Shown: one piece after another, positions 1-64,000 of the stretch | Layout: each line of letters opens with the position of its first letter | Numbering within the stretch: the first letter of the stretch is position 1 | Source: Deltaproteobacteria bacterium | Lineage (GTDB): Bacteria > UBA10199 > JACPAL01 | Length of the DNA: 64,000 bases | Direction of reading: 5' to 3' | Assembly (NCBI GenBank): GCA_016180845.1 | Contig: JACPAK010000002.1 | Location: 1 to 64,000 of the forward strand | Translations under genes and position numbers: made by a program | The notes under the pieces: model-generated | Databases searched by the model: none | What the model was told of the DNA's origin: nothing | The model's input: the letters and a program-made list of their open reading frames with translations, nothing else

Positions 1-1
1 G

Positions 2-1726
2 GGTGGGGAGGCGGAATACAATGATTATGATGATCCGATCGAGGAGGATGACCTGATCGGCCGATGCGATCTGGAACTGAACTGGGGATTTTCACAAGAT
101 TTAACGATTGAACCGAAGCCTGCGAATGCCGGGTTCCTTTTGAACGCGACCGGTCCTGCCGTCGGGACACGCCGGGATGACTTAAGCTTCCCATGGGCCG
201 ACAAGATCAAATTGGAGACCTATCGGGATCCGACGACCGGGGAATGGCCATCGAGTTGTCATGATGATGAGGGGGTTGGCACGGAGAATCTTGAAAAAAC
301 CTCCCTTTCAGGAACGAAATCTGGATCCGGGAAGAAGAAGAACGGGAAGGGATCGAAGGGATCCAACAGCAGCAGCGACTCGAAGCTTGTGGTCCCTGTT
401 TTAGATCTTGGTGCGATCACGCGCAATCAAGGGGTTCTAGGAACAGTCCCTTCCTCTGTCTTTAATCGTGCAGCCTGGAGATCGTGGGAGGAATATGCGC
501 AGGATCTGATTGGGATTACGAAGCGGAACAGCGTCTCGAGTGCTGAGGTGACATCGGCCCCTGCGGCCGATTCCAATCGTGTGAGGGAATATAAACTGAC
601 CGGGCTCCATGACCGGAATCGAAAACATGACACCTGCAATCGCTATAAATTAACCGTCTGGCAGTTTGGGTGGCAGAGGGATTATCCGCCGGATGGGTAT
701 CTCCCGAGACAAAAGACGGTCGATCTCCGGTATCGGTCCGAATTTAAAGTCGCTGATGAGGAGACGATCATGGAACGTTCCAATTTCGTGACCGGCTGGG
801 ACGACTGGTATTTCGCTGCGTTTGAAGGTGAGGATATACCGACTCCGGACGATCTTGATCGGGATCCTGACCATCGCGATGCGATCCTTCAGGATGAGAG
901 GACTTATATGATTCCGCTCAAGGCACAACATCTCGCCCCGACGAATCCGATCGAGATCGAACTGCTTTATTATGGTTGTACCGATGGTTGTCTGAAGGAA
1001 TTAAAGGTCGAAAACCTGTTGCTCATCAATGGGACCATTTACGATTATTATATCCCGGCCCGCCAGGGGTGGATTGATCAAACATCGTCCGCGGATCAAG
1101 ATGTTGTCTATGCCTTCCAAGGGGGGCCGGATGCCACAGTGGAAGAGGAGGATGGAGATCGGGAGATCAATTGGGGGTCGGGGATTGAAAACCGAACCCC
1201 GAATCCGAGATTGGATAGCAGCTTCAGTAGTAGCAAGTATACCTACCAAGGAAATCTGGAGGCAGCCTTTGATGGTGATCCGACAAATGCCGTCGATACG
1301 AGACAAGTCCCCTTGATCCAGTACCTCTTGAAGACCCGTTTTCGGGCCCTGAAATTCAAGATTACCGCGCATGGGATCGATGGTGAAGATCGTGTCGTTT
1401 ACCGGGAACTGGTCCCACGGTACAATTCCCGATTTGTGCGACCCGATTATATGTTTGTGGAACCGGGCTATTGGGATCCGTTTAGAGAGGTGACTGTAAT
1501 CCAGTTTCTTATTAATAGAGGGGACGATGGTAATCTGTTTAACTACAGACTCCCTCATTGCACGATAACGACCGATTGCCCAAACAATTGCACCGATCTC
1601 AATGGAGACCTCCCCTGTTTCGAATGTCAAACTGATGGTATCTGCAGGGCTCGAGAGTGGGAAGATAATAGCATGGAACTGCAACTTGGCAGGGCCTTTG
1701 GCCGGCTTGGCAATAGAAACCGCTAA
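2..1726 (+). CDS. hypothetical protein, 5'-truncated by the window edge
   Basis: The frame is open from the first bases of the window to TAA at 1724-1726, so at least 574 codons are visible and the true start lies outside. A TTG at 140 could be read as a start, but nothing interrupts the frame before it. I do not recognise the family. The visible part opens with an acidic stretch, then a Gly/Ser/Lys-rich low-complexity linker (roughly codons 95-120), then long segments rich in aromatic and acidic residues. The last 70 residues hold a Cys cluster (CTITTDC, NNC, CFEC, GIC), as in disulphide-bonded exported proteins. An exported or surface role is inference. Its last 4 bases overlap the end of the converging aminotransferase gene. 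Confidence 0.75.
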   Translation, partial: GGEAEYNDYDDPIEEDDLIGRCDLELNWGFSQDLTIEPKPANAGFLLNATGPAVGTRRDDLSFPWADKIKLETYRDPTTGEWPSSCHDDEGVGTENLEKTSLSGTKSGSGKKKNGKGSKGSNSSSDSKLVVPVLDLGAITRNQGVLGTVPSSVFNRAAWRSWEEYAQDLIGITKRNSVSSAEVTSAPAADSNRVREYKLTGLHDRNRKHDTCNRYKLTVWQFGWQRDYPPDGYLPRQKTVDLRYRSEFKVADEETIMERSNFVTGWDDWYFAAFEGEDIPTPDDLDRDPDHRDAILQDERTYMIPLKAQHLAPTNPIEIELLYYGCTDGCLKELKVENLLLINGTIYDYYIPARQGWIDQTSSADQDVVYAFQGGPDATVEEEDGDREINWGSGIENRTPNPRLDSSFSSSKYTYQGNLEAAFDGDPTNAVDTRQVPLIQYLLKTRFRALKFKITAHGIDGEDRVVYRELVPRYNSRFVRPDYMFVEPGYWDPFREVTVIQFLINRGDDGNLFNYRLPHCTITTDCPNNCTDLNGDLPCFECQTDGICRAREWEDNSMELQLGRAFGRLGNRNR

Positions 1727-3171
1727 GGTTGTGGAGAAGTGACCGAAAGGGGAGTTTTTGACCGAAGTGCATTTTTCGCGAGCGTCATTCCTACTTCCCA
1801 TGTCGCCCCGGGGAACTTGTGGCAATCCGCTACAACTTTTTCAAATGACTTCAGAAAATAATCAACGTCTTCGTCGCTGATAATAAGAGGCGGCAAAAAC
1901 TTCACAAGGTCGATATTATGTCCCGCCACCTGACTCAAGATCCGATGATTCGCCATGAGTGGGACGACGATCATCTGACCAAAGAGCCCTTTATTAGCGG
2001 CATGGATCATCTTCCAGGCCGCCTTGAGCTTTAAGGATTTAGGTTCGTGGAATTCCACACCAAACATCAGCCCCTTTCCGCGTACCTCTTTGAACATTTC
2101 ATAATTCTGTCCGATCTCACGAAGCCTTGAAATCATCTTTTCCCCGAGACTCGTTGCCTTTTCCGGGAGTTTTTCATCTTCCATCATCTGAAGGGTTGCC
2201 AATCCGCAGGCCATCGCAAGATTGTTTTTCCCAAAACTGTTGGAGTGGACGACGCAGCGATCCATGCGCGAAAAGATCTTTTTGTAAATTTCGCGTCGAT
2301 AGAGGATCGCACCGACCGGGGTAAAACCACCGGAAAGGGTTTTGGCGATACAGACAATATCCGGTTCGAGATTCCAGTGTTGATAGGCGAACCATTTTCC
2401 CGTCCGTCCGAGCCCTGCCTGGACCTCATCGGCAATGAAGAGCGTGCCGTATTTTCTACAGAGCCTCTGTGCCTCCGGGAGGAACTTCTCCTCAGGGAGA
2501 TAAAGACCTTTTCCCTGGATCGGTTCGAAGATGAAGGCGGCACAGTCCCCCTTTTTGAGTTCATGCTCAAGGATCGTCAGATCATTGAGTGGAATCGCGC
2601 TTGCTGGGAGCAGCTCTCCAAATCCATCTCGGAACTCCGCATTTCCGTTCACGGAGAGCGAGCCAAGCGTCAGTCCATGAAACGAGTGATCGAGGTAGAG
2701 GATCCGGTTGCGACCAGTCGCACCACGCGCAAACTTGAGTGCCCCTTCGACCGCCTCTGTTCCGGAGTTCGTGAAAAAGACGGTATCGAGCTGTTTTGAC
2801 GTCAGTGAGACCAATTTTTCCGCGAGCAGCCCCGAGAGGAGGGAGCAGTCCATCTGGACCAGCTGCGAGAGATCGAGGTCGAGCAGCTCTCGAATCGTCT
2901 CTTTAATGTGCGGATGATTCCGGCCGATCCCAAAAACTCCGTAGCCGGAAAGAAAGTCGAGATAGCGATTTCCCTCACCATCATAGAGGTATTGCCCCCC
3001 AGCCTTTTTATAGACCTTATCGAAGCCGATGGTTCGAAGCACTTTCACAAACTGGGGATTGACATACTGCTCATGCAGCTCGTAATTCTCGCCCCATCGC
3101 TCTTCGATCAACTTCTTGAGGGAAAAAGACATGTGGTGGTGGGTAACATTTATCATTATCGTTTGCAACAT
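1723..3171 (-). CDS. class III (aspartate aminotransferase family) PLP-dependent aminotransferase
   Basis: Fold-type I aminotransferase of class III, the group containing ornithine, acetylornithine, 4-aminobutyrate and putrescine aminotransferases. The sequence shows the cofactor region NSGTEAVEGALKFAR, the aromatic stacking motif DHSFHGLTLG, the conserved IADEVQAGLGRTG, and AKTLSGGF with the Schiff-base lysine near residue 277. The family's usual length is 400-460, so 482 is slightly long. The amino donor cannot be told from the sequence. The start is uncertain: ATG codons lie at 3171, 3156 and 3132 and none has a clear Shine-Dalgarno; the last (MSFSLKKL) best matches family length. It is transcribed away from a structured RNA candidate 180-380 bases upstream, so a long structured leader is possible. 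It converges with the partial gene at 2-1726. Confidence 0.88.
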   Translation of the reverse strand: MLQTIMINVTHHHMSFSLKKLIEERWGENYELHEQYVNPQFVKVLRTIGFDKVYKKAGGQYLYDGEGNRYLDFLSGYGVFGIGRNHPHIKETIRELLDLDLSQLVQMDCSLLSGLLAEKLVSLTSKQLDTVFFTNSGTEAVEGALKFARGATGRNRILYLDHSFHGLTLGSLSVNGNAEFRDGFGELLPASAIPLNDLTILEHELKKGDCAAFIFEPIQGKGLYLPEEKFLPEAQRLCRKYGTLFIADEVQAGLGRTGKWFAYQHWNLEPDIVCIAKTLSGGFTPVGAILYRREIYKKIFSRMDRCVVHSNSFGKNNLAMACGLATLQMMEDEKLPEKATSLGEKMISRLREIGQNYEMFKEVRGKGLMFGVEFHEPKSLKLKAAWKMIHAANKGLFGQMIVVPLMANHRILSQVAGHNIDLVKFLPPLIISDEDVDYFLKSFEKVVADCHKFPGATWEVGMTLAKNALRSKTPLSVTSPQP

Positions 3172-3253
3172 GCCGATGCTGTCAGAGGGTTTCTTTCAAA
3201 AACCTTCGCGACACACGTCGCTCGCGTTTACGCACGCTCGCGCGTTCCTTCTC

Positions 3254-3289
3254 GGCCGTCGTGGCATTCTGAGCATGGAGACGACGGCC
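3254..3289. repeat. GC-rich hairpin in the aminotransferase leader
   Basis: GGCCGTCGT at 3254-3262 pairs perfectly with ACGACGGCC at 3281-3289 around an 18-base loop. It lies in the 178-base stretch between the structured RNA and the aminotransferase start. That stretch also has short alternating motifs of the type CGCTCGCG (3210-3245). No convincing ORF covers it. It could be a terminator-like or anti-terminator stem on the minus strand, but no T-tract follows. Confidence 0.5.
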
Positions 3290-3349
3290 TCCGAAAGGTC
3301 GCGTTCAGTTTTCTCAAGAAATCCCTCCGATCGCTCGTCATCAATTTTT

Positions 3350-3511
3350 GCTGACGGCACGATCTTGTGGAGAGGTCTGAGAACCAGGAGTCCTGCGATC
3401 GGAATCAAGTTGTTGCAGGGGGACCCTGTAGCCTTCACAGGGTGGAACCTGCCAAGCAATCACGACGCAGGCGAGTTTTCGAAGACCTCGGAAGAAGGTC
3501 ATGCCGTCAGC
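3350..3511 (-). ncRNA. structured RNA candidate, copy 1 (rod-like, 6S-like architecture)
   Basis: The minus strand folds into one long interrupted rod. P1 pairs GCTGACGGCA (3511-3502) with TGCCGTCAGC (3359-3350). P2 pairs GAGGTCT with AGACCTC. Then comes an 11/12-base bubble, P3 CCTGCG/CGCAGG, a second bubble, P4 GCAGG/CCTGC, and P5 ACCCTGT/ACAGGGT with loop GAAGGCT. P2 and the bubble sequences recur in a second intergenic element at 42248-42410, with a compensatory change in P2. The length of about 160 bases, closing stem and central bubble recall 6S RNA; that family name is a guess from shape, not a sequence match I can verify. The SRP GGAAGGAAGC loop and RNase P signatures are absent. The strand is chosen because an extended -10 box lies just upstream. 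A leader element of the downstream aminotransferase is the main alternative. Confidence 0.5.
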
Positions 3512-3512
3512 C

Positions 3513-3521
3513 ATGATAACA
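3513..3521 (-). promoter_or_regulatory. extended -10 promoter box for the structured RNA at 3350-3511
   Basis: The minus strand reads TGTTATCAT: a TGn extension plus a -10 hexamer matching TATAAT at five of six positions. A start 6-7 bases on would fall inside the first stem of the RNA. No good -35 hexamer is visible, as is normal for extended -10 promoters. Confidence 0.4.
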
Positions 3522-3568
3522 AATGCCCCCTCGCCGACCTCCCACCCCCGCCCAATCGATCCGCCGAC

Positions 3569-4240
3569 ATGCCGGCCTTGATCAGGTCTCTGCAAGAGGT
3601 TGGGATCAATACAGGAGATGGGGAGCTGTATGAGATTTTTGAGGGGAAGCCGCAGAAGACGAAGATGGAGCAGTTTTTCCAGCTCCTCTACCTGATTCAA
3701 GAGCAGAAGAAGGATCAGTTGCCGGTCACGGTGACTCGCCCAAAAATTACGGAGATCTTGTTGGCGGCAAAAGTTTTTACCGATCGCTCATTTCCCGATC
3801 AGATTGCATCAGTAACCTTGGACCGATCTGAAGGAAAAGACCGATCACGGTATCAGGTGCGATTCGATGCCGAAGAGGTCCGATTTCCTCTCAATCAGGG
3901 AATTGGGTTCGCGGTTTGGGATCATGGGATGTGCCAGCATGCCCAGGAGATTGTCCTCTACGATGGTTTTAATTTTGAGCTGAAAAAATCAGGGAAAAAT
4001 CTTGTCGTTGATGATTTCGAGAAGGTAGAGGCGTTTGGTAAATTTGGGAATCGTGGAATTTTCGATATTGATATCAATTATGCCGAATTTGAGCGGGTCG
4101 AGTTTATTGCCGGGACGGATGAGGGGAAGGTGAAGTCTCGCGTCTCGCATCGGGAGTTCGCAACGAACCCGCATTCATTTCTGTTTAAATTTGTGGGACG
4201 GCTGATTCCCGATACATCACGACAGAGGATTGACTGGTGA
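3569..4240 (+). CDS. hypothetical protein
   Basis: The frame is open from 3116, but the first 150 codons run through the RNA element and low-quality Pro/Arg/Ser-rich sequence. The first plausible start is therefore ATG at 3569 (MPALIRSLQEVG), giving 223 residues. No Shine-Dalgarno is visible, so the start is uncertain. I do not recognise the family. A charged helical N-terminal part (residues 1-60, with MEQFFQLLYLIQEQ) is followed by a beta-rich region of alternating hydrophobic and acidic residues. There is no signal peptide or membrane segment, so a cytoplasmic protein is likely. The ferredoxin-Hsp20 gene follows after 41 bases on the same strand and may share its transcript. Confidence 0.6.
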   Translation: MPALIRSLQEVGINTGDGELYEIFEGKPQKTKMEQFFQLLYLIQEQKKDQLPVTVTRPKITEILLAAKVFTDRSFPDQIASVTLDRSEGKDRSRYQVRFDAEEVRFPLNQGIGFAVWDHGMCQHAQEIVLYDGFNFELKKSGKNLVVDDFEKVEAFGKFGNRGIFDIDINYAEFERVEFIAGTDEGKVKSRVSHREFATNPHSFLFKFVGRLIPDTSRQRIDW

Positions 4241-4281
4241 GCTTGACAACAACAGTCTCTTAATAAAATATAGTCTTCACC

Positions 4282-4995
4282 ATGCCCGACGAGTCTCAAA
4301 AAATGGAAGAATACGCGGTTTCCGAGGCCTGTATCGCCTGTGATGCCTGCTGCAACGATTTCGGCGATGTCTTCAAGATGAACGCCGATCATACGCGGGC
4401 GATCGCGTTTGCCCCGGTCGCGAAGGGAAAATACAATCCGTGGGATATTATTTATGATTGCCCCGTCGATGCGATCTCCCTGATCAAAGGGGAGCTACCC
4501 CCGCCGCCGGCTGACAAAAAGCCTGCCTCGGCGAAAAAAGGGGAAGCATTACCACCCCCCGATCCGGCGGAGATCCTCGATGACCGGCCGTGGGAGATCC
4601 GGTGGGAAGAGGCGAAGGGTCGAGGTCCGGAGACCTATTGGGAGCGGATGAAGCGGTATGGGCAGGCCTATACGGTCGAGGAGACCCCCCATCAACTTCT
4701 TTATCATTTTGCGTTGCCGGAGACAGTCCCGGAACATCCATTGAAGTATCAATGGAATCTTCCGAACAAGATGCCGGATTATAAGTTGGATATTCAGCTG
4801 GCCCGAGGTGGCAAGGTCCTGTTGCTGAAAGGGTGGTTGGAGGATCAGAGGGTGAAGAGACTCTGCGGGATGGCGAATTCGTTTCCGGATCGGTTTTATC
4901 GTGAATTTGAGCTTCCGGTCGCTGCCAAGGAATTCAAGCATAACTATAATTCCAGAGATAAGGTTCTCGATATTGTGGTCGATAAACAAGACTAA
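4282..4995 (+). CDS. ferredoxin fused to an Hsp20/CS-like domain
   Basis: A 237-residue two-part protein. The N-terminal third is a single-cluster ferredoxin: CIACDAC gives three Cys ligands in CxxCxxC spacing, and DCPVDAISL about 40 residues on gives the fourth next to the usual proline. A Pro/Lys/Ala-rich linker follows (about residues 72-95). The last 90 residues resemble an alpha-crystallin/CS beta sandwich: YKLDIQLARGGKVLLLKG for the early strands and SFPDRFYREFELPVAAKEF for the conserved FxRxFxLP segment, then KVLDIVVDK at the end. Low-potential electron transfer by the cluster is family knowledge; a role for the Hsp20-like part in partner binding or cluster protection is inference. There is no signal peptide. 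It lies upstream of tatD, separated by a palindromic repeat element. Confidence 0.75.
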   Translation: MPDESQKMEEYAVSEACIACDACCNDFGDVFKMNADHTRAIAFAPVAKGKYNPWDIIYDCPVDAISLIKGELPPPPADKKPASAKKGEALPPPDPAEILDDRPWEIRWEEAKGRGPETYWERMKRYGQAYTVEETPHQLLYHFALPETVPEHPLKYQWNLPNKMPDYKLDIQLARGGKVLLLKGWLEDQRVKRLCGMANSFPDRFYREFELPVAAKEFKHNYNSRDKVLDIVVDKQD

Positions 4996-5140
4996 ATCCC
5001 CCCGTCGTGGTTGCCAGTGTTTCATCTGCCCCCCTTTTTCAAAGTGGAGCGGCCCTTACATCTATAACGGGCAGGAAAGGAACCCCACTTTAACAAAGGG
5101 GGGTTGAGGAATTTAGTGGCTATAATTTGAGGGGGGATTT
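4994..5140. repeat. nested inverted-repeat element (MITE-like) between the ferredoxin gene and tatD
   Basis: Perfect 10-base outer inverted repeats AAATCCCCCC (4994-5003) and GGGGGGATTT (5131-5140) enclose an inner imperfect pair, CCCCCCTTTTTCAAAGTGG (5029-5047) and CCACTTTAACAAAGGGGGG (5085-5103), which matches at 16 of 19 positions. The whole 147-base unit could fold as a cruciform or long hairpin. It contains no ORF. Its right end supplies the G-rich ribosome binding site of tatD, and its left end overlaps the stop codon of the ferredoxin gene by two bases. A non-autonomous transposon remnant or a REP-like element fits; a terminator is possible. Confidence 0.55.
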
Positions 5141-5147
5141 TGTATTC

Positions 5148-5921
5148 ATGATCGACTCACATGCCCACATACACTTTGATGATTTTAAGGGAGAAATCCC
5201 ACAGGTCATTGAACGTGCACGACAGGCGGGTGTCGAGACGATTATCAATGTCGGCACCGATCTCGAGTCGAGTCGTCAGGCGTTGGAGATTGGGCGAAAT
5301 TATTCTGGAATTTATGTTGCGATCGGTTTTCATCCGCATGAAGCGGCGAAGGTGACGCGAGAGGATCTCGCCGCACTGAAACTCCTGGCGGCAGATCAAA
5401 AGGTCGTGGCGATCGGTGAGATCGGGCTTGATTATTATTACGAGCATTCACCACGAGAGGCGCAGTTGAGGATATTGCGCGAGCAAGTGGGTCTCGCCCA
5501 TGAGGCAGCGCTTCCACTCATCATCCATTGCCGCGATGCCTTTCAAGATTGCTTTGCCATCATGGATGAAGAGGAGGGGTGGAAGAGGGGAGGGGTCTTT
5601 CATTGCTTTACAGGAGACTGGGGGATTGCCCAAAAAATTCTGAAAAAAGGTTTTTATCTCTCATTTTCAGGGATCCTGACCTTCAAGAAATCCGGAAATC
5701 TAAGGGAAGTGGCGGAAAAGGCCCCCCTCGAAAAGATTTTGGTGGAGACCGATTGTCCTTATCTCGCTCCTGAACCGCACCGGGGGAAGAGGAATGAACC
5801 GGCTTATGTCCAACTGGTGGCGCAGAGGCTTGCCGAGATTCGGGGGGTTTCGTTGTCTGTCATTGATGAGGCGGTGACTCGGAATCTAGGAGAATTGTTT
5901 CGTATTCCAAAAGTTGATTAA
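5148..5921 (+). CDS. tatD: TatD family metal-dependent hydrolase (DNase)
   Basis: A metallo-dependent TIM-barrel hydrolase of 257 residues, the normal family length. It shows the N-terminal metal motif DSHAHIHFDD, AIGFHPHEA, GEIGLDYYY, IIHCRDA, HCFTGD and the late DCPYLAP motif that carries the last metal ligand. TatD proteins are 3'-5' exonucleases on DNA damaged by oxidation; some act on other substrates. ATG at 5148 is chosen because GAGGGGGG lies 11 bases upstream and the protein then begins directly with the metal motif; a TTG at 5127 is less likely. The last 62 bases overlap the converging phospholipase-like gene. Confidence 0.92.
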   Translation: MIDSHAHIHFDDFKGEIPQVIERARQAGVETIINVGTDLESSRQALEIGRNYSGIYVAIGFHPHEAAKVTREDLAALKLLAADQKVVAIGEIGLDYYYEHSPREAQLRILREQVGLAHEAALPLIIHCRDAFQDCFAIMDEEEGWKRGGVFHCFTGDWGIAQKILKKGFYLSFSGILTFKKSGNLREVAEKAPLEKILVETDCPYLAPEPHRGKRNEPAYVQLVAQRLAEIRGVSLSVIDEAVTRNLGELFRIPKVD

Positions 5922-7080
5922 GTTGCTGGATTAACTCCTCCGTTTTTTTCTTCCCCCTTTCATCGAGCGACTTCTTGACGACCGATCTCATGATAGATCC
6001 TGCTGACGCAAAGCGGCCGTGGGTGATCCGAAAGATCTTCTGGTTCGCCTGTTGAAAAGAGTCTCTTTTCCTTAAAAATTGTTCCGGATTGTCGGCCCCC
6101 GGGTCGTCTGAGTTGTAAGTAATGGGACCGAGGAGGCGAGGGTCGGTTGCTTCGGTTACCGCATCGAGCAGTGAGGGGAAGAAGTTGTTTGATTGATCCC
6201 GGATCTCTTCGGCTAGTTTTTGGACGGATGAAAGAGGAGACTGAAAATCGCGTCCCTCGAGTGCCAGAAGGGCCTGTTGCTTCAGCCCTTCATCGTGGCC
6301 CCTCGGATTTGCGACATAACTTTCAAAGAAGCGATGGGAGTTTGAGATCAGATGGGCGAAAGTCCCGACAAATCCCTCTTGTTGTCGACCCCATTCGAAC
6401 CAGGCACGGAACCCCTTGAACGCCATTTCAGGCGTGATCTGTCCTGCATGATACGGGTTGTGAAGGTCCTGGAGGTAGTGAAAGGAGTTGGCCAGAAATC
6501 GCCAACCCCAGTAATCTTCACCAAGTTCGAAGGCGAGTTGGGAGAGTTGAAACCAGATCTCGGCACGTTTCGACGCCTCACCGACGGCACGAAAAGGGAA
6601 TCCAAAGGTTGAACGGGGTTTCCTAAACGAGAACGGTGGTTTCTCAATATGACGAAAGGCTTGGGAATTTGGTCCTTCAAGAGCCCCAAACCATTTCTGA
6701 TCCGCGTAGCGCGCGATCGGCTTTCCCTTTTCATCCCGATCAAAGAGGTTTTGATCCCTTCCATCGTCAGGATCAATCGCGTATAAACTTAAGACCTCAA
6801 TGGGTGTGACTGTTTCCTTACCCATAAGTTCCGGAACCGGTTCCTCGATATCGATTCCCGGATCAATTCCAAGCCAATTTGAAAAATGCCATATATCTCC
6901 AATCCCGGCAGGGAGTTTTTTAAGGAGGGCGGAGAGGGGAGTGACTTGGACAGGGATCCCGAGCTGGAAATTCGATTTCACCGGTTCCAATGCATGTTTA
7001 CCGATCAGCTGGTGGTCAGACCCGTTCCAGGCAAAAAGGGAAAACGGAAAAAGGAGGAGGATGAGCAGGAACTTTGTCAT
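5860..7080 (-). CDS. exported zinc-dependent phospholipase C / P1 nuclease superfamily protein
   Basis: 406 residues. MTKFLLILLLFPFSLFA is a clear signal peptide, and cleavage would leave tryptophan as residue 1 (WNGSDHQLIG). In this superfamily (bacterial PLC, S1/P1 nuclease) the N-terminal Trp and a following His are zinc ligands. The motif SFHYLQDLHNPYHAG gives the classic HxxxDxxxPxH zinc site. Other candidate ligands are HFSN and HRFFES. Lipase or nuclease activity cannot be distinguished here. The start at 7080 follows the gshB stop by two bases, which indicates co-transcription and coupling; an in-frame codon at 7107 inside gshB is rejected because it would precede the signal peptide. 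The C-terminus overlaps tatD by 62 bases. Confidence 0.75.
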   Translation of the reverse strand: MTKFLLILLLFPFSLFAWNGSDHQLIGKHALEPVKSNFQLGIPVQVTPLSALLKKLPAGIGDIWHFSNWLGIDPGIDIEEPVPELMGKETVTPIEVLSLYAIDPDDGRDQNLFDRDEKGKPIARYADQKWFGALEGPNSQAFRHIEKPPFSFRKPRSTFGFPFRAVGEASKRAEIWFQLSQLAFELGEDYWGWRFLANSFHYLQDLHNPYHAGQITPEMAFKGFRAWFEWGRQQEGFVGTFAHLISNSHRFFESYVANPRGHDEGLKQQALLALEGRDFQSPLSSVQKLAEEIRDQSNNFFPSLLDAVTEATDPRLLGPITYNSDDPGADNPEQFLRKRDSFQQANQKIFRITHGRFASAGSIMRSVVKKSLDERGKKKTEELIQQLNQLLEYETILLDSESPPHQ

Positions 7081-7082
7081 GA

Positions 7083-8024
7083 TCAGGTTAATTTCTTTTC
7101 CATACAATCGACGATCTTTTCCTCATATTTCTGATGATCCACCTCATTCCATTCCCACAGGAGTCCGGGACTGGTCACATTGATTTCCGTCAAATATTCC
7201 CCGATGAGATCGATCCCTGCGAAGAAGACCCCTTTTTTAAGAAAAAAAGGTTCGAGTGAGGAGCAAATTTTCTTTTCGCGCTCCGTAAGTTGGGTAGCGG
7301 CATAGGTGCCGCCATGATCAGGGCTTGTCAAAAAACCTCCTGCAGCGGGATGGCGAATGATCGCTCCGAAAGTTTTGCCATCGATGAAGAAGACCCTCTT
7401 CTCTCCCCTTTCCACCGGCAGATATTCCTGGACCATCACCGGGAGATCGCCGCCTCGGGTCAGCTGATGGATCAGCTTTGAATGATCTCCGGAGAAGGGG
7501 CAGAGGTGGATCCCCTTTCCGGCATAACTATCGAGCTCCTTCACGACAACCGCTCCCTCTCTCTCCTTTTGAAACGCCTCGATTCTGTGCCAGTCACCCG
7601 TCACGAGAGTCTTCGGTATCCATTCAGGGAAGAAGAGGATTGAGAGTTTTTCATTCCAATCCCGTAGCGTGGAAGGGCGATTGATGACCCATGTTTTATC
7701 CTCAACAAGAGAGAGGAGGTGGGTCGCATAATAATAAGAGGTGTTTACCGGCGGGTCCTTCCTCATCAGGATGATATCCATCTCGGCGAGAGGTTTGGGG
7801 AATGGAGGTTTAAAATGGAAATAAGGGGTTCCCCGGGTGACTTTTACCTCGGAGACCATCGCGCAGGGCTCGCCTTTTTGGCTAAATAGCGAGGTCGGAT
7901 CGGTATAATAGATCGTATGATTTCGATCATAGAGCGTTAGCAGCAGAAGATGCGACGAATCTCTGTGAAAATTGTAACCGGTGTATTTGTCAAGAACCCC
8001 GAGGACTTTCATCTTGCTCGTCAT
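7083..8024 (-). CDS. gshB: glutathione synthase
   Basis: An ATP-grasp enzyme that joins gamma-glutamylcysteine and glycine. At 313 residues it matches the bacterial GshB length of about 315. Visible family segments are LMRKDPPVNTSYYYATHLL, INRPSTLRDWNEKL, KELDSYAGKGIHL in the ATP-binding part, MVQEYLPVERGEKRVFFI, and the metal-binding GIDLIGEYLTEINVTSPG near the end. ATG at 8024 lies directly after the T-tract of the HU terminator, and ATG at 8012 (MKVLGV) is the better match to the family; neither has a Shine-Dalgarno. No gshA is present here. It is coupled to the exported phospholipase-like gene downstream. Confidence 0.9.
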   Translation of the reverse strand: MTSKMKVLGVLDKYTGYNFHRDSSHLLLLTLYDRNHTIYYTDPTSLFSQKGEPCAMVSEVKVTRGTPYFHFKPPFPKPLAEMDIILMRKDPPVNTSYYYATHLLSLVEDKTWVINRPSTLRDWNEKLSILFFPEWIPKTLVTGDWHRIEAFQKEREGAVVVKELDSYAGKGIHLCPFSGDHSKLIHQLTRGGDLPVMVQEYLPVERGEKRVFFIDGKTFGAIIRHPAAGGFLTSPDHGGTYAATQLTEREKKICSSLEPFFLKKGVFFAGIDLIGEYLTEINVTSPGLLWEWNEVDHQKYEEKIVDCMEKKLT

Positions 8025-8029
8025 AAATA

Positions 8030-8062
8030 AAAAACCCCTTTATTTGAATTAAAGGGGTTTTT
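8030..8062. terminator. bidirectional intrinsic terminator downstream of HU
   Basis: AAAAACCCCTTT (8030-8041) pairs with AAAGGGGTTTTT (8051-8062) across a 9-base loop. On the minus strand the stem is followed by TTTTTATTT, a proper U-tract for ending HU transcription. It sits only six bases before the gshB ATG, so gshB needs either readthrough or a promoter embedded here. Confidence 0.85.
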
Positions 8063-8088
8063 ACCTCAAAACCATCAAGAGCCTGGTA

Positions 8089-8361
8089 CTACTGAGTGCT
8101 TTTCCGAAGCTCTTTCCCGGGTTTGAATTTCGGGACATTACAGGCCTTGATATCGATCTCGGCACCTGTCTGGGGATTACGACCCTTGCGAGCACGCCTC
8201 TTGGCAACATAGAATGTGCCGAAGCCTGTCAGAGTGATCTTATCCCTTCTCTTAAGGCACTTCTGGACCCCGTCAGTGACGGAATTCAAAGCCCTTTCTG
8301 CGACTGCCTTGGAAATTTTGCAGTCTCTTGCGACCCATGCGACTAATTCACCTTTTGTCAT
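8089..8361 (-). CDS. hup: DNA-binding protein HU
   Basis: A 90-residue HU/IHF family histone-like protein that bends DNA as a dimer. It has the N-terminal MTKGELVAWVARD helix, the conserved GFGTFYVAKRRARKGRNP with the DNA-intercalating arm RNPQTGAEI, and a basic C-terminus PKFKPGKELRK. Two extra Cys (CKIS and KCL) and KACNVP are unusual for HU. ATG at 8361 has a G6 Shine-Dalgarno eight bases upstream; a GTG at 8370 is too close to it. The gene diverges from gyrA, leaving a 196-base promoter region. Confidence 0.93.
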   Translation of the reverse strand: MTKGELVAWVARDCKISKAVAERALNSVTDGVQKCLKRRDKITLTGFGTFYVAKRRARKGRNPQTGAEIDIKACNVPKFKPGKELRKSTQ

Positions 8362-8520
8362 TATTTTCACCCCCCTTCATTTTTAGGCTCCCCGCGAAGG
8401 CTTATTTGATGCGGGTTTTAGGGCCTAAACTTAATGAAAGCGGTATGTATCAATCTCAAGGAAGAGTCAATTAAAAAAACGGCTGATGCTGATTTTTTCT
8501 GCATTGGCATGGCTTTTGAA

Positions 8521-8549
8521 TTGACTCGGGGCTCCCCACGATTTATTTT
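8521..8549 (+). promoter_or_regulatory. candidate sigma-70 promoter of gyrA
   Basis: TTGACT at 8521-8526 and TATTTT at 8544-8549 are separated by 17 bases. The predicted start (about 8556) falls almost on the gyrA ATG at 8558, and no Shine-Dalgarno precedes that ATG, so a leaderless gyrA message is plausible. A GGGGCTCCCC palindrome lies in the spacer. Confidence 0.5.
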
Positions 8550-8557
8550 CATCGCCC

Positions 8558-10993
8558 ATGCCAACGTCTGCAGAAATTATCCCAGTCAATATCGAAGATG
8601 AGATGAGGCACAGCTATCTGGATTACGCGATGAGCGTCATCATCGGTCGCGCCCTTCCGGATGCTCGGGATGGATTGAAGCCGGTTCATCGCCGGATTCT
8701 CTATGCGATGTATCAAGAGGGGCTTCTTTCCAATAAAAGATATTCAAAATGCGCCGGTGTCGTTGGAGAGGTTCTGAAAAAATATCATCCGCATGGGGAT
8801 CTCGCCGTTTACGATGCCCTCGTCCGATTAGCCCAGGATTGGAACATGCGTTATCCCTTGATTGATGGTCAGGGGAATTTTGGTTCTATCGATGGCGATC
8901 CGGCAGCCGCCTATCGTTATACTGAGGCACGGCTGACGCGACTGGCCGAGGAGATGTTGGCCGATATTGAGAAGGAGACGGTCGATCTCGTCCCAAATTT
9001 TGATGGTTCGACTCAGGAACCGACCGTGCTTCCCTCGAAGGTTCCAAATCTGCTGATTAACGGTTCTGACGGGATTGCTGTCGGGATGGCGACGAAGATT
9101 CCGCCGCACAACTTGAGCGAGATTATTGATGGCTGTCTCGAGCTTATCAAGAATCCCGATGTTTCTGTAAAAGATCTCATGAAGATCATTCCTGGGCCTG
9201 ATTTTCCGACCGGCGGTTTTATTTATGGGAGGGAAGGGATTCGCGGGGCGTATGAGACAGGGAAGGGGATTCTGCAGCTCCGGGCACGGGCCTTGATTGA
9301 AAAAGTGGCGAAAGGGGACAAGGAGAGCATCATCGTCACCGAGATCCCCTATCAGGTCAATAAGGCACGTCTCATCGAAAAGATCGCCGAACTCCATCGG
9401 GACGGAAAGATCGAAGGGATCTCGGATCTTCGGGATGAATCAGACAAGGACGGCATGAGGATTGTTGTGGAGCTGAAGAAGGGGGCGGTCGCTGGTGTGA
9501 TCCTGAATCAGCTTTACAGTCATACCGCGATGCAAACGACCTTCGGTATCATCCTGCTGGCGATTGTGGGGGGACAACCACGCACGCTTAATCTCAAAGA
9601 GGCGCTTAAGATTTTTATTGATCATCGTCATGAGGTGGTGATCCGAAGAACCGCCTATGATCTGAAAAGAGCGGAGGAACGTGCGCATATCCTCGAAGGA
9701 TTGAAGATCGCTGTCGATAACCTCGATGCTGTCATCACCTTGATCAAGAAATCGAAGTCCCCTGTGGAAGCCAAGGAAGGGTTGATGAAGAAGTATGGGA
9801 TGACGGAGATCCAGGCTCAGGCGGTTTTGGAGATCCGGTTGCAGAGACTGACCGCGATGGAACGAGAGAAGATTGTCGAAGAGTACGAAGAGGTTCAGAA
9901 ACAGATCAAGGGATATCGCGAGATTCTCAAGAGCGAGAAGCTTATCTATCAGATTATTTCGGAAGAATTGACGGAGATCAAAAAGTCCTATGGTGATGTT
10001 CGTCGGACGGAGATCCAAGGGAGAACCCAGGAACTGACCGTCGAGGACCTCATTGCGGAAGAAGAGATGGTTGTGACCATCTCCCACAAGGGGTATATCA
10101 AGAGAAATCCGATCAGTCTCTACCGGGCTCAGCGTCGTGGAGGACATGGGAAGACCGGCATGACGACGCGTGAGGAAGATTTTGTTAGTGATCTCTTTAT
10201 CGCCTCGACCCACGCCTATGTTCTGATCTTTACAAACCGCGGGAAGGTTTATTGGCTGAAGGTTCATGAGATTCCGCAGGCAGGGAGGGCAACGAAGGGG
10301 AAGCCTATCGTGAATCTTGTGCAGATGGGCTCCGATGAACAGATTGCGGCGGTCCTGACCGTAAAAGAGTTTGCCGAAGGGAAGAATATTATTTTTGCGA
10401 CTAAGAAGGGGATAGTCAAGAAGACCGCCCTCACCGCTTACGCGAATCCAAGGGCCTCCGGGATTATTGCTCTGGGAGTCGAGGAAGGGGATGCCCTGAT
10501 TGGTGCCTCCCTGACGAATGGAGAACAAGACATCCTTCTCTCAACCCGTGATGGTCAGGCGATCCGGTTTCATGAAAAGGAAGCTCGTGAGATGGGGCGT
10601 GTGACGGTTGGAGTTATCGGGATTCGTCTGGATAAAAAAGATGAGGTGGTCAGTCTCGAAGTTTTGCAGGAAGGACAGACAGCCCTTTCGGTGACGGAAA
10701 ACGGTTATGGCAAAAGGACAGCGCTTGAGGAGTACCGAATTCAGGGACGCGGCGGGAGCGGGATTATCACCATCAAGACGACAGACCGTAACGGCCCTGT
10801 TGTGGGAGTCATTCAGGTGACTAATGATGAGAATATCATGCTGATCACCAATCTAGGAAAGATCATCCGGATTCGGGTCGACCAGATTTCAGTTATTGGT
10901 CGGAACACGCAGGGGTTCCGGCTGATTCATCTTGAAAAAGATGAAAAGGTTGTCGCCTTCGCAAAATTGGCCGAAAAGGAAGATGAAGAGTAG
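8558..10993 (+). CDS. gyrA: DNA gyrase subunit A
   Basis: Breakage-reunion subunit of gyrase, 811 residues. Features in order: RALPDARDGLKPVHRRILYAM, the winged-helix segment HPHGDLAVYDALVRLAQDW, catalytic tyrosine Y121 in AAAYRYTEARL, tower and coiled-coil, then six C-terminal blades beginning with the GyrA box QRRGGHGKTG (consensus QRRGGKG), which separates it from ParC. The residue equal to E. coli Ser83 is leucine (L82); the Asp87 equivalent is kept (D86). The Ser83Leu change is a classic quinolone-resistance substitution, and here it is the native residue. The DUF192 lipoprotein gene starts inside the last 11 bases. gyrB is not in the window. Confidence 0.97.
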   Translation: MPTSAEIIPVNIEDEMRHSYLDYAMSVIIGRALPDARDGLKPVHRRILYAMYQEGLLSNKRYSKCAGVVGEVLKKYHPHGDLAVYDALVRLAQDWNMRYPLIDGQGNFGSIDGDPAAAYRYTEARLTRLAEEMLADIEKETVDLVPNFDGSTQEPTVLPSKVPNLLINGSDGIAVGMATKIPPHNLSEIIDGCLELIKNPDVSVKDLMKIIPGPDFPTGGFIYGREGIRGAYETGKGILQLRARALIEKVAKGDKESIIVTEIPYQVNKARLIEKIAELHRDGKIEGISDLRDESDKDGMRIVVELKKGAVAGVILNQLYSHTAMQTTFGIILLAIVGGQPRTLNLKEALKIFIDHRHEVVIRRTAYDLKRAEERAHILEGLKIAVDNLDAVITLIKKSKSPVEAKEGLMKKYGMTEIQAQAVLEIRLQRLTAMEREKIVEEYEEVQKQIKGYREILKSEKLIYQIISEELTEIKKSYGDVRRTEIQGRTQELTVEDLIAEEEMVVTISHKGYIKRNPISLYRAQRRGGHGKTGMTTREEDFVSDLFIASTHAYVLIFTNRGKVYWLKVHEIPQAGRATKGKPIVNLVQMGSDEQIAAVLTVKEFAEGKNIIFATKKGIVKKTALTAYANPRASGIIALGVEEGDALIGASLTNGEQDILLSTRDGQAIRFHEKEAREMGRVTVGVIGIRLDKKDEVVSLEVLQEGQTALSVTENGYGKRTALEEYRIQGRGGSGIITIKTTDRNGPVVGVIQVTNDENIMLITNLGKIIRIRVDQISVIGRNTQGFRLIHLEKDEKVVAFAKLAEKEDEE

Positions 10994-11453
10994 GGCTCAT
11001 TTCCTGACGGCTCTCTTTCTCGTCCTTCTGATTTCCTGCTCTTCTGCCTCTCTCGAATCTGTTATCCTCAAAACTCGTGTAGGTCGTGAAATTACTTTTC
11101 GAGTGGAACTTGCGAGAACCACTCAAGAGCGCGAGAAAGGGCTCATGCACCGAAGGGAACTCGCGTTCAACCACGGGATGCTTTTTGTTTTCCCCGAAGA
11201 GACCCAGTCTCCCTTTTGGATGAAAAATACCCCTCTTTCTCTCGATATGATTTTTCTGGATAGAGATGGAGTCGTTGTTGGCCTGATCGAAAACGCGGTC
11301 CCCTACTCGGAGGAACTCCTGATGCCTCAGGTTCCCTATTCCTATGTGCTCGAGGTCTCCGGCGGAACGATTCCTCGAGAAGGGATCAGGATTGGGGACT
11401 CGGTGCAGCTTCCGGTCCAGGGGCAGGTGCCGGTTCGCCCGCGCCCTCATTAG
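10983..11453 (+). CDS. DUF192 family lipoprotein
   Basis: 156 residues. ATG at 10983 overlaps the gyrA stop by 11 bases and starts a signal sequence MKSRAHFLTALFLVLLISC with a lipobox LISC, so an envelope lipoprotein is predicted. The mature part is a DUF192 domain: ELARTTQEREKGLMHRREL, GMLFVFPEE, FWMKNTPLSLDMIFLD, and GGTIPREGIRIGD are all typical. The biochemical role of DUF192 is not established. The last 68 bases overlap the converging parvulin gene; the Pro/Arg-rich tail is encoded there. Confidence 0.88.
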   Translation: MKSRAHFLTALFLVLLISCSSASLESVILKTRVGREITFRVELARTTQEREKGLMHRRELAFNHGMLFVFPEETQSPFWMKNTPLSLDMIFLDRDGVVVGLIENAVPYSEELLMPQVPYSYVLEVSGGTIPREGIRIGDSVQLPVQGQVPVRPRPH

Positions 11454-12348
11454 GCTCCACCGCTTCTGGAGAGGGAGAGGGAGAGGCAGGCTTCTTTTCT
11501 TCGATGTAATCAACCTTATACTTCTTTTTCAGGTCGGCCAGGAATTTGGTTCGAACATCTGACTGAAGACGAAATCTGATCCCAGTCTCCGCCTCTTCAA
11601 AAGGTTGAAGTTTTTTCTCTTCGACCACCTTGATCAAGTGAAACCCGTCTTTTGTCTGGATCGGTGATGGGGAGACATTCCCCTCTTGCAGGGCAAAGGC
11701 CTGTTCGGCCAAGGGCAACCACCCCATCCGTTCGAGTCGTTTGTCCCGAAGGGTGATGTAGCCGAGACTCCCCTGATTCTGTTTCGATTGGGAGTCTTCT
11801 GAAACCTCGCTCGCCACCTTATCAAAAGTCTCTCCCTTATCTAATCGTTCTTTGATCTTCGCGATCAGCTTCTTGGCGGCATCCTCGGTCCGTTTTTGTG
11901 CTGGTTTCGCAGCAGCCTTTTTCTTGGCCCCTGATTCCTCTTCGACAGTCCGGATCAGAATGTGCGAAAGTTTCAGCCGTTCAAATTCATCTCGATGATT
12001 TTCATAATACTGCTTGATTTGATTTTCGAGCTCATCATCTAAAACAGCCTGGGCGATGATGATCTTTTCATAAAGGTCGAGCTTTTGCTTGGTTTTGTCG
12101 GAACGATGGATTCCACGTTTTCTCGCCTCTTCGTAGAGGAGGGTTTGCTCCACGTAGTTTTCCAAAATCTTCTTTTTCCCTACCGGGGTTGCCATGCGAG
12201 GTTTGAGGCGGGGATTCACCTCTCCCAGGACAGTCAGATCTTTTTCGGTAATCCTTTTTCCACCGACCTTCGCAAGCGTCGGATTTTTCTCACAGGCTGT
12301 TGTGAGAAGGATCGCGATAAGCGGAATCAAAGCGAGTCGTAAATGCAT
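11386..12348 (-). CDS. parvulin-type peptidyl-prolyl isomerase, lipoprotein
   Basis: 320 residues. A signal peptide with lipobox LTTAC (Cys19) anchors it in the envelope. A SurA/PpiD-like helical N-domain (VGGKRITEKDLTVL, ILENYVEQTLLYEEARKRG) precedes the parvulin domain: KLSHILIRT, then an Ala/Lys-rich insert, FDKVASEVSEDSQSKQNQGSLGYI, AEQAFALQEGNVSPSPIQTKDGFHLIKV. Such proteins assist folding of exported proteins. The C-terminal 35 residues are Pro/Glu/Ala-rich and probably disordered, and their coding sequence lies over the end of the DUF192 gene. Confidence 0.9.
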   Translation of the reverse strand: MHLRLALIPLIAILLTTACEKNPTLAKVGGKRITEKDLTVLGEVNPRLKPRMATPVGKKKILENYVEQTLLYEEARKRGIHRSDKTKQKLDLYEKIIIAQAVLDDELENQIKQYYENHRDEFERLKLSHILIRTVEEESGAKKKAAAKPAQKRTEDAAKKLIAKIKERLDKGETFDKVASEVSEDSQSKQNQGSLGYITLRDKRLERMGWLPLAEQAFALQEGNVSPSPIQTKDGFHLIKVVEEKKLQPFEEAETGIRFRLQSDVRTKFLADLKKKYKVDYIEEKKPASPSPSPEAVEPNEGAGEPAPAPGPEAAPSPQS

Positions 12349-12418
12349 AAGATTTCTCCCCTTTTTTTAAGGACTTGAATATTCACAGGGCCTCTTCTTG
12401 TCAAACAAATTTCAATGA

Positions 12419-12694
12419 TCAAACAATCCTGAAATCAGGAAATTCACCTCGGTATGCCTCCCATTCGACCCGGATCTCCTTCACACGGGCGGCAGGGGGG
12501 CCTTCGTGACACTTCTCGATCATTCGGTCGACGAATCCTTTTTCTCCCTCAATAAACGCCTCAACGCGACCATCCGGGGAGTTTCGAACCCAACCGCTTA
12601 GCAGGAGTTCATTGGCGACTGTTTCCGCCCAGGCCCTGTAGCAAACCCCCTGAACACGGCCTGAGATCCAAAGATGGGCGCTAACTTTTTCCAT
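12419..12694 (-). CDS. acyP: acylphosphatase
   Basis: A 91-residue acylphosphatase hydrolysing carboxyl-phosphate bonds. The phosphate loop is GRVQGVCYRAW with catalytic R20, and the catalytic Asn is N38 in GWVRNSPDG. The loop reads GVCYR where most have GVGFR or GVFFR, so the Cys next to the catalytic arginine is slightly unusual. It is separated by 70 bases from the parvulin gene downstream and diverges from ruvX. Confidence 0.95.
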   Translation of the reverse strand: MEKVSAHLWISGRVQGVCYRAWAETVANELLLSGWVRNSPDGRVEAFIEGEKGFVDRMIEKCHEGPPAARVKEIRVEWEAYRGEFPDFRIV

Positions 12695-12753
12695 GCATTT
12701 CCTTTTAAGCTATTAGGTTGATCTGTTCAATCACGTTCTGTATCCTTTTTATT

Positions 12754-13191
12754 ATGAGAATCTTGGCACTCGACATTGGGAGTAAGACGATCGGGGTTGC
12801 CGTCTCGGACCCGATGGGTTGGACCGCTCAGCCGATCAAAACGATCCGCAGAAAAAACCGTCTCTCGGATGAAGAGGAGATCTGTACCCTTATCAAGGAG
12901 TATGAGATCGAGGAAATCCTGATCGGTCTGCCGCTTCATATGAATGGTTCCGAAGGAAAGCAGGTCGATGTGGTGCGAGGTTTCGCCAGAAATCTGGAGG
13001 GGAAGGTTTCAGTGCCGGTAAAGTTTTGGGATGAACGCCTCTCGACGGTCGCTGCGGATCGTTCCCTCCTGGAGGCTGATCTCTCCCGACAGAAGAGGCG
13101 AGAGGTGATCGATAAGATGGCGGCAGTGTTTATCTTGCAAGGATATCTGGACTCTCTTCATTCCCTTTCAGAGGAGGAGACAAAGGGGTGA
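12754..13191 (+). CDS. ruvX: RuvX/YqgF family putative Holliday junction resolvase
   Basis: 145 residues with an RNase H-like fold: MRILALDIGSKTIGVAVSD carries the first acidic residue, EILIGLPLHMNGSEG the second region, FWDERLSTVAADRSLLE and DKMAAVFILQGYLDS the last acid. Family members act in 16S rRNA 5'-end maturation and possibly recombination. ATG at 12754 is the natural family start; no Shine-Dalgarno is visible upstream. The stop overlaps the mltG start by four bases (GTGA), so the pair is one transcript, a common ruvX-mltG arrangement. Confidence 0.92.
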   Translation: MRILALDIGSKTIGVAVSDPMGWTAQPIKTIRRKNRLSDEEEICTLIKEYEIEEILIGLPLHMNGSEGKQVDVVRGFARNLEGKVSVPVKFWDERLSTVAADRSLLEADLSRQKRREVIDKMAAVFILQGYLDSLHSLSEEETKG

Positions 13192-14144
13192 GAAGAATCA
13201 TTGCGACACTGTCTCTCGTCCTGTTCGTGATTGTCTCTGTTTTTCTGCTTAATTTTGTCCTTTTTTTGGTGACCCCCTATCGAAAGACGGAGGGGCCGAT
13301 TTCCCTCGTGATCGAGCCGGGGATGAGGGTTGATGAGATTCTGAAAAAGCTGTCCGAGGAGGGATTGGTTTCGAATCCGGTATTTTTTGAACTTTATCTA
13401 AAGGCGAGGGGATTCGATAGAAAGATACGGGCGGGGGATTATCAATTTGACTCAGGCGTTTCGCCTCATCAGATGGTGTCACTCTTGTTGAAGGGAGATT
13501 TTGCCCGCCTCCGGATAACTATTCTCGAGGGATGGACGGCACGAGAGATCGCGAAATTTCTGGAGGGGCAGGGTTTGGTTCGTGCGGACGAATTTCTTCA
13601 AAAGGCCAAGGATCTTGAGGGATACCTTTTTCCGGATACTTACGAAATGTATCAACCCAAAGGGGCTGAGGAGATCGTCCAGAAGATGGTCGGTCATTTT
13701 CATGAGGTCTTTAATCCTTCACTTCAGGCTCGCGCGAGAGAGGTTGGGTTGAGTGATTATGAGGTTCTCATTCTAGCCTCGATCGTGGAGAAGGAGACAG
13801 GGAATCGGGAGGAACAACCGCTTGTTGCTTCCGTCTTTTTGAATCGTCTGAAGCGGAAGATGGGACTCGCCTCGGATCCGACCGTGATCTATGGGATCCC
13901 TAATTTCAATGGGAATCTGACCCGCGCCGATCTGGAACGTCCCTCACCTTATAATACCTACCTCAATGCCGGACTCCCCCCGACACCGATTTGCAATCCC
14001 GGACTTGCCTCGATCCGCGCGGTGCTTTATCCCGCGGAGACTGATTTTCTCTATTTTGTTTCGAAGAATGACGGGACTCATCAATTCTCCAAGACCTCGG
14101 AAGAACATTACAGGGCGGTTATGGAATATCAGAGGTCTCAGTGA
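13188..14144 (+). CDS. mltG: endolytic murein transglycosylase MltG
   Basis: 318 residues. One N-terminal membrane segment (about residues 6-29) anchors the protein, leaving a periplasmic catalytic part. A LysM-like subdomain (ISLVIEPGMRVDEILKKLSEEG) is followed by the YceG catalytic core: GYLFPDTYEM, ILASIVEKETG with the catalytic glutamate, RLKRKMGLASDPTVIYGI, and SPYNTYLNAGLPPTPICNPG. MltG cleaves nascent peptidoglycan strands and sets glycan length. The start is GTG, overlapping the ruvX stop. The 3' end overlaps the converging AbiE toxin gene by 26 bases. Confidence 0.95.
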   Translation: MRRIIATLSLVLFVIVSVFLLNFVLFLVTPYRKTEGPISLVIEPGMRVDEILKKLSEEGLVSNPVFFELYLKARGFDRKIRAGDYQFDSGVSPHQMVSLLLKGDFARLRITILEGWTAREIAKFLEGQGLVRADEFLQKAKDLEGYLFPDTYEMYQPKGAEEIVQKMVGHFHEVFNPSLQARAREVGLSDYEVLILASIVEKETGNREEQPLVASVFLNRLKRKMGLASDPTVIYGIPNFNGNLTRADLERPSPYNTYLNAGLPPTPICNPGLASIRAVLYPAETDFLYFVSKNDGTHQFSKTSEEHYRAVMEYQRSQ

Positions 14145-14889
14145 GCAGGCCCTCGATCATTTGAATCAGGCCAACCTTCATTTTATGAGCTAGACCGGCG
14201 ATCTGGTCCTGATCGAGTGTATCCCTTAATTCTTCATGAAGGGAGTCATCGGTCAGGCCTCTGACATTTTGCTCCAAGCGAGCCAAAAATTCCGGCAAAG
14301 TCATGCTTTTTGGGAGGGAAGAATTTTTCACTCTTCTCGCATAGTTTATTTTTTGCAAACGGGAACGGAGTGTCGGCAAGTGAGGGGTCTTGCCCAGATG
14401 TCTGTAGAGAAAGTAGGCATCATAGAGATCCCGCATCAACTCCCTTTCATTCCAGGCAGCCAACTTATTAGCCAAGGCGATATCAAACCTCATGACACGC
14501 ACGATGTGAGGTGATTGTTTATTTGAGATGGCCAGATCAGCAGTGCTGATTGGTTCTGACTCGCACGAATCGGATACGTTCGCTTCCAGATGTGTTCGGA
14601 AAGTGCCAGAAGCATTGGTAAATACCACATCATAACGGACGTTTGTCGAATGGAGCCTTTTTTCAATGCGGGCACCTTTCAAGTCCGCCATTGCCTTGTC
14701 GATCAACGGACCGATCTCTTTTTTAGAGCGAAATGGAACAAAGACGTAATCCAGATCGTTCGTGTAACGAGGGCAGTTGAGCAGTCGGAGAACCATCCCT
14801 CCTTTCAAGATGGCGTGTTTTCCTAATTTCTCTGACAGATGATTGATGATCCAGAGCCGCAAGCCTTCATCAGACTGAATGGTATCCAT
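14119..14889 (-). CDS. AbiEii/AbiGii family nucleotidyltransferase toxin
   Basis: 256 residues of the AbiEii (type IV toxin-antitoxin) nucleotidyltransferase family. HAILKGGMVLRLL and YTNDLDYVFV give the GG and DxD-like motifs of the transferase core; the later helix KLAAWNERELMRDLYDAYFLY carries the Lys and RDxxD motifs typical of the family. AbiEii toxins are thought to transfer nucleotides to tRNA, and the module can act in phage abortive infection. The gene overlaps the 3' end of its partner regulator by 20 bases. The C-terminal 60 residues lie beyond the core and I cannot assign them. Confidence 0.82.
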   Translation of the reverse strand: MDTIQSDEGLRLWIINHLSEKLGKHAILKGGMVLRLLNCPRYTNDLDYVFVPFRSKKEIGPLIDKAMADLKGARIEKRLHSTNVRYDVVFTNASGTFRTHLEANVSDSCESEPISTADLAISNKQSPHIVRVMRFDIALANKLAAWNERELMRDLYDAYFLYRHLGKTPHLPTLRSRLQKINYARRVKNSSLPKSMTLPEFLARLEQNVRGLTDDSLHEELRDTLDQDQIAGLAHKMKVGLIQMIEGLLTETSDIP

Positions 14890-15499
14890 GTAACACCCCC
14901 TTTACGAAGACGATAAATTTTGGATTTTTGTATTTTTTGAGATAGTTTTCGATTTTCCTGGAATCGAGTTTTTCAACAGCAATGTCCGAATAAATATTGA
15001 ATGAAAATTTGTTCCCTGATTGATAAAAATAGAGCGTGTCAAGAAAAGCTTTTTCCGTGTCGGCAGAGAGGATACCGCCCTCCCAATCGGCATAACCAAA
15101 CCAGTGACGCCGGCCAGCAGCGGGAGAGGCGTATCCGAAGTGGACGATGTTTCCCAAACGGGATTGGTAGATTCTTGTTTTGCCGATCTTGATGGCATAA
15201 ACTGTTTTTTGAGGGATATTTCCAATCAATCCTTTTTTGGCTAACACCGTTCCGAAACTTAATGCGGAGCCGGGTGAGAGGCGTTGGGAGAGCCACTCCA
15301 GGCTAAAGTTATCGGCAACATAATACCCTCGGCAAAATGGGTGCAGGAGCCCGGCCTTTAGAAACGGTTTTAGTTTACGGCTTAGTGCAACAGATGAATT
15401 GGCTGAAAGAAGATTGGCCAGATCATAGGTTGAGAAGACGCCTCGATGTTTTGGGATCAGCGACTGAAGGAGAAGGAGTTGGTCCGGCTCTAATTTCAT
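14870..15499 (-). CDS. AbiEi-like antitoxin / transcriptional regulator
   Basis: 209 residues. The N-terminal winged helix (HRGVFSTYDLANLL, ALSRKLKPFLKAGLLHPFCRGYYV) matches AbiEi antitoxins, and the remainder (SALSFGTVLAKKGLIG, FGYADWEGGILSADTEKAFLDTLYFY) matches the AbiEi C-terminal domain that neutralises the toxin and helps repression. ATG at 15499 is preferred over the in-frame codon at 15517 because that one lies in the operator. AbiEi represses its own promoter in known systems, and a suitable inverted repeat lies just upstream. Confidence 0.8.
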   Translation of the reverse strand: MKLEPDQLLLLQSLIPKHRGVFSTYDLANLLSANSSVALSRKLKPFLKAGLLHPFCRGYYVADNFSLEWLSQRLSPGSALSFGTVLAKKGLIGNIPQKTVYAIKIGKTRIYQSRLGNIVHFGYASPAAGRRHWFGYADWEGGILSADTEKAFLDTLYFYQSGNKFSFNIYSDIAVEKLDSRKIENYLKKYKNPKFIVFVKGVLHGYHSV

Positions 15500-15508
15500 T
15501 ATGAAGTA

Positions 15509-15538
15509 TAATATCATAAATTAGATATTATGTGTCAA
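15509..15538 (-). promoter_or_regulatory. promoter and inverted-repeat operator of the AbiE module
   Basis: On the minus strand a perfect -35 TTGACA (15538-15533) is followed by the inverted repeat TAATATC-N8-GATATTA (arms 15509-15515 and 15524-15530). The arms occupy the spacer and the -10 region (GATATT at 17 bases, or TATTAT at 19). A repressor bound here would block polymerase, matching AbiEi autoregulation. Confidence 0.65.
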
Positions 15539-15555
15539 TATGATAATTTTGGTAT

Positions 15556-18402
15556 TTACCGCGAATTCGCCCTCTTGAGAGGTTTCGAGGCGAGGACTTT
15601 CTTCAGATATTGACCTGTGTAGGATTGGGGAGTTTTGGCGATCTCTTCGGGTGTGCCCCGTGCGACGATCTTTCCACCCCCATCCCCCCCTTCGGGTCCG
15701 AGGTCGATCAGATAATCGGCCGATTTGATGACGTCCAGATTATGTTCAATCACAACCACCGTGTTCCCCTGTTCGACAAATTTATTGAGGACGTCGAGCA
15801 GCTTTTGGATGTCGGCGAAGTGCAGTCCTGTGGTCGGTTCATCGAGGATATAGATTGTCTTTCCGGTGCTGCGACGAGAGAGCTCGCGCGCGAGCTTGAT
15901 CCGTTGTGCTTCACCGCCGGAGAGCGTGGTGCCTGATTGGCCCAGTTCGATATACCCAAGACCGACCTCGATTAACGTATTGAGCTTGTTCTTGATCGGC
16001 GGGATATTTTCGAAAAACTGAGTCGCCTGCTCCACGGTGAGATTCAGGATGTCCGAGATCGATTTACCTTTATAGTCAATCTCCAGCGTTTCGCGATTGA
16101 AGCGCTTTCCCTTGCAGACTTCGCATTCCACATAGACATCAGGCAGGAAATGCATCTCGATCCGGATAATTCCGTCTCCTTCACACGCCTCGCAGCGCCC
16201 CCCCTTCACATTGAACGAAAACCGGCCTGCCTTGTAGCCACGCGCACGGGATTCCGGTAGATCGGCAAAGAGGTCACGAATGAAGGTGAAGATGCTGGTA
16301 TATGTAGAGGGATTCGATCTTGGTGTACGACCGATCGGGGACTGATCGACATTGATCACCTTGTCGATCAACTCCAGTCCGCGAATCTCCTTCAATTTGC
16401 CAGCCGGTTCCTTTGAGCTGTAAAGTCGCTGGGCCAGATTTTTGTAGAAGGTGTCATTGATCAGCGTACTTTTTCCGGAGCCGGAAACCCCTGTCACACA
16501 GATGAAGAGGCCAAGCGGAATTTCGATGGTCAGGTCTTTCAGATTGTTTTCGGTCGCCCCGACGAGGATGAGGGATTGCCCGCGGGGTTTGCGACGGGTC
16601 TCAGGAACAGGGATCTGGAGCCTGCCGGAAAGATATTGGCCGGTCAGAGACTTTGGATTCTGGCAGATCTGTTCAGCGGTCCCGGCGGCAACAACCTCGC
16701 CACCATGGATACCGGCCCCCGGCCCCATGTCGATGACATAATCGGCATCGAGGATTGTATTTTCATCATGCTCGACAACCACCACCGTATTTCCAAGATC
16801 CCGGAGTTTTTTGAGTGTCCCGATCAGACGATCATTATCCCTCTGGTGAAGGCCGATCGAAGGTTCGTCCAATATATAAAGGACACCGACAAGGGAAGAA
16901 CCGATCTGAGTAGCAAGCCGGATTCTCTGGCCTTCGCCACCGGCGAGTGTGCCGGCGGTCCGGTCGAGGGTCAGATAATCAAGCCCGACACTTGCCATGA
17001 AGGAGAGCCTTTCCCGAATCTCTTTGAGAATCTTTTCCGCGATCTCGTTCTCTTTTTTTGAGAACTTGAGATCGGTAAACCATTTGAGGCACTTCAGGAC
17101 CGACATCTGGGTCACATGGTGGATTGATTTCTCTCCGACTTTGATCGCCAGGCTCTCTGCCTTGAGCCGCGCCCCCTGACAGGTGGGGCAGGGGCGGATA
17201 TTCATGAAGCGTTCGATATCTTCACGGACCCAGTCCGAATCGGTTTCCTTATAACGACGCGAGAGGTTCGGGATCACCCCTTCGTAGGTGTTCGAGTAGA
17301 ACTCCTTACGCTCTTCAAATTCATAAGAAAATTTTAACACGTCATCCTGGGATCCATAGAGCAGCACATTCTGGATTTTTTTCGGGAGCTCTCCGAAGGG
17401 GGTTTTCAGTTCGAAATGGTAGTGTTTTGACAGCGTCTCGAGCATGTTCCAGTAAAATTCAGACGAGCGATTTTCCCACGGGACGATCGCTCCTTCCCGG
17501 AGGGAGAGATTTTTATTCGGGACGACAAGATCGGGGTCGAAAAACATCTTGGTCCCGAGGCCATTACACTCCTTGCAGGCGCCCAGTGGGCTATTGAACG
17601 AAAACATCTGGGGTTCGATCTCCGGATAGGAGATGCCGCAATCCGCGCAGGCAAAACGCTCCGAGAAGAGGACTGTCTCTCCTCCAAGCGCTTCAATCTT
17701 AGCCAGCCCCTCGGCATGCTTCAAAGCGGTTTCTAATGAATCAGCGATGCGCTGTTCGATCTTTGGTTTGATAATGAGCCGATCAACGAAGAGATCGATA
17801 TCGTGTTTCTTTTTCTTGTCGATCTTGGTCTCTTCGTCGAGTTCCTTCGTTTCTCCGTCGAGTTTGATCCGGACGAACCCCTGGGCCTTCAACCGCGCCA
17901 ATTCCTGGGTGTATTCCCCTTTTCGATTTCTCACGATCGGGGCGAGGATATGGATCTTCGTCCCCTCCTTCATCCTCATAATTTGATCGACCATCTGGGA
18001 GACGGTCTGGGCGGTAATCGGTTTTCCACAATTGTAACAATGGGGATGCCCAATCCGTGCGAAGAGGAGTCTTAGATAATCGTAGATCTCTGTGATCGTC
18101 CCAACGGTCGACCGTGGGTTTTTGGAAACGGTCTTTTGCTCGATCGATATGGCGGGGGAGAGCCCCTCGATTGAATCGACCTCCGGTTTTCCCATCTGTT
18201 CGAGAAACTGCCTGGCATAGGCAGAGAGCGATTCAACGTACCGACGCTGCCCCTCGGCATAGAGGGTATCAAACGCAAGCGATGATTTGCCTGATCCGGA
18301 GAGACCGGTGATGACGACCAGTTTGTTTCGAGGGATCGTGACATCGATCCCTTTGAGATTGTGCTGCCGTGCCCCTTTTATAAAGATAACCGACGGTTCC
18401 AT
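15556..18402 (-). CDS. uvrA: excinuclease ABC subunit UvrA
   Basis: 948 residues, full length. Two ABC ATPase modules: Walker [13 protein letters not shown] near the start and [12 protein letters not shown] in the second half, with signatures [11 protein letters not shown] and [17 protein letters not shown] and Walker B ILDEPS/ILDEPT. Zinc modules are seen as [17 protein letters not shown]...CKEC, and [11 protein letters not shown]...CEVCKGK. It is the damage sensor of nucleotide excision repair. uvrB and uvrC are not present, but mfd, which recruits UvrA to stalled polymerase, lies 7 kb away. The gene stands alone on its transcript. Confidence 0.98.
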
Positions 18403-18503
18403 GAATCTCCCAGAATATCTTTACTGCTACTCCTCTTTCAAGAACAAAGACCAGTTCCAGTAATCTTGTCGCACGAAGGAGGAGGAAGGTTGTGGGGAAA
18501 ATG

Positions 18504-20543
18504 CTAGAGATTCGGCGAAAACTGAAACCGGTAATACGGAAAGAAATCCTTCGGCATCTGACGGAGGGCAGGAAGGTACTCTTCTTTCATCTTTTTCGGG
18601 AGATTCCTTTGGGCCTCCCGGTACCATTGGTCATAGTCACGGAAGTTACCGGTCATCTGGATCTTGTTGAGTTTTTTTCCGATCTTGTCGCAGACCTCGA
18701 AGATCTTTCCATTTTCGAGATTGGCAGCGAATCGTCCTTCAGGTGTCAAAAGGATGCCACCATTTTTATAGAGTGCATAAAAGGTAAGGATCGCTGACTT
18801 TCCATGATCATCCTCCTCTCCCATCGCCACACCTCGTGTGAGGAGGGCAAGAAGGCCGATAGCGGCGTTATCCGCCTGTTCCTGCGTCATGATTTCGCGA
18901 CGGACTGCCTCCGGAAGACTGGCGAGTCCCAGCATATCCGCGCGGGCCTCTTCCAGGGCGCTGGAATGTTTCCCAAGGAGTTCATGGGAGGTCATTTTTT
19001 TCTCCCCGTCTGTTTTAACGACATAGGATCGGGAGGGTCCGGCCCCATGGGCATTTTCATGACCGATCACAAAAAGGCTGATATCACCCGGATTTAAGCG
19101 CGCCACCTGCGCAGGATCCATCGTTCGCTCAGCCATCGGTCGAGCGACCGCATCGTATCGGGCCAGCATTTTGTTGGTGAGAAGGACCTTTTTCGAAAAA
19201 TCGGCTCGACCATACGGTTTTACATTCGGAAGATAATAGGCCAGCGTTACAAACTTGGCCCTGCCGTCTCCTGCAGAGAGGCCTTGGATAAATTTAAATG
19301 GGGGCAAGGTCTTGAAGTCTCTTTTTTGATACTGAGGCCCGAGATCTTTTGCGATTTCGTCTTCCATCCAGTAGAGAAGCTCACGAAACTGCTGTCCCTT
19401 CTTTTCCCATTCTTCGTCAACAATTCCAATAAACGCCTCCATGATGGCATTGAGATGAAATGGGCTGTGATACTCTTCATAGTAACCGAGCGTCATGTCC
19501 CAGGGTCCATTCAACTGAATCCAGGAGATATCTCCCTCAAAAAAAGGGTAGGGGTTCGTGAGATTCTCGAGTTCTCGTGCTCGTGTCATCAGAAAATGGG
19601 AGAAAGAGGGATCGATACCGGGAACTTGCGCTGCCTTTTTAAGTCCCGCAACGAGTCGTGTCTGGGAAGGTTTGAGGGGAGGGTGGTTATTGATGCTTTC
19701 CCAGTTCCAGATACCTGTCGGTAATCGATGGCGGACAACAAAGGGGCTTTTTAGGATTTCAAGATTCGGTGCGGAGCCCTGAAGAAGCAGGTCATGGCCC
19801 CTTTTATCATGGTCTTCGGGCCAAAAGCCTTGATTGGGTGTCGGTTTCGGGCTTTCAGGATGGGCGCTACAAAGAGGATCGATTTCTGCTGTCAGACATT
19901 GAACTCCTCCCAGGTGATGAAGGGCAAAGAGGTCTTCAGGATCTCCTTTTTCAATGATCTCCTCTCGATAGGTAAGGTTACGAGGATCGATTTGGGCGAG
20001 ATAAATCTCTTCCACATAGGGGACCACCTCATCGATGAGGATCTTGATCGCCCTTTGATCCGGTTTTGGGAGGATAGAAAAATCGAGATCCATGATTTGA
20101 AGCCGGCGGGTTGCCAGTTCGCGATTTCTCAAGACCCGACGATAGGCCTGACGATTTTTTGGGGTTGGTTGTTCCTGATAAGCGAGTTTGAGCTTGGCCA
20201 ATCTCTGATCCAGAAAAGAGGTGTCATGGAGGAGCAAGGCGATCCGATCAAGATTCATCGTTGTCCAGTCGATCTTGTCGAGGAGTTTTTGGAGAAAGCT
20301 GTTGGGTTCCCCCTCTTCAAATTTCGCCTTTGGGGAAATGGTTTCGAGTCCGAGCAATTCTTTTTCTTCGATACGTTCATCACCATCGTCTTGCCATCGA
20401 AGAGCGAGGCCTAAGTTGTAGGCGGTTTCATTGAATTGAAGTACTTTTGAAGAGAGCGGTTCTTTGCTGGCATCACAACATCCTAGAACAAAGAGAATCG
20501 AAAAAATAATAAAAGCTGATGAGAAGAGGTGGGCCTTTATCAT
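18504..20543 (-). CDS. peptidase M49 (dipeptidyl peptidase III)-like lipoprotein
   Basis: 679 residues. The signal peptide ends in LFVLGC, a lipobox, so an envelope lipoprotein is predicted. The zinc site is GHENAHGAGP (HExxH with a following Gly), and about 45 residues later ALEEARADMLGL supplies the EExxAD-type third ligand; this matches the bacterial and plant branch of the M49-like family rather than the HExxxH form of eukaryotic DPP III. Before it lie TRLVAGLKKAAQ, YEEYHSPFHLNAIMEAFIG and the YYLPN region typical of the family. Exopeptidase action on short peptides is likely but unproven. ATG at 20543 lies after the mutase stop; a GTG at 20555 would overlap it. Confidence 0.78.
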   Translation of the reverse strand: MIKAHLFSSAFIIFSILFVLGCCDASKEPLSSKVLQFNETAYNLGLALRWQDDGDERIEEKELLGLETISPKAKFEEGEPNSFLQKLLDKIDWTTMNLDRIALLLHDTSFLDQRLAKLKLAYQEQPTPKNRQAYRRVLRNRELATRRLQIMDLDFSILPKPDQRAIKILIDEVVPYVEEIYLAQIDPRNLTYREEIIEKGDPEDLFALHHLGGVQCLTAEIDPLCSAHPESPKPTPNQGFWPEDHDKRGHDLLLQGSAPNLEILKSPFVVRHRLPTGIWNWESINNHPPLKPSQTRLVAGLKKAAQVPGIDPSFSHFLMTRARELENLTNPYPFFEGDISWIQLNGPWDMTLGYYEEYHSPFHLNAIMEAFIGIVDEEWEKKGQQFRELLYWMEDEIAKDLGPQYQKRDFKTLPPFKFIQGLSAGDGRAKFVTLAYYLPNVKPYGRADFSKKVLLTNKMLARYDAVARPMAERTMDPAQVARLNPGDISLFVIGHENAHGAGPSRSYVVKTDGEKKMTSHELLGKHSSALEEARADMLGLASLPEAVRREIMTQEQADNAAIGLLALLTRGVAMGEEDDHGKSAILTFYALYKNGGILLTPEGRFAANLENGKIFEVCDKIGKKLNKIQMTGNFRDYDQWYREAQRNLPKKMKEEYLPALRQMPKDFFPYYRFQFSPNL

Positions 20544-20548
20544 CAGCT

Positions 20549-21949
20549 TTAGCACAGTAGCGCTTGTCCTTCCTCGAGAAGGCGTTTGACTTGATCAGGG
20601 GTTGACGACTCGGCATAGAGCCGAAGGAGGGGCTCTGTCCCCGAGGCGCGGATCAGGAGCCAACTCCCATCCGAGAGCAGGAATTTCGTCCCATCGAATG
20701 TTTTTATTTCAGAAACCGTTTGTCCTCCTAACCGATCCCGCTTCAGACGAGGAAGGGTTTCTCGGAGTCTCTTCATCACCTCTTCCCCGAGATGGAGGTC
20801 CAATCTTTCAAAATAATGAGGACCGATCTCGCGATGGAGATCCTCGATTACAGAGGAGAGTTTTTTCCGATGGTAGGTAATAATATCCAGCAGGAAGAGG
20901 GCTGAGAAAATACCGTCTCTCTCATTGAGCCAGTCTGTGACAGCAATCCCACCGGATTCCTCGCCACCCATGAGGGGGTCTGGGGCCGCCCTCAATTTTC
21001 CCCCGAGATGTTTAAAACCGACAGGGGTTTCCAAAAGGCGGAGATGGTATCGCTTGGCCAATTTATCAATCATGTTTGTTGTCGTGATTGTCTTGACCAC
21101 AAGCCCGGTTTTTTTGTGAACCGATGCGAGATGTCGAAGGATCAGAGCGAAGATATGGTGGGAATCAACAAAATTCCCTTCCTCATCGACCGCTCCGATC
21201 CGATCGGCATCCCCGTCGGTCGAGAGGGCGAGATCGAGTTTTTTGTCGCGAACCACTCGGATCATCTCTGAAAGATTTTTTCGGATCGGTTCAGGATTTA
21301 ATCCCCCGAAGTTCGGGTCTTTTTCACCATGAATTTGAAAAATGTCTGTTTCGAGAATCTTCCCAAGGTAGTCGGTTCCAGCGCCATAGAGGGGATCAAA
21401 GCCGATTTTCCAGTTTGCCTTTCGAATTTCGTCGGTCGCGAATCTTTTTTGCAACGCCTGGATATACCCCTCCATCGGATCAAAAATTTCGAGGAGCCCT
21501 TTTGCCCGAGCCTCTTTCAGAGGGATCTGCTTGACTTCTCGATCCGTGAGAGAGTTCAGGATCTCTTCGATCGCGGCGGTATACTCTGGAGAGGCGGCCC
21601 CGCCATCTTCCTCTTTGATCTTGATCCCGTTCCACTGAGGGGGGTTGTGACTCGCTGTGATCATGACACCAGCAATCGCCTGATTCGTTTTTGTCTGCCA
21701 GGCGACAACAGGAGTGGGGCAGTAATTCTTTGAAAGACGGACCAGAAAGCCATTGGCGGTCAGGACCTCGGCGACCTGCCCTGCAGATTCTTCGGACAAA
21801 AGACGACGGTCAAACCCGACATAGATCAGCCCCTTTTTCTTTCGTGCCAGGAGATACTCTGCGAGCGCGTGAGCAACACGGCGGACATTTTGCTCGTTGA
21901 AATCTTCGTGAATAATCGCACGCCAGCCGTCAGTGCCGAATTTGATCAT
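20549..21949 (-). CDS. phosphoglucomutase/phosphomannomutase family protein
   Basis: Alpha-D-phosphohexomutase of 466 residues. The four-domain signatures are all present: IKFGTDGWRAII at the start, the phosphoserine loop MITASHNPPQWNG, the metal-binding loop STDGDADRIG, the sugar-binding GGEESGG, and the phosphate-binding RASGTEPLLRLY. It interconverts hexose 1- and 6-phosphates; the preferred sugar cannot be decided. It is followed immediately by the M49-like gene and preceded by pdxA with five bases between, so it probably belongs to a long minus-strand operon starting near the parvulin gene. Confidence 0.93.
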   Translation of the reverse strand: MIKFGTDGWRAIIHEDFNEQNVRRVAHALAEYLLARKKKGLIYVGFDRRLLSEESAGQVAEVLTANGFLVRLSKNYCPTPVVAWQTKTNQAIAGVMITASHNPPQWNGIKIKEEDGGAASPEYTAAIEEILNSLTDREVKQIPLKEARAKGLLEIFDPMEGYIQALQKRFATDEIRKANWKIGFDPLYGAGTDYLGKILETDIFQIHGEKDPNFGGLNPEPIRKNLSEMIRVVRDKKLDLALSTDGDADRIGAVDEEGNFVDSHHIFALILRHLASVHKKTGLVVKTITTTNMIDKLAKRYHLRLLETPVGFKHLGGKLRAAPDPLMGGEESGGIAVTDWLNERDGIFSALFLLDIITYHRKKLSSVIEDLHREIGPHYFERLDLHLGEEVMKRLRETLPRLKRDRLGGQTVSEIKTFDGTKFLLSDGSWLLIRASGTEPLLRLYAESSTPDQVKRLLEEGQALLC

Positions 21950-21954
21950 ATTGT

Positions 21955-22875
21955 TTAATGGGAGGGGGCGTTATGTTGCGCCAACTCCACCGCCATCTTA
22001 ATCGCTGCCACCATACTCGACGGATTCGCCTTCCCTTTCCCCGCAATTTCAAAAGCGGTTCCGTGATCGACGCTTGTTCGGATGAAAGGGAGCCCCAATG
22101 TGATATTCACTGCCTCATGGAAATGCAAGAGTTTCAGCGGGATGAGTCCCTGATCATGATACATTGCGACCACTGCATCGAATTCTCCGTTGGCAGCGCG
22201 GTAAAAGACAGTATCCGGTGATAAAGGGCCGACGGCGTTAATCCGTTTCTGGCATCCCTTCTCCACCGCAGGTCGAATGATCCTCTTTTCTTCAGACCCA
22301 AAAATTCCAGCCTCTCCGGCGTGGGGATTCAGTGCGGCGACGGCGATACGCGGGTGTTTGATGCGGAACCAGGTCTTGAGATGCCGATCAGTCATCTCGA
22401 TCGTCTCGAGGATGGAAGAGACAGTCAAAAGTTCAGGGACTCTTTTTAATGGCTCATGAATATTGGCGAGGACCACCTTCAGTCTGGGACCCATCATCAT
22501 CATCCGGACTTTTTTTGCCCGGCAGAGTTTTGCCAGAAATTCTGTATGTCCAGGGAAACGATAACCGGCAAGCTGAAGCCGTTCCTTGGATATGGATGCC
22601 GTCACAATCGCGTCGATTTCGCCGTTCATGGCGGCATGAACTGCTTGCTGAATAAAAAGGGCTGAGAGCTGACCGCATTCCTTCGGCGTCAGTTTTTTGG
22701 CCGATCTGAAATTGGAGTACTTCGGATCGCCAAAGATGATCGGACGACAGAGGCGATGGAGGGAACGATCAGCCAGCGCCTTTTCGATCACCTCCGGGCC
22801 GATTCCCTGAGGATCGCCCATGGTGATGCCGATGATTGGGATCCTATTCCTTGATTTCGATGTAAGTTTTTTCAC
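21955..22875 (-). CDS. pdxA: 4-hydroxythreonine-4-phosphate dehydrogenase
   Basis: 306 residues, slightly short of the common 320-330. PdxA oxidises 4-phosphohydroxy-threonine in pyridoxal phosphate synthesis (DXP-dependent route). Seen: GITMGDPQGIGPEV at the N-terminus, PGHTEFLAKL, the zinc-ligand segments with His in VAALNPHAGEAG and VAMYHDQGLIPLK, and FIRTSVDHGTAFEIAGKG. The 5' end overlaps the SurA-like gene by 32 bases. The surA-pdxA neighbourhood is widespread in proteobacteria, which supports both names. Confidence 0.95.
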   Translation of the reverse strand: MKKLTSKSRNRIPIIGITMGDPQGIGPEVIEKALADRSLHRLCRPIIFGDPKYSNFRSAKKLTPKECGQLSALFIQQAVHAAMNGEIDAIVTASISKERLQLAGYRFPGHTEFLAKLCRAKKVRMMMMGPRLKVVLANIHEPLKRVPELLTVSSILETIEMTDRHLKTWFRIKHPRIAVAALNPHAGEAGIFGSEEKRIIRPAVEKGCQKRINAVGPLSPDTVFYRAANGEFDAVVAMYHDQGLIPLKLLHFHEAVNITLGLPFIRTSVDHGTAFEIAGKGKANPSSMVAAIKMAVELAQHNAPSH

Positions 22876-23401
22876 GAACCTCGTCTAAATAAGCTTCAAG
22901 TTCTGGATTCAGGCGCGACTGAACAATCTCCTGCCTTGCCCTCATTCGATCCTCTTCAGAAGGCTTCGGACCTGCCTTGCGGGCGATTTCATCCTCGCTG
23001 ATCTTGATCCTCGGAACGATGACTTGTCCCAAAAACTTCATCTTTCGAATCTCCACTTTTAAGGATTCCTTGTATTGATCAAAAGTTTGTCCCTCTTTTT
23101 CGAGCTCTTTCTTAAATTGTTCCGGGGTCAGATGGTTACGGAAGAGGATCTCTCGGATCGCCTGGGCCATATCTTCATCATTGACGGTAATCTGCAGTCG
23201 TTCGATTTCGGATTCGAAGAGTTTTTCGCGAATCAGGGTCGTCAGCGGCTCTTTTTTCCCCGAAGAGGACTGTTTTTTGAGATCCGAAAGGGTAATAATT
23301 TCTGTCCCGACGACGGCAACAATCCGGTCGACGATCTCAGCTGAATCGGCCCAGAGGGGGACTATGATCATTATAATAAGGAGGGTGAGGAGTTTTTTCA
23401 T
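22844..23401 (-). CDS. SurA N-terminal domain periplasmic chaperone
   Basis: 185 residues with signal peptide MKKLLTLLIIMIIVPLWADS. The mature part is a SurA N-terminal chaperone domain: EIVDRIVAVVGTEIITLSDL, LIREKLFESEIERLQITVND, and FKKELEKEGQTFDQYKESL. No parvulin domain follows, so it can bind unfolded outer-membrane proteins but should lack isomerase activity. It lies between pdxA and a full parvulin lipoprotein, with a four-base ATGA overlap with the latter, as if the chaperone and isomerase functions were split between two genes. Confidence 0.88.
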   Translation of the reverse strand: MKKLLTLLIIMIIVPLWADSAEIVDRIVAVVGTEIITLSDLKKQSSSGKKEPLTTLIREKLFESEIERLQITVNDEDMAQAIREILFRNHLTPEQFKKELEKEGQTFDQYKESLKVEIRKMKFLGQVIVPRIKISEDEIARKAGPKPSEEDRMRARQEIVQSRLNPELEAYLDEVREKTYIEIKE

Positions 23402-24333
23402 GAAAGCTTCTTTGTCTCCAAGAGAGCCGCCTCGTCAATCTCAATCTTCGAATGTTTATAGAGCTCGTTCAACCATTTTTTGAGGATCTCTTTTTGATTT
23501 TTTTCTCTCCATTCCGCTTCGATCTGAGGGCGGGCTTCTTTGAGACTCAAGGTTCTCGGCGGTTTTCGTTCGATGACCCGAAAGATATGAAATCCATACG
23601 CGCTTGTCACAATGCCACTGGTCTGTCCCGGAAGAAAACGGAAGCAGGCCTCGTCCAAGATCGGCGGAAGATCTCCCCTCGCGACGAAACCGAGATCCCC
23701 CCCTTTTTCACGATCCGGGCTTTCAGAAAATTCTTTCGCGAGGGCGGCGAAGTTTTCACCCTTTTTTAGAAGCTCCAGGATTTTTTCGGCCTTCTCCCGG
23801 CTTGAGGCGACGATCTGACGGCAGTGAGAACGTTCCGATTCCATGTAGAGGGACAGATTTTTTTGGTATTCTGCCGCGATCTCTTTTTCGGAGGGGTGTT
23901 GTTGGGTGAGGACCTGTTTGGTTAGTTTTGAGAGAAGGAGATTGTTTTTGATTCGACGAATCCATTGTTCTTCATTAATTCTTTGTCTCTTGAGCGCCTC
24001 ATGGAATTCCCACTGGTCGTATCCTGACTTGAGCCTCTCAATCTCTTTTTGAATTTCATCCCGCGAGACAGTTATTTTGAGCCGCTTTGCTTCCTGCAGC
24101 AGGAGTTTTTCTTCAATAAGGGTATCCAACACCTTCTTCTTTATCAGTTTTTGCGCCTCGGCGTGGGAGGCAAGATCACTATTGAGGGCCCTGGTCTCTT
24201 CCTGAAATCGAGCAAGAAATTCAGTTGAGGCGATCTTTTCCCCATTCACCGAGGCAATCGTCGTATCCGGTGTGCCGCCACAGGCGGAGAGCACGACAAT
24301 AAAAAGGCAGAGATAAAAAAGGGGCCTAACCAC
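23398..24333 (-). CDS. parvulin-type peptidyl-prolyl isomerase, PrsA/SurA-like lipoprotein
   Basis: 311 residues. A lipobox LSAC places it as an envelope lipoprotein. The helical chaperone part (VNGEKIASTEFLARF, LIEEKLLLQEAKRLKI) is followed by one parvulin domain: SHCRQIVASSREKAEKIL, FAALAKEFSESPDREKGGDLGFVARGD, GQTSGIVTSAYGFHIFRV. It is predicted to help fold exported proteins alongside the SurA-like gene it overlaps. The start codon is GTG at 24333 and lies inside copy 1 of the 31-bp repeat, which therefore contributes the first codons. Confidence 0.9.
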   Translation of the reverse strand: MVRPLFYLCLFIVVLSACGGTPDTTIASVNGEKIASTEFLARFQEETRALNSDLASHAEAQKLIKKKVLDTLIEEKLLLQEAKRLKITVSRDEIQKEIERLKSGYDQWEFHEALKRQRINEEQWIRRIKNNLLLSKLTKQVLTQQHPSEKEIAAEYQKNLSLYMESERSHCRQIVASSREKAEKILELLKKGENFAALAKEFSESPDREKGGDLGFVARGDLPPILDEACFRFLPGQTSGIVTSAYGFHIFRVIERKPPRTLSLKEARPQIEAEWREKNQKEILKKWLNELYKHSKIEIDEAALLETKKLS

Positions 24334-24358
24334 TTGGTACCCGGTACCTTTTGGTCAT
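24328..24358. repeat. 31-bp direct repeat, copy 1
   Basis: Begins AACCACTTGGTACCCGGTAC and ends TTTTGGTCAT. It is identical over all 31 bases to the copy at 25650-25680. The core GGTACCCGGTACC is a near-palindrome of two KpnI-type hexamers. It covers the start codon of the parvulin lipoprotein gene. Confidence 0.9.
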
Positions 24359-24502
24359 CGCTAAATCAAGATGAGTTTTTATCCTGTGATTTCAATAGGT
24401 TAAAAAAATAGTGAACCCAGCCTAATCTTTGCCTGAAACTATTTCGAGTTGGGGACGATAACAGAGCCGAGACTGGGTAGAAAAACAAAGAGGAGATTCG
24501 TA

Positions 24503-24925
24503 ATGTCTTGGGCTTCAACTATTCCAGGGGCGGTTACAGACGCGGCACGGCGGGTATTTCAAACTCTTCAAGCTCAGGGGCGTGTTAAGTCACTGACCCT
24601 TCCGCTGGTGAAGGCGAAGGGGGATGAGTTCTTGGAAGGGTTACGTCGAGTGAGCGCGACCATCTTTATGAGAGATAGTGGAGCGCCCTATTATGTGAAC
24701 GCAGACGGGGCAAGACAGGTTGTTCGACTATTACGAGAGCCTCTGATTTATCCCAAATTTGGTATCGGTCGAGTCGATGCCTTTCTTTTAAGCGATTGGC
24801 TCGAACAGGCGCTGACTGAACATTTTTCCCAAATGGCCTCAATTCTGCTCTTCTTGGGCGGCCCACTCTTCGCGGTGGCCTATGGTGATGATAGGGAAGA
24901 AACGAAGAGTAAATTAAATGGCTGA
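24503..24925 (+). CDS. hypothetical protein in the repeat-flanked cassette
   Basis: 140 residues from ATG at 24503, chosen because AGGAGA sits seven bases upstream; in-frame codons from 24449 have no such site. I do not recognise the family. The N-terminal half is an Ala/Arg/Gln-rich helix set (AVTDAARRVFQTLQAQGRV), and the C-terminal half ends with one hydrophobic stretch (MASILLFLGGPLFAVAYG) that could be a membrane segment. The stop overlaps the START-like gene by eight bases, so they are translated together. It lies on the plus strand between minus-strand operons. Confidence 0.65.
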   Translation: MSWASTIPGAVTDAARRVFQTLQAQGRVKSLTLPLVKAKGDEFLEGLRRVSATIFMRDSGAPYYVNADGARQVVRLLREPLIYPKFGIGRVDAFLLSDWLEQALTEHFSQMASILLFLGGPLFAVAYGDDREETKSKLNG

Positions 24926-25637
24926 GAAAACCACTTGGTACCCGGTACCTCTTAAATACACCGTCCTTATTGCGAGTCTCTCCATAACAACCCCCGTTTC
25001 CTCTGCAACCACACAGCCAAATAAAGATTTGAAGAAGATCGATATAGAGGTTAGCGCGATCGATAACCGGGTTTATGTCGCCGAGGCTGATTTTATTGTG
25101 GAGGCGCCTTATCAAGATGTTTGGGAGGTCATTATCGATATCGATCATATGGATCAATTTATGAAAAATTTTCTGTATGGAAGGACGGTCAGCGAAGCGG
25201 ATGCCAAGGTCCTCCTCGATTGGAAGGATCGATCATTCCAGGAGATCCGCGAATTTATCGATCGAGATAAAAGCCCCGTTGACAAGCGGCTAAAAAAAGC
25301 GGTCTGGGGTCAGGAGGTCGAAAATTACGTCGTCGAGTTTTTTGATCTCCCTTGGCCAATTAAAAATCGGTGGGTCATTTTCAAGTGTTGGGATAGAGCC
25401 GGGGATCGTGTTCTAACTCGAAAGGTGGAGGCGGTTGGTGGGCTCATGAAGGGTTATGGTCTCTGGCGTGTTGAACCTCATCCCGAGAATCCGTCGTGGA
25501 CAGTCGTTCATTTTGGCAACACAACGATACTTGATTTCCAGGTCCCCAAGTTTATTGGGAAGCGTGTTTCCCGATACGCCAGTGAATCGGCATCGGAATC
25601 CGTCAGAGACCGGGTCGAACAACTCGCCATGCAGTAG
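24918..25637 (+). CDS. START/SRPBCC (polyketide cyclase-like) exported protein
   Basis: 239 residues. A probable signal sequence (YTVLIASLSITTPVSSA, residues 14-30) precedes a START-like lipid-binding domain: VYVAEADFIVEAPYQDVWEVIIDIDHMDQFM, FFDLPWPIKNRWVIFKCW, and WTVVHFGNTTILDFQVPKFIGK are typical. Such domains bind a hydrophobic ligand in a helix-grip cavity. The ligand is unknown. Residues 5-12 (TTWYPVPL) are encoded by copy 2 of the repeat, so the repeat has supplied or fused to the N-terminus. No catalytic residues can be assigned. Confidence 0.75.
   Translation: MAEKTTWYPVPLKYTVLIASLSITTPVSSATTQPNKDLKKIDIEVSAIDNRVYVAEADFIVEAPYQDVWEVIIDIDHMDQFMKNFLYGRTVSEADAKVLLDWKDRSFQEIREFIDRDKSPVDKRLKKAVWGQEVENYVVEFFDLPWPIKNRWVIFKCWDRAGDRVLTRKVEAVGGLMKGYGLWRVEPHPENPSWTVVHFGNTTILDFQVPKFIGKRVSRYASESASESVRDRVEQLAMQ
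24929..24950. repeat. shared 22-base part of the direct repeat, copy 2
   Basis: Same orientation and sequence as the first 22 bases of copies 1 and 3 (AACCACTTGGTACCCGGTAC plus CT), then divergent. It lies between the two cassette genes, inside the coding start of the START-like protein, so each gene is bounded on both sides by a copy. Confidence 0.85.
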
Positions 25638-25649
25638 AACGATCTTTCA

Positions 25650-25680
25650 AACCACTTGGTACCCGGTACCTTTTGGTCAT
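25650..25680. repeat. 31-bp direct repeat, copy 3
   Basis: Identical to copy 1 (24328-24358), 1,322 bases away in the same orientation. Its last bases contain the mfd stop codon. Copies 1 and 3 bound a two-gene plus-strand cassette set between minus-strand genes. Confidence 0.9.
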
Positions 25681-28600
25681 TGAACCCTAATCGTCAGCTC
25701 TCTCAGAAATTTCTTTGTTTCCATCAAGAGGTGATCATCCCGGACCGGTTTGTGAATAATCAATCTCAAATCCGGTGTCAACTTCATCACCTTCGGATCT
25801 TTTTTAATCATCTCCGTCAAGACCTCCGGTGGGAGGGGTGAGGTCGGATCAAAGGCGTACGAAAAATTTCGGCCATCGTAACGGATCTGTTTAAGTCGGA
25901 GCCTCTTTGCGTACGTCTTGACAGCGGAGAGTTCCAGGAGATTTTCCACTTCCACAGGAGGTTTTCCAAAACGGTCTCTGAGTTCATCGAGGATCGGCTC
26001 GATCTCGTCCTCGGAATCGAGCGACGAAAGACGGCGATAAAGTTCCAGGCGAAGCGGCGGGTCTGGTAGGTACGATTCAGGGATGTAGGCGGGGAGTTTG
26101 AAGTGGAGCTCTGGGTCAATTTCCTCCAAGACCTTTTCCCCTTTGAGTTCTCGGACCGCCTGTTCGAGGAGCTCGGAGTAAAGTTCATAGCCGATGGCGG
26201 TCATCTGGCCGGATTGTTCCCTCCCGAGCAGATTTCCGGCGCCGCGGATTTCCAGGTCGTAGTTTGCCATCCGAAAGCCGGTCCCGAGTTCGGAAAATTT
26301 TTGGAGGACCTGCAGGCGTTGTGTCGCCTCGGGTGTCAATTCCTTATCCTCGGCGATCAGCAGATAGGCATAGGCGCGGTGCGCGCCGCGACCGACACGC
26401 CCACGCAGCTGATAGATCTGGGCGAGACCGAAGCGATCCGCCTCATTAATCAAGATGGTATTTGCGGTCGGGATATCAATGCCTGACTCGATGATCGTTG
26501 TGCAGAGCAGCAGATTGAATTCCTGATGATAAAACCGGATCATGATCTCCTCGAGCCCCTCTTCCTCCATCTGGCCATGCGCGATCTCGCATTTTGCCTC
26601 CGGAATCAGCTTTTCCAGAAATTCCTTCATCTTCCCCATCGTCTGGATATTATTGTGAAGGAAAAAGACCTGCCCGCCTCGCTTGATCTCCCTCGAGATC
26701 GCCTCTCGAATGACCGAGTCCTGGAACGGCATGACGAAGGTTCGGATCGCCAGTCGATCGGTTGGTGGTGTCTCGATGATACTCACGCCCCTGATCCCAA
26801 CCAGCGACATATAAAGGGTCCTTGGGATCGGCGTGGCGGAGAGGGTGAGGGCATCGACATTTTTTCGGAGGTGTTTAATTTTTTCCTTATGACTGACACC
26901 AAACCGGTGTTCTTCGTCGATCACCAAAAGGCCGAGATTTTTGAAAGAGATATCGGGTTGGAGGAGACGATGGGTCCCGATCACGATATCGATATTTCCC
27001 AAGGCCATCTCCTGAAGCACCCTCTTTTGTTCGGCACGTGGCCGGAATCGAGAGAGCATTTCAATGCGTACGGGAGTGTCGCGAAATCGCTCGGCAAACC
27101 GCTCGGCATGTTGAAAGGCCAAGAGGGTGGTCGGGACCAGGATCGCTGTCTGTTTCCCATCGAGCGCTGCCTTGTAGGCGGCCCTCATAGCGACTTCCGT
27201 TTTCCCATAGCCGACGTCGCCTAAAATAAGGCGGTCCATCGGTCGCTCATGCTGCATATCAGCGAGCGTCTCGGCGATCGCCCTCTCCTGATCCGGCGTT
27301 TCTTCATAAGGGAAGCTCGCCTCGAACGCCTCAAACATCTCGTTCGGAGGGGAGAAGGCAAACCCCTTGCCCGCGGTTCGTGCGGCGTAGAGATTCAAGA
27401 GGTCGCCGGCGATCTGACGGATCGTTTTTTCCGCCTTTTGACGGATCGTGATCCAGGAGGTCCCCCCGAGTTTGTCCAGTCTCGGCGCCCCATCACCCCC
27501 CGTATATTTCTGGATCAGATTGAGCCGGTAGATCGGCAGATAAAGTTTGTCTTCCCCGCGATATTCGATCAGCAGGAAGTCGTTGGTGATCCCATCGATC
27601 GTCATCGGGGTCATCCCGCGATAGAGGCCGATCCCATGTTGTGTGTGGACGAGTGGATCACCCAATTTGATTTCAGCGAGAGACGAGAGTCCCTCCCAGG
27701 AGGAGCTTTTTTGGGGTCGGTGAATTCTCGGCCCAAAAATCTCTTCGTCTGTCAGATAGGTGAGATGCCCCGCGGGATCCCGGAATCCGGTCGCAAGGAG
27801 TCCCACTTTTATTTCGAAAGGGAAGGGAGTCGGGAAATAAGGAGACAAAAGGTCCTGGAGTCGGCTCCGTTGGGTCTCACTGGAGGCGACGAGGATCACA
27901 CGATCGGTCTCGAGCCAGCCTTTAATCGCTCGAGCGATCGGGGCGAGCGGTTCCTGACTCGATTTCTTGATCTCGCTTCGAAGGTTGTGGGTTTCTATGG
28001 GAAATGAAAGGGTGTCCGGTCCCCCAAACGGGACGAGTTCAAGATGAGTTCCTGATTGATTCTCCCATAGTTTGTTTTGATTGATGACCTCTTGAAGCGT
28101 GATCAATGGATGTTCCAGGCTCTGGCAGAGTGAGTTTACTTCATCGAGATAAGACTGAAGAGAACTGCTCACCGCCGATGGATCGTCGACAATCACAAGA
28201 GGGTTCGAGAGGTAATCGAAAAAAGTGGCCGGCTTTTCATAAAAGAAAGGGAGATAGGTTTCGATCCCGGAGAAATAGATCTCGGACCCGATCTTTTCCA
28301 GAAGCGGTCCCCAGTAGCTCTTCGGGATATCCTCTGTTTCGGCCCGACTTCGGATCGCCTGCTGAAAGTTTTTGAAATTTTCTTTCCCCAAAACGATTTC
28401 GCGTGCCGGGGCGATTTCGATCCGATCGATCGGGTCGATTGTCTTTTGGGACCTCGGATCAAAAATGCGGATCGATTCTATCAAATCCCCGATCCATTCG
28501 ACGCGAATCGGTCGTTCTTCCGTGGAGGGGAAGAGGTCGAGGAGTGCGCCACGGACTGCAAAGGTTCCGCGATCGGTGACCAATGTTACCTTTTCATAAC

Positions 28601-29042
28601 CCCACTCCGAGAGTCTCCGGATCAAGGCGGTTCGATCGACCTCCAGGCTGTATTCGAGCAGAACTTTTTGAAAAACCGACGAGGGGGGGAGGAAAGTGGC
28701 GATCGCTGTTGGTGTGGTCACGATGACCCGGCATTGTTTTTTTAAGAGGCGTGCGAGGATCCCCATGCGCTGACAGGTGACGTCGAGGTGCGAGGAGAGT
28801 GGTGTGAAGGGGAACGCATCGTGGGGGAGAAAGAATTCGGAAGCGATGCCGAAAAATTCGAGGTCATTTTGGATTTGTGAGGCCTCTTTTGAGGAGGGGG
28901 CGAGATAGACCACCGCCTTCTTCGTCTCTTTTCCCAAGAGACGGGAGAGCAGGTATGCCTTTGACGACCCCACGAGACCGGTGCAACGAACTTGAGTTTC
29001 ACCACCCGCGAGGCGCTTGGTAAGTTCCTCCAGCGGGGTCAT
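25677..29042 (-). CDS. mfd: transcription-repair coupling factor Mfd
   Basis: 1121 residues. Order of domains: UvrB-like N-terminal region (RLLGKETKKAVVYLAPS, PFTPLSSHLDVTCQR), the RNA polymerase interaction domain (IKLGDPLVHTQHGIGLYRGM), the RecG-like SF2 motor with Walker A LGDVGYGKTEVAM, DEEHRFG as the DEAD-like box, LSATPIPRTLYMSL, and QLRGRVGRGAHRAYAYLL, then the C-terminal autoinhibitory domain. Mfd removes stalled RNA polymerase and recruits UvrA. The gene ends within repeat copy 3. It starts 43 bases before a divergent plus-strand ORF. Confidence 0.97.
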   Translation of the reverse strand: MTPLEELTKRLAGGETQVRCTGLVGSSKAYLLSRLLGKETKKAVVYLAPSSKEASQIQNDLEFFGIASEFFLPHDAFPFTPLSSHLDVTCQRMGILARLLKKQCRVIVTTPTAIATFLPPSSVFQKVLLEYSLEVDRTALIRRLSEWGYEKVTLVTDRGTFAVRGALLDLFPSTEERPIRVEWIGDLIESIRIFDPRSQKTIDPIDRIEIAPAREIVLGKENFKNFQQAIRSRAETEDIPKSYWGPLLEKIGSEIYFSGIETYLPFFYEKPATFFDYLSNPLVIVDDPSAVSSSLQSYLDEVNSLCQSLEHPLITLQEVINQNKLWENQSGTHLELVPFGGPDTLSFPIETHNLRSEIKKSSQEPLAPIARAIKGWLETDRVILVASSETQRSRLQDLLSPYFPTPFPFEIKVGLLATGFRDPAGHLTYLTDEEIFGPRIHRPQKSSSWEGLSSLAEIKLGDPLVHTQHGIGLYRGMTPMTIDGITNDFLLIEYRGEDKLYLPIYRLNLIQKYTGGDGAPRLDKLGGTSWITIRQKAEKTIRQIAGDLLNLYAARTAGKGFAFSPPNEMFEAFEASFPYEETPDQERAIAETLADMQHERPMDRLILGDVGYGKTEVAMRAAYKAALDGKQTAILVPTTLLAFQHAERFAERFRDTPVRIEMLSRFRPRAEQKRVLQEMALGNIDIVIGTHRLLQPDISFKNLGLLVIDEEHRFGVSHKEKIKHLRKNVDALTLSATPIPRTLYMSLVGIRGVSIIETPPTDRLAIRTFVMPFQDSVIREAISREIKRGGQVFFLHNNIQTMGKMKEFLEKLIPEAKCEIAHGQMEEEGLEEIMIRFYHQEFNLLLCTTIIESGIDIPTANTILINEADRFGLAQIYQLRGRVGRGAHRAYAYLLIAEDKELTPEATQRLQVLQKFSELGTGFRMANYDLEIRGAGNLLGREQSGQMTAIGYELYSELLEQAVRELKGEKVLEEIDPELHFKLPAYIPESYLPDPPLRLELYRRLSSLDSEDEIEPILDELRDRFGKPPVEVENLLELSAVKTYAKRLRLKQIRYDGRNFSYAFDPTSPLPPEVLTEMIKKDPKVMKLTPDLRLIIHKPVRDDHLLMETKKFLRELTIRVQ

Positions 29043-29112
29043 TTTTTGAAACTAGGGTCCTCATCAAATTAAATCAAGTAACTAATTGATATTGCTTCTA
29101 TTTTTATTCAAC

Positions 29113-32037
29113 ATGAAGGCAACTCCACCCCCTCTAACTACCGATAATAATTGGGATATGGTGTCATTGCCGGCGGATCTCGAAAGATCGTATAAAAATC
29201 TCGAGCAGCGGTTTGTCTCACTTGTGGAGCGAAACCGATATTTTACTCAAAAAACCAACTCATTTATTCGTGGCATTGCCGACAGGCTCTCCGGTGCGCA
29301 AGAATTTCGAGAGACCTATTCTCAAGCGCTCTGGGACGGAAGTTGTTACCTGAATCAGGCGAAACAAGAATTGGCCTCTGGCAATCGAGGGGTGGCACTT
29401 TCTGCACTTCGAGAAGCCGATCGATACCTCGATCGCGCGGAACTTTTTTGGGGAGGTTATCTACGAACAACGAGAGGGGGTGCCGAGTCGGCGGAGACAG
29501 GACTAAGCACCCTTTCAAAGGGTTTTCTCGTGATGGGGGGTGTTGGACTCGGGGCCGTTGCCTTGGGATTGGGCGTTGCCGCTGCTGCCTCGATGGCGGT
29601 TGGTGGCGGATTGATCGGGGCGTTTTTCGGATCGGGGGATGGTTTTGGATTGCTCAATCCCCTTCCAGAGAAAGAAGAGAAGAAACAAATGTCTTTGCTC
29701 GGTCCCGGTGCGACTCGAATTAAGGCAAAAAAAGATGAATCAAAGAAGGAAGAAAAGAAGCCGCTTCTCTGTGAAGGGTTCGATGGAAAAGGCAAAGGAA
29801 TCAAAGGCGGAGAGCGGTGTCTGACACCGGAGGTGAAGGAGATTGCATTCGAGGAGATTGAGAAAAAGACACGGCCCGCAAGCCCGGTTGCAAAAAAGGA
29901 TCTGCGGCCTCTGTCCGGGGTGGAGGAGATCGTCACCAAAATAGTCAAGGCGCTTACCGAGTTCGGAGAAAAAGGGATCTCATCACTCAAGATTGGGCGG
30001 ACACTTTTGGATTACGACAAAGCGACGGATAAATCCGGCATGACTCGTGAATATTTCAGCTTCCTTGCAAAGGATTTGGATAAACATCTCGATCAATATC
30101 GAAAAGAGCTCGCCGAGGTTTCGGACTGGAGGGAGAAGGTCAAGCTCTTAAGGGAACTTCTCTTTCGGGATTATTTTTTCGACTACCGATCGGGACAGGC
30201 AAGTTTCTTGGGGCTTCTCGACAAGCACGGGGGAAATTGTGAGGCGAGGACAAAGCTTTTTCTCTATGCGATGGAGGAGCTTGGGATTCCACTTCCAGAG
30301 GGATGGCGATTCGCGGTCCAGAGATATCAGGGGGAGAAGGCGTTTGATTCCCATATAGAACCGGTTCTCGTTTATATCGATGCCGGGACAAAAGAGGTTC
30401 AAGAGGTCTGGCATCTGGTGGACAATCAAACCTTCACCGAGGCGAATGGGCCGGTGGTCAGGGCGCCGATCTTCGATCCCCATTATCTCCTCTTCGGTCT
30501 GTTGTTGGCCCAGGGAGTGACCCCGCCGATCCCGTTCGAAAAACTTTTGATCGCTTCACCTCCTCCAGAGCTGCTGGCAGCACAGAGATCGGCAACCGCT
30601 TCTCCGGCTGGTGAAGCGATCAAGACAAATTCGAATCTCATACTTCCCGGTGGTGCCGGAAGTTACTCCGATAGCCCACCACCTGAGCGCGCCTTTTCGA
30701 CGAGTAGTTCCGGAGGTGTTGAGCTCTCCACCTCGGACCCTCGTCTCAAAGGTCTTCTTGATGCACTTGAGAAGGGTCCTATTGATATGCGTTGGGAAGG
30801 GGCTGGCGAGAATGTATTTAAGATTAGAGTGATGAATGACGGAGAGCGTCAGGTCTATCGCAATTCACACTTTGTCGTTCACTACGACACGACTAGGAAT
30901 CAAGGAGGAATTGACCAGATCCTGTTTTATCGAGGGGAGGATGCAGCGACTTTTATTTTCCTTCCCACTATGGAGAAGAAGAAATTTCTGCTCCATCTCG
31001 CTGAGCAGTCTATTTCCGAAATGCTTACGGGTCCGACCTACCATCGGGCGAAGGCGCTTCTTGAGAGACCTGGGGAGGTGATGCGGCGGGAAGAGGTTCC
31101 GTCGATTCGATCGGCGATTAAATTTTTGAAGGATATCGGGACGGTTAAAAGTTCTTATGCAGGACATATTGCTGCGGTAGAGAAGAGTATGGGAGTTCAG
31201 ACGAACCCGAATGCTGCTGGAGAGTACAACGAACTCTTGTCACAAATTCCGAGCTATCAATATCTGGACCAGCAAGAGAGAGAGCTCTATTATGCGATCT
31301 ACAAGTCACCGGAGAATTTCATCGTGTTAATGGACAGGTTCCCTCCCGAGAGGCGACAGCTCTTCATGGATCTGGTCCAGCAGCTTGGGGGAGCTCCGGA
31401 GGCCTCGCATTGGCTTGCGAAAGCGATCGCCAACAGGCGTCTGATAGGTGTCGGAAGGAGGGAGGGGTTCGAACCACTGAAGGTTAAGGTCAATCTGGTC
31501 TACATGCCAAACTCTCCAGTCGATCTGCCGACACTCGGACCAACAAAGACGGACGAACGACCCGAAGGGCCAATCGATCAAAAGGGCCAAAAAACGGTTG
31601 GGAAAAAGGGGGAGCGGCCCTTTCCCAGTAAGGTCGAGGCGAGGCATTACATCTCGGCATCGACGATGGTCGATCTGATACTTCGTTTTGGACGTAATAC
31701 TGAAGTTGCCGCCCGATGGAATCCGTCACTGACACGGGAGTTTGAACGGATGACACGGGATGAGAAGCGGGATCGTGAATTTTTGGTTGTCGTTCCGAAC
31801 CTGATTCGTGCCTATCCGAAAGGTGCAAGGACCAAGTTTATAGATACAGGAGAGACGGTTGAGTTTGCAGTTCCTGGAGGCGTCCGCAAGAAAATCTTTC
31901 TTAATGCACCTCCGGATCTTGCGCGTATTATCGAGGAGATCCGGAAACGAAATCCGGATGCGTTTAATGACCTGATTGTTCCGAATGCAAAGGCGCCTGA
32001 AAGTTTGGGAGGAGATGTTTTTGTCCTCGAAAGATGA
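29113..32037 (+). CDS. large protein with transglutaminase-like domain and glycine-zipper segment
   Basis: 974 residues from ATG 29113 (a TTG at 29086 is possible). Three parts are visible. Residues 1-130 are helical and charged. Around 140-180 lies a Gly/Ala-rich hydrophobic stretch (MGGVGLGAVALGLGVAAA) of glycine-zipper type, likely membrane-inserted. After a Lys-rich linker with two Cys, residues 270-450 contain a transglutaminase-like fold: HGGNCEARTKLFLYAMEELG with Cys376, SHIEPVLVY with His414, and EVWHLVDNQ with Asp437, in the Cys-His-Asp order of that superfamily. The C-terminal 500 residues are unassigned, with a Ser/Pro linker near 480-540. Protease or cross-linking activity is inference. 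It opens an island with an MNT-HEPN pair and a His-rich membrane protein. Confidence 0.72.
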   Translation: MKATPPPLTTDNNWDMVSLPADLERSYKNLEQRFVSLVERNRYFTQKTNSFIRGIADRLSGAQEFRETYSQALWDGSCYLNQAKQELASGNRGVALSALREADRYLDRAELFWGGYLRTTRGGAESAETGLSTLSKGFLVMGGVGLGAVALGLGVAAAASMAVGGGLIGAFFGSGDGFGLLNPLPEKEEKKQMSLLGPGATRIKAKKDESKKEEKKPLLCEGFDGKGKGIKGGERCLTPEVKEIAFEEIEKKTRPASPVAKKDLRPLSGVEEIVTKIVKALTEFGEKGISSLKIGRTLLDYDKATDKSGMTREYFSFLAKDLDKHLDQYRKELAEVSDWREKVKLLRELLFRDYFFDYRSGQASFLGLLDKHGGNCEARTKLFLYAMEELGIPLPEGWRFAVQRYQGEKAFDSHIEPVLVYIDAGTKEVQEVWHLVDNQTFTEANGPVVRAPIFDPHYLLFGLLLAQGVTPPIPFEKLLIASPPPELLAAQRSATASPAGEAIKTNSNLILPGGAGSYSDSPPPERAFSTSSSGGVELSTSDPRLKGLLDALEKGPIDMRWEGAGENVFKIRVMNDGERQVYRNSHFVVHYDTTRNQGGIDQILFYRGEDAATFIFLPTMEKKKFLLHLAEQSISEMLTGPTYHRAKALLERPGEVMRREEVPSIRSAIKFLKDIGTVKSSYAGHIAAVEKSMGVQTNPNAAGEYNELLSQIPSYQYLDQQERELYYAIYKSPENFIVLMDRFPPERRQLFMDLVQQLGGAPEASHWLAKAIANRRLIGVGRREGFEPLKVKVNLVYMPNSPVDLPTLGPTKTDERPEGPIDQKGQKTVGKKGERPFPSKVEARHYISASTMVDLILRFGRNTEVAARWNPSLTREFERMTRDEKRDREFLVVVPNLIRAYPKGARTKFIDTGETVEFAVPGGVRKKIFLNAPPDLARIIEEIRKRNPDAFNDLIVPNAKAPESLGGDVFVLER

Positions 32038-32068
32038 TCGAGCACTTCTTTTTGCCCGCAGTTTTCAC

Positions 32069-32109
32069 TTGTATTAAAGTACAACATATGTTGTATATTA
32101 ACACAACAT
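32069..32109 (+). promoter_or_regulatory. promoter and palindromic operator of the MNT-HEPN pair
   Basis: A 16-base perfect palindrome TACAACATATGTTGTA (32080-32095) lies between TTGTAT (32069-32074) and a -10 candidate (TGTATA at 32092 or TATATT at 32094). A half site ACAACAT follows at 32103-32109 and runs into the start codon at 32108. The encoded winged-helix domain of the MNT protein is a plausible repressor. Confidence 0.6.
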
Positions 32110-32662
32110 GATGGATCTTTATTCAAAGGGGGTGCGGCAGATTTTCGTTTATTTTATGACGAATCCGGGCCGGACTCATCATTTGAGGGAGCTTTCCACG
32201 CTCCTTTCGATGGACCCAGGCAATCTCTCGCGAGAAATGAAACGACTCACCGAGATGGGGCTTTTTACGGTCTCCGAAAAAGGGCGTCTCAAGCTCTTCA
32301 CCCTGAATCAGAAACACCCCCTCTTCAAGGAGATCCGGGGGCTTATTTTAAAAACAGAAGGGGCGCCTGTTCTGCTTCGGAAAGCGTTTCAGGATATTTC
32401 GGAAGTAGAAAAGGCATTTATCTACGGTTCCTTTGCTGGCGGGAGGCCGGATGCCCAAAGCGATATTGATTTGATGGTTGTCGGAACCATCCGCACTATC
32501 GATCTGGTCAGGCTCATTCGTCCTTTGGAGAAGAAGTTAGGACGTGAGATCCATTATCGGATTTTTAATCGTAAAGAGTTTGAAAATCGGCTCAAGAAGA
32601 AGGATTTTTTTTTAGCCAACGTGATGAGTGGGCGTAAAATACCCATCAAAGGTCCCGAATGA
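32108..32662 (+). CDS. winged-helix MNT-type nucleotidyltransferase (antitoxin of an MNT-HEPN pair)
   Basis: 184 residues in two domains. Residues 1-75 form an ArsR/MarR-like winged helix (HHLRELSTLLSMDPGNLSREMKRLTEMGLF). Residues 95-165 are a minimal nucleotidyltransferase: FIYGSFAGGRPDAQSDIDLMVVG has the GS and DxD motifs that bind nucleotide and metal. In MNT-HEPN systems (type VII toxin-antitoxin, HepT-MntA) the MNT protein adds AMP to the HEPN toxin and blocks it. The HTH fusion suggests it also controls its own promoter through the palindrome upstream. Its stop overlaps the HEPN start by four bases. Confidence 0.85.
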   Translation: MMDLYSKGVRQIFVYFMTNPGRTHHLRELSTLLSMDPGNLSREMKRLTEMGLFTVSEKGRLKLFTLNQKHPLFKEIRGLILKTEGAPVLLRKAFQDISEVEKAFIYGSFAGGRPDAQSDIDLMVVGTIRTIDLVRLIRPLEKKLGREIHYRIFNRKEFENRLKKKDFFLANVMSGRKIPIKGPE

Positions 32663-33102
32663 AAGAAGACCGGCGATTTAAAGATCATTCCTATCGACCC
32701 GAGGAGATCAAAGGGCATCTCGAAGGAGCTCGTAAAAAGTTAAAGGCTGCCTATAAAATTGCCGATCTGGACGAAGAATCCTCCTACGAGTTGTCCTATG
32801 AGGCGATGTTGAAGGCTTCTTTGGCCCTGATCCTGCGGCATGGTAAGCGTCCCCGCAGCCAGGTCGGACATCATATTGCCATCATTGAAATGGCCAGTTT
32901 TTTATTGGGAGGCGAGTCTGCTGACTTGATTCGGTCCTTTGATGAAATGAGAAGAAATCGGAACATCTTCCTTTACGGGGGAGATTTCTTTGCGAGCGAT
33001 CATGAAGTCAAAGATGCTTTACAAGTCGCGAAGCAATATCTTGAGTTGGTCGAAGGGAAATTGAAAGAGGATCGACCGCACAGTCATAATAAGGTAGAAT
33101 AA
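32659..33102 (+). CDS. HEPN domain protein (putative RNase toxin partner)
   Basis: 147 residues, all-helical HEPN fold: HLEGARKKLKAAYKIADLD, SYELSYEAMLKASLALILRHGKR, GHHIAIIEMASFLLG, then the signature helix RSFDEMRRNRNIFLYGGDFF. Active HEPN RNases have Rx4-6H; here the arginines are kept (RRNRN) but the usual His is absent and Tyr (FLYGG) takes the nearby place, as in HEPN variants ending RNxxxY. RNase activity is therefore doubtful, while the Tyr could still be the target for AMP addition. Genetically coupled to the MNT gene by ATGA overlap. Confidence 0.8.
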   Translation: MKEDRRFKDHSYRPEEIKGHLEGARKKLKAAYKIADLDEESSYELSYEAMLKASLALILRHGKRPRSQVGHHIAIIEMASFLLGGESADLIRSFDEMRRNRNIFLYGGDFFASDHEVKDALQVAKQYLELVEGKLKEDRPHSHNKVE

Positions 33103-33120
33103 CAAAACTAAGGAGGTTTC

Positions 33121-34527
33121 ATGGGAGGAGGCGGAGGAGTAAAAAAAGCCCACCATGACGGCCATGCGCATCATAAACCCCATGCGCATACTGTTCATGA
33201 CGAAAAGGGGACTGTTTTAGGAACGATCGATCATAAGGACGCCGGTGCCCACAAGCCTGGGGCCTCTTTTGTCCGCGATGAGGGTGGAAAATTAGGAAAG
33301 CCTCATTATGATCGCCATCAGGGCAGGGGACTTGATGAGTGGAAGGGGCGCAATCTCAGTCTGATTGAGGCAAAAATCAGGGCCTCCGAATTGGCCCCGA
33401 AGGAGGCTTCTCAACAGGAACCGTCTGCCGGAAAGACCAGCACCCTTATTACAGAACGAATCGCTCTCTCCGGGAAAAAGGGAGAGGAGTTTCAAGAGGT
33501 CAAGACAATCCTTCAAAAAGGACTGCTGTCTCCTTCTATTGCAACGTCATCATCGAAGATACCTCCCGTAGTGGAAAAGGCGCTCGTTGCGTTTCTAAAG
33601 GTTTTTTATTCCTGGTTTGCGAAGGGGGAAGGGGAGGCGAAGAAGCAGGAGTTTGCCCTCCCGCCCGGTCAGGAGCGTTATGCGAAGAAGGAAGAAAAGG
33701 CCTGGGTTGATTTCGGAAAAAGGTTTCTCCCGTTTGTCATGGGAAAGAAGACCGATTGGAAAAATGTCGAGAAGGCTGTTTATCGCGGGATGGTTCAAAA
33801 TCCACCTGAGTTCCTTGTCTCCAGATCAAGCCAGAGGGAGAGGGCCGAGAAGGTGCTCGCGATTTTGTTTTCGGATCTCAAATTTATGAACGGTAAATCA
33901 GAAAAATTCGCCCAACTTTTGGTGACGAATCCGCTCCAGTATTCCCAGATGTTGCAGAGGCTTTCTTCCCTGCAACCCGGTGACCCTCTGGCGAAGGCTG
34001 TTTTGGCAGAATGGTTTGGCGGTTCCGAGCTTAGCTTTCTCGTCCTCTCACACAGGGTCGTGCAGCCCGATCTTGCGAAGGCATTCAAGAGCGCCCTGAC
34101 AGAATCGGTGGAGGCGAGATCGGTCGAGGGACTCTACCAGCCCGAGGTGACGAAAGGGATCGCCCTTTCGGCGCGGACCGAAGAGATTGTCGCTCGGGAG
34201 CTTGACCTCAAGCTGAGGCCTACCGCTCAGGAGGGGGTGACTGATGAGGGGAGAGGGGTTTTGGGTTCCGGTCAAACACCGTCTGTGGGGGAAGAGGCAG
34301 CCAAGACGATCTTCGGTTTTAGAAAAAAGAGGAAGAGGGGTGGAATGGGGGGGGCGGATATCGATGAGATCCTGATCCCCGGTTTTGTCCCCTGGTATGA
34401 ATTGGTTTTCAAACCGCGCAAGTGGAAGGGAAGGCCTCGCTGGTGGGTCCCCCTGCTTTATCTGATTGCCGCGTCGACGATCGGGTTGGGATCGGTCTAC
34501 GTCTTTAAATTTCTTTTACAAAGATAG
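33121..34527 (+). CDS. unassigned protein with His-rich N-terminus and C-terminal membrane anchor
   Basis: 468 residues with a strong AGGAGG site seven bases before ATG 33121. I do not recognise the family. The first 25 residues are Gly then His-rich (KKAHHDGHAHHKPHAH), which could bind metal. The middle is helical and charged, with LVAFLKVFYSWFAKG as a short hydrophobic patch near residue 160. Near the end come a basic segment (FRKKRKRGGMGG), IDEILIPGFVPWYELVFKP, and a single C-terminal membrane segment (WWVPLLYLIAASTIGLGSVY). There is no signal peptide, so a tail-anchored protein facing the cytoplasm is inferred. It follows the MNT-HEPN pair by 18 bases and its last 12 bases overlap the converging receiver gene. 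Confidence 0.7.
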   Translation: MGGGGGVKKAHHDGHAHHKPHAHTVHDEKGTVLGTIDHKDAGAHKPGASFVRDEGGKLGKPHYDRHQGRGLDEWKGRNLSLIEAKIRASELAPKEASQQEPSAGKTSTLITERIALSGKKGEEFQEVKTILQKGLLSPSIATSSSKIPPVVEKALVAFLKVFYSWFAKGEGEAKKQEFALPPGQERYAKKEEKAWVDFGKRFLPFVMGKKTDWKNVEKAVYRGMVQNPPEFLVSRSSQRERAEKVLAILFSDLKFMNGKSEKFAQLLVTNPLQYSQMLQRLSSLQPGDPLAKAVLAEWFGGSELSFLVLSHRVVQPDLAKAFKSALTESVEARSVEGLYQPEVTKGIALSARTEEIVARELDLKLRPTAQEGVTDEGRGVLGSGQTPSVGEEAAKTIFGFRKKRKRGGMGGADIDEILIPGFVPWYELVFKPRKWKGRPRWWVPLLYLIAASTIGLGSVYVFKFLLQR

Positions 34528-34890
34528 TTCTTCCTGATTCATCGCCCGCAAGACACTTTTTTCGATCTCGTCGAGACCAAACGGTTTTGTGAGAAAGTCA
34601 CGCACCCCGAGGCGCGTTGCCTCTGCGAGGGCCTCAGAGTCTCCAAACCCGGTGATCACAATAGCGCGGACTTTGGGGGAGTGTTCCTTGATTTTTTCCA
34701 ATGCGGCCAAACCATTCATGCGGGGCATCCGGAGGTCGAGGACGACCACCTCGACATGGTTATCCTTGCAGAGGGAGAGCAGTTCCTCTCCATCGAAGGC
34801 GATTGAGACGTCATATCCTTTTTTTCGAAAGAATCGCTGAAGCCCTATCGTTAGGCTTCGATTGTCATCGGCAATGATCAGTTTTCCCAT
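34516..34890 (-). CDS. stand-alone CheY-like response regulator
   Basis: A 124-residue receiver with no output domain. IIADDNRSL gives the acidic pair, VVVLDLRMPRMNG the phosphoacceptor Asp, VITGFGD the Thr, and FLTKPFG the conserved Lys. ATG at 34890 directly follows the TAA of the large hybrid kinase, so the two are translated as a pair and the receiver is the likely partner of its histidine kinase domain. It probably acts by protein contact, since no DNA-binding domain is present. Confidence 0.92.
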   Translation of the reverse strand: MGKLIIADDNRSLTIGLQRFFRKKGYDVSIAFDGEELLSLCKDNHVEVVVLDLRMPRMNGLAALEKIKEHSPKVRAIVITGFGDSEALAEATRLGVRDFLTKPFGLDEIEKSVLRAMNQEELSL

Positions 34891-37800
34891 TTAGGCATCC
34901 TCTGAAGAAGGTTTATGAGCTGGGATCATCAGTGTGACCCAAGTCCCTCCGTTTGGTTGATTGCCAATCGCCATTTTACCGCCATGTTGATGGAGAATAC
35001 TTAACGCCATCGTAAGCCCGATCCCCAGTTTCCCCTCACCGGAACCGGAACTTGTTGTGAAGAACGGCTCGCAAATTTTCGTCATGATTTCTGTGGGGAT
35101 TCCAGGTCCATCATCTGAAATGATCAGTTTATGCCAGGAGTCGGAGGATTGAATCTGGAGTTGAATGGTGCCCCCTCCCTGAGGGAGCAAGGAGTCATGT
35201 GCATTCGAAAGAAGATTCAGGATCGCCTGATGCAGGAGATTAAAGTTCCCCTGAAACCACAAGGGGTGATCGGGGAGTGATGTTTTGAGTTGAATCGTCG
35301 GATTTTTGAGAGAGGCAAACTCTTCTAAAGTATTCTTCGTCACTGCAGTGAGGTCGAGGAGCTGGAATTCCGGCTTTTGATTGCCGGCAAGGGATCGGAC
35401 TTGATGAAGCAGATTGCCGATCTCTTCCACTGAGTTCAGAACAGGCTTGAGTGACTCATTCCCTTCTTGCAGCGCCATTTCCACATGGCAGCGGATTGCG
35501 GCGAGGGGACTGGAAATTTCATGGGCAACTCCGGCAGCCATCTGATTCAAGGTTTTTATTTTTTCTGATTGAATCATGAGGGTTTCATTTTCTTTCATCG
35601 TACGATTTTTCTCCCGGACCTCTTCCATAAGCCTTGAGTTGATAATGGCCAGAGAGGCCTCGTCAGCAAAGGCTTGCAGGAGGGGGAAGACCCCTTGATA
35701 AGAAGTATTCTTTCGAGAATCGGCATAAATGATCCCCAAGGTTTCTCCGTTCGCATTCATGGGCAAACAGAGGATCGATTTAAGTCCCAAATTAGCGACA
35801 CTCTCGATGACAGGGTTGAGTTCTTGGGCATCTTCAATGAAAGAGGGGAGCCCGGATTGAAGGACATTGTGTATGATGGTCGATGAGATTCGACGACCGA
35901 TTTCCTGGGCGATATTCCCCTCCAGATTTTGGGAGGCGCTGACCTGAAAGCTCTCACCACTTTTGAGGATTAAAATTCCTCGGTCGGTTTGGGAGAGTTC
36001 CAGAACGCTTTTGAGGATTGAGCTGACCACTTCAGATGTCGGCCGGGCAGCGGCGATCATGGCATGGACGACATGGAGTCGATCGAAAAGGGTGACAAGA
36101 TCTCCTCCCCTTTCTTTGAATAGCGCCTGATTCCTTGCCGAAGAGAGACCGGCGCGTCCCAGCTTTGCCGCCACCCATTCGAGGGTGATGAAATCATGCC
36201 TCTTCTTGCTGATTCGCTCGAGGATCGGAAAAAGGTTTCGGGGGAGCTCTTGTTGCAGGATTTGCGTCAGATCATCGCTCTTCAATTCATTTCGGGCATA
36301 GTGTGCGAGGAGTTGGAGGCCTTGAAAATCCTGTTTAAGGGAGTGTCTTGAATCAGGGGTGAGGGAGGATTCAATGAAATTTCTTTCCTGATCGAAGGTT
36401 TTCCAATCCTCTTTTTCAAGTGCGACCCGGAGGAGTCCAATTTTAGCAAGGGATTCCTCTTCTCTGGTGCCGAGCGTCGTAAAACGCTTCAGGGCCTCCG
36501 CATAACTCAATTCTGCTTCGGACAGTTTTCCATCAGAGGCGTAGATATCTCCACGGATAAGGAGGCCATATCCCTCGAGATAGGGGAGCTTCTTGGCCTG
36601 TGTGAGATGGAGTGACTCTCGTATCAACTCCTTGGCCCGAAGGAGATTTCCCATCTGGAGATGAGTATTGGCGAGATTGTTCAGGACCCGTGGAATCTCG
36701 AGTGTGTAATTGATCCTTTGGAAACGGATAAGACTTTCGTAATACCGTTCGAGTGCCTTGGCATAATCCTGACGCTGCTGATACAGGGCGCCCAGGTTCA
36801 TCAGATAGGAGCCTTCTCCCATCAGGTCATAAATCTCCCGCGCTCCCTTCAGCGCCTTGAGATACTGTTTTTCCGCCTCTTCTTCCCGGTTGGTTCTAAG
36901 CATCAGGTTGGCGAGACTATTATCGGCTGCCGCGACATGGAGTTTATCGCCGATTTTGAGATAATATTTTCGTGCCTCTTGAAAACAATCTTCTGATTTT
37001 TGTGAATGGCTACGATAAAAGTTCAGCATTCCACGATTGTTCATCAGATTTGCCAGCTCCGGCTGAGTCAGTGAGTCTGGGTCTGTCGTCTGAAGGATCT
37101 CTTCCGCTTTGTTGAGATCTCCTTTTTTAATCCAGGCCTTTGATAACAGGAGTTGCCTGGCAAAGGTTGCCTGAGGACTGTTTTCCAGGATGGAGATGGT
37201 TTTATCCAGGTCCCCTTTTTCGTAATAAAGTTCCGCCAGGGTGTCCCGATGGGATTCGTCTCCTTGTTGCAGCCTCCCTTCGTAGAAGAGGATCGTTCGC
37301 TCCAGCGATCTCGAATAGTCATTTTTTTCTTTCTGTCGAAATCCATGGAGAGAGTCTTTTTCATAGAGATCGAAGAGATCTGTCTGGGCAAGCTGGGCGG
37401 AGATTGGTTCAAAGGGAATCAGTGAGTCTTCGTAAAGTTTGTCGACAAGGGAGATAATTCTGGAGGGAAACCCTTCTGTCAGGAGGAAAACTTCTTTGGC
37501 GAAGGTCGTCGGAATGTCGCCATCGAATGTGTTTTCAAGGAGTCTCGTCGTTTGATCTTCTGTTAGATACGGGAGCTCCAGTCTTTGATACGTTTCCTGG
37601 GGAAGCGGAAGGAGTGGCCATTCCGTAACAGTGGCGATGACCTTTCCTCCCCCTTTTTGATTTTTGCTGACGAGACCCATTTGTTCATGAAGAGAGAGCG
37701 AATCGAAATTGTCGATCCATTGAATCGTTTCACAGGGGGCATCATTTTCTTCACAAATTCTTTTAACCTCCTTGAGGAATCGTGTCTTCCCAGCCCCCGG

Positions 37801-38736
37801 CTGGCCTCGAATGAGAATCAGCGTTGTGTTTTGATCTTTGAGTGACCGGGAAAGGGTTTTGAAGGTCATTTCATGACCCACAAACGGGAGGGAGGAGAGC
37901 CGTTTTTGACGCGAAGGGATTGTTTCTGTCGGAAATTTTGTGCCGAAGGTCAGATTGATTTCACGGATCAATTCCGCAGCCTCTGCAGGCCGATCCTGCG
38001 GATCTTTGTTGAGGAGACGCAGAATGAATTCCCCCCAGGCAGGTGGCAGGGAAGGGAGAAGCCGGCTTGGGTGATCCGGTGTGTCCAGATGATGGGCCTT
38101 CAGGGCTGTTGGGAAGTCAGCGATCTGGAAGGGGAGACGGCCTGTGGTGAGTTCGAAAAGAAGAATTCCGAGACTATAGATGTCCGATCGGGGAGAGGGG
38201 TCTCCGCCGGAGAGGATTTCTGGTGCGAGATAGGCAAGTGTCCCTCCGATCGGTCGGTCGTCTTTGGATTTTTTCATTTCCCGAGCGAGTCCAAAATCAA
38301 CCAGCTTTATCTGACCGGATTCGAGAAGGATATTGGAGGGTTTTAGATCGCCGTGGGCAATCCCACGCTCGTGGAGGTGGGCCAATGCCTGACAGATTTG
38401 TACCGTAACTTCCAGAATCTTGGGGAAGGGGAGTCGACCGATATGATTTTGGAGGGACTCTCCCGGAATATATTCTTCTGTAAAATAGAAACGCTGACTC
38501 TCCTTGTCATAACCGAAATCGTAAATCTGGACGATATTGGGGTGACTCAGATGCGTGAGACAACTGTATTCTGCCCTCAGGTATTGCAGGTCTCTCCCCT
38601 CGACAGGACGAGAGATCATCTTCAGGGCGACCCTTTTCCCCCCATTGGTTCTATCCAGTGCAATATGGAGATCTCCCATCCCTCCTTTTCCGATTTCTCC
38701 GCAAATCTGATAACGATCTCCAACTGAAAGACTCAT
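34891..38736 (-). CDS. Ser/Thr kinase-AAA ATPase-TPR-GAF-histidine kinase fusion
   Basis: 1281 residues with both kinase chemistries. Residues 1-265: Hanks-type kinase, with glycine loop GEIGKGGMGDL, VALKMI for the ATP lysine, HGDLKPSNILL (HGD in place of HRD) and DFGLAREM. About 280-480: STAND/AAA-like ATPase, Walker A RGQPGAGKTRF. About 490-830: TPR repeats (YLKALKGAREIYDLMGEGSY, ALERYYESLIRFQ). About 890-1040: GAF domain. Then HisKA with AAGVAHEISSPLAAIR (His phosphosite), and an ATPase with NLLSNAHDSL and DDGPGIP. This order occurs in large sensor proteins of myxobacteria and cyanobacteria (family knowledge). The signal is unknown. HGD kinases can have altered activity. No membrane segment is seen, so it is cytoplasmic. 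Coupled to the receiver gene at 34516-34890. Confidence 0.93.
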   Translation of the reverse strand: MSLSVGDRYQICGEIGKGGMGDLHIALDRTNGGKRVALKMISRPVEGRDLQYLRAEYSCLTHLSHPNIVQIYDFGYDKESQRFYFTEEYIPGESLQNHIGRLPFPKILEVTVQICQALAHLHERGIAHGDLKPSNILLESGQIKLVDFGLAREMKKSKDDRPIGGTLAYLAPEILSGGDPSPRSDIYSLGILLFELTTGRLPFQIADFPTALKAHHLDTPDHPSRLLPSLPPAWGEFILRLLNKDPQDRPAEAAELIREINLTFGTKFPTETIPSRQKRLSSLPFVGHEMTFKTLSRSLKDQNTTLILIRGQPGAGKTRFLKEVKRICEENDAPCETIQWIDNFDSLSLHEQMGLVSKNQKGGGKVIATVTEWPLLPLPQETYQRLELPYLTEDQTTRLLENTFDGDIPTTFAKEVFLLTEGFPSRIISLVDKLYEDSLIPFEPISAQLAQTDLFDLYEKDSLHGFRQKEKNDYSRSLERTILFYEGRLQQGDESHRDTLAELYYEKGDLDKTISILENSPQATFARQLLLSKAWIKKGDLNKAEEILQTTDPDSLTQPELANLMNNRGMLNFYRSHSQKSEDCFQEARKYYLKIGDKLHVAAADNSLANLMLRTNREEEAEKQYLKALKGAREIYDLMGEGSYLMNLGALYQQRQDYAKALERYYESLIRFQRINYTLEIPRVLNNLANTHLQMGNLLRAKELIRESLHLTQAKKLPYLEGYGLLIRGDIYASDGKLSEAELSYAEALKRFTTLGTREEESLAKIGLLRVALEKEDWKTFDQERNFIESSLTPDSRHSLKQDFQGLQLLAHYARNELKSDDLTQILQQELPRNLFPILERISKKRHDFITLEWVAAKLGRAGLSSARNQALFKERGGDLVTLFDRLHVVHAMIAAARPTSEVVSSILKSVLELSQTDRGILILKSGESFQVSASQNLEGNIAQEIGRRISSTIIHNVLQSGLPSFIEDAQELNPVIESVANLGLKSILCLPMNANGETLGIIYADSRKNTSYQGVFPLLQAFADEASLAIINSRLMEEVREKNRTMKENETLMIQSEKIKTLNQMAAGVAHEISSPLAAIRCHVEMALQEGNESLKPVLNSVEEIGNLLHQVRSLAGNQKPEFQLLDLTAVTKNTLEEFASLKNPTIQLKTSLPDHPLWFQGNFNLLHQAILNLLSNAHDSLLPQGGGTIQLQIQSSDSWHKLIISDDGPGIPTEIMTKICEPFFTTSSGSGEGKLGIGLTMALSILHQHGGKMAIGNQPNGGTWVTLMIPAHKPSSEDA

Positions 38737-38745
38737 TCGCCTACC

Positions 38746-39834
38746 TCATTTCTTTTTCCCCTTATTTTCCTTCTGCTGATTGTCGTTTCCTTGATCCGAG
38801 TTTCCCTTTTTGTCCTGTTTGTCATCGTCTTTGTCTTTTCCCGAATCATCTTTCTTGTTTTCGTTTTCATTACTGTTTTTGTTCTTCTCATCGTTGTTGT
38901 CGTTCTGCTGATTGCGGTTTTCCTCACGATCTGAGTTTCGATTTCCTTCTTCTTGTCTCGGACTGTTTCCCCTGTGATCAGCGGTCTCGCTCTCACTCGA
39001 TGAGTTATTTTGTTCTTCTCCGTCTTCTTCTATTTCATCTTGTTTTTCATTGGCCTCTTCCTTCTCTTTTGCAGGCTTTGTCTTTTTGGTTACTTTCGTG
39101 CTGGCCGCTTCTTCAAAATGACTTCGAATTGACTCTCGTACCGATTGTGACATCGGATCATCCGAGTCTTCGGAGATCCGGATCGTTTCATTGGGTGAGA
39201 GATTGTAGAGAGAGACAGCCTCTTGGAGTTCCACAACAACCTCCTGATAGGTTTCCAGAGTTGGCAATGTGATATTGAGGTCGAATTCGAGTGATTTAGA
39301 AAAGGCCAAGGCCTGGAGATTTGGACTTGCTGCGAAGGTCAGGATCTCTTCTGGAATCGCGGCGACAGTTTCTATCGGTTCTGTTGAGTTGACCTCGAAG
39401 GTGTAGGTTTGTCCATTGGTTGTGAAGGAACCTTCGATCGTAATGGAGCTGAATGTCAGCGTGACCTCTTCGTAGGGGGAGTCCTGGAGGAGTCTTGTTG
39501 AGGCAATTTCGGCCGGTTCGTCTGTTGTGAGGTCAAGCTGGAGGTTCTCGTCCGCCAGTAATGATAATTCATCCCCAGAGTTTGAGGAGAGGGTAGCGTC
39601 ATCCAACGTCAGTGCGAAGGTCTCCAGATTTCCTTCTGGGAGGTCTGCAGTCAGATGATTCGCTGAGGCGACAATCCGGATATCCCTGAAGATAGGAGTC
39701 GGGGGAGAATAGGCGGTCCCCTCACTGTTTTCATTCAAAAGGAATTTCCCGTTTGTTGCTTGATCACTCCCGAGACAGCCGAAGAGGGTCATGAAAAAGA
39801 GGAATACAAAATACCTGCGGAGAAAACCCACCAT
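38746..39834 (-). CDS. lipoprotein with DUF4382-like region and long disordered charged tail
   Basis: 362 residues. MVGFLRRYFVFLFFMTLFGC is a lipoprotein signal with lipobox LFGC. Residues 40-200 form a beta-rich region (LPEGNLETFALTLDDATLSS, YEEVTLTFSSITIEGSFTT) resembling DUF4382 proteins, though weakly. The last 130 residues are almost entirely Lys, Glu, Asp, Asn, Gln and Ser and must be disordered. The tail codons are A/G-rich on the coding strand and look like repeat expansion. ATG at 39834 has AAGGAG 11 bases upstream, and a good sigma-70 promoter precedes it. Nine bases separate it from the hybrid kinase gene, so they may share a transcript. Confidence 0.75.
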   Translation of the reverse strand: MVGFLRRYFVFLFFMTLFGCLGSDQATNGKFLLNENSEGTAYSPPTPIFRDIRIVASANHLTADLPEGNLETFALTLDDATLSSNSGDELSLLADENLQLDLTTDEPAEIASTRLLQDSPYEEVTLTFSSITIEGSFTTNGQTYTFEVNSTEPIETVAAIPEEILTFAASPNLQALAFSKSLEFDLNITLPTLETYQEVVVELQEAVSLYNLSPNETIRISEDSDDPMSQSVRESIRSHFEEAASTKVTKKTKPAKEKEEANEKQDEIEEDGEEQNNSSSESETADHRGNSPRQEEGNRNSDREENRNQQNDNNDEKNKNSNENENKKDDSGKDKDDDKQDKKGNSDQGNDNQQKENKGKKK

Positions 39835-39871
39835 ACGGAGCGATCTCCTTAAATTAAAATAACTTATTGAT

Positions 39872-39900
39872 ATAATAGCTCTTTACTATATGTTTGTAAA
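39872..39900 (-). promoter_or_regulatory. sigma-70 promoter of the lipoprotein-kinase-receiver operon
   Basis: On the minus strand TTTACA (39900-39895) and TATTAT (39877-39872) are exactly 17 bases apart in a strongly AT-rich stretch, 38 bases before the lipoprotein ATG. A weaker plus-strand pair (TTGAAA at 39913, TATGTT at 39935) could serve the divergent REC-HK-REC gene. Confidence 0.6.
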
Positions 39901-40023
39901 CTTTTTTTCAATTTGAAAAGATAAATGATGTCAATATGTTACAGGAAGAGAGGCGGGGTATTTAGGACTTTAGCTTTGCCTGTTTTTTCGGGTACAATCG
40001 GACGTTCGATCGCAAGGGGGGAG

Positions 40024-41508
40024 ATGATGATGGATCAAGAAATGCGGATCCTCTATCTGGAGGATAATCCCGGTGACAGGGAGCTTGTTGCCCTTCAGCT
40101 TCGGGAGTTTAATCCTCTCTTTTCCCTGAAAGGGGTTGAGACAAAAGAGGAGTTTTTGGAGGCGCTCGATCTTTTCAAGCCGGACCTGGTTATTGTTGAT
40201 TATAATCTTGCAGGATTTGATGTCCTCACGGTCCTTCCGCTCCTGAAAGAAAGGGTTCCCGGGACTCCGGTGATTGTTGTTTCCGGGACTGTTGGGGAGG
40301 AGGTTGCCGTTGAGACCCTTCGGCAAGGGGCGGTTGATTATCTTTTGAAAGATCGACTGTCACGTCTGGGGCCTGCGATAGAGAGGGCGATTAGCGAGGC
40401 AAGGGAAAAGGAGAGGATGCGCGAGCTTGAGAAGTTAAGGGACGAATTTATCTCGATGATTTCCCATGAACTTCGGACACCCCTTTCGCATCTCAAAGGT
40501 GTTGCCTCGAATCTCCAGAATAGGGTTGGGGGTGAGCTGACAGAAAAGCAGAGAGAACTTGTGGAGGTTATTACCCGGAATTTGAGCCGTCTTGAAGGAC
40601 TCGTTCTCCACCTTCTTGATTTCTCGCGCTTCGAATCAAAACAGTCGAAATTCAAACCCCTGAAATTTGATTTAAAGACAGTACTCCGTGAAATTATGGA
40701 AAACTTCCAGATAGTCACAAAGGATCGGGATATTAAACTTCAGCTCAAGTTTGAATCAGAAACAGAATCAACCAGCCCTATCTTTGTACAGGCTGATGAT
40801 TATCTTGTTCGACAAATTTTCAGACATCTTCTCGACAATGCGAGCCGGTATGTGCGGCGAGAAATCAGGATTTGTGTTCAAAAACAGAAGGGTTTTGTTG
40901 AGGTTGTGATAATCGATGATGGACCTGGAATTCCTCTGGAGAAGATGGGGAGTCTCTTTGGCAAATTCAGTCAACTGGAAAGGCCTGAAGGGGGAGCTGG
41001 TTACCAAGGGATCGGTTTGGGTCTCGCGATATGCAAGAAAATTGTGGATCAACATGGTGGAAAGATCTGGGCGGAAAATCAATCAACAGGTGGCGCTTCT
41101 TTTCACTTTACGTTGCCTGTTGTGGAATCTCCACAAATGAGCGGTGGGGGGAAAAAGATTTTGGTGGTTGATGATGAGCCGGATCAGGTCCTGGCGATCC
41201 GTGATCTGTTGGAGATGGAGGGGTATGAGGTGATTGAGGCTGCGGAGGGGGTTCGGGCGATAGAGTTGGCGCACAAGGCAAGACCGAATCTGATCCTCCT
41301 CGATCTTCGACTCCCGGGGGGGAGCGGCAGGACGGTCCTCGAGGCACTTCGTTCAAAAGAGGAAACGAAAAGAATTCCTGTTGTTGTTCAGACAGCGCTC
41401 TCAGAACCGGGTCTTTCGGAACGGGTTATCGCTGATGGGGCGCAGGATTTTTTGAGAAAGCCGTTTAGTTCAGAGATGCTTCTTGCCAAGATTCAGGCCT
41501 TAATTTGA
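40024..41508 (+). CDS. REC-HisKA-HATPase-REC hybrid histidine kinase
   Basis: 494 residues, cytoplasmic. Receiver 1 (residues 6-120): LYLEDNPGDRE, LVIVDYNLAG with the Asp, VVSGTVG, YLLKDRL. Dimerisation domain: EFISMISHELRTPLSHL with the His. ATPase: HLLDNASRYV, IDDGPGIPLEKMGSLFGKFSQ, GIGLGLAICKKIV. Receiver 2 (residues 380-494): VVDDEPDQ, LILLDLRLPGGSG, FLRKPF. The N-terminal receiver makes it a likely relay input from another kinase; the kinase on the opposite side of the shared promoter region is a candidate partner (inference). Three consecutive ATGs at 40024-40032 follow a GGGGGAG site; upstream in-frame codons from 39925 are AT-rich and look non-coding. Confidence 0.92.
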   Translation: MMMDQEMRILYLEDNPGDRELVALQLREFNPLFSLKGVETKEEFLEALDLFKPDLVIVDYNLAGFDVLTVLPLLKERVPGTPVIVVSGTVGEEVAVETLRQGAVDYLLKDRLSRLGPAIERAISEAREKERMRELEKLRDEFISMISHELRTPLSHLKGVASNLQNRVGGELTEKQRELVEVITRNLSRLEGLVLHLLDFSRFESKQSKFKPLKFDLKTVLREIMENFQIVTKDRDIKLQLKFESETESTSPIFVQADDYLVRQIFRHLLDNASRYVRREIRICVQKQKGFVEVVIIDDGPGIPLEKMGSLFGKFSQLERPEGGAGYQGIGLGLAICKKIVDQHGGKIWAENQSTGGASFHFTLPVVESPQMSGGGKKILVVDDEPDQVLAIRDLLEMEGYEVIEAAEGVRAIELAHKARPNLILLDLRLPGGSGRTVLEALRSKEETKRIPVVVQTALSEPGLSERVIADGAQDFLRKPFSSEMLLAKIQALI

Positions 41509-41515
41509 AAATTTT

Positions 41516-41854
41516 TTATCCTGGCGGCCAATGAAAAGGGCGTCCACCGAGAAGGTGGAGGTGTAGGTGCCAGACCGACTGACCAGCGGCAGCGCCATTA
41601 TTCAAAACAAGCCGAAAATCGGTTAACTTCAATTGTTGTGCGATCTCCTTCGCAACCCAATGAAGATGTCCGACCAACTCTTTATCTTGAGGGTCGAGCT
41701 GGGCCACTTTTTCAATATGTTTACGCGTGACAACAAGAATATGCGTGGGGGCCTGAGGGGAGATGTCATGAAAGGCGATACAGGATTCATCTTCGTGGAT
41801 CATTTTGGATGGGATCTCTTTTTTGATAATTTTACAGAAAAGACATGTACTCAT
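41516..41854 (-). CDS. HIT family nucleotide-binding hydrolase (HINT-like)
   Basis: 112 residues. CLFCKIIKKEIPSKMIHED and CIAFHDISPQAPTHILVV are typical of the HINT branch, and the histidine triad is in SVWHLHLHLLGGR. HINT enzymes hydrolyse adenosine phosphoramidates and acyl-AMPs; the cellular substrate is uncertain. The CxxC at the N-terminus may bind zinc. Its start overlaps the hisI stop by four bases (ATGA), a common neighbourhood in proteobacterial histidine operons. Confidence 0.93.
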   Translation of the reverse strand: MSTCLFCKIIKKEIPSKMIHEDESCIAFHDISPQAPTHILVVTRKHIEKVAQLDPQDKELVGHLHWVAKEIAQQLKLTDFRLVLNNGAAAGQSVWHLHLHLLGGRPFHWPPG

Positions 41855-42237
41855 TTTTTGTAAATCTCTTTTGGTTCAAAAATCTTTTCCGCGATGATCT
41901 CTATCTTTCCCTTCTCAATTTTTCTAAAAAAGTCGCTTCGATACCCCTCATGACAGGTGGCGACCTTCTGATCTACTTTGATCAAAAGGGTATCCGCATC
42001 ACAATCGATGAAGACCTCCTTCACTTCCTGCGTATGGCCTGATTCCTCCCCCTTGACCCACAATTTTTTTCGGGATCGCGACCAGAACGTGACATAGGGG
42101 CCTTTGAGAGTTTTTTCAACCGCCTCACGGTTCATATGGGCGACCATCAGGACTTCATTATTGTTGTAATCCTGAATGACGGCGGTGATGAGGCCGTTTT
42201 CGTCAAATTTCAGTTGGTCAATCACTGAGTTCATCAT
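41851..42237 (-). CDS. hisI: phosphoribosyl-AMP cyclohydrolase
   Basis: 128 residues, the stand-alone HisI without a HisE domain. It opens the adenine ring of PR-AMP in histidine synthesis. Seen: VLMVAHMNREAVEKTL, TFWSRSRKKLWVKGEESGHTQEV, and metal ligands in VFIDCDADTLLIKV and VATCHEGYRSDFF. It is downstream of hisA and hisF on the same strand but separated from hisF by the second structured RNA, so an RNA-based control or processing point inside the operon is possible. The start is one of two adjacent ATGs (42237, 42234). Confidence 0.95.
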   Translation of the reverse strand: MMNSVIDQLKFDENGLITAVIQDYNNNEVLMVAHMNREAVEKTLKGPYVTFWSRSRKKLWVKGEESGHTQEVKEVFIDCDADTLLIKVDQKVATCHEGYRSDFFRKIEKGKIEIIAEKIFEPKEIYKK

Positions 42238-42247
42238 AACTTATCTC

Positions 42248-42410
42248 CAGTGAATCCCAAGTATTCTTTCGGAAGGTCCGAGAACCTGTTTGAGACCCAC
42301 CTTTGAAAGTGAGCGATTTCGCGGCGGGAAGCCTTGGACCAGAGCGAAATCGCGGAACAATGCCGGGCGAGTTTCGCAGGACCTGGAGAGAGAACACTTG
42401 GGGTTCACTG
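42248..42410 (-). ncRNA. structured RNA candidate, copy 2 (rod-like, 6S-like architecture)
   Basis: It fills the gap between hisF and hisI. A long closing stem pairs 42248-42279 with 42379-42410 (AGTGAA...TTCACT), interrupted by one A-C mismatch and a 3x3 internal loop. Then comes a large bubble of about 33 and 25 bases, and a perfect 10-bp terminal stem GCGATTTCGC/GCGAAATCGC (42313-42322 and 42343-42352). The closing-stem end and bubble match copy 1 at 3350-3511: AGGTC(T/C)GAGAACC and GGCGAGTTT on the plus strand, with a U-A to C-G compensatory change. On the minus strand TTTAAT, a five-of-six -10 box, overlaps the hisF stop just before the first stem. 6S RNA fits the shape; strand and family are not settled. 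Confidence 0.55.
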
Positions 42411-42415
42411 TCTTA

Positions 42416-43180
42416 TTAAAGTCGGACTGGGACATCATGTTGCCACAAAAATTCCTTTACCTCTTCAATGCGATAATTTCGAAAATGAAAAATGGAGGCG
42501 ACGATAACGGCATTCGCCTCTCCCTTTGTCAAGGCCTCGAGGATATGACCCGGATTTCCGGCCCCTCCGGAGGCGACGACGGGGATACTCACCGCCTCAG
42601 AGACGGCTCGTGTGAGCTCGATATCATAACCTTCTCTTGTTCCATCACGATCCATGCTTGTCAGGAGGATCTCGCCGGCACCCAGCTTTTCCACTCGCTT
42701 GGCCCACTGAACCGCATCGAGCTTCGTCTCCTTCCGTCCTCCATGTGTGTAAACGCGCCATTTTTTTGTTTTGGGCACGACCCGTTTTGCATCGATAGCG
42801 ACAACAATGCACTGACTGCCAAATTTCTCGGCCGCCTGCTGGATGAAAGAGGGGTTTTCGACCGCTTTTGTATTGACGGAAATCTTGTCGGCGCCAGCCA
42901 GCAAGAGTTCACGAATCTCTTGAAGGTTTTTAATCCCCCCTCCAACAGTCAGGGGCATGAAAATTCGATCTGCAGTCCGTTCGACGACATCGATTAAGAT
43001 TTTTCTCTTTTCTGAAGAGGCTGTAATATCGAGAAAGGTGACTTCATCCGCCCCTTCTTCATTGTATTGGCTGGCCACAAGGGCCGGATCTCCGGCGTCC
43101 CGGAGATTAACGAACTTGGTTCCTTTCACAACACGGCCGTCTTTCACGTCAAGGCAAGGAATAATTCTTTTGGTCAGCAT
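42416..43180 (-). CDS. hisF: imidazole glycerol phosphate synthase subunit HisF
   Basis: 254 residues, the cyclase half of IGP synthase, a (beta-alpha)8 barrel. Catalytic Asp in [15 protein letters not shown] and in [15 protein letters not shown]; phosphate loops VGGGIKN and VVASGGAGN. It combines ammonia from HisH with PRFAR. hisH is not in the window. ATG at 43180 follows a T5 run that ends the long hairpin between hisA and hisF; no Shine-Dalgarno is visible, so translation could depend on that structure or on coupling. Confidence 0.97.
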
Positions 43181-43302
43181 AAAAAGCAATAAATGTCGTT
43201 ATACGGCGTCGCTCTCACTCGGTACTCCCTGCGACGTACCACACAAGTACGTCTCGGTCGACCTCGCTCGTGCTCCTTGTCTAACGCCATTTCTTGCTTT
43301 TT
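43181..43302. repeat. 122-bp long inverted repeat filling the hisA-hisF gap
   Basis: The ends 43181-43201 and 43282-43302 are complementary at 19 of 21 positions (AAAAAGCAATAAATG... paired with ...CATTTCTTGCTTTTT). In the centre GACGTAC (43233-43239) pairs with GTACGTC (43247-43253). The outer arms touch the hisA stop codon on one side and the hisF ATG on the other. It could be a cruciform element of mobile origin or an RNA hairpin that controls hisF translation or message stability. Confidence 0.65.
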
Positions 43303-44014
43303 AAGAAACTGTTTGGAGTGCATCGAGCAAATTAATTTTTCCCTCATAAAGGGCTTTTCCCAAAATAGCACCAGTGACACCGATTTCCTTTAATTTTTTA
43401 AGATCGTCAAGGGAAGAGATGCCTCCCGAGGCGATGAGAGGGGTTGAGAGTCCATTCACCATTTTTTGAATCGCCTCAAAATTGGGTCCCGTCAGCATTC
43501 CATCACGCGAGATGTCCGTATAGATAATGCAGGCTGGTGAGTTAGATTCTAATTCTTGAGCGAATTTGAGTGCCTCTTGTGAGGTGATCTCTTTCCATCC
43601 TTTGACAGCGACTAGTCCATCCTTCGCATCGATACCCAGGGCGACCCGATTTTCGAATTTGGTACAAAGAATTTGCAACAGATCAGGATCCTCAATCACA
43701 GCGCTCCCAATGACGATCCGACCCGCTCCAAGGGTTAAAAAGATTTCAGCGGTTTCCTCATTTCGGATCCCACCGCCGATCTGGACGGGAACATCGACAG
43801 AGGTCATGATCTCTTCGATCGCCTTCACGTTGATGGGGTGTCCTTCAACAGCGGCATTGAGGTCGACGACGTGCAACCACTGCGCCCCCTCGTCCACCCA
43901 TTTCTTTGCGGCATCGACAGGATTTTCAAAATAGACCTTCGCCTGGTTGAAGTCACCTTGTGCCAGACGGACGCACTTTCCTTGATAAATATCAATGGCC
44001 GGATACAGGATCAT
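43301..44014 (-). CDS. hisA: phosphoribosylformimino-5-aminoimidazole carboxamide ribotide isomerase
   Basis: 237 residues. The Amadori isomerase step before HisF, with the same barrel fold. Catalytic Asp in LYPAIDIYQGKCVRL and Asp/Thr in IIYTDISRDGMLTGPN; phosphate sites QIGGGIRN and IASGGISS. ATG at 44014 gives the standard family start (MILYPAIDI); the upstream in-frame extension (Gly/Ser/Pro-rich) comes from G-rich intergenic repeats and is rejected. Confidence 0.96.
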   Translation of the reverse strand: MILYPAIDIYQGKCVRLAQGDFNQAKVYFENPVDAAKKWVDEGAQWLHVVDLNAAVEGHPINVKAIEEIMTSVDVPVQIGGGIRNEETAEIFLTLGAGRIVIGSAVIEDPDLLQILCTKFENRVALGIDAKDGLVAVKGWKEITSQEALKFAQELESNSPACIIYTDISRDGMLTGPNFEAIQKMVNGLSTPLIASGGISSLDDLKKLKEIGVTGAILGKALYEGKINLLDALQTVS

Positions 44015-44020
44015 AATATC

Positions 44021-44100
44021 GGGGGGCGACTGCGTCGACTTCCCCCCCGAGCCCCCCACAAAGGTCGCTCGCGCGGAATGAATCCGACGCTCGCTCTATT
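44021..44100. repeat. G/C-tract palindromic sequence upstream of hisA
   Basis: Runs of G and C (GGGGGGCGA at 44021 onward, TTCCCCCCCGAG near 44039) can pair around a GCGTCGAC centre. They are followed by GTCGCTCGCGCGG and GACGCTCGCTC. Similar CGCTCG-type stretches occur near 3210-3245 and 43207-43275. It lies in the hisA leader on the minus strand. Confidence 0.4.
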
Positions 44101-44160
44101 CATGTGTTTCACATTGTATTTTTAAAGGGATTCGATAAGTGTTGCAACTAGTTTGATATT

Positions 44161-44232
44161 GCCACGGTAGCTCAGTGGTAGAGCAATCGCTTCGTAAGCG
44201 ATAGGTCGTCGGTTCAATCCCGACCCGTGGCT
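44161..44232 (+). tRNA. tRNA-Thr (anticodon CGT)
   Basis: Acceptor arms GCCACGG (44161-44167) and CCGTGGC (44225-44231) pair fully. The D arm is GCTCAGTGGTAGAGC, the anticodon loop TTCGTAA between ATCGC and GCGAT gives CGU, and the T arm is GTCGGTTCAATCCCGAC. The discriminator base is T and CCA is not encoded. The anticodon reads ACG (Thr). Confidence 0.95.
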
Positions 44233-44242
44233 TATTGACAAT

Positions 44243-44464
44243 TTATTTTTTCGAGGGTTTCTTTTCTTCTTCTTCCCGAGTCTCACTAAATCCGATGAGG
44301 CTGGCGGCAATTTCTCGAAGGGCGGTGACGATTTCTTTGTTTTTGCAAGGATAAAGAGGTTCAACCCCTTTATAGAGTTCGCGGGCCCTCTTTGCAGCGA
44401 TATGGACGAGCGCGAATCGGTTTTCGCAATTTTCGAGACAATCTTCGACAGTTATTCTTGCCAT
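44243..44464 (-). CDS. rpoZ: DNA-directed RNA polymerase omega subunit
   Basis: 73 residues. [30 protein letters not shown] matches the conserved omega N-terminus, and [16 protein letters not shown] the second helix; the C-terminus is a short Glu/Lys tail. Omega assists beta' folding and core assembly and binds ppGpp in proteobacteria. CLENCENRF has two Cys where most have other residues. It diverges from gspC. A minus-strand TTGACT lies about 40 bases upstream with a weak -10 (CATAAG) after 16 bases. Confidence 0.93.
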
Positions 44465-44517
44465 GGAGCGCAGTACCTTATGGGAGATAACGGTTAAAAG
44501 TCAAGTAATTAAACCGC

Positions 44518-44545
44518 TTGCCCGATCCTAAAAATGTGATATAAT
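44518..44545 (+). promoter_or_regulatory. sigma-70 promoter of the type II secretion operon
   Basis: TTGCCC (44518-44523) and a perfect TATAAT (44540-44545) are 16 bases apart, 47 bases before the gspC GTG, which has GGGAGG ten bases upstream. It is the only good promoter seen before the twelve closely packed gsp genes. Confidence 0.65.
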
Positions 44546-44591
44546 TATGCATAAATTAGCTTAATTTATAACGTCGGGAGGCTGGGGGCCT

Positions 44592-45560
44592 GTGGTTATC
44601 ATTCTCAAAAGATACAGTTGGTGTCTGCACTTCGTTACCATTGCGATTTCCTGTTTTTTAGTCGCGCAAGCGATCTCAACTTTTGTCTCCTCTCTTTTAG
44701 GCTCCAATCTTCTCACCCCTGCTGTGGAGACAACCCCTGCTGAGGAGAAGATTACTGAAGATGAAAAGGGAGCGCCCACCGTAGAGGATTATTCAGTTAT
44801 TGCTGAAAGGAATATCTTTAACTCGCAAGCTTCTGGTCTGGAAGAAGTTTCCACGGAAGATATGGCGGGAGAGATCTTGAATGAAGGCGGTCCTGCCGTG
44901 AAGACCTCACTCGATGTTCGAGTCTTGGGAACTCTTGTCGTTGGTGAAGGGATTGATCGACGCTCCTCGGTCACGGTGGGAGGTGGAAAAGGAAAGGGGG
45001 GCAAGGATGACGTCTATTATGTCGGAGATGAAAAATCTTTTTCAGCGAATGTCCGATTGACGAAGGTGATGAAAGATCGGATAGAGTTTATCAATAATGG
45101 CCGGCTTGAATATGCCGAGCTTTCCCTTGACAGTGGCAAGAAATCGATTTTTGAATCGGCTGAAAAAGTTCATGGAGAGAAAAAAGCGGCAGGGAGTTCT
45201 GGTCCTTCCGAGGAAAAGGTGGTAGAGACGGTTGGCAAGGAAGGGAATGTTACGGTGATAGATCAATCGGCAATTGATGATGCCTTGGCCAATCTTGATC
45301 GTTTCTATACGGAGGTCCGGATCGTGCCTCATTTCAAAGATGGAAGGGTTGCCGGCATGAAAGTTCTTTCCGTGAAGCCAGGAAGTATTATAAGTAAATT
45401 GGGAATCAAACGGGGCGATGTCTTGGAAAAAATTAATGGGCAGGAGCTTGATGTTAAACGGGGCATGGCACTCTTCAGTGAACTGAAGGATCAAAAGACC
45501 TTTAGCATTGATGTGCTGCGGGGGGATAAACATACCACACTCGAATACGAAATTAGGTAG
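44592..45560 (+). CDS. gspC: type II secretion system protein GspC (PDZ-containing)
   Basis: 322 residues. A short cytoplasmic start, one membrane segment (FVTIAISCFLVAQAISTFVSS), a variable linker, the HR domain (VEDYSVIAERNIFNSQ, LDVRVLGTLVVGEG, FINNGRLEYAEL), and a C-terminal PDZ-like domain (VLSVKPGSIISKLGIKRGDVLEKINGQEL). GspC links the inner-membrane platform to the secretin and helps select substrates. First gene of the operon. Start GTG at 44592 with Shine-Dalgarno GGGAGG. Confidence 0.93.
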   Translation: MVIILKRYSWCLHFVTIAISCFLVAQAISTFVSSLLGSNLLTPAVETTPAEEKITEDEKGAPTVEDYSVIAERNIFNSQASGLEEVSTEDMAGEILNEGGPAVKTSLDVRVLGTLVVGEGIDRRSSVTVGGGKGKGGKDDVYYVGDEKSFSANVRLTKVMKDRIEFINNGRLEYAELSLDSGKKSIFESAEKVHGEKKAAGSSGPSEEKVVETVGKEGNVTVIDQSAIDDALANLDRFYTEVRIVPHFKDGRVAGMKVLSVKPGSIISKLGIKRGDVLEKINGQELDVKRGMALFSELKDQKTFSIDVLRGDKHTTLEYEIR

Positions 45561-48108
45561 AAAAAGACTCATTAGCTGTGTCTTGGTCATTACTTTTTTT
45601 GTGACTCAACTCAGTTGGGCGGCCGATGTCGCGCCGAATCCCCCCGTCACCTTACCAACTCCAAAGATGACCGCACCGGCACCATCACCTCCGACGACAT
45701 TGCCCCCGGCGGTCAGTCTTGAACCTGTCTCACCGACTCAACCCCCTGTTTTGGAGCCAGCTGCCCCGTCACCAAGTCAAGTCGGCCCGCCGGTCATTGG
45801 ATTGCCGCCGGCGATGACGGTTCCTCCAGCGGAGATACCACCGGCGGTCCCTGCCCCGAGTGATCTTGCAGCGCCGACCACTCCTCCAACACCAGCGGCA
45901 GAAGTTCCCCCCCCGGTAGAGACGGCAGTTCCTACGGTCTCCCAGCCGATTGGCCCGGCCCCAGCAACAGAAACAGAGAAAATTCTGGAAGAGGAGGGGA
46001 TGTATTTTAATGTGGCCGATGAGGATATCACCGAGGTGATCAAGCAGATCAGTCGCGCCCTCTCCAAAAATTTTATTCTCGATGACAAGGCCTGCAAGGG
46101 GAAGATCACTATTATCAGTGAAAGAAAGATGACGAAGGATGAAGTTTGGGAGACGTTCCTTTCTGCGCTGGAGGCGAACAAGTGTACCATTCGTCAGGGA
46201 CCGGCCGGTCTGTATCGACTTGTCCCGACGAGGGAGGCGATTAGCAATCCGATCGATTTTTATACCTCCGATAGTCCCTACACAGATCGCTTCATTACCC
46301 GTCTTATTACCATGAAGAATATCAGTGCGATTGATATGTCGAATGTGATCAAGAGTCTCGTCTCAAAAGAGGGGAACCTTTTTGCCTACCCGGTTACGAA
46401 TACCCTGATCATTACCGATACCGGAACCAATATTGATCGTCTGCTTCGTCTCATCAAAGAGCTCGATACCGAAGGTCCTCAGGAGATTATGGAGATCATC
46501 CAGATTGTCTATGCCGATGCGAAAGATATCGCGTCGAAAATCACGCAGATTTTTGAAGAAGAAAAAGGGGGGGACAAGGCACGTCCGCGACGAAAAGGAG
46601 CAGAGGGGGAAGGTGGTGATGAGACGCCACTTCTTCGCAAGGTGATCCCTGATGAGAGGACAAACTCAGTGATCGTGTTGGCCTCCAAGAGGGCGCTCAA
46701 AGATGTCCGGGATCTGATCAAGAAATTGGATAGTCCACTCCAGGGGGCGGTGGGCGAGATCCATGTTCATTATCTGAGACACGCCGCCGCCAAGGATATC
46801 GCCTCTGTTTTAACCTCGTTGTCAGGGGCCCTTTCAAAAGACAAGGGACCTCCGGGGGCCCCAAGGCCTCCTGGACCAGGCGGTCCTGAGATGCTCAGTG
46901 GTGTTGCATTGGGGGGCAAATGGTCGGTAACGGCAGATGAAACGACAAACTCGCTTGTGATTACCTCGAGCGCGAAGGACTACCAGATCCTTGTCGATCA
47001 GGTGATCTCGAAACTCGATATCCCGAGAAAGCAGGTCTATGTGGAGGCGGTTATTGTCGAGCTTTCAATCTCTGAAGATCAGCAGTTAGGATTCGGGGCG
47101 ATTGGAGGGAAGGCCTTTAATGTGGGTGGGACTCAGGTTGCCGCCTTTGGGAGCACCTTTGGTTTCCTCGACCCTTCACGTCTCTTGGGCGGAAGTGCAG
47201 GGGCTGTCAATACGGGGGATACAATTACCATCAATACACCCGGGGCCCCGGGCGGGACAGGAACGACCCAGTTGAGTGTCCCTGCCTTTTTTACAGCGCT
47301 TCAGTTGGCCAAAGGGACAACGGATGTGAACATCCTTTCGACACCGAATATCTTGACCCTCGATAATCAGGAGGCGGAGATCAAGGTCGGTCAAAAGGTC
47401 CCATTTCCCACGGCGGCAGCAACGACTATTGGAGGAAGTCTGCAGACAACCTTTACTCGGGAAGATGTCGCATTGACGTTGAAGATCAAACCACAGATTT
47501 CGGCGGCCGATACGGTCCGTCTTGAGGTGAGTCAGGAGGATCGCGAGGTCTTGCCTCAACAGGAACAGCCGAGTATTGCGACTCAGGCGGGTCCCTCGAC
47601 GACGGAGCGATCGATCAAGACCGCGATTGTTGCCCAGAACGGGCAGACGATTGTGCTTGGGGGATTGATCAAGGATAAATATACGACCGTCATCAGCAAG
47701 GTCCCTCTCTTGGGGGATATCCCGATTTTAGGTTGGCTCTTCAAGACCCGGCGCAAGTCAAAACAAAAGGTCAATCTTGTGGTTTTCCTGACCCCTAACA
47801 TTATTCGGGAACCGAGGGATTTTCTGGCGATCCTGCAGAGAAAGATCGAAGAAAAGAATGCCTTTATTGATGAGAATTACAGCAAGGCCCAAAGGAAGCA
47901 GATTCGTCAGTCAATGGCAACTCATTCCCGTCATCTCCTGGAATATACACCTTCTACGGAAGAGGCCCCTTTTGAAGAACCTCAAAAGGCGCCAACTCCT
48001 GAAAAGGCCCCGACTCCTGCTCCCACGCTGGAGCCAAAAAAAGAGTCACCCAAAAAAGAGTCGGGGGCTCCCTCGAGTCCTGATGAGGAAGTGGACCTGG
48101 CACTTTAA
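45511..48108 (+). CDS. gspD: type II secretion system secretin GspD
   Basis: 865 residues. The signal peptide (LISCVLVITFFVTQLSWAA) is preceded by a 20-residue extension that overlaps gspC by 50 bases; no closer start is available. Next comes an unusual Pro/Ala/Val-rich stretch of about 110 residues, then the N0 domain (YFNVADEDITEVIKQISRAL), N1-N3 repeats, and the secretin core ending in VPLLGDIPILGWLFKTRRK. A Pro/Glu/Lys-rich tail of 60 residues closes it. It forms the outer-membrane channel. No pilotin gene is recognised nearby. The low-complexity N-terminal spacer may reach through a thick periplasm. Confidence 0.95.
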   Translation: MCCGGINIPHSNTKLGRKRLISCVLVITFFVTQLSWAADVAPNPPVTLPTPKMTAPAPSPPTTLPPAVSLEPVSPTQPPVLEPAAPSPSQVGPPVIGLPPAMTVPPAEIPPAVPAPSDLAAPTTPPTPAAEVPPPVETAVPTVSQPIGPAPATETEKILEEEGMYFNVADEDITEVIKQISRALSKNFILDDKACKGKITIISERKMTKDEVWETFLSALEANKCTIRQGPAGLYRLVPTREAISNPIDFYTSDSPYTDRFITRLITMKNISAIDMSNVIKSLVSKEGNLFAYPVTNTLIITDTGTNIDRLLRLIKELDTEGPQEIMEIIQIVYADAKDIASKITQIFEEEKGGDKARPRRKGAEGEGGDETPLLRKVIPDERTNSVIVLASKRALKDVRDLIKKLDSPLQGAVGEIHVHYLRHAAAKDIASVLTSLSGALSKDKGPPGAPRPPGPGGPEMLSGVALGGKWSVTADETTNSLVITSSAKDYQILVDQVISKLDIPRKQVYVEAVIVELSISEDQQLGFGAIGGKAFNVGGTQVAAFGSTFGFLDPSRLLGGSAGAVNTGDTITINTPGAPGGTGTTQLSVPAFFTALQLAKGTTDVNILSTPNILTLDNQEAEIKVGQKVPFPTAAATTIGGSLQTTFTREDVALTLKIKPQISAADTVRLEVSQEDREVLPQQEQPSIATQAGPSTTERSIKTAIVAQNGQTIVLGGLIKDKYTTVISKVPLLGDIPILGWLFKTRRKSKQKVNLVVFLTPNIIREPRDFLAILQRKIEEKNAFIDENYSKAQRKQIRQSMATHSRHLLEYTPSTEEAPFEEPQKAPTPEKAPTPAPTLEPKKESPKKESGAPSSPDEEVDLAL

Positions 48109-48133
48109 TGGTGTTAAACTTGCTTTCTATCTT

Positions 48134-49903
48134 ATGGAAGATCGATCATTAGGGGCGATCTTATTAGAGAACACCTCCCTCACCCAACAGCAGTTGGAGG
48201 AGGCTCTCGCCTATCAACGGGAAAAAAGTGTTAAGTTGGGGGATGCCCTCGTTCAACTCAAATATTTAAGGAACGAGGATATCTTGAAGGCGCTCTCGAT
48301 CCAATTGGGAATCCCCTATCTGACGCGCATCGAACCTGAGTCTATTTCGCCGGAACTTATGAGCGTCGTCCCGCTCAACTACGCGAAGAAAAATGAGGTG
48401 ATTCCGATCAAAAAGGAAGACAGGACCATGATCGTCGCGATGTCGGATCCCCTGAATCATTATATTGTGGATGATCTACGTGTTCTTTACGGGGCACCGA
48501 TTCGGACTGTTATTGCCAGCTCCTATGAGATCGTTTCTGCAATTAATTCTGTGTATAACCGCATGAGCGACATGGGGGCGAAGGGGGCTGGACAGCTCGA
48601 GGAGGAGAATCTGGATACGATTGGCCAGGAATTGGAGGAGGTTCAGGATTTGCTGGATTCCGCGGATGAGGCCCCGATTATCCGCCTTGTGAACTCTCTG
48701 ATCTTTCGTGCGGTGAAACAGAAGGCCTCTGATATTCATATCGAACCGTTTGAGAAGGATCTGATTGTGAGGTTCCGTGTCGATGGGACCCTGTATGATA
48801 TTATGCATCCTCCGAAGAAGGCCCAGGCGGCGATTACCTCCAGAATCAAGGTCATGGCCAACTTAAATATTGCAGAAAAACGTCTTCCCCAGGATGGCCG
48901 CATTCGTCTGAAAATTGCCGGAAAAGATATCGATCTTCGTGTGTCGACAGTCCCGACGGCGGTCGGTGAATCGATCGTCCTTCGTCTGCTCGATAGGAGC
49001 AGCGTCGTTCTGGACATCGAAAAATTGGGGATCAATCCCCAGATACAAAAGAGGATCAATGAACTGCTCGACATGAGTCATGGAATTGTCCTTGTGACGG
49101 GGCCGACCGGAAGCGGCAAGACGACGACGCTCTATGGGTGTCTGACCAAGATTAATAAACCGGACCTCAAGATTATTACGGTGGAAGATCCGGTGGAATA
49201 CCAGATCGAAGGGATCAATCAGATTCCGGTCAATCCCAAGATTAACCTGACCTTCGCCTCCGGCCTGCGGGCGATCCTTCGTCAGGATCCCGATGTGGTG
49301 CTGGTGGGAGAGATTCGTGATAAGGAAACCGCCGAGATTGCTGTCCAGGCGGCGCTGACAGGTCACCTCGTCTTCTCAACTTTGCATACCAATGACTCCG
49401 TTTCTTCGATTACGCGTCTTCTCGATATGGGGGTGGAACCTTTTCTGGTCTCCTCCTCCGTCATTGCCATCCTGGCCCAAAGACTGATGCGGACTGTTTG
49501 TCGGGATTGCGCCAAGAAATACAACCCTGACGAAGAGGAGCTCCGACGTCTGAATTTAAGACGCGAGGATCTGAAAGGACGCCAGCTCTATCGAGCGGTC
49601 GGTTGTCCCAACTGCATGCAGACCGGTTATTCAGGTCGTAGCGGTATTCATGAGCTTCTCCTGATCGATGAAGAGCTTCGTTCCCTTGTGATGAAGAATT
49701 GTGATGCGACCACGCTGAAGAGGGCTGCGATGAGGAAGGGAATGGTCACCCTGAGAGAGGATGCGCTTCAGAGGGCGATGAAGGGACAGACCACCCTCGA
49801 AGAGGTTTTGCTTGTGACGCAGGAAGATGTCTTGCGAGAGCGGCTGGAGCAGCCTCTTGAGCCATCTGCCGAACAAAATGTTTCCGAGTCACCGGTGAGC
49901 TGA
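48134..49903 (+). CDS. gspE: type II secretion system ATPase GspE
   Basis: 589 residues. N1E-type domain (SLGAILLENTSLTQQQLEEAL, GIPYLTRIEPESISPELMS), then the motor: RLVNSLIFRAVKQKASDIHIEP, Walker A GPTGSGKTTTLYG, Asp box TVEDPVEYQ, Walker B LRQDPDVVLVGEIRD, His box TGHLVFSTLHTND, and the zinc site CRDCAKKY/CPNCMQTGY. It powers pseudopilus assembly from the cytoplasmic face. ATG at 48134 is chosen; the frame is open upstream over the gspD tail but that part is Arg/Leu/Pro-rich and looks non-coding. It lacks a clear Shine-Dalgarno. Confidence 0.96.
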   Translation: MEDRSLGAILLENTSLTQQQLEEALAYQREKSVKLGDALVQLKYLRNEDILKALSIQLGIPYLTRIEPESISPELMSVVPLNYAKKNEVIPIKKEDRTMIVAMSDPLNHYIVDDLRVLYGAPIRTVIASSYEIVSAINSVYNRMSDMGAKGAGQLEEENLDTIGQELEEVQDLLDSADEAPIIRLVNSLIFRAVKQKASDIHIEPFEKDLIVRFRVDGTLYDIMHPPKKAQAAITSRIKVMANLNIAEKRLPQDGRIRLKIAGKDIDLRVSTVPTAVGESIVLRLLDRSSVVLDIEKLGINPQIQKRINELLDMSHGIVLVTGPTGSGKTTTLYGCLTKINKPDLKIITVEDPVEYQIEGINQIPVNPKINLTFASGLRAILRQDPDVVLVGEIRDKETAEIAVQAALTGHLVFSTLHTNDSVSSITRLLDMGVEPFLVSSSVIAILAQRLMRTVCRDCAKKYNPDEEELRRLNLRREDLKGRQLYRAVGCPNCMQTGYSGRSGIHELLLIDEELRSLVMKNCDATTLKRAAMRKGMVTLREDALQRAMKGQTTLEEVLLVTQEDVLRERLEQPLEPSAEQNVSESPVS

Positions 49904-49907
49904 GATA

Positions 49908-51140
49908 ATGCCTGTTTATGCATACAAGGGGTTAAACACTCAGGGCAAGGCGGCTTCAGGCGTTATGGATGCCGAGTCCGAGAAGGCAGCACGACTGAAG
50001 CTCAGAAAGATCGGTGTTTATCCCACTCATATTGGATTGGAGGGGGCTCGCTCTTCAAAAGGTTTAAGCCTGGGTGGGGATGTCGATTTCGCAAAGTATT
50101 TTCAGAGAATCAAACTTCAGGATCTCGCGGCCCTGACCCGGCAGCTGTCAACCCTCGTCTCGGCGCATATCCCTTTGGTGGATGCCCTGGCCGCCTTGTC
50201 AGAACAGACGGCGAATCTGAAGCTCCGGGGAATCATGGGGTCGGTCAAGGAGGCAGTGGTTCAGGGCTCCAGACTCTCTGAGGCGTTAGGTCAACACCCG
50301 AAAGTTTTTTCCGGTCTTTTTATCCATATGATTGCGGCGGGTGAGGCCTCCGGGGCGCTTGAGGTTGTGCTGGAGAGGCTGGCCGATCTGATGGAGAGTC
50401 AGGCAAAATTGCGGGCGAAGATCCTTGGGGCCCTCATGTATCCTCTGATTATGGCGCTTGTTGGGACAGGACTCATGGCGTTCCTCATTGTTTATGTTGT
50501 CCCGAAGGTCACGAAGATCTTTGAGGATGTGAATGCAACGCTTCCCCTCCCGACACGCCTGTTGATCGGTCTCTCCCATCTGATCGGAAATTATTGGTAC
50601 CTCCTGCTGATCCTGGCTGGCGGGATTTTCTACGGCTTGCGGCGTTTTCTCCGAACCCCGAAAGGCAAGGACCTGTACGATCGTCTTGTCTTGAAGCTGC
50701 CGATTTTCGGAAAACTGTTTCGGATGGTTGAGATCTCACGTTTCACGCGAACCCTGGCGACTCTTATGAGCAGTGGGGTAAATCTTCTGAATGGACTGGA
50801 TATTGTGAAAAAAATTGTGCAAAATACGCTCCTTGTTCAAGCGATCGAGGAGACGCGGATTGCGGTCAGAGAGGGGGAACCGGTGGCAGAACCTCTGCGT
50901 CGAAGTGGTCAATTCCCCCCCATCGTGATTCACATGATCGCTGTTGGAGAAAAAACAGGGGAGCTTGAGGCGATGCTGAACCGCATCGCTCAAAATTTTG
51001 ATCAACAGATTGATAATTTGGTCGGGACACTCACGACACTGCTGGAGCCTCTGATGATCCTGATTATGGGAGGAGCGGTGTCGTTTATTGTGATGTCGAT
51101 ATTGTTGCCGATTTTGCAATTGAATCAATTGGGAGCTTGA
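49908..51140 (+). CDS. gspF: type II secretion system inner-membrane protein GspF
   Basis: 410 residues. The PilC/GspF platform protein with two homologous T2SSF domains: LAALTRQLSTLVSAHIPLVDALAAL...GEASGALEVVLERLADLME, and the second RFTRTLATLMSSGVNLLNGLDIV...GEKTGELEAMLNRIAQNFD, separated by membrane segments (LIMALVGTGLMAFLIVYVVP and YWYLLLILAGGIFYGL), with a last one at the C-terminus (ILIMGGAVSFIVMSILLPIL). It starts four bases after gspE. Confidence 0.96.
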   Translation: MPVYAYKGLNTQGKAASGVMDAESEKAARLKLRKIGVYPTHIGLEGARSSKGLSLGGDVDFAKYFQRIKLQDLAALTRQLSTLVSAHIPLVDALAALSEQTANLKLRGIMGSVKEAVVQGSRLSEALGQHPKVFSGLFIHMIAAGEASGALEVVLERLADLMESQAKLRAKILGALMYPLIMALVGTGLMAFLIVYVVPKVTKIFEDVNATLPLPTRLLIGLSHLIGNYWYLLLILAGGIFYGLRRFLRTPKGKDLYDRLVLKLPIFGKLFRMVEISRFTRTLATLMSSGVNLLNGLDIVKKIVQNTLLVQAIEETRIAVREGEPVAEPLRRSGQFPPIVIHMIAVGEKTGELEAMLNRIAQNFDQQIDNLVGTLTTLLEPLMILIMGGAVSFIVMSILLPILQLNQLGA

Positions 51141-51166
51141 GTGGAGTCAAACAAAAAGGGGGAATC

Positions 51167-51628
51167 ATGAAGAAAAAGATGCTGAGCGAGAAAGGGATGA
51201 CCTTGATTGAAATCATGGTTGTCGTGACCATTCTGGGCATGATCGCGACAATCGTGACCGTCAACGTCTTGGGACGATTGGATCAGGCGAAGGTGACCGC
51301 GGCAAAGACGCAGATGAAAAGTCTCGAGACGGGACTTGATGAATTTCGTCGTGACAATGGATTTTACCCCTCAACAGAGCAGGGGATGAAGGCGCTTATT
51401 GAAAAACCGTCTGTCGGGAGGATCCCCAACTCTTATCCGCGTGATGGTTACCTGAAGGGGAACGCGGTTCCAAAGGATCCCTGGGGTTGTGATTTTATCT
51501 ACTATAGTCCCGGTCTCCATGGAAACCGTTATGAAATGACTTCTCTGGGTGCTGACTGCCAGGAAGGGGGAGAGGATACGGATGAGGATATTAATTCCTG
51601 GGAGATTGGCGTCACTAAGGAAAAATAG
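51167..51628 (+). CDS. gspG: type II secretion system major pseudopilin GspG
   Basis: 153 residues. Prepilin leader MKKKMLSEKG with cleavage before MTLIEIMVVVTILGMIATIV (Glu5 present). The globular part has the GspG pattern DQAKVTAAKTQMKSLETGLDEFRRDNGFYPSTEQGM and a calcium-loop-like end (DPWGCDFIYYSPGLHGNRYEMTSLGAD). It is the main pseudopilus subunit. ATG 51167 has AAGGGGG upstream; a GTG at 51137 overlapping gspF is less suitable. The processing enzyme GspO is not in the window. Confidence 0.95.
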   Translation: MKKKMLSEKGMTLIEIMVVVTILGMIATIVTVNVLGRLDQAKVTAAKTQMKSLETGLDEFRRDNGFYPSTEQGMKALIEKPSVGRIPNSYPRDGYLKGNAVPKDPWGCDFIYYSPGLHGNRYEMTSLGADCQEGGEDTDEDINSWEIGVTKEK

Positions 51629-52256
51629 CGGGATTACCCTGATCGAGCTTCTGGTGGCGCTCGCGATCGTCGGGGTGATCGTGGCGCTCGCGACCTCGGG
51701 CCTTCGGACTGCCCTGAATGTCGAACTCAAAAGCTCTGCACGTGAGCTCGGTTCCTTGATTCGCTACGTTCGATCCAAGGCGATTACCGAACATAAGTAT
51801 CTGCGTCTTGCCCTCGATTTTGGTGAGTCGGAGTATTGGGTGGAGGTCAGTGCCGATCCTTTTGTGATCTCCAGTGAAGAAGACGATAGTAAGGAAAGTA
51901 AAGAGAAGAAGGGGAAGGGGAAGGGGAAAGAGGCAGAAGCGGTTCCGGAAGAAAACCCTGAAGAAGGGGTCCCTGAGGAGAAAAAAAAGTTCGAAGAGAT
52001 CGAGGATGACACGCTCCTTCGTCGTCGGAAATTAGGGAGCGGTGTTTTTTTTAAGGATGTGACCGTCGGGTATTTGCCTGAAAAAAAGACAGAAGGGGTT
52101 CTCTATCTCTATTTTTTCCCTGACGGCTATGCGACGGAGGGGATGATCAATCTGCGTGACGAGGGGGACGAGGACCATTTTTCGGTGGAGGTGATGTCTC
52201 TGTCAGGGGGGGTCAATATTCAGGGGGAATATCGTGATCTCGAAAAAAAGGAATAA
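51582..52256 (+). CDS. gspH: type II secretion system minor pseudopilin GspH
   Basis: 224 residues. Prepilin cleavage after LRKNSG, then ITLIELLVALAIVGVIVALA. ATG at 51582 overlaps gspG by 47 bases and gives a 16-residue leader; TTG at 51606 (leader of 8) is equally possible. The globular part carries an unusual Lys/Glu/Gly-rich insert of about 45 residues (SKESKEKKGKGKGKEAEA) in a loop, not seen in ordinary GspH. Minor pseudopilin that joins the tip complex or the pseudopilus. Confidence 0.85.
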   Translation: MRILIPGRLASLRKNSGITLIELLVALAIVGVIVALATSGLRTALNVELKSSARELGSLIRYVRSKAITEHKYLRLALDFGESEYWVEVSADPFVISSEEDDSKESKEKKGKGKGKEAEAVPEENPEEGVPEEKKKFEEIEDDTLLRRRKLGSGVFFKDVTVGYLPEKKTEGVLYLYFFPDGYATEGMINLRDEGDEDHFSVEVMSLSGGVNIQGEYRDLEKKE

Positions 52257-52725
52257 AGGTTTCACACTTCTGGAGGTGATGGTCTCCGTAGCGATACTCG
52301 CTGTTTCCCTGCTCGCCCTCATGAATCTCCAGAGCCAATCGATCCTCGCCTCCGCGAGGGCTGAAAGACTTCTGATTGCGACTCTTCTCGCGAAACAAAA
52401 GATGTCCGAGGTCCTTTTAGAAATCGAAAAGGGGATCCCGAAGGGGGAATTTCCTGACGAAAAAGAGGAGAAAGGGGTTTTTGAGGAGGAGAAGTATCCT
52501 GATTTTTTTTGGAAGTTGGCGGTCAAGAAGGTCGAGCTACCGACCCCTTCCCTTCCTGAGGGAGGAGAGACGGAGGTTTTAGGTCAGGCGATGCAGATGC
52601 TTTCGGAGGAACTCTCCAAGTCATCGAGGGAGATTCGAGTCGAGGTTGGTTGGATGGAATTTGAAGAGGAGGAGCCTGGGCTGACACTCATCACTCATGT
52701 CGTGAATCCCTTGGGGGCGAGATGA
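52234..52725 (+). CDS. gspI: type II secretion system minor pseudopilin GspI
   Basis: 163 residues. Leader MISKKRNKG, then FTLLEVMVSVAILAVSLLAL with Glu5. The body has an acidic loop (FPDEKEEKGVFEEEKYPDFF) and a terminal strand segment LTLITHVVNPLG. GspI nucleates the tip complex with GspJ and GspK. The start is GTG at 52234, overlapping gspH by 23 bases; the stop overlaps gspJ by four bases (ATGA). Confidence 0.9.
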   Translation: MISKKRNKGFTLLEVMVSVAILAVSLLALMNLQSQSILASARAERLLIATLLAKQKMSEVLLEIEKGIPKGEFPDEKEEKGVFEEEKYPDFFWKLAVKKVELPTPSLPEGGETEVLGQAMQMLSEELSKSSREIRVEVGWMEFEEEEPGLTLITHVVNPLGAR

Positions 52726-53408
52726 ACCAACGAGGCTTTACTTTAATAGAAGTTTTAATTGCGATTACCTTGTTGGCAATTATTTCCTTGTTAGTCTGGC
52801 AGGCTGCCGGGACAACATTTGCCTCTAAAGAAAGATTCGACACCCGCTACGAAATCTTCCAGTCGGCGGGACTGAGTCTTCAGCAGATGACGAAAGAGCT
52901 CGAGTCCGCCTACCTTTATTCGACACCCGATTTTCTGGGCCGTTCCGGGGCAGGGGAACAGAGGGTCAAGACTGTCTTTATCGGATCTGATGAAGGGGAT
53001 CAGGATAGCCTTACCTTCACAACGCTCACCCATGTCCGTTACCTGAAGGATTCGAAGGAGTCAGACCAGGCGGAGGTGAGTTATTTCCTGGAGCCGGACG
53101 AGGAGAGTGAGCAGGAGCTTTGGGTGTTGAAGAAAAGGGAGCAATCTCCTCCCGATGCCGATTCAAAAGAGGGAGGGAGGACCTCGATTCTTTTTAAAGG
53201 GATCTCCGAACTTAATTTTCGCTATTTTGATTCGGTGAAAGGGGAATTTGTCGAGAGCTGGGATTCGTCCAGTCTGGACAATATTAACAAGCTTCCGAGG
53301 GCGGTGGAGATCCTTCTGATTGTTCAGGATCCGATGGATGAAGAGGTCACGCATCGATTTTTAACAACGGCGTTCCTGGGAATGGCTCCGGGACCGAATG
53401 ATTTCTGA
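52722..53408 (+). CDS. gspJ: type II secretion system minor pseudopilin GspJ
   Basis: 228 residues. The shortest leader of the set (MNQRG) before FTLIEVLIAITLLAIISLLV. The body follows the GspJ pattern: FDTRYEIFQSAGLSLQQMTKELESAYLY, LTFTTLTHVRY, LFKGISELNFRYFDSVKGEF, and PRAVEILLIVQDP. It forms the tip trimer with GspI and GspK. Confidence 0.93.
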   Translation: MNQRGFTLIEVLIAITLLAIISLLVWQAAGTTFASKERFDTRYEIFQSAGLSLQQMTKELESAYLYSTPDFLGRSGAGEQRVKTVFIGSDEGDQDSLTFTTLTHVRYLKDSKESDQAEVSYFLEPDEESEQELWVLKKREQSPPDADSKEGGRTSILFKGISELNFRYFDSVKGEFVESWDSSSLDNINKLPRAVEILLIVQDPMDEEVTHRFLTTAFLGMAPGPNDF

Positions 53409-53442
53409 AAGCCAGGACCCGCCCAATTGGGAGAAATTGAGT

Positions 53443-54765
53443 ATGGGAAAATGGAAATCAGAATCCGGCGTTGCCTTGATGATTGTCTTGGCCTCTCTTT
53501 TGATTGTCTCGACTGTCGTCGTTGAATTCGCCTACAACGCCCATGTTGCCTATAGTGTCGCGACGACACTTCGCAATCGCATGAAGGCCTACTATCTCGC
53601 GCAATCAGCGATGAATCTAACCCGCCTCCAATTGTCGAAGGAACGCCAGATGCGTCAGCAGTTTGCGAGTCTTTTAAGCGAGATGTCAGGGACGGGAGTC
53701 AGCAACGATCCCTTCTGTAAAATGTTTCCCCTCTCCACGCAGATGATTCAGGGGATTGCGAGTGGCTCTGTCTCTCTGGGTGAGGAAGGGTTGACCCAAG
53801 GGGGCGAGGAAGAGACAGGGGGTGGAGAGCAGGAGGGGGGAGATCTTTTTAATCTGGGAGGGGATTTTGAAGGGAAGTGTGATACCGAAGAAGGGAAGAT
53901 TAACCTCAATGCCTTCCGACCTTCTGCGAGGGGAGTTGGTGGAGTAGGCGTCTTACCCGGCGCCTTCGAAAACGAAGAAGGGGCTGTCAATCCCGCGGCC
54001 AGTCGTACGTATGAAAATCAAAAAAGCCTCCTCGTTTCGCTTCTGACCCAACCAGAATTTGAAAAGACCTCCGGGGGGAGTGTTGACAGTATGCGGAAGA
54101 TCGCAACGGCGATTGCCGATTGGGTAGACTTGGATGACCGGATTAACGAAGCGGCCGGTCTTCAAGGGGGTTATGAAGATGCCGATTATTCAGATCTTCC
54201 CTACAAACCGAAAAATGGAAAATTTGCGACAAAGGCAGAGCTTCTTTTGATTCCCAATCTAGGGGATGAGCTCTTCCAGTTGATGGAGCCGAGTGTGACG
54301 GTGTACGGAGACGATAAAATTAATATCTGTCAATCCAGTGATGAGACGATTCGAGCCTTTTTACAAAACTATAGTCAGACGACACCCGGTGCCTTTCCGT
54401 TCAATCCCAACGACGAAACCCGTGTTGCCTCTTTGATCGATGCGATCCGTGAGGCCTGCTCACAACCAAATCCAAGGCCAGCACAGATCGCCCAGGTGAT
54501 TACCTCTGCCCTTGGAGGCCAGGCAGGTACTGAACAGGCAGGTACTGGAGAAGAGGGAGGGGAGGTTACCGAAGGGAGGGCCAAGGGGCGACGTCCCAAG
54601 GGAGGGGGATCTGGGTTGGCCTCACAGATTCGGACGGAGAATCGCTTCTATTCTCTGGAGGCGACAGGAACCGTGGGGGAGATCGAGGTTCGGATTCGGT
54701 CGGTCCTGGATACGAACGGGACTAATCCTAACTTATGGAAAATACTTTATTATCGGGTCGAATAA
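53443..54765 (+). CDS. gspK: type II secretion system minor pseudopilin GspK
   Basis: 440 residues, large as expected for the cap subunit. Leader MGKWKSESG, then VALMIVLASLLIVSTVVVEF; position 5 is Ile rather than Glu, the known GspK exception that lets it cap the tip. The alpha domain includes AIADWVDLDDRINEA and PYKPKNGKFATKAELLLIPN, a helix-hairpin-like pattern, and Cys in NICQSSD and EACSQP. Gly/Glu-rich loops are present. ATG 53443 has GGGAG ten bases upstream; ATG 53398 overlapping gspJ would give a 24-residue leader. Confidence 0.92.
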   Translation: MGKWKSESGVALMIVLASLLIVSTVVVEFAYNAHVAYSVATTLRNRMKAYYLAQSAMNLTRLQLSKERQMRQQFASLLSEMSGTGVSNDPFCKMFPLSTQMIQGIASGSVSLGEEGLTQGGEEETGGGEQEGGDLFNLGGDFEGKCDTEEGKINLNAFRPSARGVGGVGVLPGAFENEEGAVNPAASRTYENQKSLLVSLLTQPEFEKTSGGSVDSMRKIATAIADWVDLDDRINEAAGLQGGYEDADYSDLPYKPKNGKFATKAELLLIPNLGDELFQLMEPSVTVYGDDKINICQSSDETIRAFLQNYSQTTPGAFPFNPNDETRVASLIDAIREACSQPNPRPAQIAQVITSALGGQAGTEQAGTGEEGGEVTEGRAKGRRPKGGGSGLASQIRTENRFYSLEATGTVGEIEVRIRSVLDTNGTNPNLWKILYYRVE

Positions 54766-54781
54766 AGGTAGTATAAAAACA

Positions 54782-56419
54782 ATGTCACAGCGAATATTGG
54801 GCGTCGATGTTGGCAGCTACTCGATCAAGGTGGTCGAGATCCAGCGTTCCCTTCGTGAATTTGAGGTGGTTGGATTTTATGAGCAGCCGGTAACCTCTTC
54901 GACAGAGGGGGCAGAGGCTCAGGCGATCCAGCGTCTTTTCGAGGAGTACAATCTGAGCGGGGAGTTTATTTATTCAGCCCTCCCCGGCCATTTTACCGCC
55001 TTTCGATCAATTGACCTCCCCTTCAGCAATTTCAAGAAAATTGATTCGACGATTGAGTTTGAAATGGAGAACTATCTTCCGATTCCCTTGGAAGAGGCGG
55101 TTGTTGATTATAAGATCCTTTCCTCCGAAAAGACCCACTCCCGCGTGCTTGTCGCCTACTCGAGGAAGGGAGAGTTCATTAAATTTTTAAATCGGTTTGG
55201 TGGGGCAGAGCTCGATCCTCGGTTTGTCGGATCCGAGTTGGTCGAAATGACGAACCTTGTCAAACTCGGGGTCGCTGTGCCCGAAGGGGCTTATGCCATT
55301 GTGGATCTCGGACATCTGAAAACCAATATTTGTATCTTTCTGGGGGGTGAATTGCGTTCGGCACGGACGATTATGACAGGAGGACGTGACCTGACCCACA
55401 CGATTGCCCAGAGCCTCAAGATTTCGGAGGCAGAGGCTGAAAAGATCAAGGTCGAAATGGGACAGGTTGGAGAGAGCGCCGAAATTGTCGATCCGATGGT
55501 CCAACAGGTTGCTGAAGCGATCAAGAAACCGTTGAGCGAGCTTCTTGTTCAGCTTCGACAGACCTTTGTCGGGTTTCAGGAAGAAACAGGGGAGGTGGTT
55601 TCAGCGCTTCTGCTGACCGGTGGCACCTCTCGGCTGAACGGAATTGATCAATTTGTCTCAAAAACTCTGAGGAAAAATGTCAGTTTTCTGGACTGTCTGG
55701 AAATCCCCGCCAACCGCTTGCATGATTCTGCCTGGGCGCGACCGATTATCGCACCTGCCTTGTCACTCGCTTATCGCGGGGTGATCGGAGGGGGAACGAG
55801 GGATCTGCAGTTTCGTCGCGGTGAATTTGCCTATCGGGGCGAGATTCGTGATTTGGTCGGATTGGTCAGGAGTGTTGCGATCCAGATTGGAATTATCAGC
55901 TTTTTTGTCTTGGGGACTTTTCTGATCAGTTATTTCAGTCTTCGGGATCGTCTCAAGGATCAGCAAGAACAACTCGCCTCCATGGCGGCCGAAACGCTTC
56001 CGGAACTTCCCAAAAAAAGTCTCTCCCAGCCAAAGAATGTCCTTTCCATCTTGAGTGGTCGTATCGGTGAATCTACGGAGAAGAGGCGGAAGCTTCAGGA
56101 AGAGACCGCCCTTTCTGTTCTGGAAATTCTGAAGGGGGTTTCGAAGGCACTCCCAAATCGCGAGACGATTCAGATCGATGTGGATCAATTTACCCTTACC
56201 GCAGGAAAAATTCGACTTACGGGTCAAACCAATTCCTTCGAGGCGGTGGATCAGATCAAGACAGCCTTGGCGAGTTCACCACAATTTCAAAATGTCGCGA
56301 CGACTAATGTTCGAAAGGGTGTTGGAGATCAGGTCAAATTCGACATCTCATTTGATGTGAAACTGGGTGAGGGAGGAGAGGCGGAGGTGGTGAAAGGAGG
56401 GGACGAAGGTGGCGCTTAA
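54782..56419 (+). CDS. gspL: type II secretion system protein GspL, PilM-like
   Basis: 545 residues. The cytoplasmic part is a PilM-type actin-like ATPase: RILGVDVGSYSIKVVEIQ, YEQPV, AIVDLGHLKTNICIFLGG, and LLLTGGTSRLNGI are the phosphate and adenosine motifs. A single membrane segment (IGIISFFVLGTFLISYFSL, about residue 370) leads to a periplasmic coiled coil and ferredoxin-like fold (LTGQTNSFEAVDQIKTALAS). Typical GspL proteins keep only remnants of the actin-like ATP site; here the PilM-like motifs are complete. It recruits GspE to the membrane. The start lies 16 bases after gspK. Confidence 0.9.
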   Translation: MSQRILGVDVGSYSIKVVEIQRSLREFEVVGFYEQPVTSSTEGAEAQAIQRLFEEYNLSGEFIYSALPGHFTAFRSIDLPFSNFKKIDSTIEFEMENYLPIPLEEAVVDYKILSSEKTHSRVLVAYSRKGEFIKFLNRFGGAELDPRFVGSELVEMTNLVKLGVAVPEGAYAIVDLGHLKTNICIFLGGELRSARTIMTGGRDLTHTIAQSLKISEAEAEKIKVEMGQVGESAEIVDPMVQQVAEAIKKPLSELLVQLRQTFVGFQEETGEVVSALLLTGGTSRLNGIDQFVSKTLRKNVSFLDCLEIPANRLHDSAWARPIIAPALSLAYRGVIGGGTRDLQFRRGEFAYRGEIRDLVGLVRSVAIQIGIISFFVLGTFLISYFSLRDRLKDQQEQLASMAAETLPELPKKSLSQPKNVLSILSGRIGESTEKRRKLQEETALSVLEILKGVSKALPNRETIQIDVDQFTLTAGKIRLTGQTNSFEAVDQIKTALASSPQFQNVATTNVRKGVGDQVKFDISFDVKLGEGGEAEVVKGGDEGGA

Positions 56420-56420
56420 A

Positions 56421-56990
56421 ATGAAAGATTCCCCCTTCCAGAGGTTTTCTGTTGAGAACCTCTATCATGCCTTTAGTGGGCTTGCCCCTCGGGAAAAATG
56501 GATCGCCCTCGGTGCGATGGCCCTTGTGGTTGTTTTGTTGCTTTTTCTGCCGATGTCTCTTGTTTCAGGAAAACTTCGGTCGATGCAGCATAACATTGCT
56601 GAAGCCCAGAAGGGATTTTTGGAGGTTCAGAAAAAAATTCAAGAGTATCAGTTATCCCAAAAAGAGATTCAAACGATAGAGAAAGGTTTGGGGCAGGGGG
56701 GTTCAGTCACCGGTCGGGTCGAAAATGCCGCGAACAAGGTCGGCATTTCGGTCAAGCAGCTGACGGAAAAACCGCCTCAAGACACTGATTTTCTCGAGAT
56801 TCACTCGGTGGAGGTTCAATTGGTCGGCACAACACTGAAACAGCTGATGGATTTTCTTTTTGAGATTGAACGCGATCCGAATCAGATCATGCGAGTGCGG
56901 CGTATCCAAATCAAGACAAAGTATGCGAATCGACAACTGCTCGATGCCTCTTGTGAGATCGCGACATTTTCCATGAGGAAGGAGACTTGA
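56421..56990 (+). CDS. gspM: type II secretion system protein GspM
   Basis: 189 residues. Cytoplasmic N-terminus with the conserved LAPREKWIALGAMALVVVLLLFLP run into one membrane segment, a periplasmic coiled coil (MQHNIAEAQKGFLEVQKKIQEY), then a small ferredoxin-like domain (GRVENAANKVGISVKQL, LKQLMDFLFEIERDPNQIMRVRRIQIKT). It partners GspL. A GTG at 56409 overlapping the gspL stop is an alternative start. Confidence 0.88.
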   Translation: MKDSPFQRFSVENLYHAFSGLAPREKWIALGAMALVVVLLLFLPMSLVSGKLRSMQHNIAEAQKGFLEVQKKIQEYQLSQKEIQTIEKGLGQGGSVTGRVENAANKVGISVKQLTEKPPQDTDFLEIHSVEVQLVGTTLKQLMDFLFEIERDPNQIMRVRRIQIKTKYANRQLLDASCEIATFSMRKET

Positions 56991-56995
56991 GAGAA

Positions 56996-57889
56996 ATGTC
57001 ACTCACGATTCGACTGGTTCTTTATCCGATCTTTGCGTTGTTTTGCCTCATCATTTTTTCCTTCCTGCTATTTCCTTTTGAGGCGTTAACCGGTCGGATT
57101 CAGAGTGAGATCGGGAAGACTTTTGGAGATAAATATGACGTCGCGATTGAGAAGGTTTCTCCTGCCCTTTTCACCGGCCTTGTCTTGAAAAAAGTGAAAC
57201 TTCAGGAAAGAGGCAAGGAGAAGAGTGTTTTGCTGGATCGTGCGAAGGTTAAAATCGGTCTCTTCCCTCTCCTCTGGGGAACGAAGTCTCTTACGGTCGA
57301 TCTTCGGGCAGGCAAAGGACGTGTAGAGGGCTCGGTCAAGCTCGATCAGGAATTGACGCGTCTTGATCTGGAGGTGGATGAGTGGGACGTTTCTCTCAGT
57401 CGGCTTTTCTTGCCGGAGACAGTTCCTTTTGTGGGGAGTCTCAATGGAGAGATTATTTTAGATTTGTATTCAGCCGATCCACTTCGAAACTCCGGTCATA
57501 TTGAACTCGAGGTGCAGGAGTTGGGTCTTGCCGAAGGGGCAGGGGCTGCCGGATTGGCATTACCTGCCCTGAATCTTGCCAAACAGGGTGGAGAGAATTC
57601 TCGTATCGATATTGATGTTGTTCGCGGGAATTGGGAGCTCAAGACCCTCAAACTGATCGGGAGTGACATCAATTTCGAGGCGACCGGCAAGGTCTACGCC
57701 GCGAAGCAGGTCAAAAATTACCGTTTGAACCTTCAGGGAAATTTCGTGCCACAGACAGGGAGCGAAGAGAAAATGCCGTTCTTGGGCCTCATTGAGGCCC
57801 AAAAGCAGGAGGGGAAGTTCCCGTTTGCGATCAGTGGCCGTCTCACAAAACCATCCATCCGGATCGGGACTTTCAAGTTGCCGATTTAA
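56996..57889 (+). CDS. gspN: type II secretion system protein GspN (AsmA-like)
   Basis: 297 residues. One N-terminal membrane segment (LYPIFALFCLIIFSFLLFP), then a beta-helical AsmA-like repeat region: YDVAIEKVSPALFTGLVLKKVKL, LTVDLRAGKGRVEGSVK, GSLNGEIILDLYSADPLRNSGHIELEV, FAISGRLTKPSIRIGTFKL. GspN occurs in only some T2SS operons, notably in deltaproteobacterial-type systems, and its role is poorly known. ATG 56996 has AAGGAG 11 bases upstream. Last gene of the operon. Confidence 0.85.
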   Translation: MSLTIRLVLYPIFALFCLIIFSFLLFPFEALTGRIQSEIGKTFGDKYDVAIEKVSPALFTGLVLKKVKLQERGKEKSVLLDRAKVKIGLFPLLWGTKSLTVDLRAGKGRVEGSVKLDQELTRLDLEVDEWDVSLSRLFLPETVPFVGSLNGEIILDLYSADPLRNSGHIELEVQELGLAEGAGAAGLALPALNLAKQGGENSRIDIDVVRGNWELKTLKLIGSDINFEATGKVYAAKQVKNYRLNLQGNFVPQTGSEEKMPFLGLIEAQKQEGKFPFAISGRLTKPSIRIGTFKLPI

Positions 57890-57891
57890 CC

Positions 57892-57928
57892 CGTCTGATT
57901 TTCGGACGGACCGTCCGAAAATCGGACG
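57892..57928. terminator. near-perfect palindrome after gspN
   Basis: Arms GATTTTCGGACGG (57897-57909) and CCGTCCGAAAATC (57911-57923) are perfect around one base, and extend to 18 bp with one T-G pair. No T-tract follows, so it may be a factor-dependent end point, an mRNA-stabilising hairpin or a protein-binding site between the gsp operon and the sigma-54 promoter 40 bases on. Confidence 0.5.
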
Positions 57929-57967
57929 CTAGAGAATATTCATACTCAATTTATCTTGCCATCATGT

Positions 57968-57983
57968 TGGCACGCTTCTTGTA
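57968..57983 (+). promoter_or_regulatory. sigma-54 (-24/-12) promoter
   Basis: TTGGCACG matches the -24 consensus perfectly; after the canonical five-base gap comes TTGTA against TTGCA at -12. The predicted start lies near 57994, just before the microprotein ATG at 58000. The gene two places downstream encodes a sigma-54 activator. Confidence 0.6.
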
Positions 57984-57999
57984 TGGTGTGGATCTATAT

Positions 58000-58188
58000 A
58001 TGTTCTCATCTAAGAGAAAAGAGGCCCTCGGCAAGTTTCTGAATAATTTTGTCTTACTGTATCTTGGCGCTGGAGTTGCGTCTAAATTTTTTTCTGGTGA
58101 AAATCTGAATATCCGGAGACTGGTTTTCACTTTACTTATTGCCTTTGTCTTCCTTACAATGGGGGTGTTTTTGCATCCCAAGGAGTGA
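58000..58188 (+). CDS. small membrane protein, 62 residues
   Basis: MFSSKRKEALGKFLNNFVLL starts a protein with two hydrophobic stretches (FVLLYLGAGVASKFF and LVFTLLIAFVFLTMGVFL) joined by a short polar loop, so a two-pass hairpin is predicted. I do not recognise a family. ATG 58000 is chosen because an earlier in-frame ATG (57964) lies before the predicted sigma-54 transcript start. The stop codon is formed by the Shine-Dalgarno region of the next microprotein (AGGAGTGA). Confidence 0.6.
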   Translation: MFSSKRKEALGKFLNNFVLLYLGAGVASKFFSGENLNIRRLVFTLLIAFVFLTMGVFLHPKE

Positions 58189-58191
58189 AAA

Positions 58192-58287
58192 ATGATGTAT
58201 GCTCTTGGAATATTTGGCCTTGTTGTTTGCATAGGGGCATTAATTTTAATAAAACTTGATTCTCGAAAGTCTCAAAAGAAGGTCTAA
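58192..58287 (+). CDS. 31-residue membrane microprotein
   Basis: ATG at 58192 (or 58195) has a strong AGGAG six bases upstream and lies three bases after the previous stop. The product is MMYALGIFGLVVCIGALILI followed by KLDSRKSQKKV: one membrane helix and a basic tail, the form of many stress-linked microproteins. The sigma-54 activator begins 22 bases later, so the three genes look like one unit. Confidence 0.6.
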   Translation: MMYALGIFGLVVCIGALILIKLDSRKSQKKV

Positions 58288-58309
58288 TTTTTTCTTGTAA
58301 GAATCTTTT

Positions 58310-59569
58310 ATGCCCGAACTTATTTTTTATCGAGATCATCAGGAGGTCATCCGCTACCCATTTAACAGCCTCATCAAGCTGGGGAGACATCCTGATAATG
58401 ATCTGAATCTTCCCCACGAGTCTGTCTCGCGTTTTCATTGTACCCTTGAACCGAAGGAGGGTGGTTTTCATCTGAATGACCTCAGTCGAAACGGGACATT
58501 TCTGAACGGGCGTCGAGTCAAAAATGCCGCACTGAAAGATCGTGACGAAATGGAGATCGGTCCCTGGCGGATCCGTTTTTTGCTTCAGGAGGAATGGGCG
58601 GATCGGGAGACCGCCGTTGAAAAGAGAGGCAACCTTCCCGAAACCTTTTGTGGATTAGTCGGAAAGAGTCAGAAGATGAAAGAGGTTTATGAATGGCTCC
58701 GAAAGGCGGCCCCCCTTTCGGCGCCGGTGCTTATTTCGGGGGAGACCGGGACGGGAAAGGAACTTGTTGCGCACGCCTTACATGAGCTTTCGGAACGGGT
58801 TCGTGGACCTTTTGTCGCCCTGAATTGCGGTGCGATCTCTCCTCAACTGATTGAGAGTGAACTTTTCGGGCATGAGGCAGGTGCCTTTACGGGGGCCTCT
58901 GGTCGTCATGCCGGCGCCTTCGAACAGGCGGCAAGGGGGACACTTTTTTTGGATGAAGTCGGGGAGTTTCCACTTGATCTCCAACCAAAACTTTTGCGCG
59001 TGCTCGAGGATCAGAGATTTCGAAGGATTGGTGGCAGAGAGGAGTTCAAGACCGATGCGCGTATTATTGCCGCGACCAACCGTAATCTACAAGAGGAGGT
59101 CAGGAAAGGGAAATTTCGCGAGGATCTCTTTTATCGTCTCTTTGGATTACCGGTCATGATTCCCCCTCTTCGTGAAAGAAGAGAGGATATTCCCCAACTC
59201 GTTTCCTATTTTCTTTATCAATGTCGCTCCCCACAGAAAAAATCGGTGACTGCGGAGGCAATGGAGCTTCTGCAAGGACATTCTTGGCGGGGGAATATTC
59301 GGGAATTGAAAAATACGATCATGCGCGCGTTGTTTCTTTCAGCAGATTCTTTGATTCATCCAAAGGATATTCAATTTGCAACCTCTGAAGGAGCTGAAGC
59401 AAAAGGGGAGGAAGGGCCAAGATCTCTGGCAACGCAGGAAAAAGAGTCGATCTTGCTGGCGCTCGAGAAGCATCGCTGGAATAAAGAAAGAACGGCCAAG
59501 TCTCTTGGAATCGCGAAGTCAACCCTCTACGACAAGATCAAACAGTACAGTTTGGAGAAGAAAGTTTGA
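58310..59569 (+). CDS. FHA domain sigma-54-dependent transcriptional activator
   Basis: 419 residues. Residues 1-95 are an FHA domain binding phosphothreonine: LIKLGRHPDNDLNL, SVSRFHCTLE, DLSRNGTFLNGRRV. Residues 115-355 are the AAA+ activator core: Walker A GETGTGKELVA, ELFGHEAGAFTGA (the loop that contacts sigma-54), Walker B GTLFLDEVGE, and LRERREDIP. The C-terminus is a Fis-type helix-turn-helix (WNKERTAKSLGIAKSTLYDKIKQY). Activation by a Ser/Thr kinase is expected for FHA activators; the Hanks kinase at 34891-38736 is a candidate (inference). The sigma-54 promoter upstream suggests autoregulation. Confidence 0.95.
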   Translation: MPELIFYRDHQEVIRYPFNSLIKLGRHPDNDLNLPHESVSRFHCTLEPKEGGFHLNDLSRNGTFLNGRRVKNAALKDRDEMEIGPWRIRFLLQEEWADRETAVEKRGNLPETFCGLVGKSQKMKEVYEWLRKAAPLSAPVLISGETGTGKELVAHALHELSERVRGPFVALNCGAISPQLIESELFGHEAGAFTGASGRHAGAFEQAARGTLFLDEVGEFPLDLQPKLLRVLEDQRFRRIGGREEFKTDARIIAATNRNLQEEVRKGKFREDLFYRLFGLPVMIPPLRERREDIPQLVSYFLYQCRSPQKKSVTAEAMELLQGHSWRGNIRELKNTIMRALFLSADSLIHPKDIQFATSEGAEAKGEEGPRSLATQEKESILLALEKHRWNKERTAKSLGIAKSTLYDKIKQYSLEKKV

Positions 59570-59570
59570 T

Positions 59571-59807
59571 TTAAGCCTGGACAGAAGAGGCGGCGTCCTT
59601 TTCGACGTTTGTTGCCTGAGGTCCACGGGCTCCCTGAATAACATCAAAAACGACCTCCTGCCCCTCTCTTAAGGATTTGTAACCCTCACCCTGAATCGCT
59701 GAATAATGCACGAAGACATCCTGACCATTTTCCTGTTCGATGAATCCGTACCCTTTTGAGTCATTGAACCATTTAACGCGGCCACGTCCTTTTTGATCTG
59801 AACTCAT
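59571..59807 (-). CDS. cold shock domain protein
   Basis: 78 residues with an OB-fold nucleic-acid-binding domain: [30 protein letters not shown] holds RNP1 (KGYGFIE) and RNP2 (DVFVHY). A short C-terminal tail is acidic and Ala/Ser-rich. ATG 59807 has GAGGAGG eight bases upstream; upstream in-frame codons to 59852 are rejected. It converges with the activator gene with one base between. Confidence 0.95.
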
Positions 59808-59862
59808 TGAATACCTCCTCGTGGTTTGAGATTTTCGGCCTATTATACGCAAGGTAAATCTG

Positions 59863-60129
59863 TCAAGGAGAATTGCCGGGGATTTCCAAAAGGGTTTCCC
59901 CTTCTCGGAGATACCCCCATTGCTCGCGGATCAGGCGTTCGAGGTAATCAGCCTCCTGGAGATTTTCGATTTCTTTGATCAGCGATTCATTTTCTTTCTG
60001 GAGAAGATGGTTTTCGTTTTTCATTTTTTGAGCGATTTTTTTGAGTTGATAGAGCCGGTACGCCCCCCGTTCACCAATGACAGTCAGGGCAATGAGAAAA
60101 CAGGCGAGAAGGACCAGTTTCCAACGCAT
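59863..60129 (-). CDS. FtsB/DivIC-like septum formation initiator
   Basis: 88 residues. One membrane helix ([20 protein letters not shown]) followed by a coiled coil ([20 protein letters not shown]) and the conserved [17 protein letters not shown]. In the divisome such proteins bridge FtsL and FtsQ. The start shares one base with the ruvB stop (TGATG), so it is the last gene of the ruvCAB transcript, an unusual place for ftsB, which more often sits near eno. Confidence 0.88.
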
Positions 60130-61157
60130 CAGAATTTAAGCGCTCCTTGGAGGTTCTTGCCGGGATGCGGGCGCCCCAGGTGTTCGTAAGCCAGCGGTGT
60201 CGCGACACGACCCCGTGGAGTTCTGTTGAGATACCCACTCTGGATCAGAAAAGGCTCGTAGACATCCTCGATCGTTTCTCTCTCTTCACTGATCGCCGAA
60301 GAGAGTGTCTCTACACCGACCGGCCCCCCATCAAATTTATCGATCAATGTCGTCAGGATCTTTCTGTCCATCGTATCGAACCCCTTTTCATCCACTTCAA
60401 AAAGTTCGAGCGCCTCCTGAGCCGACTTCAATGTGATCTCCCCGCTACCCCGGACCTCGGCATAATCACGAATTCTTCGCAAAAGTCTGTTGGTAATGCG
60501 CGGTGTCCCCCGTGAACGCCCCGCAATTTCCGTTGAGGCTGGAGGATGAAGGGTAACTTTTAGAATTTTAGCGGAACGGATGCAGATTTTGGCAAGCTGT
60601 TCGGGGTTATAGAAATCAAGACGGCAGGTGATGCCAAATCGGTCACGCAAAGGAGAGGTCAGAAGACCGGCCCGCGTCGTGGCGCCAATCAGTGTAAATT
60701 TAGGGAGATCGAGTTTGATTATTTTTGCAGAGGGTCCCTGCCCAACAAGGATATCCAGCTTGTAATCCTCCATGGCGGGGTAGAGGATCTCCTCCACGAC
60801 ATTATTCAATCGATGGATTTCGTCGATAAACAGGACATCGTGGGCCTCGAGATTGGTGAGGATCGCTGCGAGGTCTCCCGGTCGTTCGATAACAGGTCCC
60901 GAGGTCGCCTTGATATTAACCCCTAACTCTTTTGCGATGACATGGGCGAGTGATGTCTTGCCGAGACCTGGCGGACCATAGAAGAGTGAATGATCCATCG
61001 CCTCTTTTCTTTTTAGGGCTGCCTCGATGAAGATCGAGAGATTCTCCTTGATCTTGTCTTGACCAATATATTCGGAAAGGCTTTGAGGTCGGAGGGTTTC
61101 CTCGAGTTGCTTTTCTCCCTCCAGAAGGGTTGGTGTGAGTCCTCTATCGGTCGTCAT
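60129..61157 (-). CDS. ruvB: Holliday junction branch migration ATPase RuvB
   Basis: 342 residues. [19 protein letters not shown] at the start, Walker [13 protein letters not shown], Walker [11 protein letters not shown], the sensor [19 protein letters not shown] with arginine finger, and winged-helix C-terminus ending [17 protein letters not shown] hexameric motor of branch migration. It overlaps ruvA by four bases. Confidence 0.98.
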
Positions 61158-61759
61158 AAATGTTTTTCACTGAGTAGCTTCAATGCCGCCTTGACATTTT
61201 GTTGTAAAGAAATCCCCTCCGCCAACGTTATCCTGGAAACCGCCTGTTCCGCATGGAAGCGATTATAACCGAGATTCATCAATGCCGATAAAATATCATC
61301 ATACATCTGCCGTTTGCCATCTTTTTTCCTCTCGGTCGCCAGGAGAGCCCCACCGATCTCGGTCAGTTTGTCTTTGAGTTCGACAATCATCCTTTCCGCT
61401 GTCTTCTTCCCGATCCCTGGAATTGAGGTCAGTCTCACGAGATCTTCGGAGTGGAGGGCAGAGGTGAGATCTTGGGTCGAAATTCCGGAGAGAATTGTGA
61501 GAGCGAGCTTGGGTCCGATCCCTGAAACAGAGATCAATTTCTGAAAAAAAACTTTTTCAAGCTCTTTTGCAAAGCCGTAGAGGGAAATCTCATCTTCACG
61601 AACATGGGTATAGATCGGGAGAGAGACCTCCTGACCGGCAAGAGGGAGTTGAGAAAATGTTTCTTTCGAGACAAAGACGCGATAGCCGACCCCGCCGACA
61701 TCAATAATGATTTCAGAGAGATTTTTTTGCTTTAACCGGCCTGTCAGGGAAGCGATCAT
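61154..61759 (-). CDS. ruvA: Holliday junction branch migration protein RuvA
   Basis: 201 residues. N-terminal OB domain ([20 protein letters not shown]), two helix-hairpin-helix motifs ([18 protein letters not shown] and [19 protein letters not shown]), and domain III ([20 protein letters not shown]) that binds RuvB. It holds the open four-way junction. Coupled by ATGA overlaps to both ruvC and ruvB. Confidence 0.98.
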
Positions 61760-62247
61760 ACCTTTTCGAGCAACTCCTTCATTTTTGAAGACTGCAGATG
61801 ACAGAGCGCGACCGCCAGGGCATCGGAGGCATCTTCTGTGGCAACCTCTGGCAGATTTAAAAGTTGACGAACCATCTTCTGAATCTGGTCTTTGGTCGCC
61901 TGACCATATCCGGTGATCGCCTGTTTCACCTCGCGTGTCGAGTATTCATAGACCTTGAGTTCATGTTCCGCTGCGGCGAGCAGCGCGACGCCACGGCTTT
62001 CGCCCAGTTTCAGGGCGCTCATCGGATTTTTGGCGAAGAAAACCTCTTCAATCGCCATCACGTCTGGTTTCAGCTCTCGAATAATCTGTCGTATCCTGGA
62101 AAAAATATCCTGCAATCGCTTTGCGAATGGGGAAGAAGGAGAGACCCTGACAAGCCCATTATCAACATGCCGAAACCGCGCCCCATCTTTCTCAACGATT
62201 CCATATCCTGTGATAGTTGACCCCGGATCGATTCCCAAGACTCTCAT
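61756..62247 (-). CDS. ruvC: Holliday junction endonuclease RuvC
   Basis: 163 residues. Catalytic acids are visible in VLGIDPGSTITGYG (Asp7), VMAIEEVFFAKN (Glu), and DASDALAVALCHLQ (the C-terminal Asp pair). RNase H-like resolvase of recombination junctions. It begins three bases after yebC, giving the classical yebC-ruvC-ruvA-ruvB order. Confidence 0.98.
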   Translation of the reverse strand: MRVLGIDPGSTITGYGIVEKDGARFRHVDNGLVRVSPSSPFAKRLQDIFSRIRQIIRELKPDVMAIEEVFFAKNPMSALKLGESRGVALLAAAEHELKVYEYSTREVKQAITGYGQATKDQIQKMVRQLLNLPEVATEDASDALAVALCHLQSSKMKELLEKV

Positions 62248-62250
62248 ATT

Positions 62251-63009
62251 TTAGGCGACCAGCCGACTAATTCTCTCCATCTCTTCCTTTGGAATATCGA
62301 AGTTCGAGTAGACGTTCTGGACATCGTCATGGTCCTCGAGCGCCTCGACCAGGTGGAGCATCTTTTCCGCATTGCTTCCTGTAAGTTGAACGGTATTTTC
62401 CGGGACCATCGTAATCTCGGCGTTGGTAAACTTGAGTCCTTTCGAGAGGAGGCCCTTCTTGACCTCTTCAAAATTTTCGGCAGCAGTCAAGACATCCCAC
62501 ACATCCTCTTCATCTTTTATATCTTCCGCCCCGGCATCGAGGGCGATCTCCATGAGTTGGTCTTCTTGAACGGACCCCTTGTCGCACTGGATGACCCCCT
62601 TTTTCTTGAAAATCCACCCGACACACCCGGCCTCACCCAAATTTCCGCCGTTCTTACTCAGGATGTTGCGGATCTCTGAAATCGTTCGGTTTCGATTGTC
62701 CGTCATGATCTCCAGAATAATCGCGGCGCCACCGGGGCCGTACCCTTCATAGACATGCTCTTCAATAGCGGCCCCTTCCAGTTCACCGGTTCCTTTTTTA
62801 ATAGCGCGTGCGATGTTGTCCTGGGGCATGTTCGCCTGCTTGGCCTTGTCGATGACGGTTCGGAGGCGAGGGTTACCGCTGGGATCTCCACCCCCCTGAC
62901 GGGCCGCAACGGTGATTTCACGAATGAACTTAGTGAAAACCTTGCCGCGCTTCGCATCTTCCGCGCCCTTTTTCCTCTTAATTGTTGCCCACTTGGAGTG
63001 ACCTGACAT
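62251..63009 (-). CDS. yebC: YebC/PmpR family (TACO1-like) protein
   Basis: 252 residues. [20 protein letters not shown] is the family's signature N-terminus; [36 protein letters not shown] and [20 protein letters not shown] follow. Described as a transcription regulator and, more recently, as a factor that eases translation of polyproline stretches; the long Pro-rich tract in GspD of this genome would fit such a need (inference). First gene of the yebC-ruvCAB-ftsB-like unit. Confidence 0.96.
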
Positions 63010-63062
63010 ATTGATTCATTGGTAACATACGTTTTTTTGGAAAGCAATAAACGAATCCCACA

Positions 63063-63473
63063 TTATTCTGTCGGATTAATGATTTTCAAATTTCCAAAAT
63101 AGTTTCGATAAAATCCACGATCTCGGGTCAGCAAGGTATCGGCTTGATATTGGGCGTGAGCCCCCACGAGAAAATCGGCAAGGACTCGTCCTGAACTTCC
63201 TTTCCTCTTTTTACGATAGCTGGACCAGATATGTCCTGCTTCAAAAAGTGTTTTAGGGGAAGAGGGGACAAGACGAACTTTCATGGTTTCAAGTGTATCT
63301 TCCAGGAATGACTGAAGGCCAAAGTAGGCGGCGAGTTCCGCATAGACGATCTCGGAGATGATGAGGGATCCTTGGGTGAATTGGTTTTCTAAGGCTTGTT
63401 TAGAGTTGAGACCAAATTCTGGATCCGGCAGAAAAATATCAAAAAGTATATTGGAGTCTACGGCGGTGATCAT
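63063..63473 (-). CDS. vapC: PIN domain toxin VapC
   Basis: 136 residues. The PIN-fold acidic residues are visible in AVDSNILFDIF (first Asp), ISEIVYAELAAYF (Glu), VLADFLVGAHAQY (Asp) and LLTRDRGFYRNYF (Asp). VapC toxins are metal-dependent RNases that cut tRNA or rRNA. ATGA overlap with the vapB stop. A complete catalytic set suggests an active toxin. Confidence 0.9.
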   Translation of the reverse strand: MITAVDSNILFDIFLPDPEFGLNSKQALENQFTQGSLIISEIVYAELAAYFGLQSFLEDTLETMKVRLVPSSPKTLFEAGHIWSSYRKKRKGSSGRVLADFLVGAHAQYQADTLLTRDRGFYRNYFGNLKIINPTE

Positions 63474-63682
63474 CGACCTCTGAGCTCCTCCACAACATCA
63501 TCGGATCTTTCTTTTGATTTGAGAATACCATAAACCTTATCGATAGGAGAGGAGGTGCCTTTCTTGATCAGCTTAACGATTCCCTCCTCGTCGATAAAAT
63601 CAACCTCCACTCCCTCGTCGAGTCCGTATTTATCCCGAATCTCTTTGGGGATCGTGACCTGGCCTTTTGTCGTAATATTCAT
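63470..63682 (-). CDS. vapB: AbrB/SpoVT-type antitoxin VapB
   Basis: 70 residues. Swapped-hairpin DNA-binding domain NITTKGQVTIPKEIRDKYGL followed by a C-terminal tail (VYGILKSKERSDDVVEELRG) that would wrap the toxin. It is expected to repress its own promoter together with VapC. Three GTAATAC heptamers lie just upstream of its ATG. Confidence 0.9.
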   Translation of the reverse strand: MNITTKGQVTIPKEIRDKYGLDEGVEVDFIDEEGIVKLIKKGTSSPIDKVYGILKSKERSDDVVEELRGR

Positions 63683-63683
63683 A

Positions 63684-63712
63684 GTAATACCTATTATGTA
63701 ATACAGTAATAC
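63684..63712 (-). promoter_or_regulatory. heptamer-repeat operator of vapBC
   Basis: GTAATAC occurs at 63684-63690, 63698-63704 and 63706-63712 on the plus strand (GTATTAC on the coding strand), the first one ending two bases from the vapB start. The spacings of 14 and 8 bases suit binding of dimeric AbrB-type repressors. Confidence 0.6.
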
Positions 63713-63740
63713 TTTTTAAGGTATCCGTCAAGGGCCTTAC

Positions 63741-64000
63741 TCAATACACCTCAAACTGCGCGGATCGGGTAGCTTTGGTTTTCGCAAACCGATCTCGAAT
63801 CGTGATCTCGAGTTCGTAGCGTCCGGGCAATGATTCGGCATGAAGTGCAAAGCGACTCACGAGGTTCGCATAGTTTTTGCCACGGAGTTGGAGGCTGCTG
63901 TTGATGACATTGGGCCGATCCAGAACGATGTGACGCTTGGGATCTCGCACCTTGAGATCCGCCTGGACCCAGATCCGGTCACTCTGAATGAAAAAGCCCG
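63741..64000 (-). CDS. C-terminal end of a beta-rich protein, truncated by the window edge
   Basis: 85 codons are visible before TGA at 63743-63741; the frame runs out of the window with no stop, so a GTG at 63950 is probably internal. The sequence (LQLRGKNYANLVSRFALHAE, PGRYELEITIRDRFAKTKAT) has the strand pattern of an immunoglobulin-like or beta-sandwich domain at the end of an exported protein. I cannot name the family. It lies 58 bases downstream of vapB on the far side of that promoter, on the same strand. Confidence 0.6.
   Translation of the reverse strand, partial: GFFIQSDRIWVQADLKVRDPKRHIVLDRPNVINSSLQLRGKNYANLVSRFALHAESLPGRYELEITIRDRFAKTKATRSAQFEVY

Follow-up and report, generated by a model that had tools for sequence, protein, structure and literature searches.

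Two rod-like hairpins of a deltaproteobacterial contig belong to a multicopy palindromic family with a core that recurs in many bacterial phyla

Introduction

The window, that is, the whole 64,000-nucleotide stretch of DNA analyzed here, contains two rod-like elements of about 162 nt, and the question is what kind of element they are. The first-pass annotation regarded them as a structured, covarying, possibly new two-copy family, and suggested a duplicated regulatory RNA, possibly similar to 6S RNA. We considered the fold, copy number, distribution, genomic context, and evolution of the elements, and compared them with known dispersed repeats and structured RNAs.

Results

Two Elements of the Window

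Both elements are found where that annotation had placed them, each with the closing stem, the bubble, and the shared motifs flanking it, and both folds are strongly stable compared to dinucleotide shuffles, none of 200 shuffles being as stable (the plus-strand folding energies are −81.4 and −70.7 kcal/mol for copy 1 and copy 2, respectively). The described swap of AGGTCT/AGACCT to AGGTCC/GGACCT, which keeps the pairing, is genuine as well. The features, all on the plus strand, are the following.

3350–3511, plus strand: copy 1, whole hairpin element (fold z −6.0; covariance model match at 3363–3498, E 1.3e-18)
3350–3359, plus strand: copy 1, 5′ arm of the outer stem, GCTGACGGCA, paired with 3502–3511 in the minimum-energy fold
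3502–3511, plus strand: copy 1, 3′ arm of the outer stem, TGCCGTCAGC, paired with 3350–3359 in the minimum-energy fold
3374–3385, plus strand: copy 1, 5′ strand of the core, GGTCTGAGAACC, the core side conserved across all copies
3470–3487, plus strand: copy 1, 3′ strand of the core, GGCGAGTTTTCGAAGACC, from the two-motif pattern and copy alignment
3116–4240, plus strand: putative ORF through copy 1, 374 codons, of which 84 precede and 241 follow the element
42248–42410, plus strand: copy 2, whole hairpin element (fold z −5.1; covariance model match at 42264–42394, E 6.4e-34)
42248–42258 and about 42400–42410, plus strand: copy 2, outer stem, from sequence reading and the fold
42275–42294, plus strand: copy 2, 5′ strand of the core, GGTCCGAGAACCTGTTTGAG, from the two-motif pattern and copy alignment
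42313–42353, plus strand: copy 2, apical hairpin, GCGATTTCGC/GCGAAATCGC, from the fold and copy alignment
42365–42384, plus strand: copy 2, 3′ strand of the core, GGGCGAGTTTCGCAGGACCT, from the two-motif pattern and copy alignment

The apical loop GGGAAGCCTTGGACC of copy 2 is common to most copies in this genome. Copy 2 is located in a 178-bp gap between hisF and hisI (genes assigned by NCBIfam), both on the minus strand, and thus their mRNA would hold the reverse complement of copy 2, the element being antisense to its own operon; a tRNA gene is located near the his genes, at 44161–44232 (Rfam scan). The ORF through copy 1 has no Pfam or NCBIfam match, and its 5′ part is only putatively coding.

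Copy Number in the Genome and in Relatives

The two-motif pattern GAGAACCN{70,100}GGCGAGTTT has four matches in the genome, and the reversed pattern, used as a control, has none. The covariance model built from these four copies detects 11 copies in contigs C1, C2, C5, and C11, with E-values from 8e-35 to 8e-10; hence, with at least 11 copies, “two-copy family” was an undercount. The same model finds four copies in a genome of the same order and further ones in family f13, and none in the only same-family genome searched. Across the 46 genomes of the class the presence of the element is patchy, the maximum noted being 38 copies in Deltaproteobacteria bacterium RIFCSPHIGHO2_02_FULL_40_28 (L086, below G012). 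Exact-pattern matches to GAGAACC...GGCGAGTTT in relatives were set aside as not element-like.

Fold, Core, and Covariation

The common part of the copies is a nearly invariant, asymmetric internal loop, GAGGAC-TGTYTGAG...CGAGTTCCGCAG, between stems which vary from copy to copy yet are still paired. The cross-phylum consensus, derived from 56 core sequences, is [stem]-C-GAGGA-CTGTYTGA-[apical stem]-GAG-TTCC-GCA-G-[stem]; since these sequences were picked by an exact pattern, the core may look more invariant than it is. The loop version of the window’s genome is GAGAACC...GGCGAGTTTCG, where, in GAGAAC...GTTTCG, the inner core pair G–C is replaced by A–U with pairing retained.

When 14 copies of two genomes are aligned, 83% of the cells are paired, and in 37 out of 42 pairs the pairing is kept with both sides changed; the number of double-changed cells is 121, compared to 45 ± 5 in shuffled data and at most 60 with slid partners. 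Similarly, 56 cores from many phyla yield 93 double-changed cells, versus 30 in shuffled data and 12–29 with slid partners. The tandem G.A pairs beside the apical stem may resemble a kink-turn.

Two peculiarities of individual groups were also observed. In some copies (G012:C20:8475–8526 and similar; L212) the apical loop holds another repeat-like sequence, CCCTGAGCAAAGTCGAAGGG, as if it were a repeat within a repeat. In Lachnospiraceae (L050, L084, L097, L105) a second conserved loop, CTTAGYGA...GCGARYTTAG, apparently specific to this lineage, is present toward the rod’s outer end.

Strand Selected to Fold

Single mismatches inside strong helices were tallied in a way that favors neither G–U nor A–C. 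The G–U:A–C ratio is 59:18 in 134 elements from other phyla (9:15 in shuffles), 14:3 in 28 elements of the class, and 18:0 in 19 copies from G012; 30 6S RNAs treated likewise yield 5:2 at equal stringency and 11:2 with two flanking pairs. This excess indicates that selection acts on the folding of one strand, the plus strand of the window, be it in the form of RNA or of single-stranded DNA. A palindrome acting only in DNA was thus rejected: a loose count had looked symmetric, but stricter helices, compared with 6S RNAs and shuffled controls, yielded the one-strand excess. Covarying stems and a one-strand G–U excess, as in functional non-coding RNAs, are both present, and, given the strong covariation, the strand asymmetry, and no Rfam match, the description of a structured, covarying, possibly new family stands.

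Distribution Across Bacteria

Scanning with the pattern CTGTYTGAN{6,36}GAGTTCCGCAG, one genome per species, yielded at least 120 matches, with Beta- and Gammaproteobacteria, Nitrospira, Lachnospiraceae, Coriobacteriia, Bacteroidota, Myxococcota, Omnitrophota, and several CPR lineages among the matches listed. The core recurs almost unchanged in Proteobacteria, Nitrospirota, Bacteroidota, Firmicutes, Coriobacteriia, and CPR; most of the 16 whole genomes searched have from 2 to 38 core copies, and none for the control pattern. The core query had no matches in E. coli, phage, or plasmid records; other matches to such carriers are limited to one Variovorax replicon, matched in part, and one viral contig.

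Barnesiella has near-identical copies of about 190–230 bp with sharp edges, and Rhodocyclaceae have a unit of about 530 bp composed of two inverted rods and flanking hairpins.

L053:6752–7264, L118:1597–2124, L062:4050–4588, L122, L125, and L127: Rhodocyclaceae units of about 530 bp

These units are 74–88% identical between genomes, and their flanking hairpins contain TACTTTCTTTTG/CAAAAGAAAGTA. In Barnesiella (L220–L237), a pyrimidine-rich hairpin, CTTCTTGGTTCGTTCTTCTC...GAGAAGAATGAAC, follows the element on the folding strand and resembles the betaproteobacterial tail; further repeats, around ATATAGGGGAG...GAGAGGGGTT, are observed nearby. Close pairs of elements (Beta- and Gammaproteobacteria, family f13) are found only in the minus-then-plus arrangement.

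Genomic Context and Orientation

The copies occupy scattered, unrelated chromosomal sites, mostly at the 3′ ends of genes. According to the ORF-based gene model, 30 copies are in convergent, 41 in co-directional, and five in divergent positions; the second gene model yields eight, 23, and one, respectively, in low-GC genomes, and equal convergent and divergent counts in GC-rich genomes, where ORF calls are poor. The excess of convergent sites also fits terminator-like elements. For 14 out of 18 copies in G012, the folding strand is also the strand of the gene upstream, and the element often starts within 60 nt of the gene end, whereas many copies in the window’s genome are antisense to their operon. 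A fixed sense orientation relative to genes is thus ruled out, as it differs between genomes. Neither do the copies favor the leading or the lagging strand (7:6 in one complete chromosome and 7:11 in G012).

Copies Inside Protein Genes

Five out of 11 copies are read through by an uninterrupted frame that extends at least 60 codons beyond the element on either side. Three of them fill the linker between two domains: in MutL, the DNA_mis_repair domain ends at residue 422, the element spans approximately residues 426–484, and MutL_C starts at 485; in PabB, the element takes approximately residues 128–184, the bordering domains ending at 129 and starting at 187; and in the fusion of radical SAM TIGR03960 with DUF2344, the element corresponds to residues 492–547, with DUF2344 starting at 549. 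The fourth in-frame copy follows an aldehyde dehydrogenase domain, and the fifth is copy 1, in the putative ORF. The same strand of the element is read in MutL and PabB, and the opposite one in the other two genes.

In orthologs, the linkers are shorter or different, e.g., about 18 residues in the radical SAM fusion of G001 compared to about 44 here, and the PabB linkers vary widely among relatives. Because interdomain linkers vary in relatives, it is no more than probable that these elements were inserted rather than having replaced earlier sequence.

Constraint at an Orthologous Locus

One locus with two elements is common to two species of one genus. The stems and core have three substitutions in 237 positions, compared to 25 in 133 positions of the apical inserts (Fisher p = 2e-9, with partition boundaries set after viewing the alignment); the spacer has six in 75 (p = 0.007), and the flanking gene, 26 in 792. 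As substitutions concentrate in the apical insert and largely spare the stems and core, the folded part has been kept after insertion, at least at this locus. Judging by sequence comparison, this suggests lasting constraint after insertion, and no other finding speaks as strongly for a role in the host or against the elements being pure junk.

Discussion

Dispersed Repeat or Host RNA

We are inclined to regard the two elements as copies of a dispersed palindromic hairpin repeat of the REP, MITE, or Rickettsia-palindromic-element kind, non-autonomous and spread in trans; this reading seems to us somewhat more probable than its negation. The number of copies, the patchy presence, the scattered sites, the copies in linkers, and the sharp-edged copies of Barnesiella are all explained by a dispersed, probably non-autonomous mobile repeat. 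An enzyme or a host factor acting in trans would spread the copies, and the putative mover would recognize the core in the folded form of one strand, either single-stranded DNA or an RNA intermediate; indeed, folding of one strand suggests that the moving or recognized form is single-stranded and that the core may be its recognition site. Insertions would persist where they are harmless, in convergent or 3′ intergenic gaps and in linkers left open in frame. We found no linked transposase or other mover, and visual inspection revealed no target-site duplication; the outer arms are inverted, yet each copy has arms of its own, and no partner transposon was recognized.

The orthologous locus also bears on another explanation, a structured RNA functional in the host, where the copies would be transcribed, alone or within 3′ UTRs, and the core, by binding a widely conserved protein, would act on mRNA 3′ ends or on a global RNA-binding factor. 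The constraint on the stems and core at orthologous sites, the folding confined to one strand, the near-invariance of the core across phyla, and the sense orientation of the folding strand to the upstream gene in 14 out of 18 copies of G012 all agree with such a function. We still consider it rather unlikely, as the orientation to genes varies between genomes, many copies here are antisense to the operon, coding sequences hold both orientations, and the presence among relatives is patchy.

A site for recombination or transposition in single-stranded DNA, served by an HUH (Y1/REP-type) enzyme or a tyrosine recombinase, as in REP/RAYT systems or integron attC sites, could account for hairpins that are strand-specific and keep conserved bases unpaired, for the constant arrangement of close inverted pairs, and for dispersal on the chromosome. 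It is distinctly improbable, since the genome, 98% complete, has no matches to the Y1 transposase domain (PF01797), replication strands are used without bias, cassette arrays are missing, and the attC core GTTRRRY is absent from the copies inspected.

Finally, a 6S-like promoter mimic binding RNA polymerase, suggested by the rod, the closing stem, and the central bubble, can practically be dismissed, as a genuine 6S RNA (RF00013) is encoded elsewhere in the genome (C10:8784–8973, E 1.4e-15, above the cut-off, distinct from both elements), neither element scores against 6S even at E ≤ 10, and several of the 11 copies lie inside genes. More generally, at least 11 copies, several of them in frame inside genes and in varying orientation, are better explained by a dispersed palindromic repeat than by a trans-acting regulator, and the proposal of a duplicated regulatory RNA is not retained.

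Dispersed palindromic repeats are usually lineage-specific. Here, the nearly invariant loop on varying stems might form a pan-bacterial module, recognized as folded RNA or single-stranded DNA by a conserved factor present all the way from Proteobacteria to CPR, pointing either to a new transposase-less or trans-mobilized way of spreading or to a general host function; we propose this only tentatively, as a rather unlikely reading.

Comparison With Known Systems

In Rfam 15, neither window element matched any family, 6S included, and no other copies or elements from other phyla had a match at the gathering score, weak low-score matches being the only ones; the likeness to 6S RNA is limited to the rod shape. 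No description was found in the text of the open literature searched by motif and concept; an unindexed earlier description is possible, given how common the motif is.

With REP/REPIN and RAYT systems, the family shares multicopy intergenic hairpins, often in close inverted pairs, but the window’s genome has no companion RAYT/Y1 transposase gene. REP hairpins are tens of nucleotides long, and thus the rods of about 160 nt are far longer.

Rickettsia palindromic elements, about 150 bp long, are also palindromic, present in many copies, and found both in intergenic regions and as in-frame insertions in unrelated genes (PMC10969869). Likewise, in-frame copies are seen here in unrelated genes (MutL, PabB, radical SAM/DUF2344, aldehyde dehydrogenase); compared by description, the families differ in that the former is reported from Rickettsia, whereas the latter spans many phyla and has an invariant loop core. 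Prokaryotic MITEs (ERIC, Chunjie, QMITE2) are similarly multicopy, intergenic, and shorter than 500 bp, with stable hairpin transcripts (PMC10969869), but in our family neither terminal inverted repeats of a known IS nor target duplications were recognized, and its conserved part is central rather than terminal. The beta-proteobacterial BRE is chromosomal, intergenic, multicopy, and not co-oriented with replication, and is set apart, by description, by its length of about 90 bp and frequent tandem arrangement (PMC3110155). Thus, in kind the family is close to REP, MITE, and Rickettsia palindromic elements, and is new in having a core common to many phyla and a folding strand that could be identified.

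One motif in many phyla with an identifiable folded strand provides a bait sequence for the protein that moves or uses the repeat. It also serves as a warning, as this hairpin repeat may lie behind spurious ORFs, and behind calls of “new ncRNA”, in many genomes. In-frame palindromic insertions in genes, known from Rickettsia (PMC10969869), now have probable counterparts at domain linkers outside this genus.

The PabB linkers of relatives (L277, L279, L281) and that of a radical SAM protein (L019) contain peptides resembling translated dispersed repeats (PPLPPLQKGGGG, PPSPPFVKGGPEGI), which suggests that several repeat families share linkers as hot spots.
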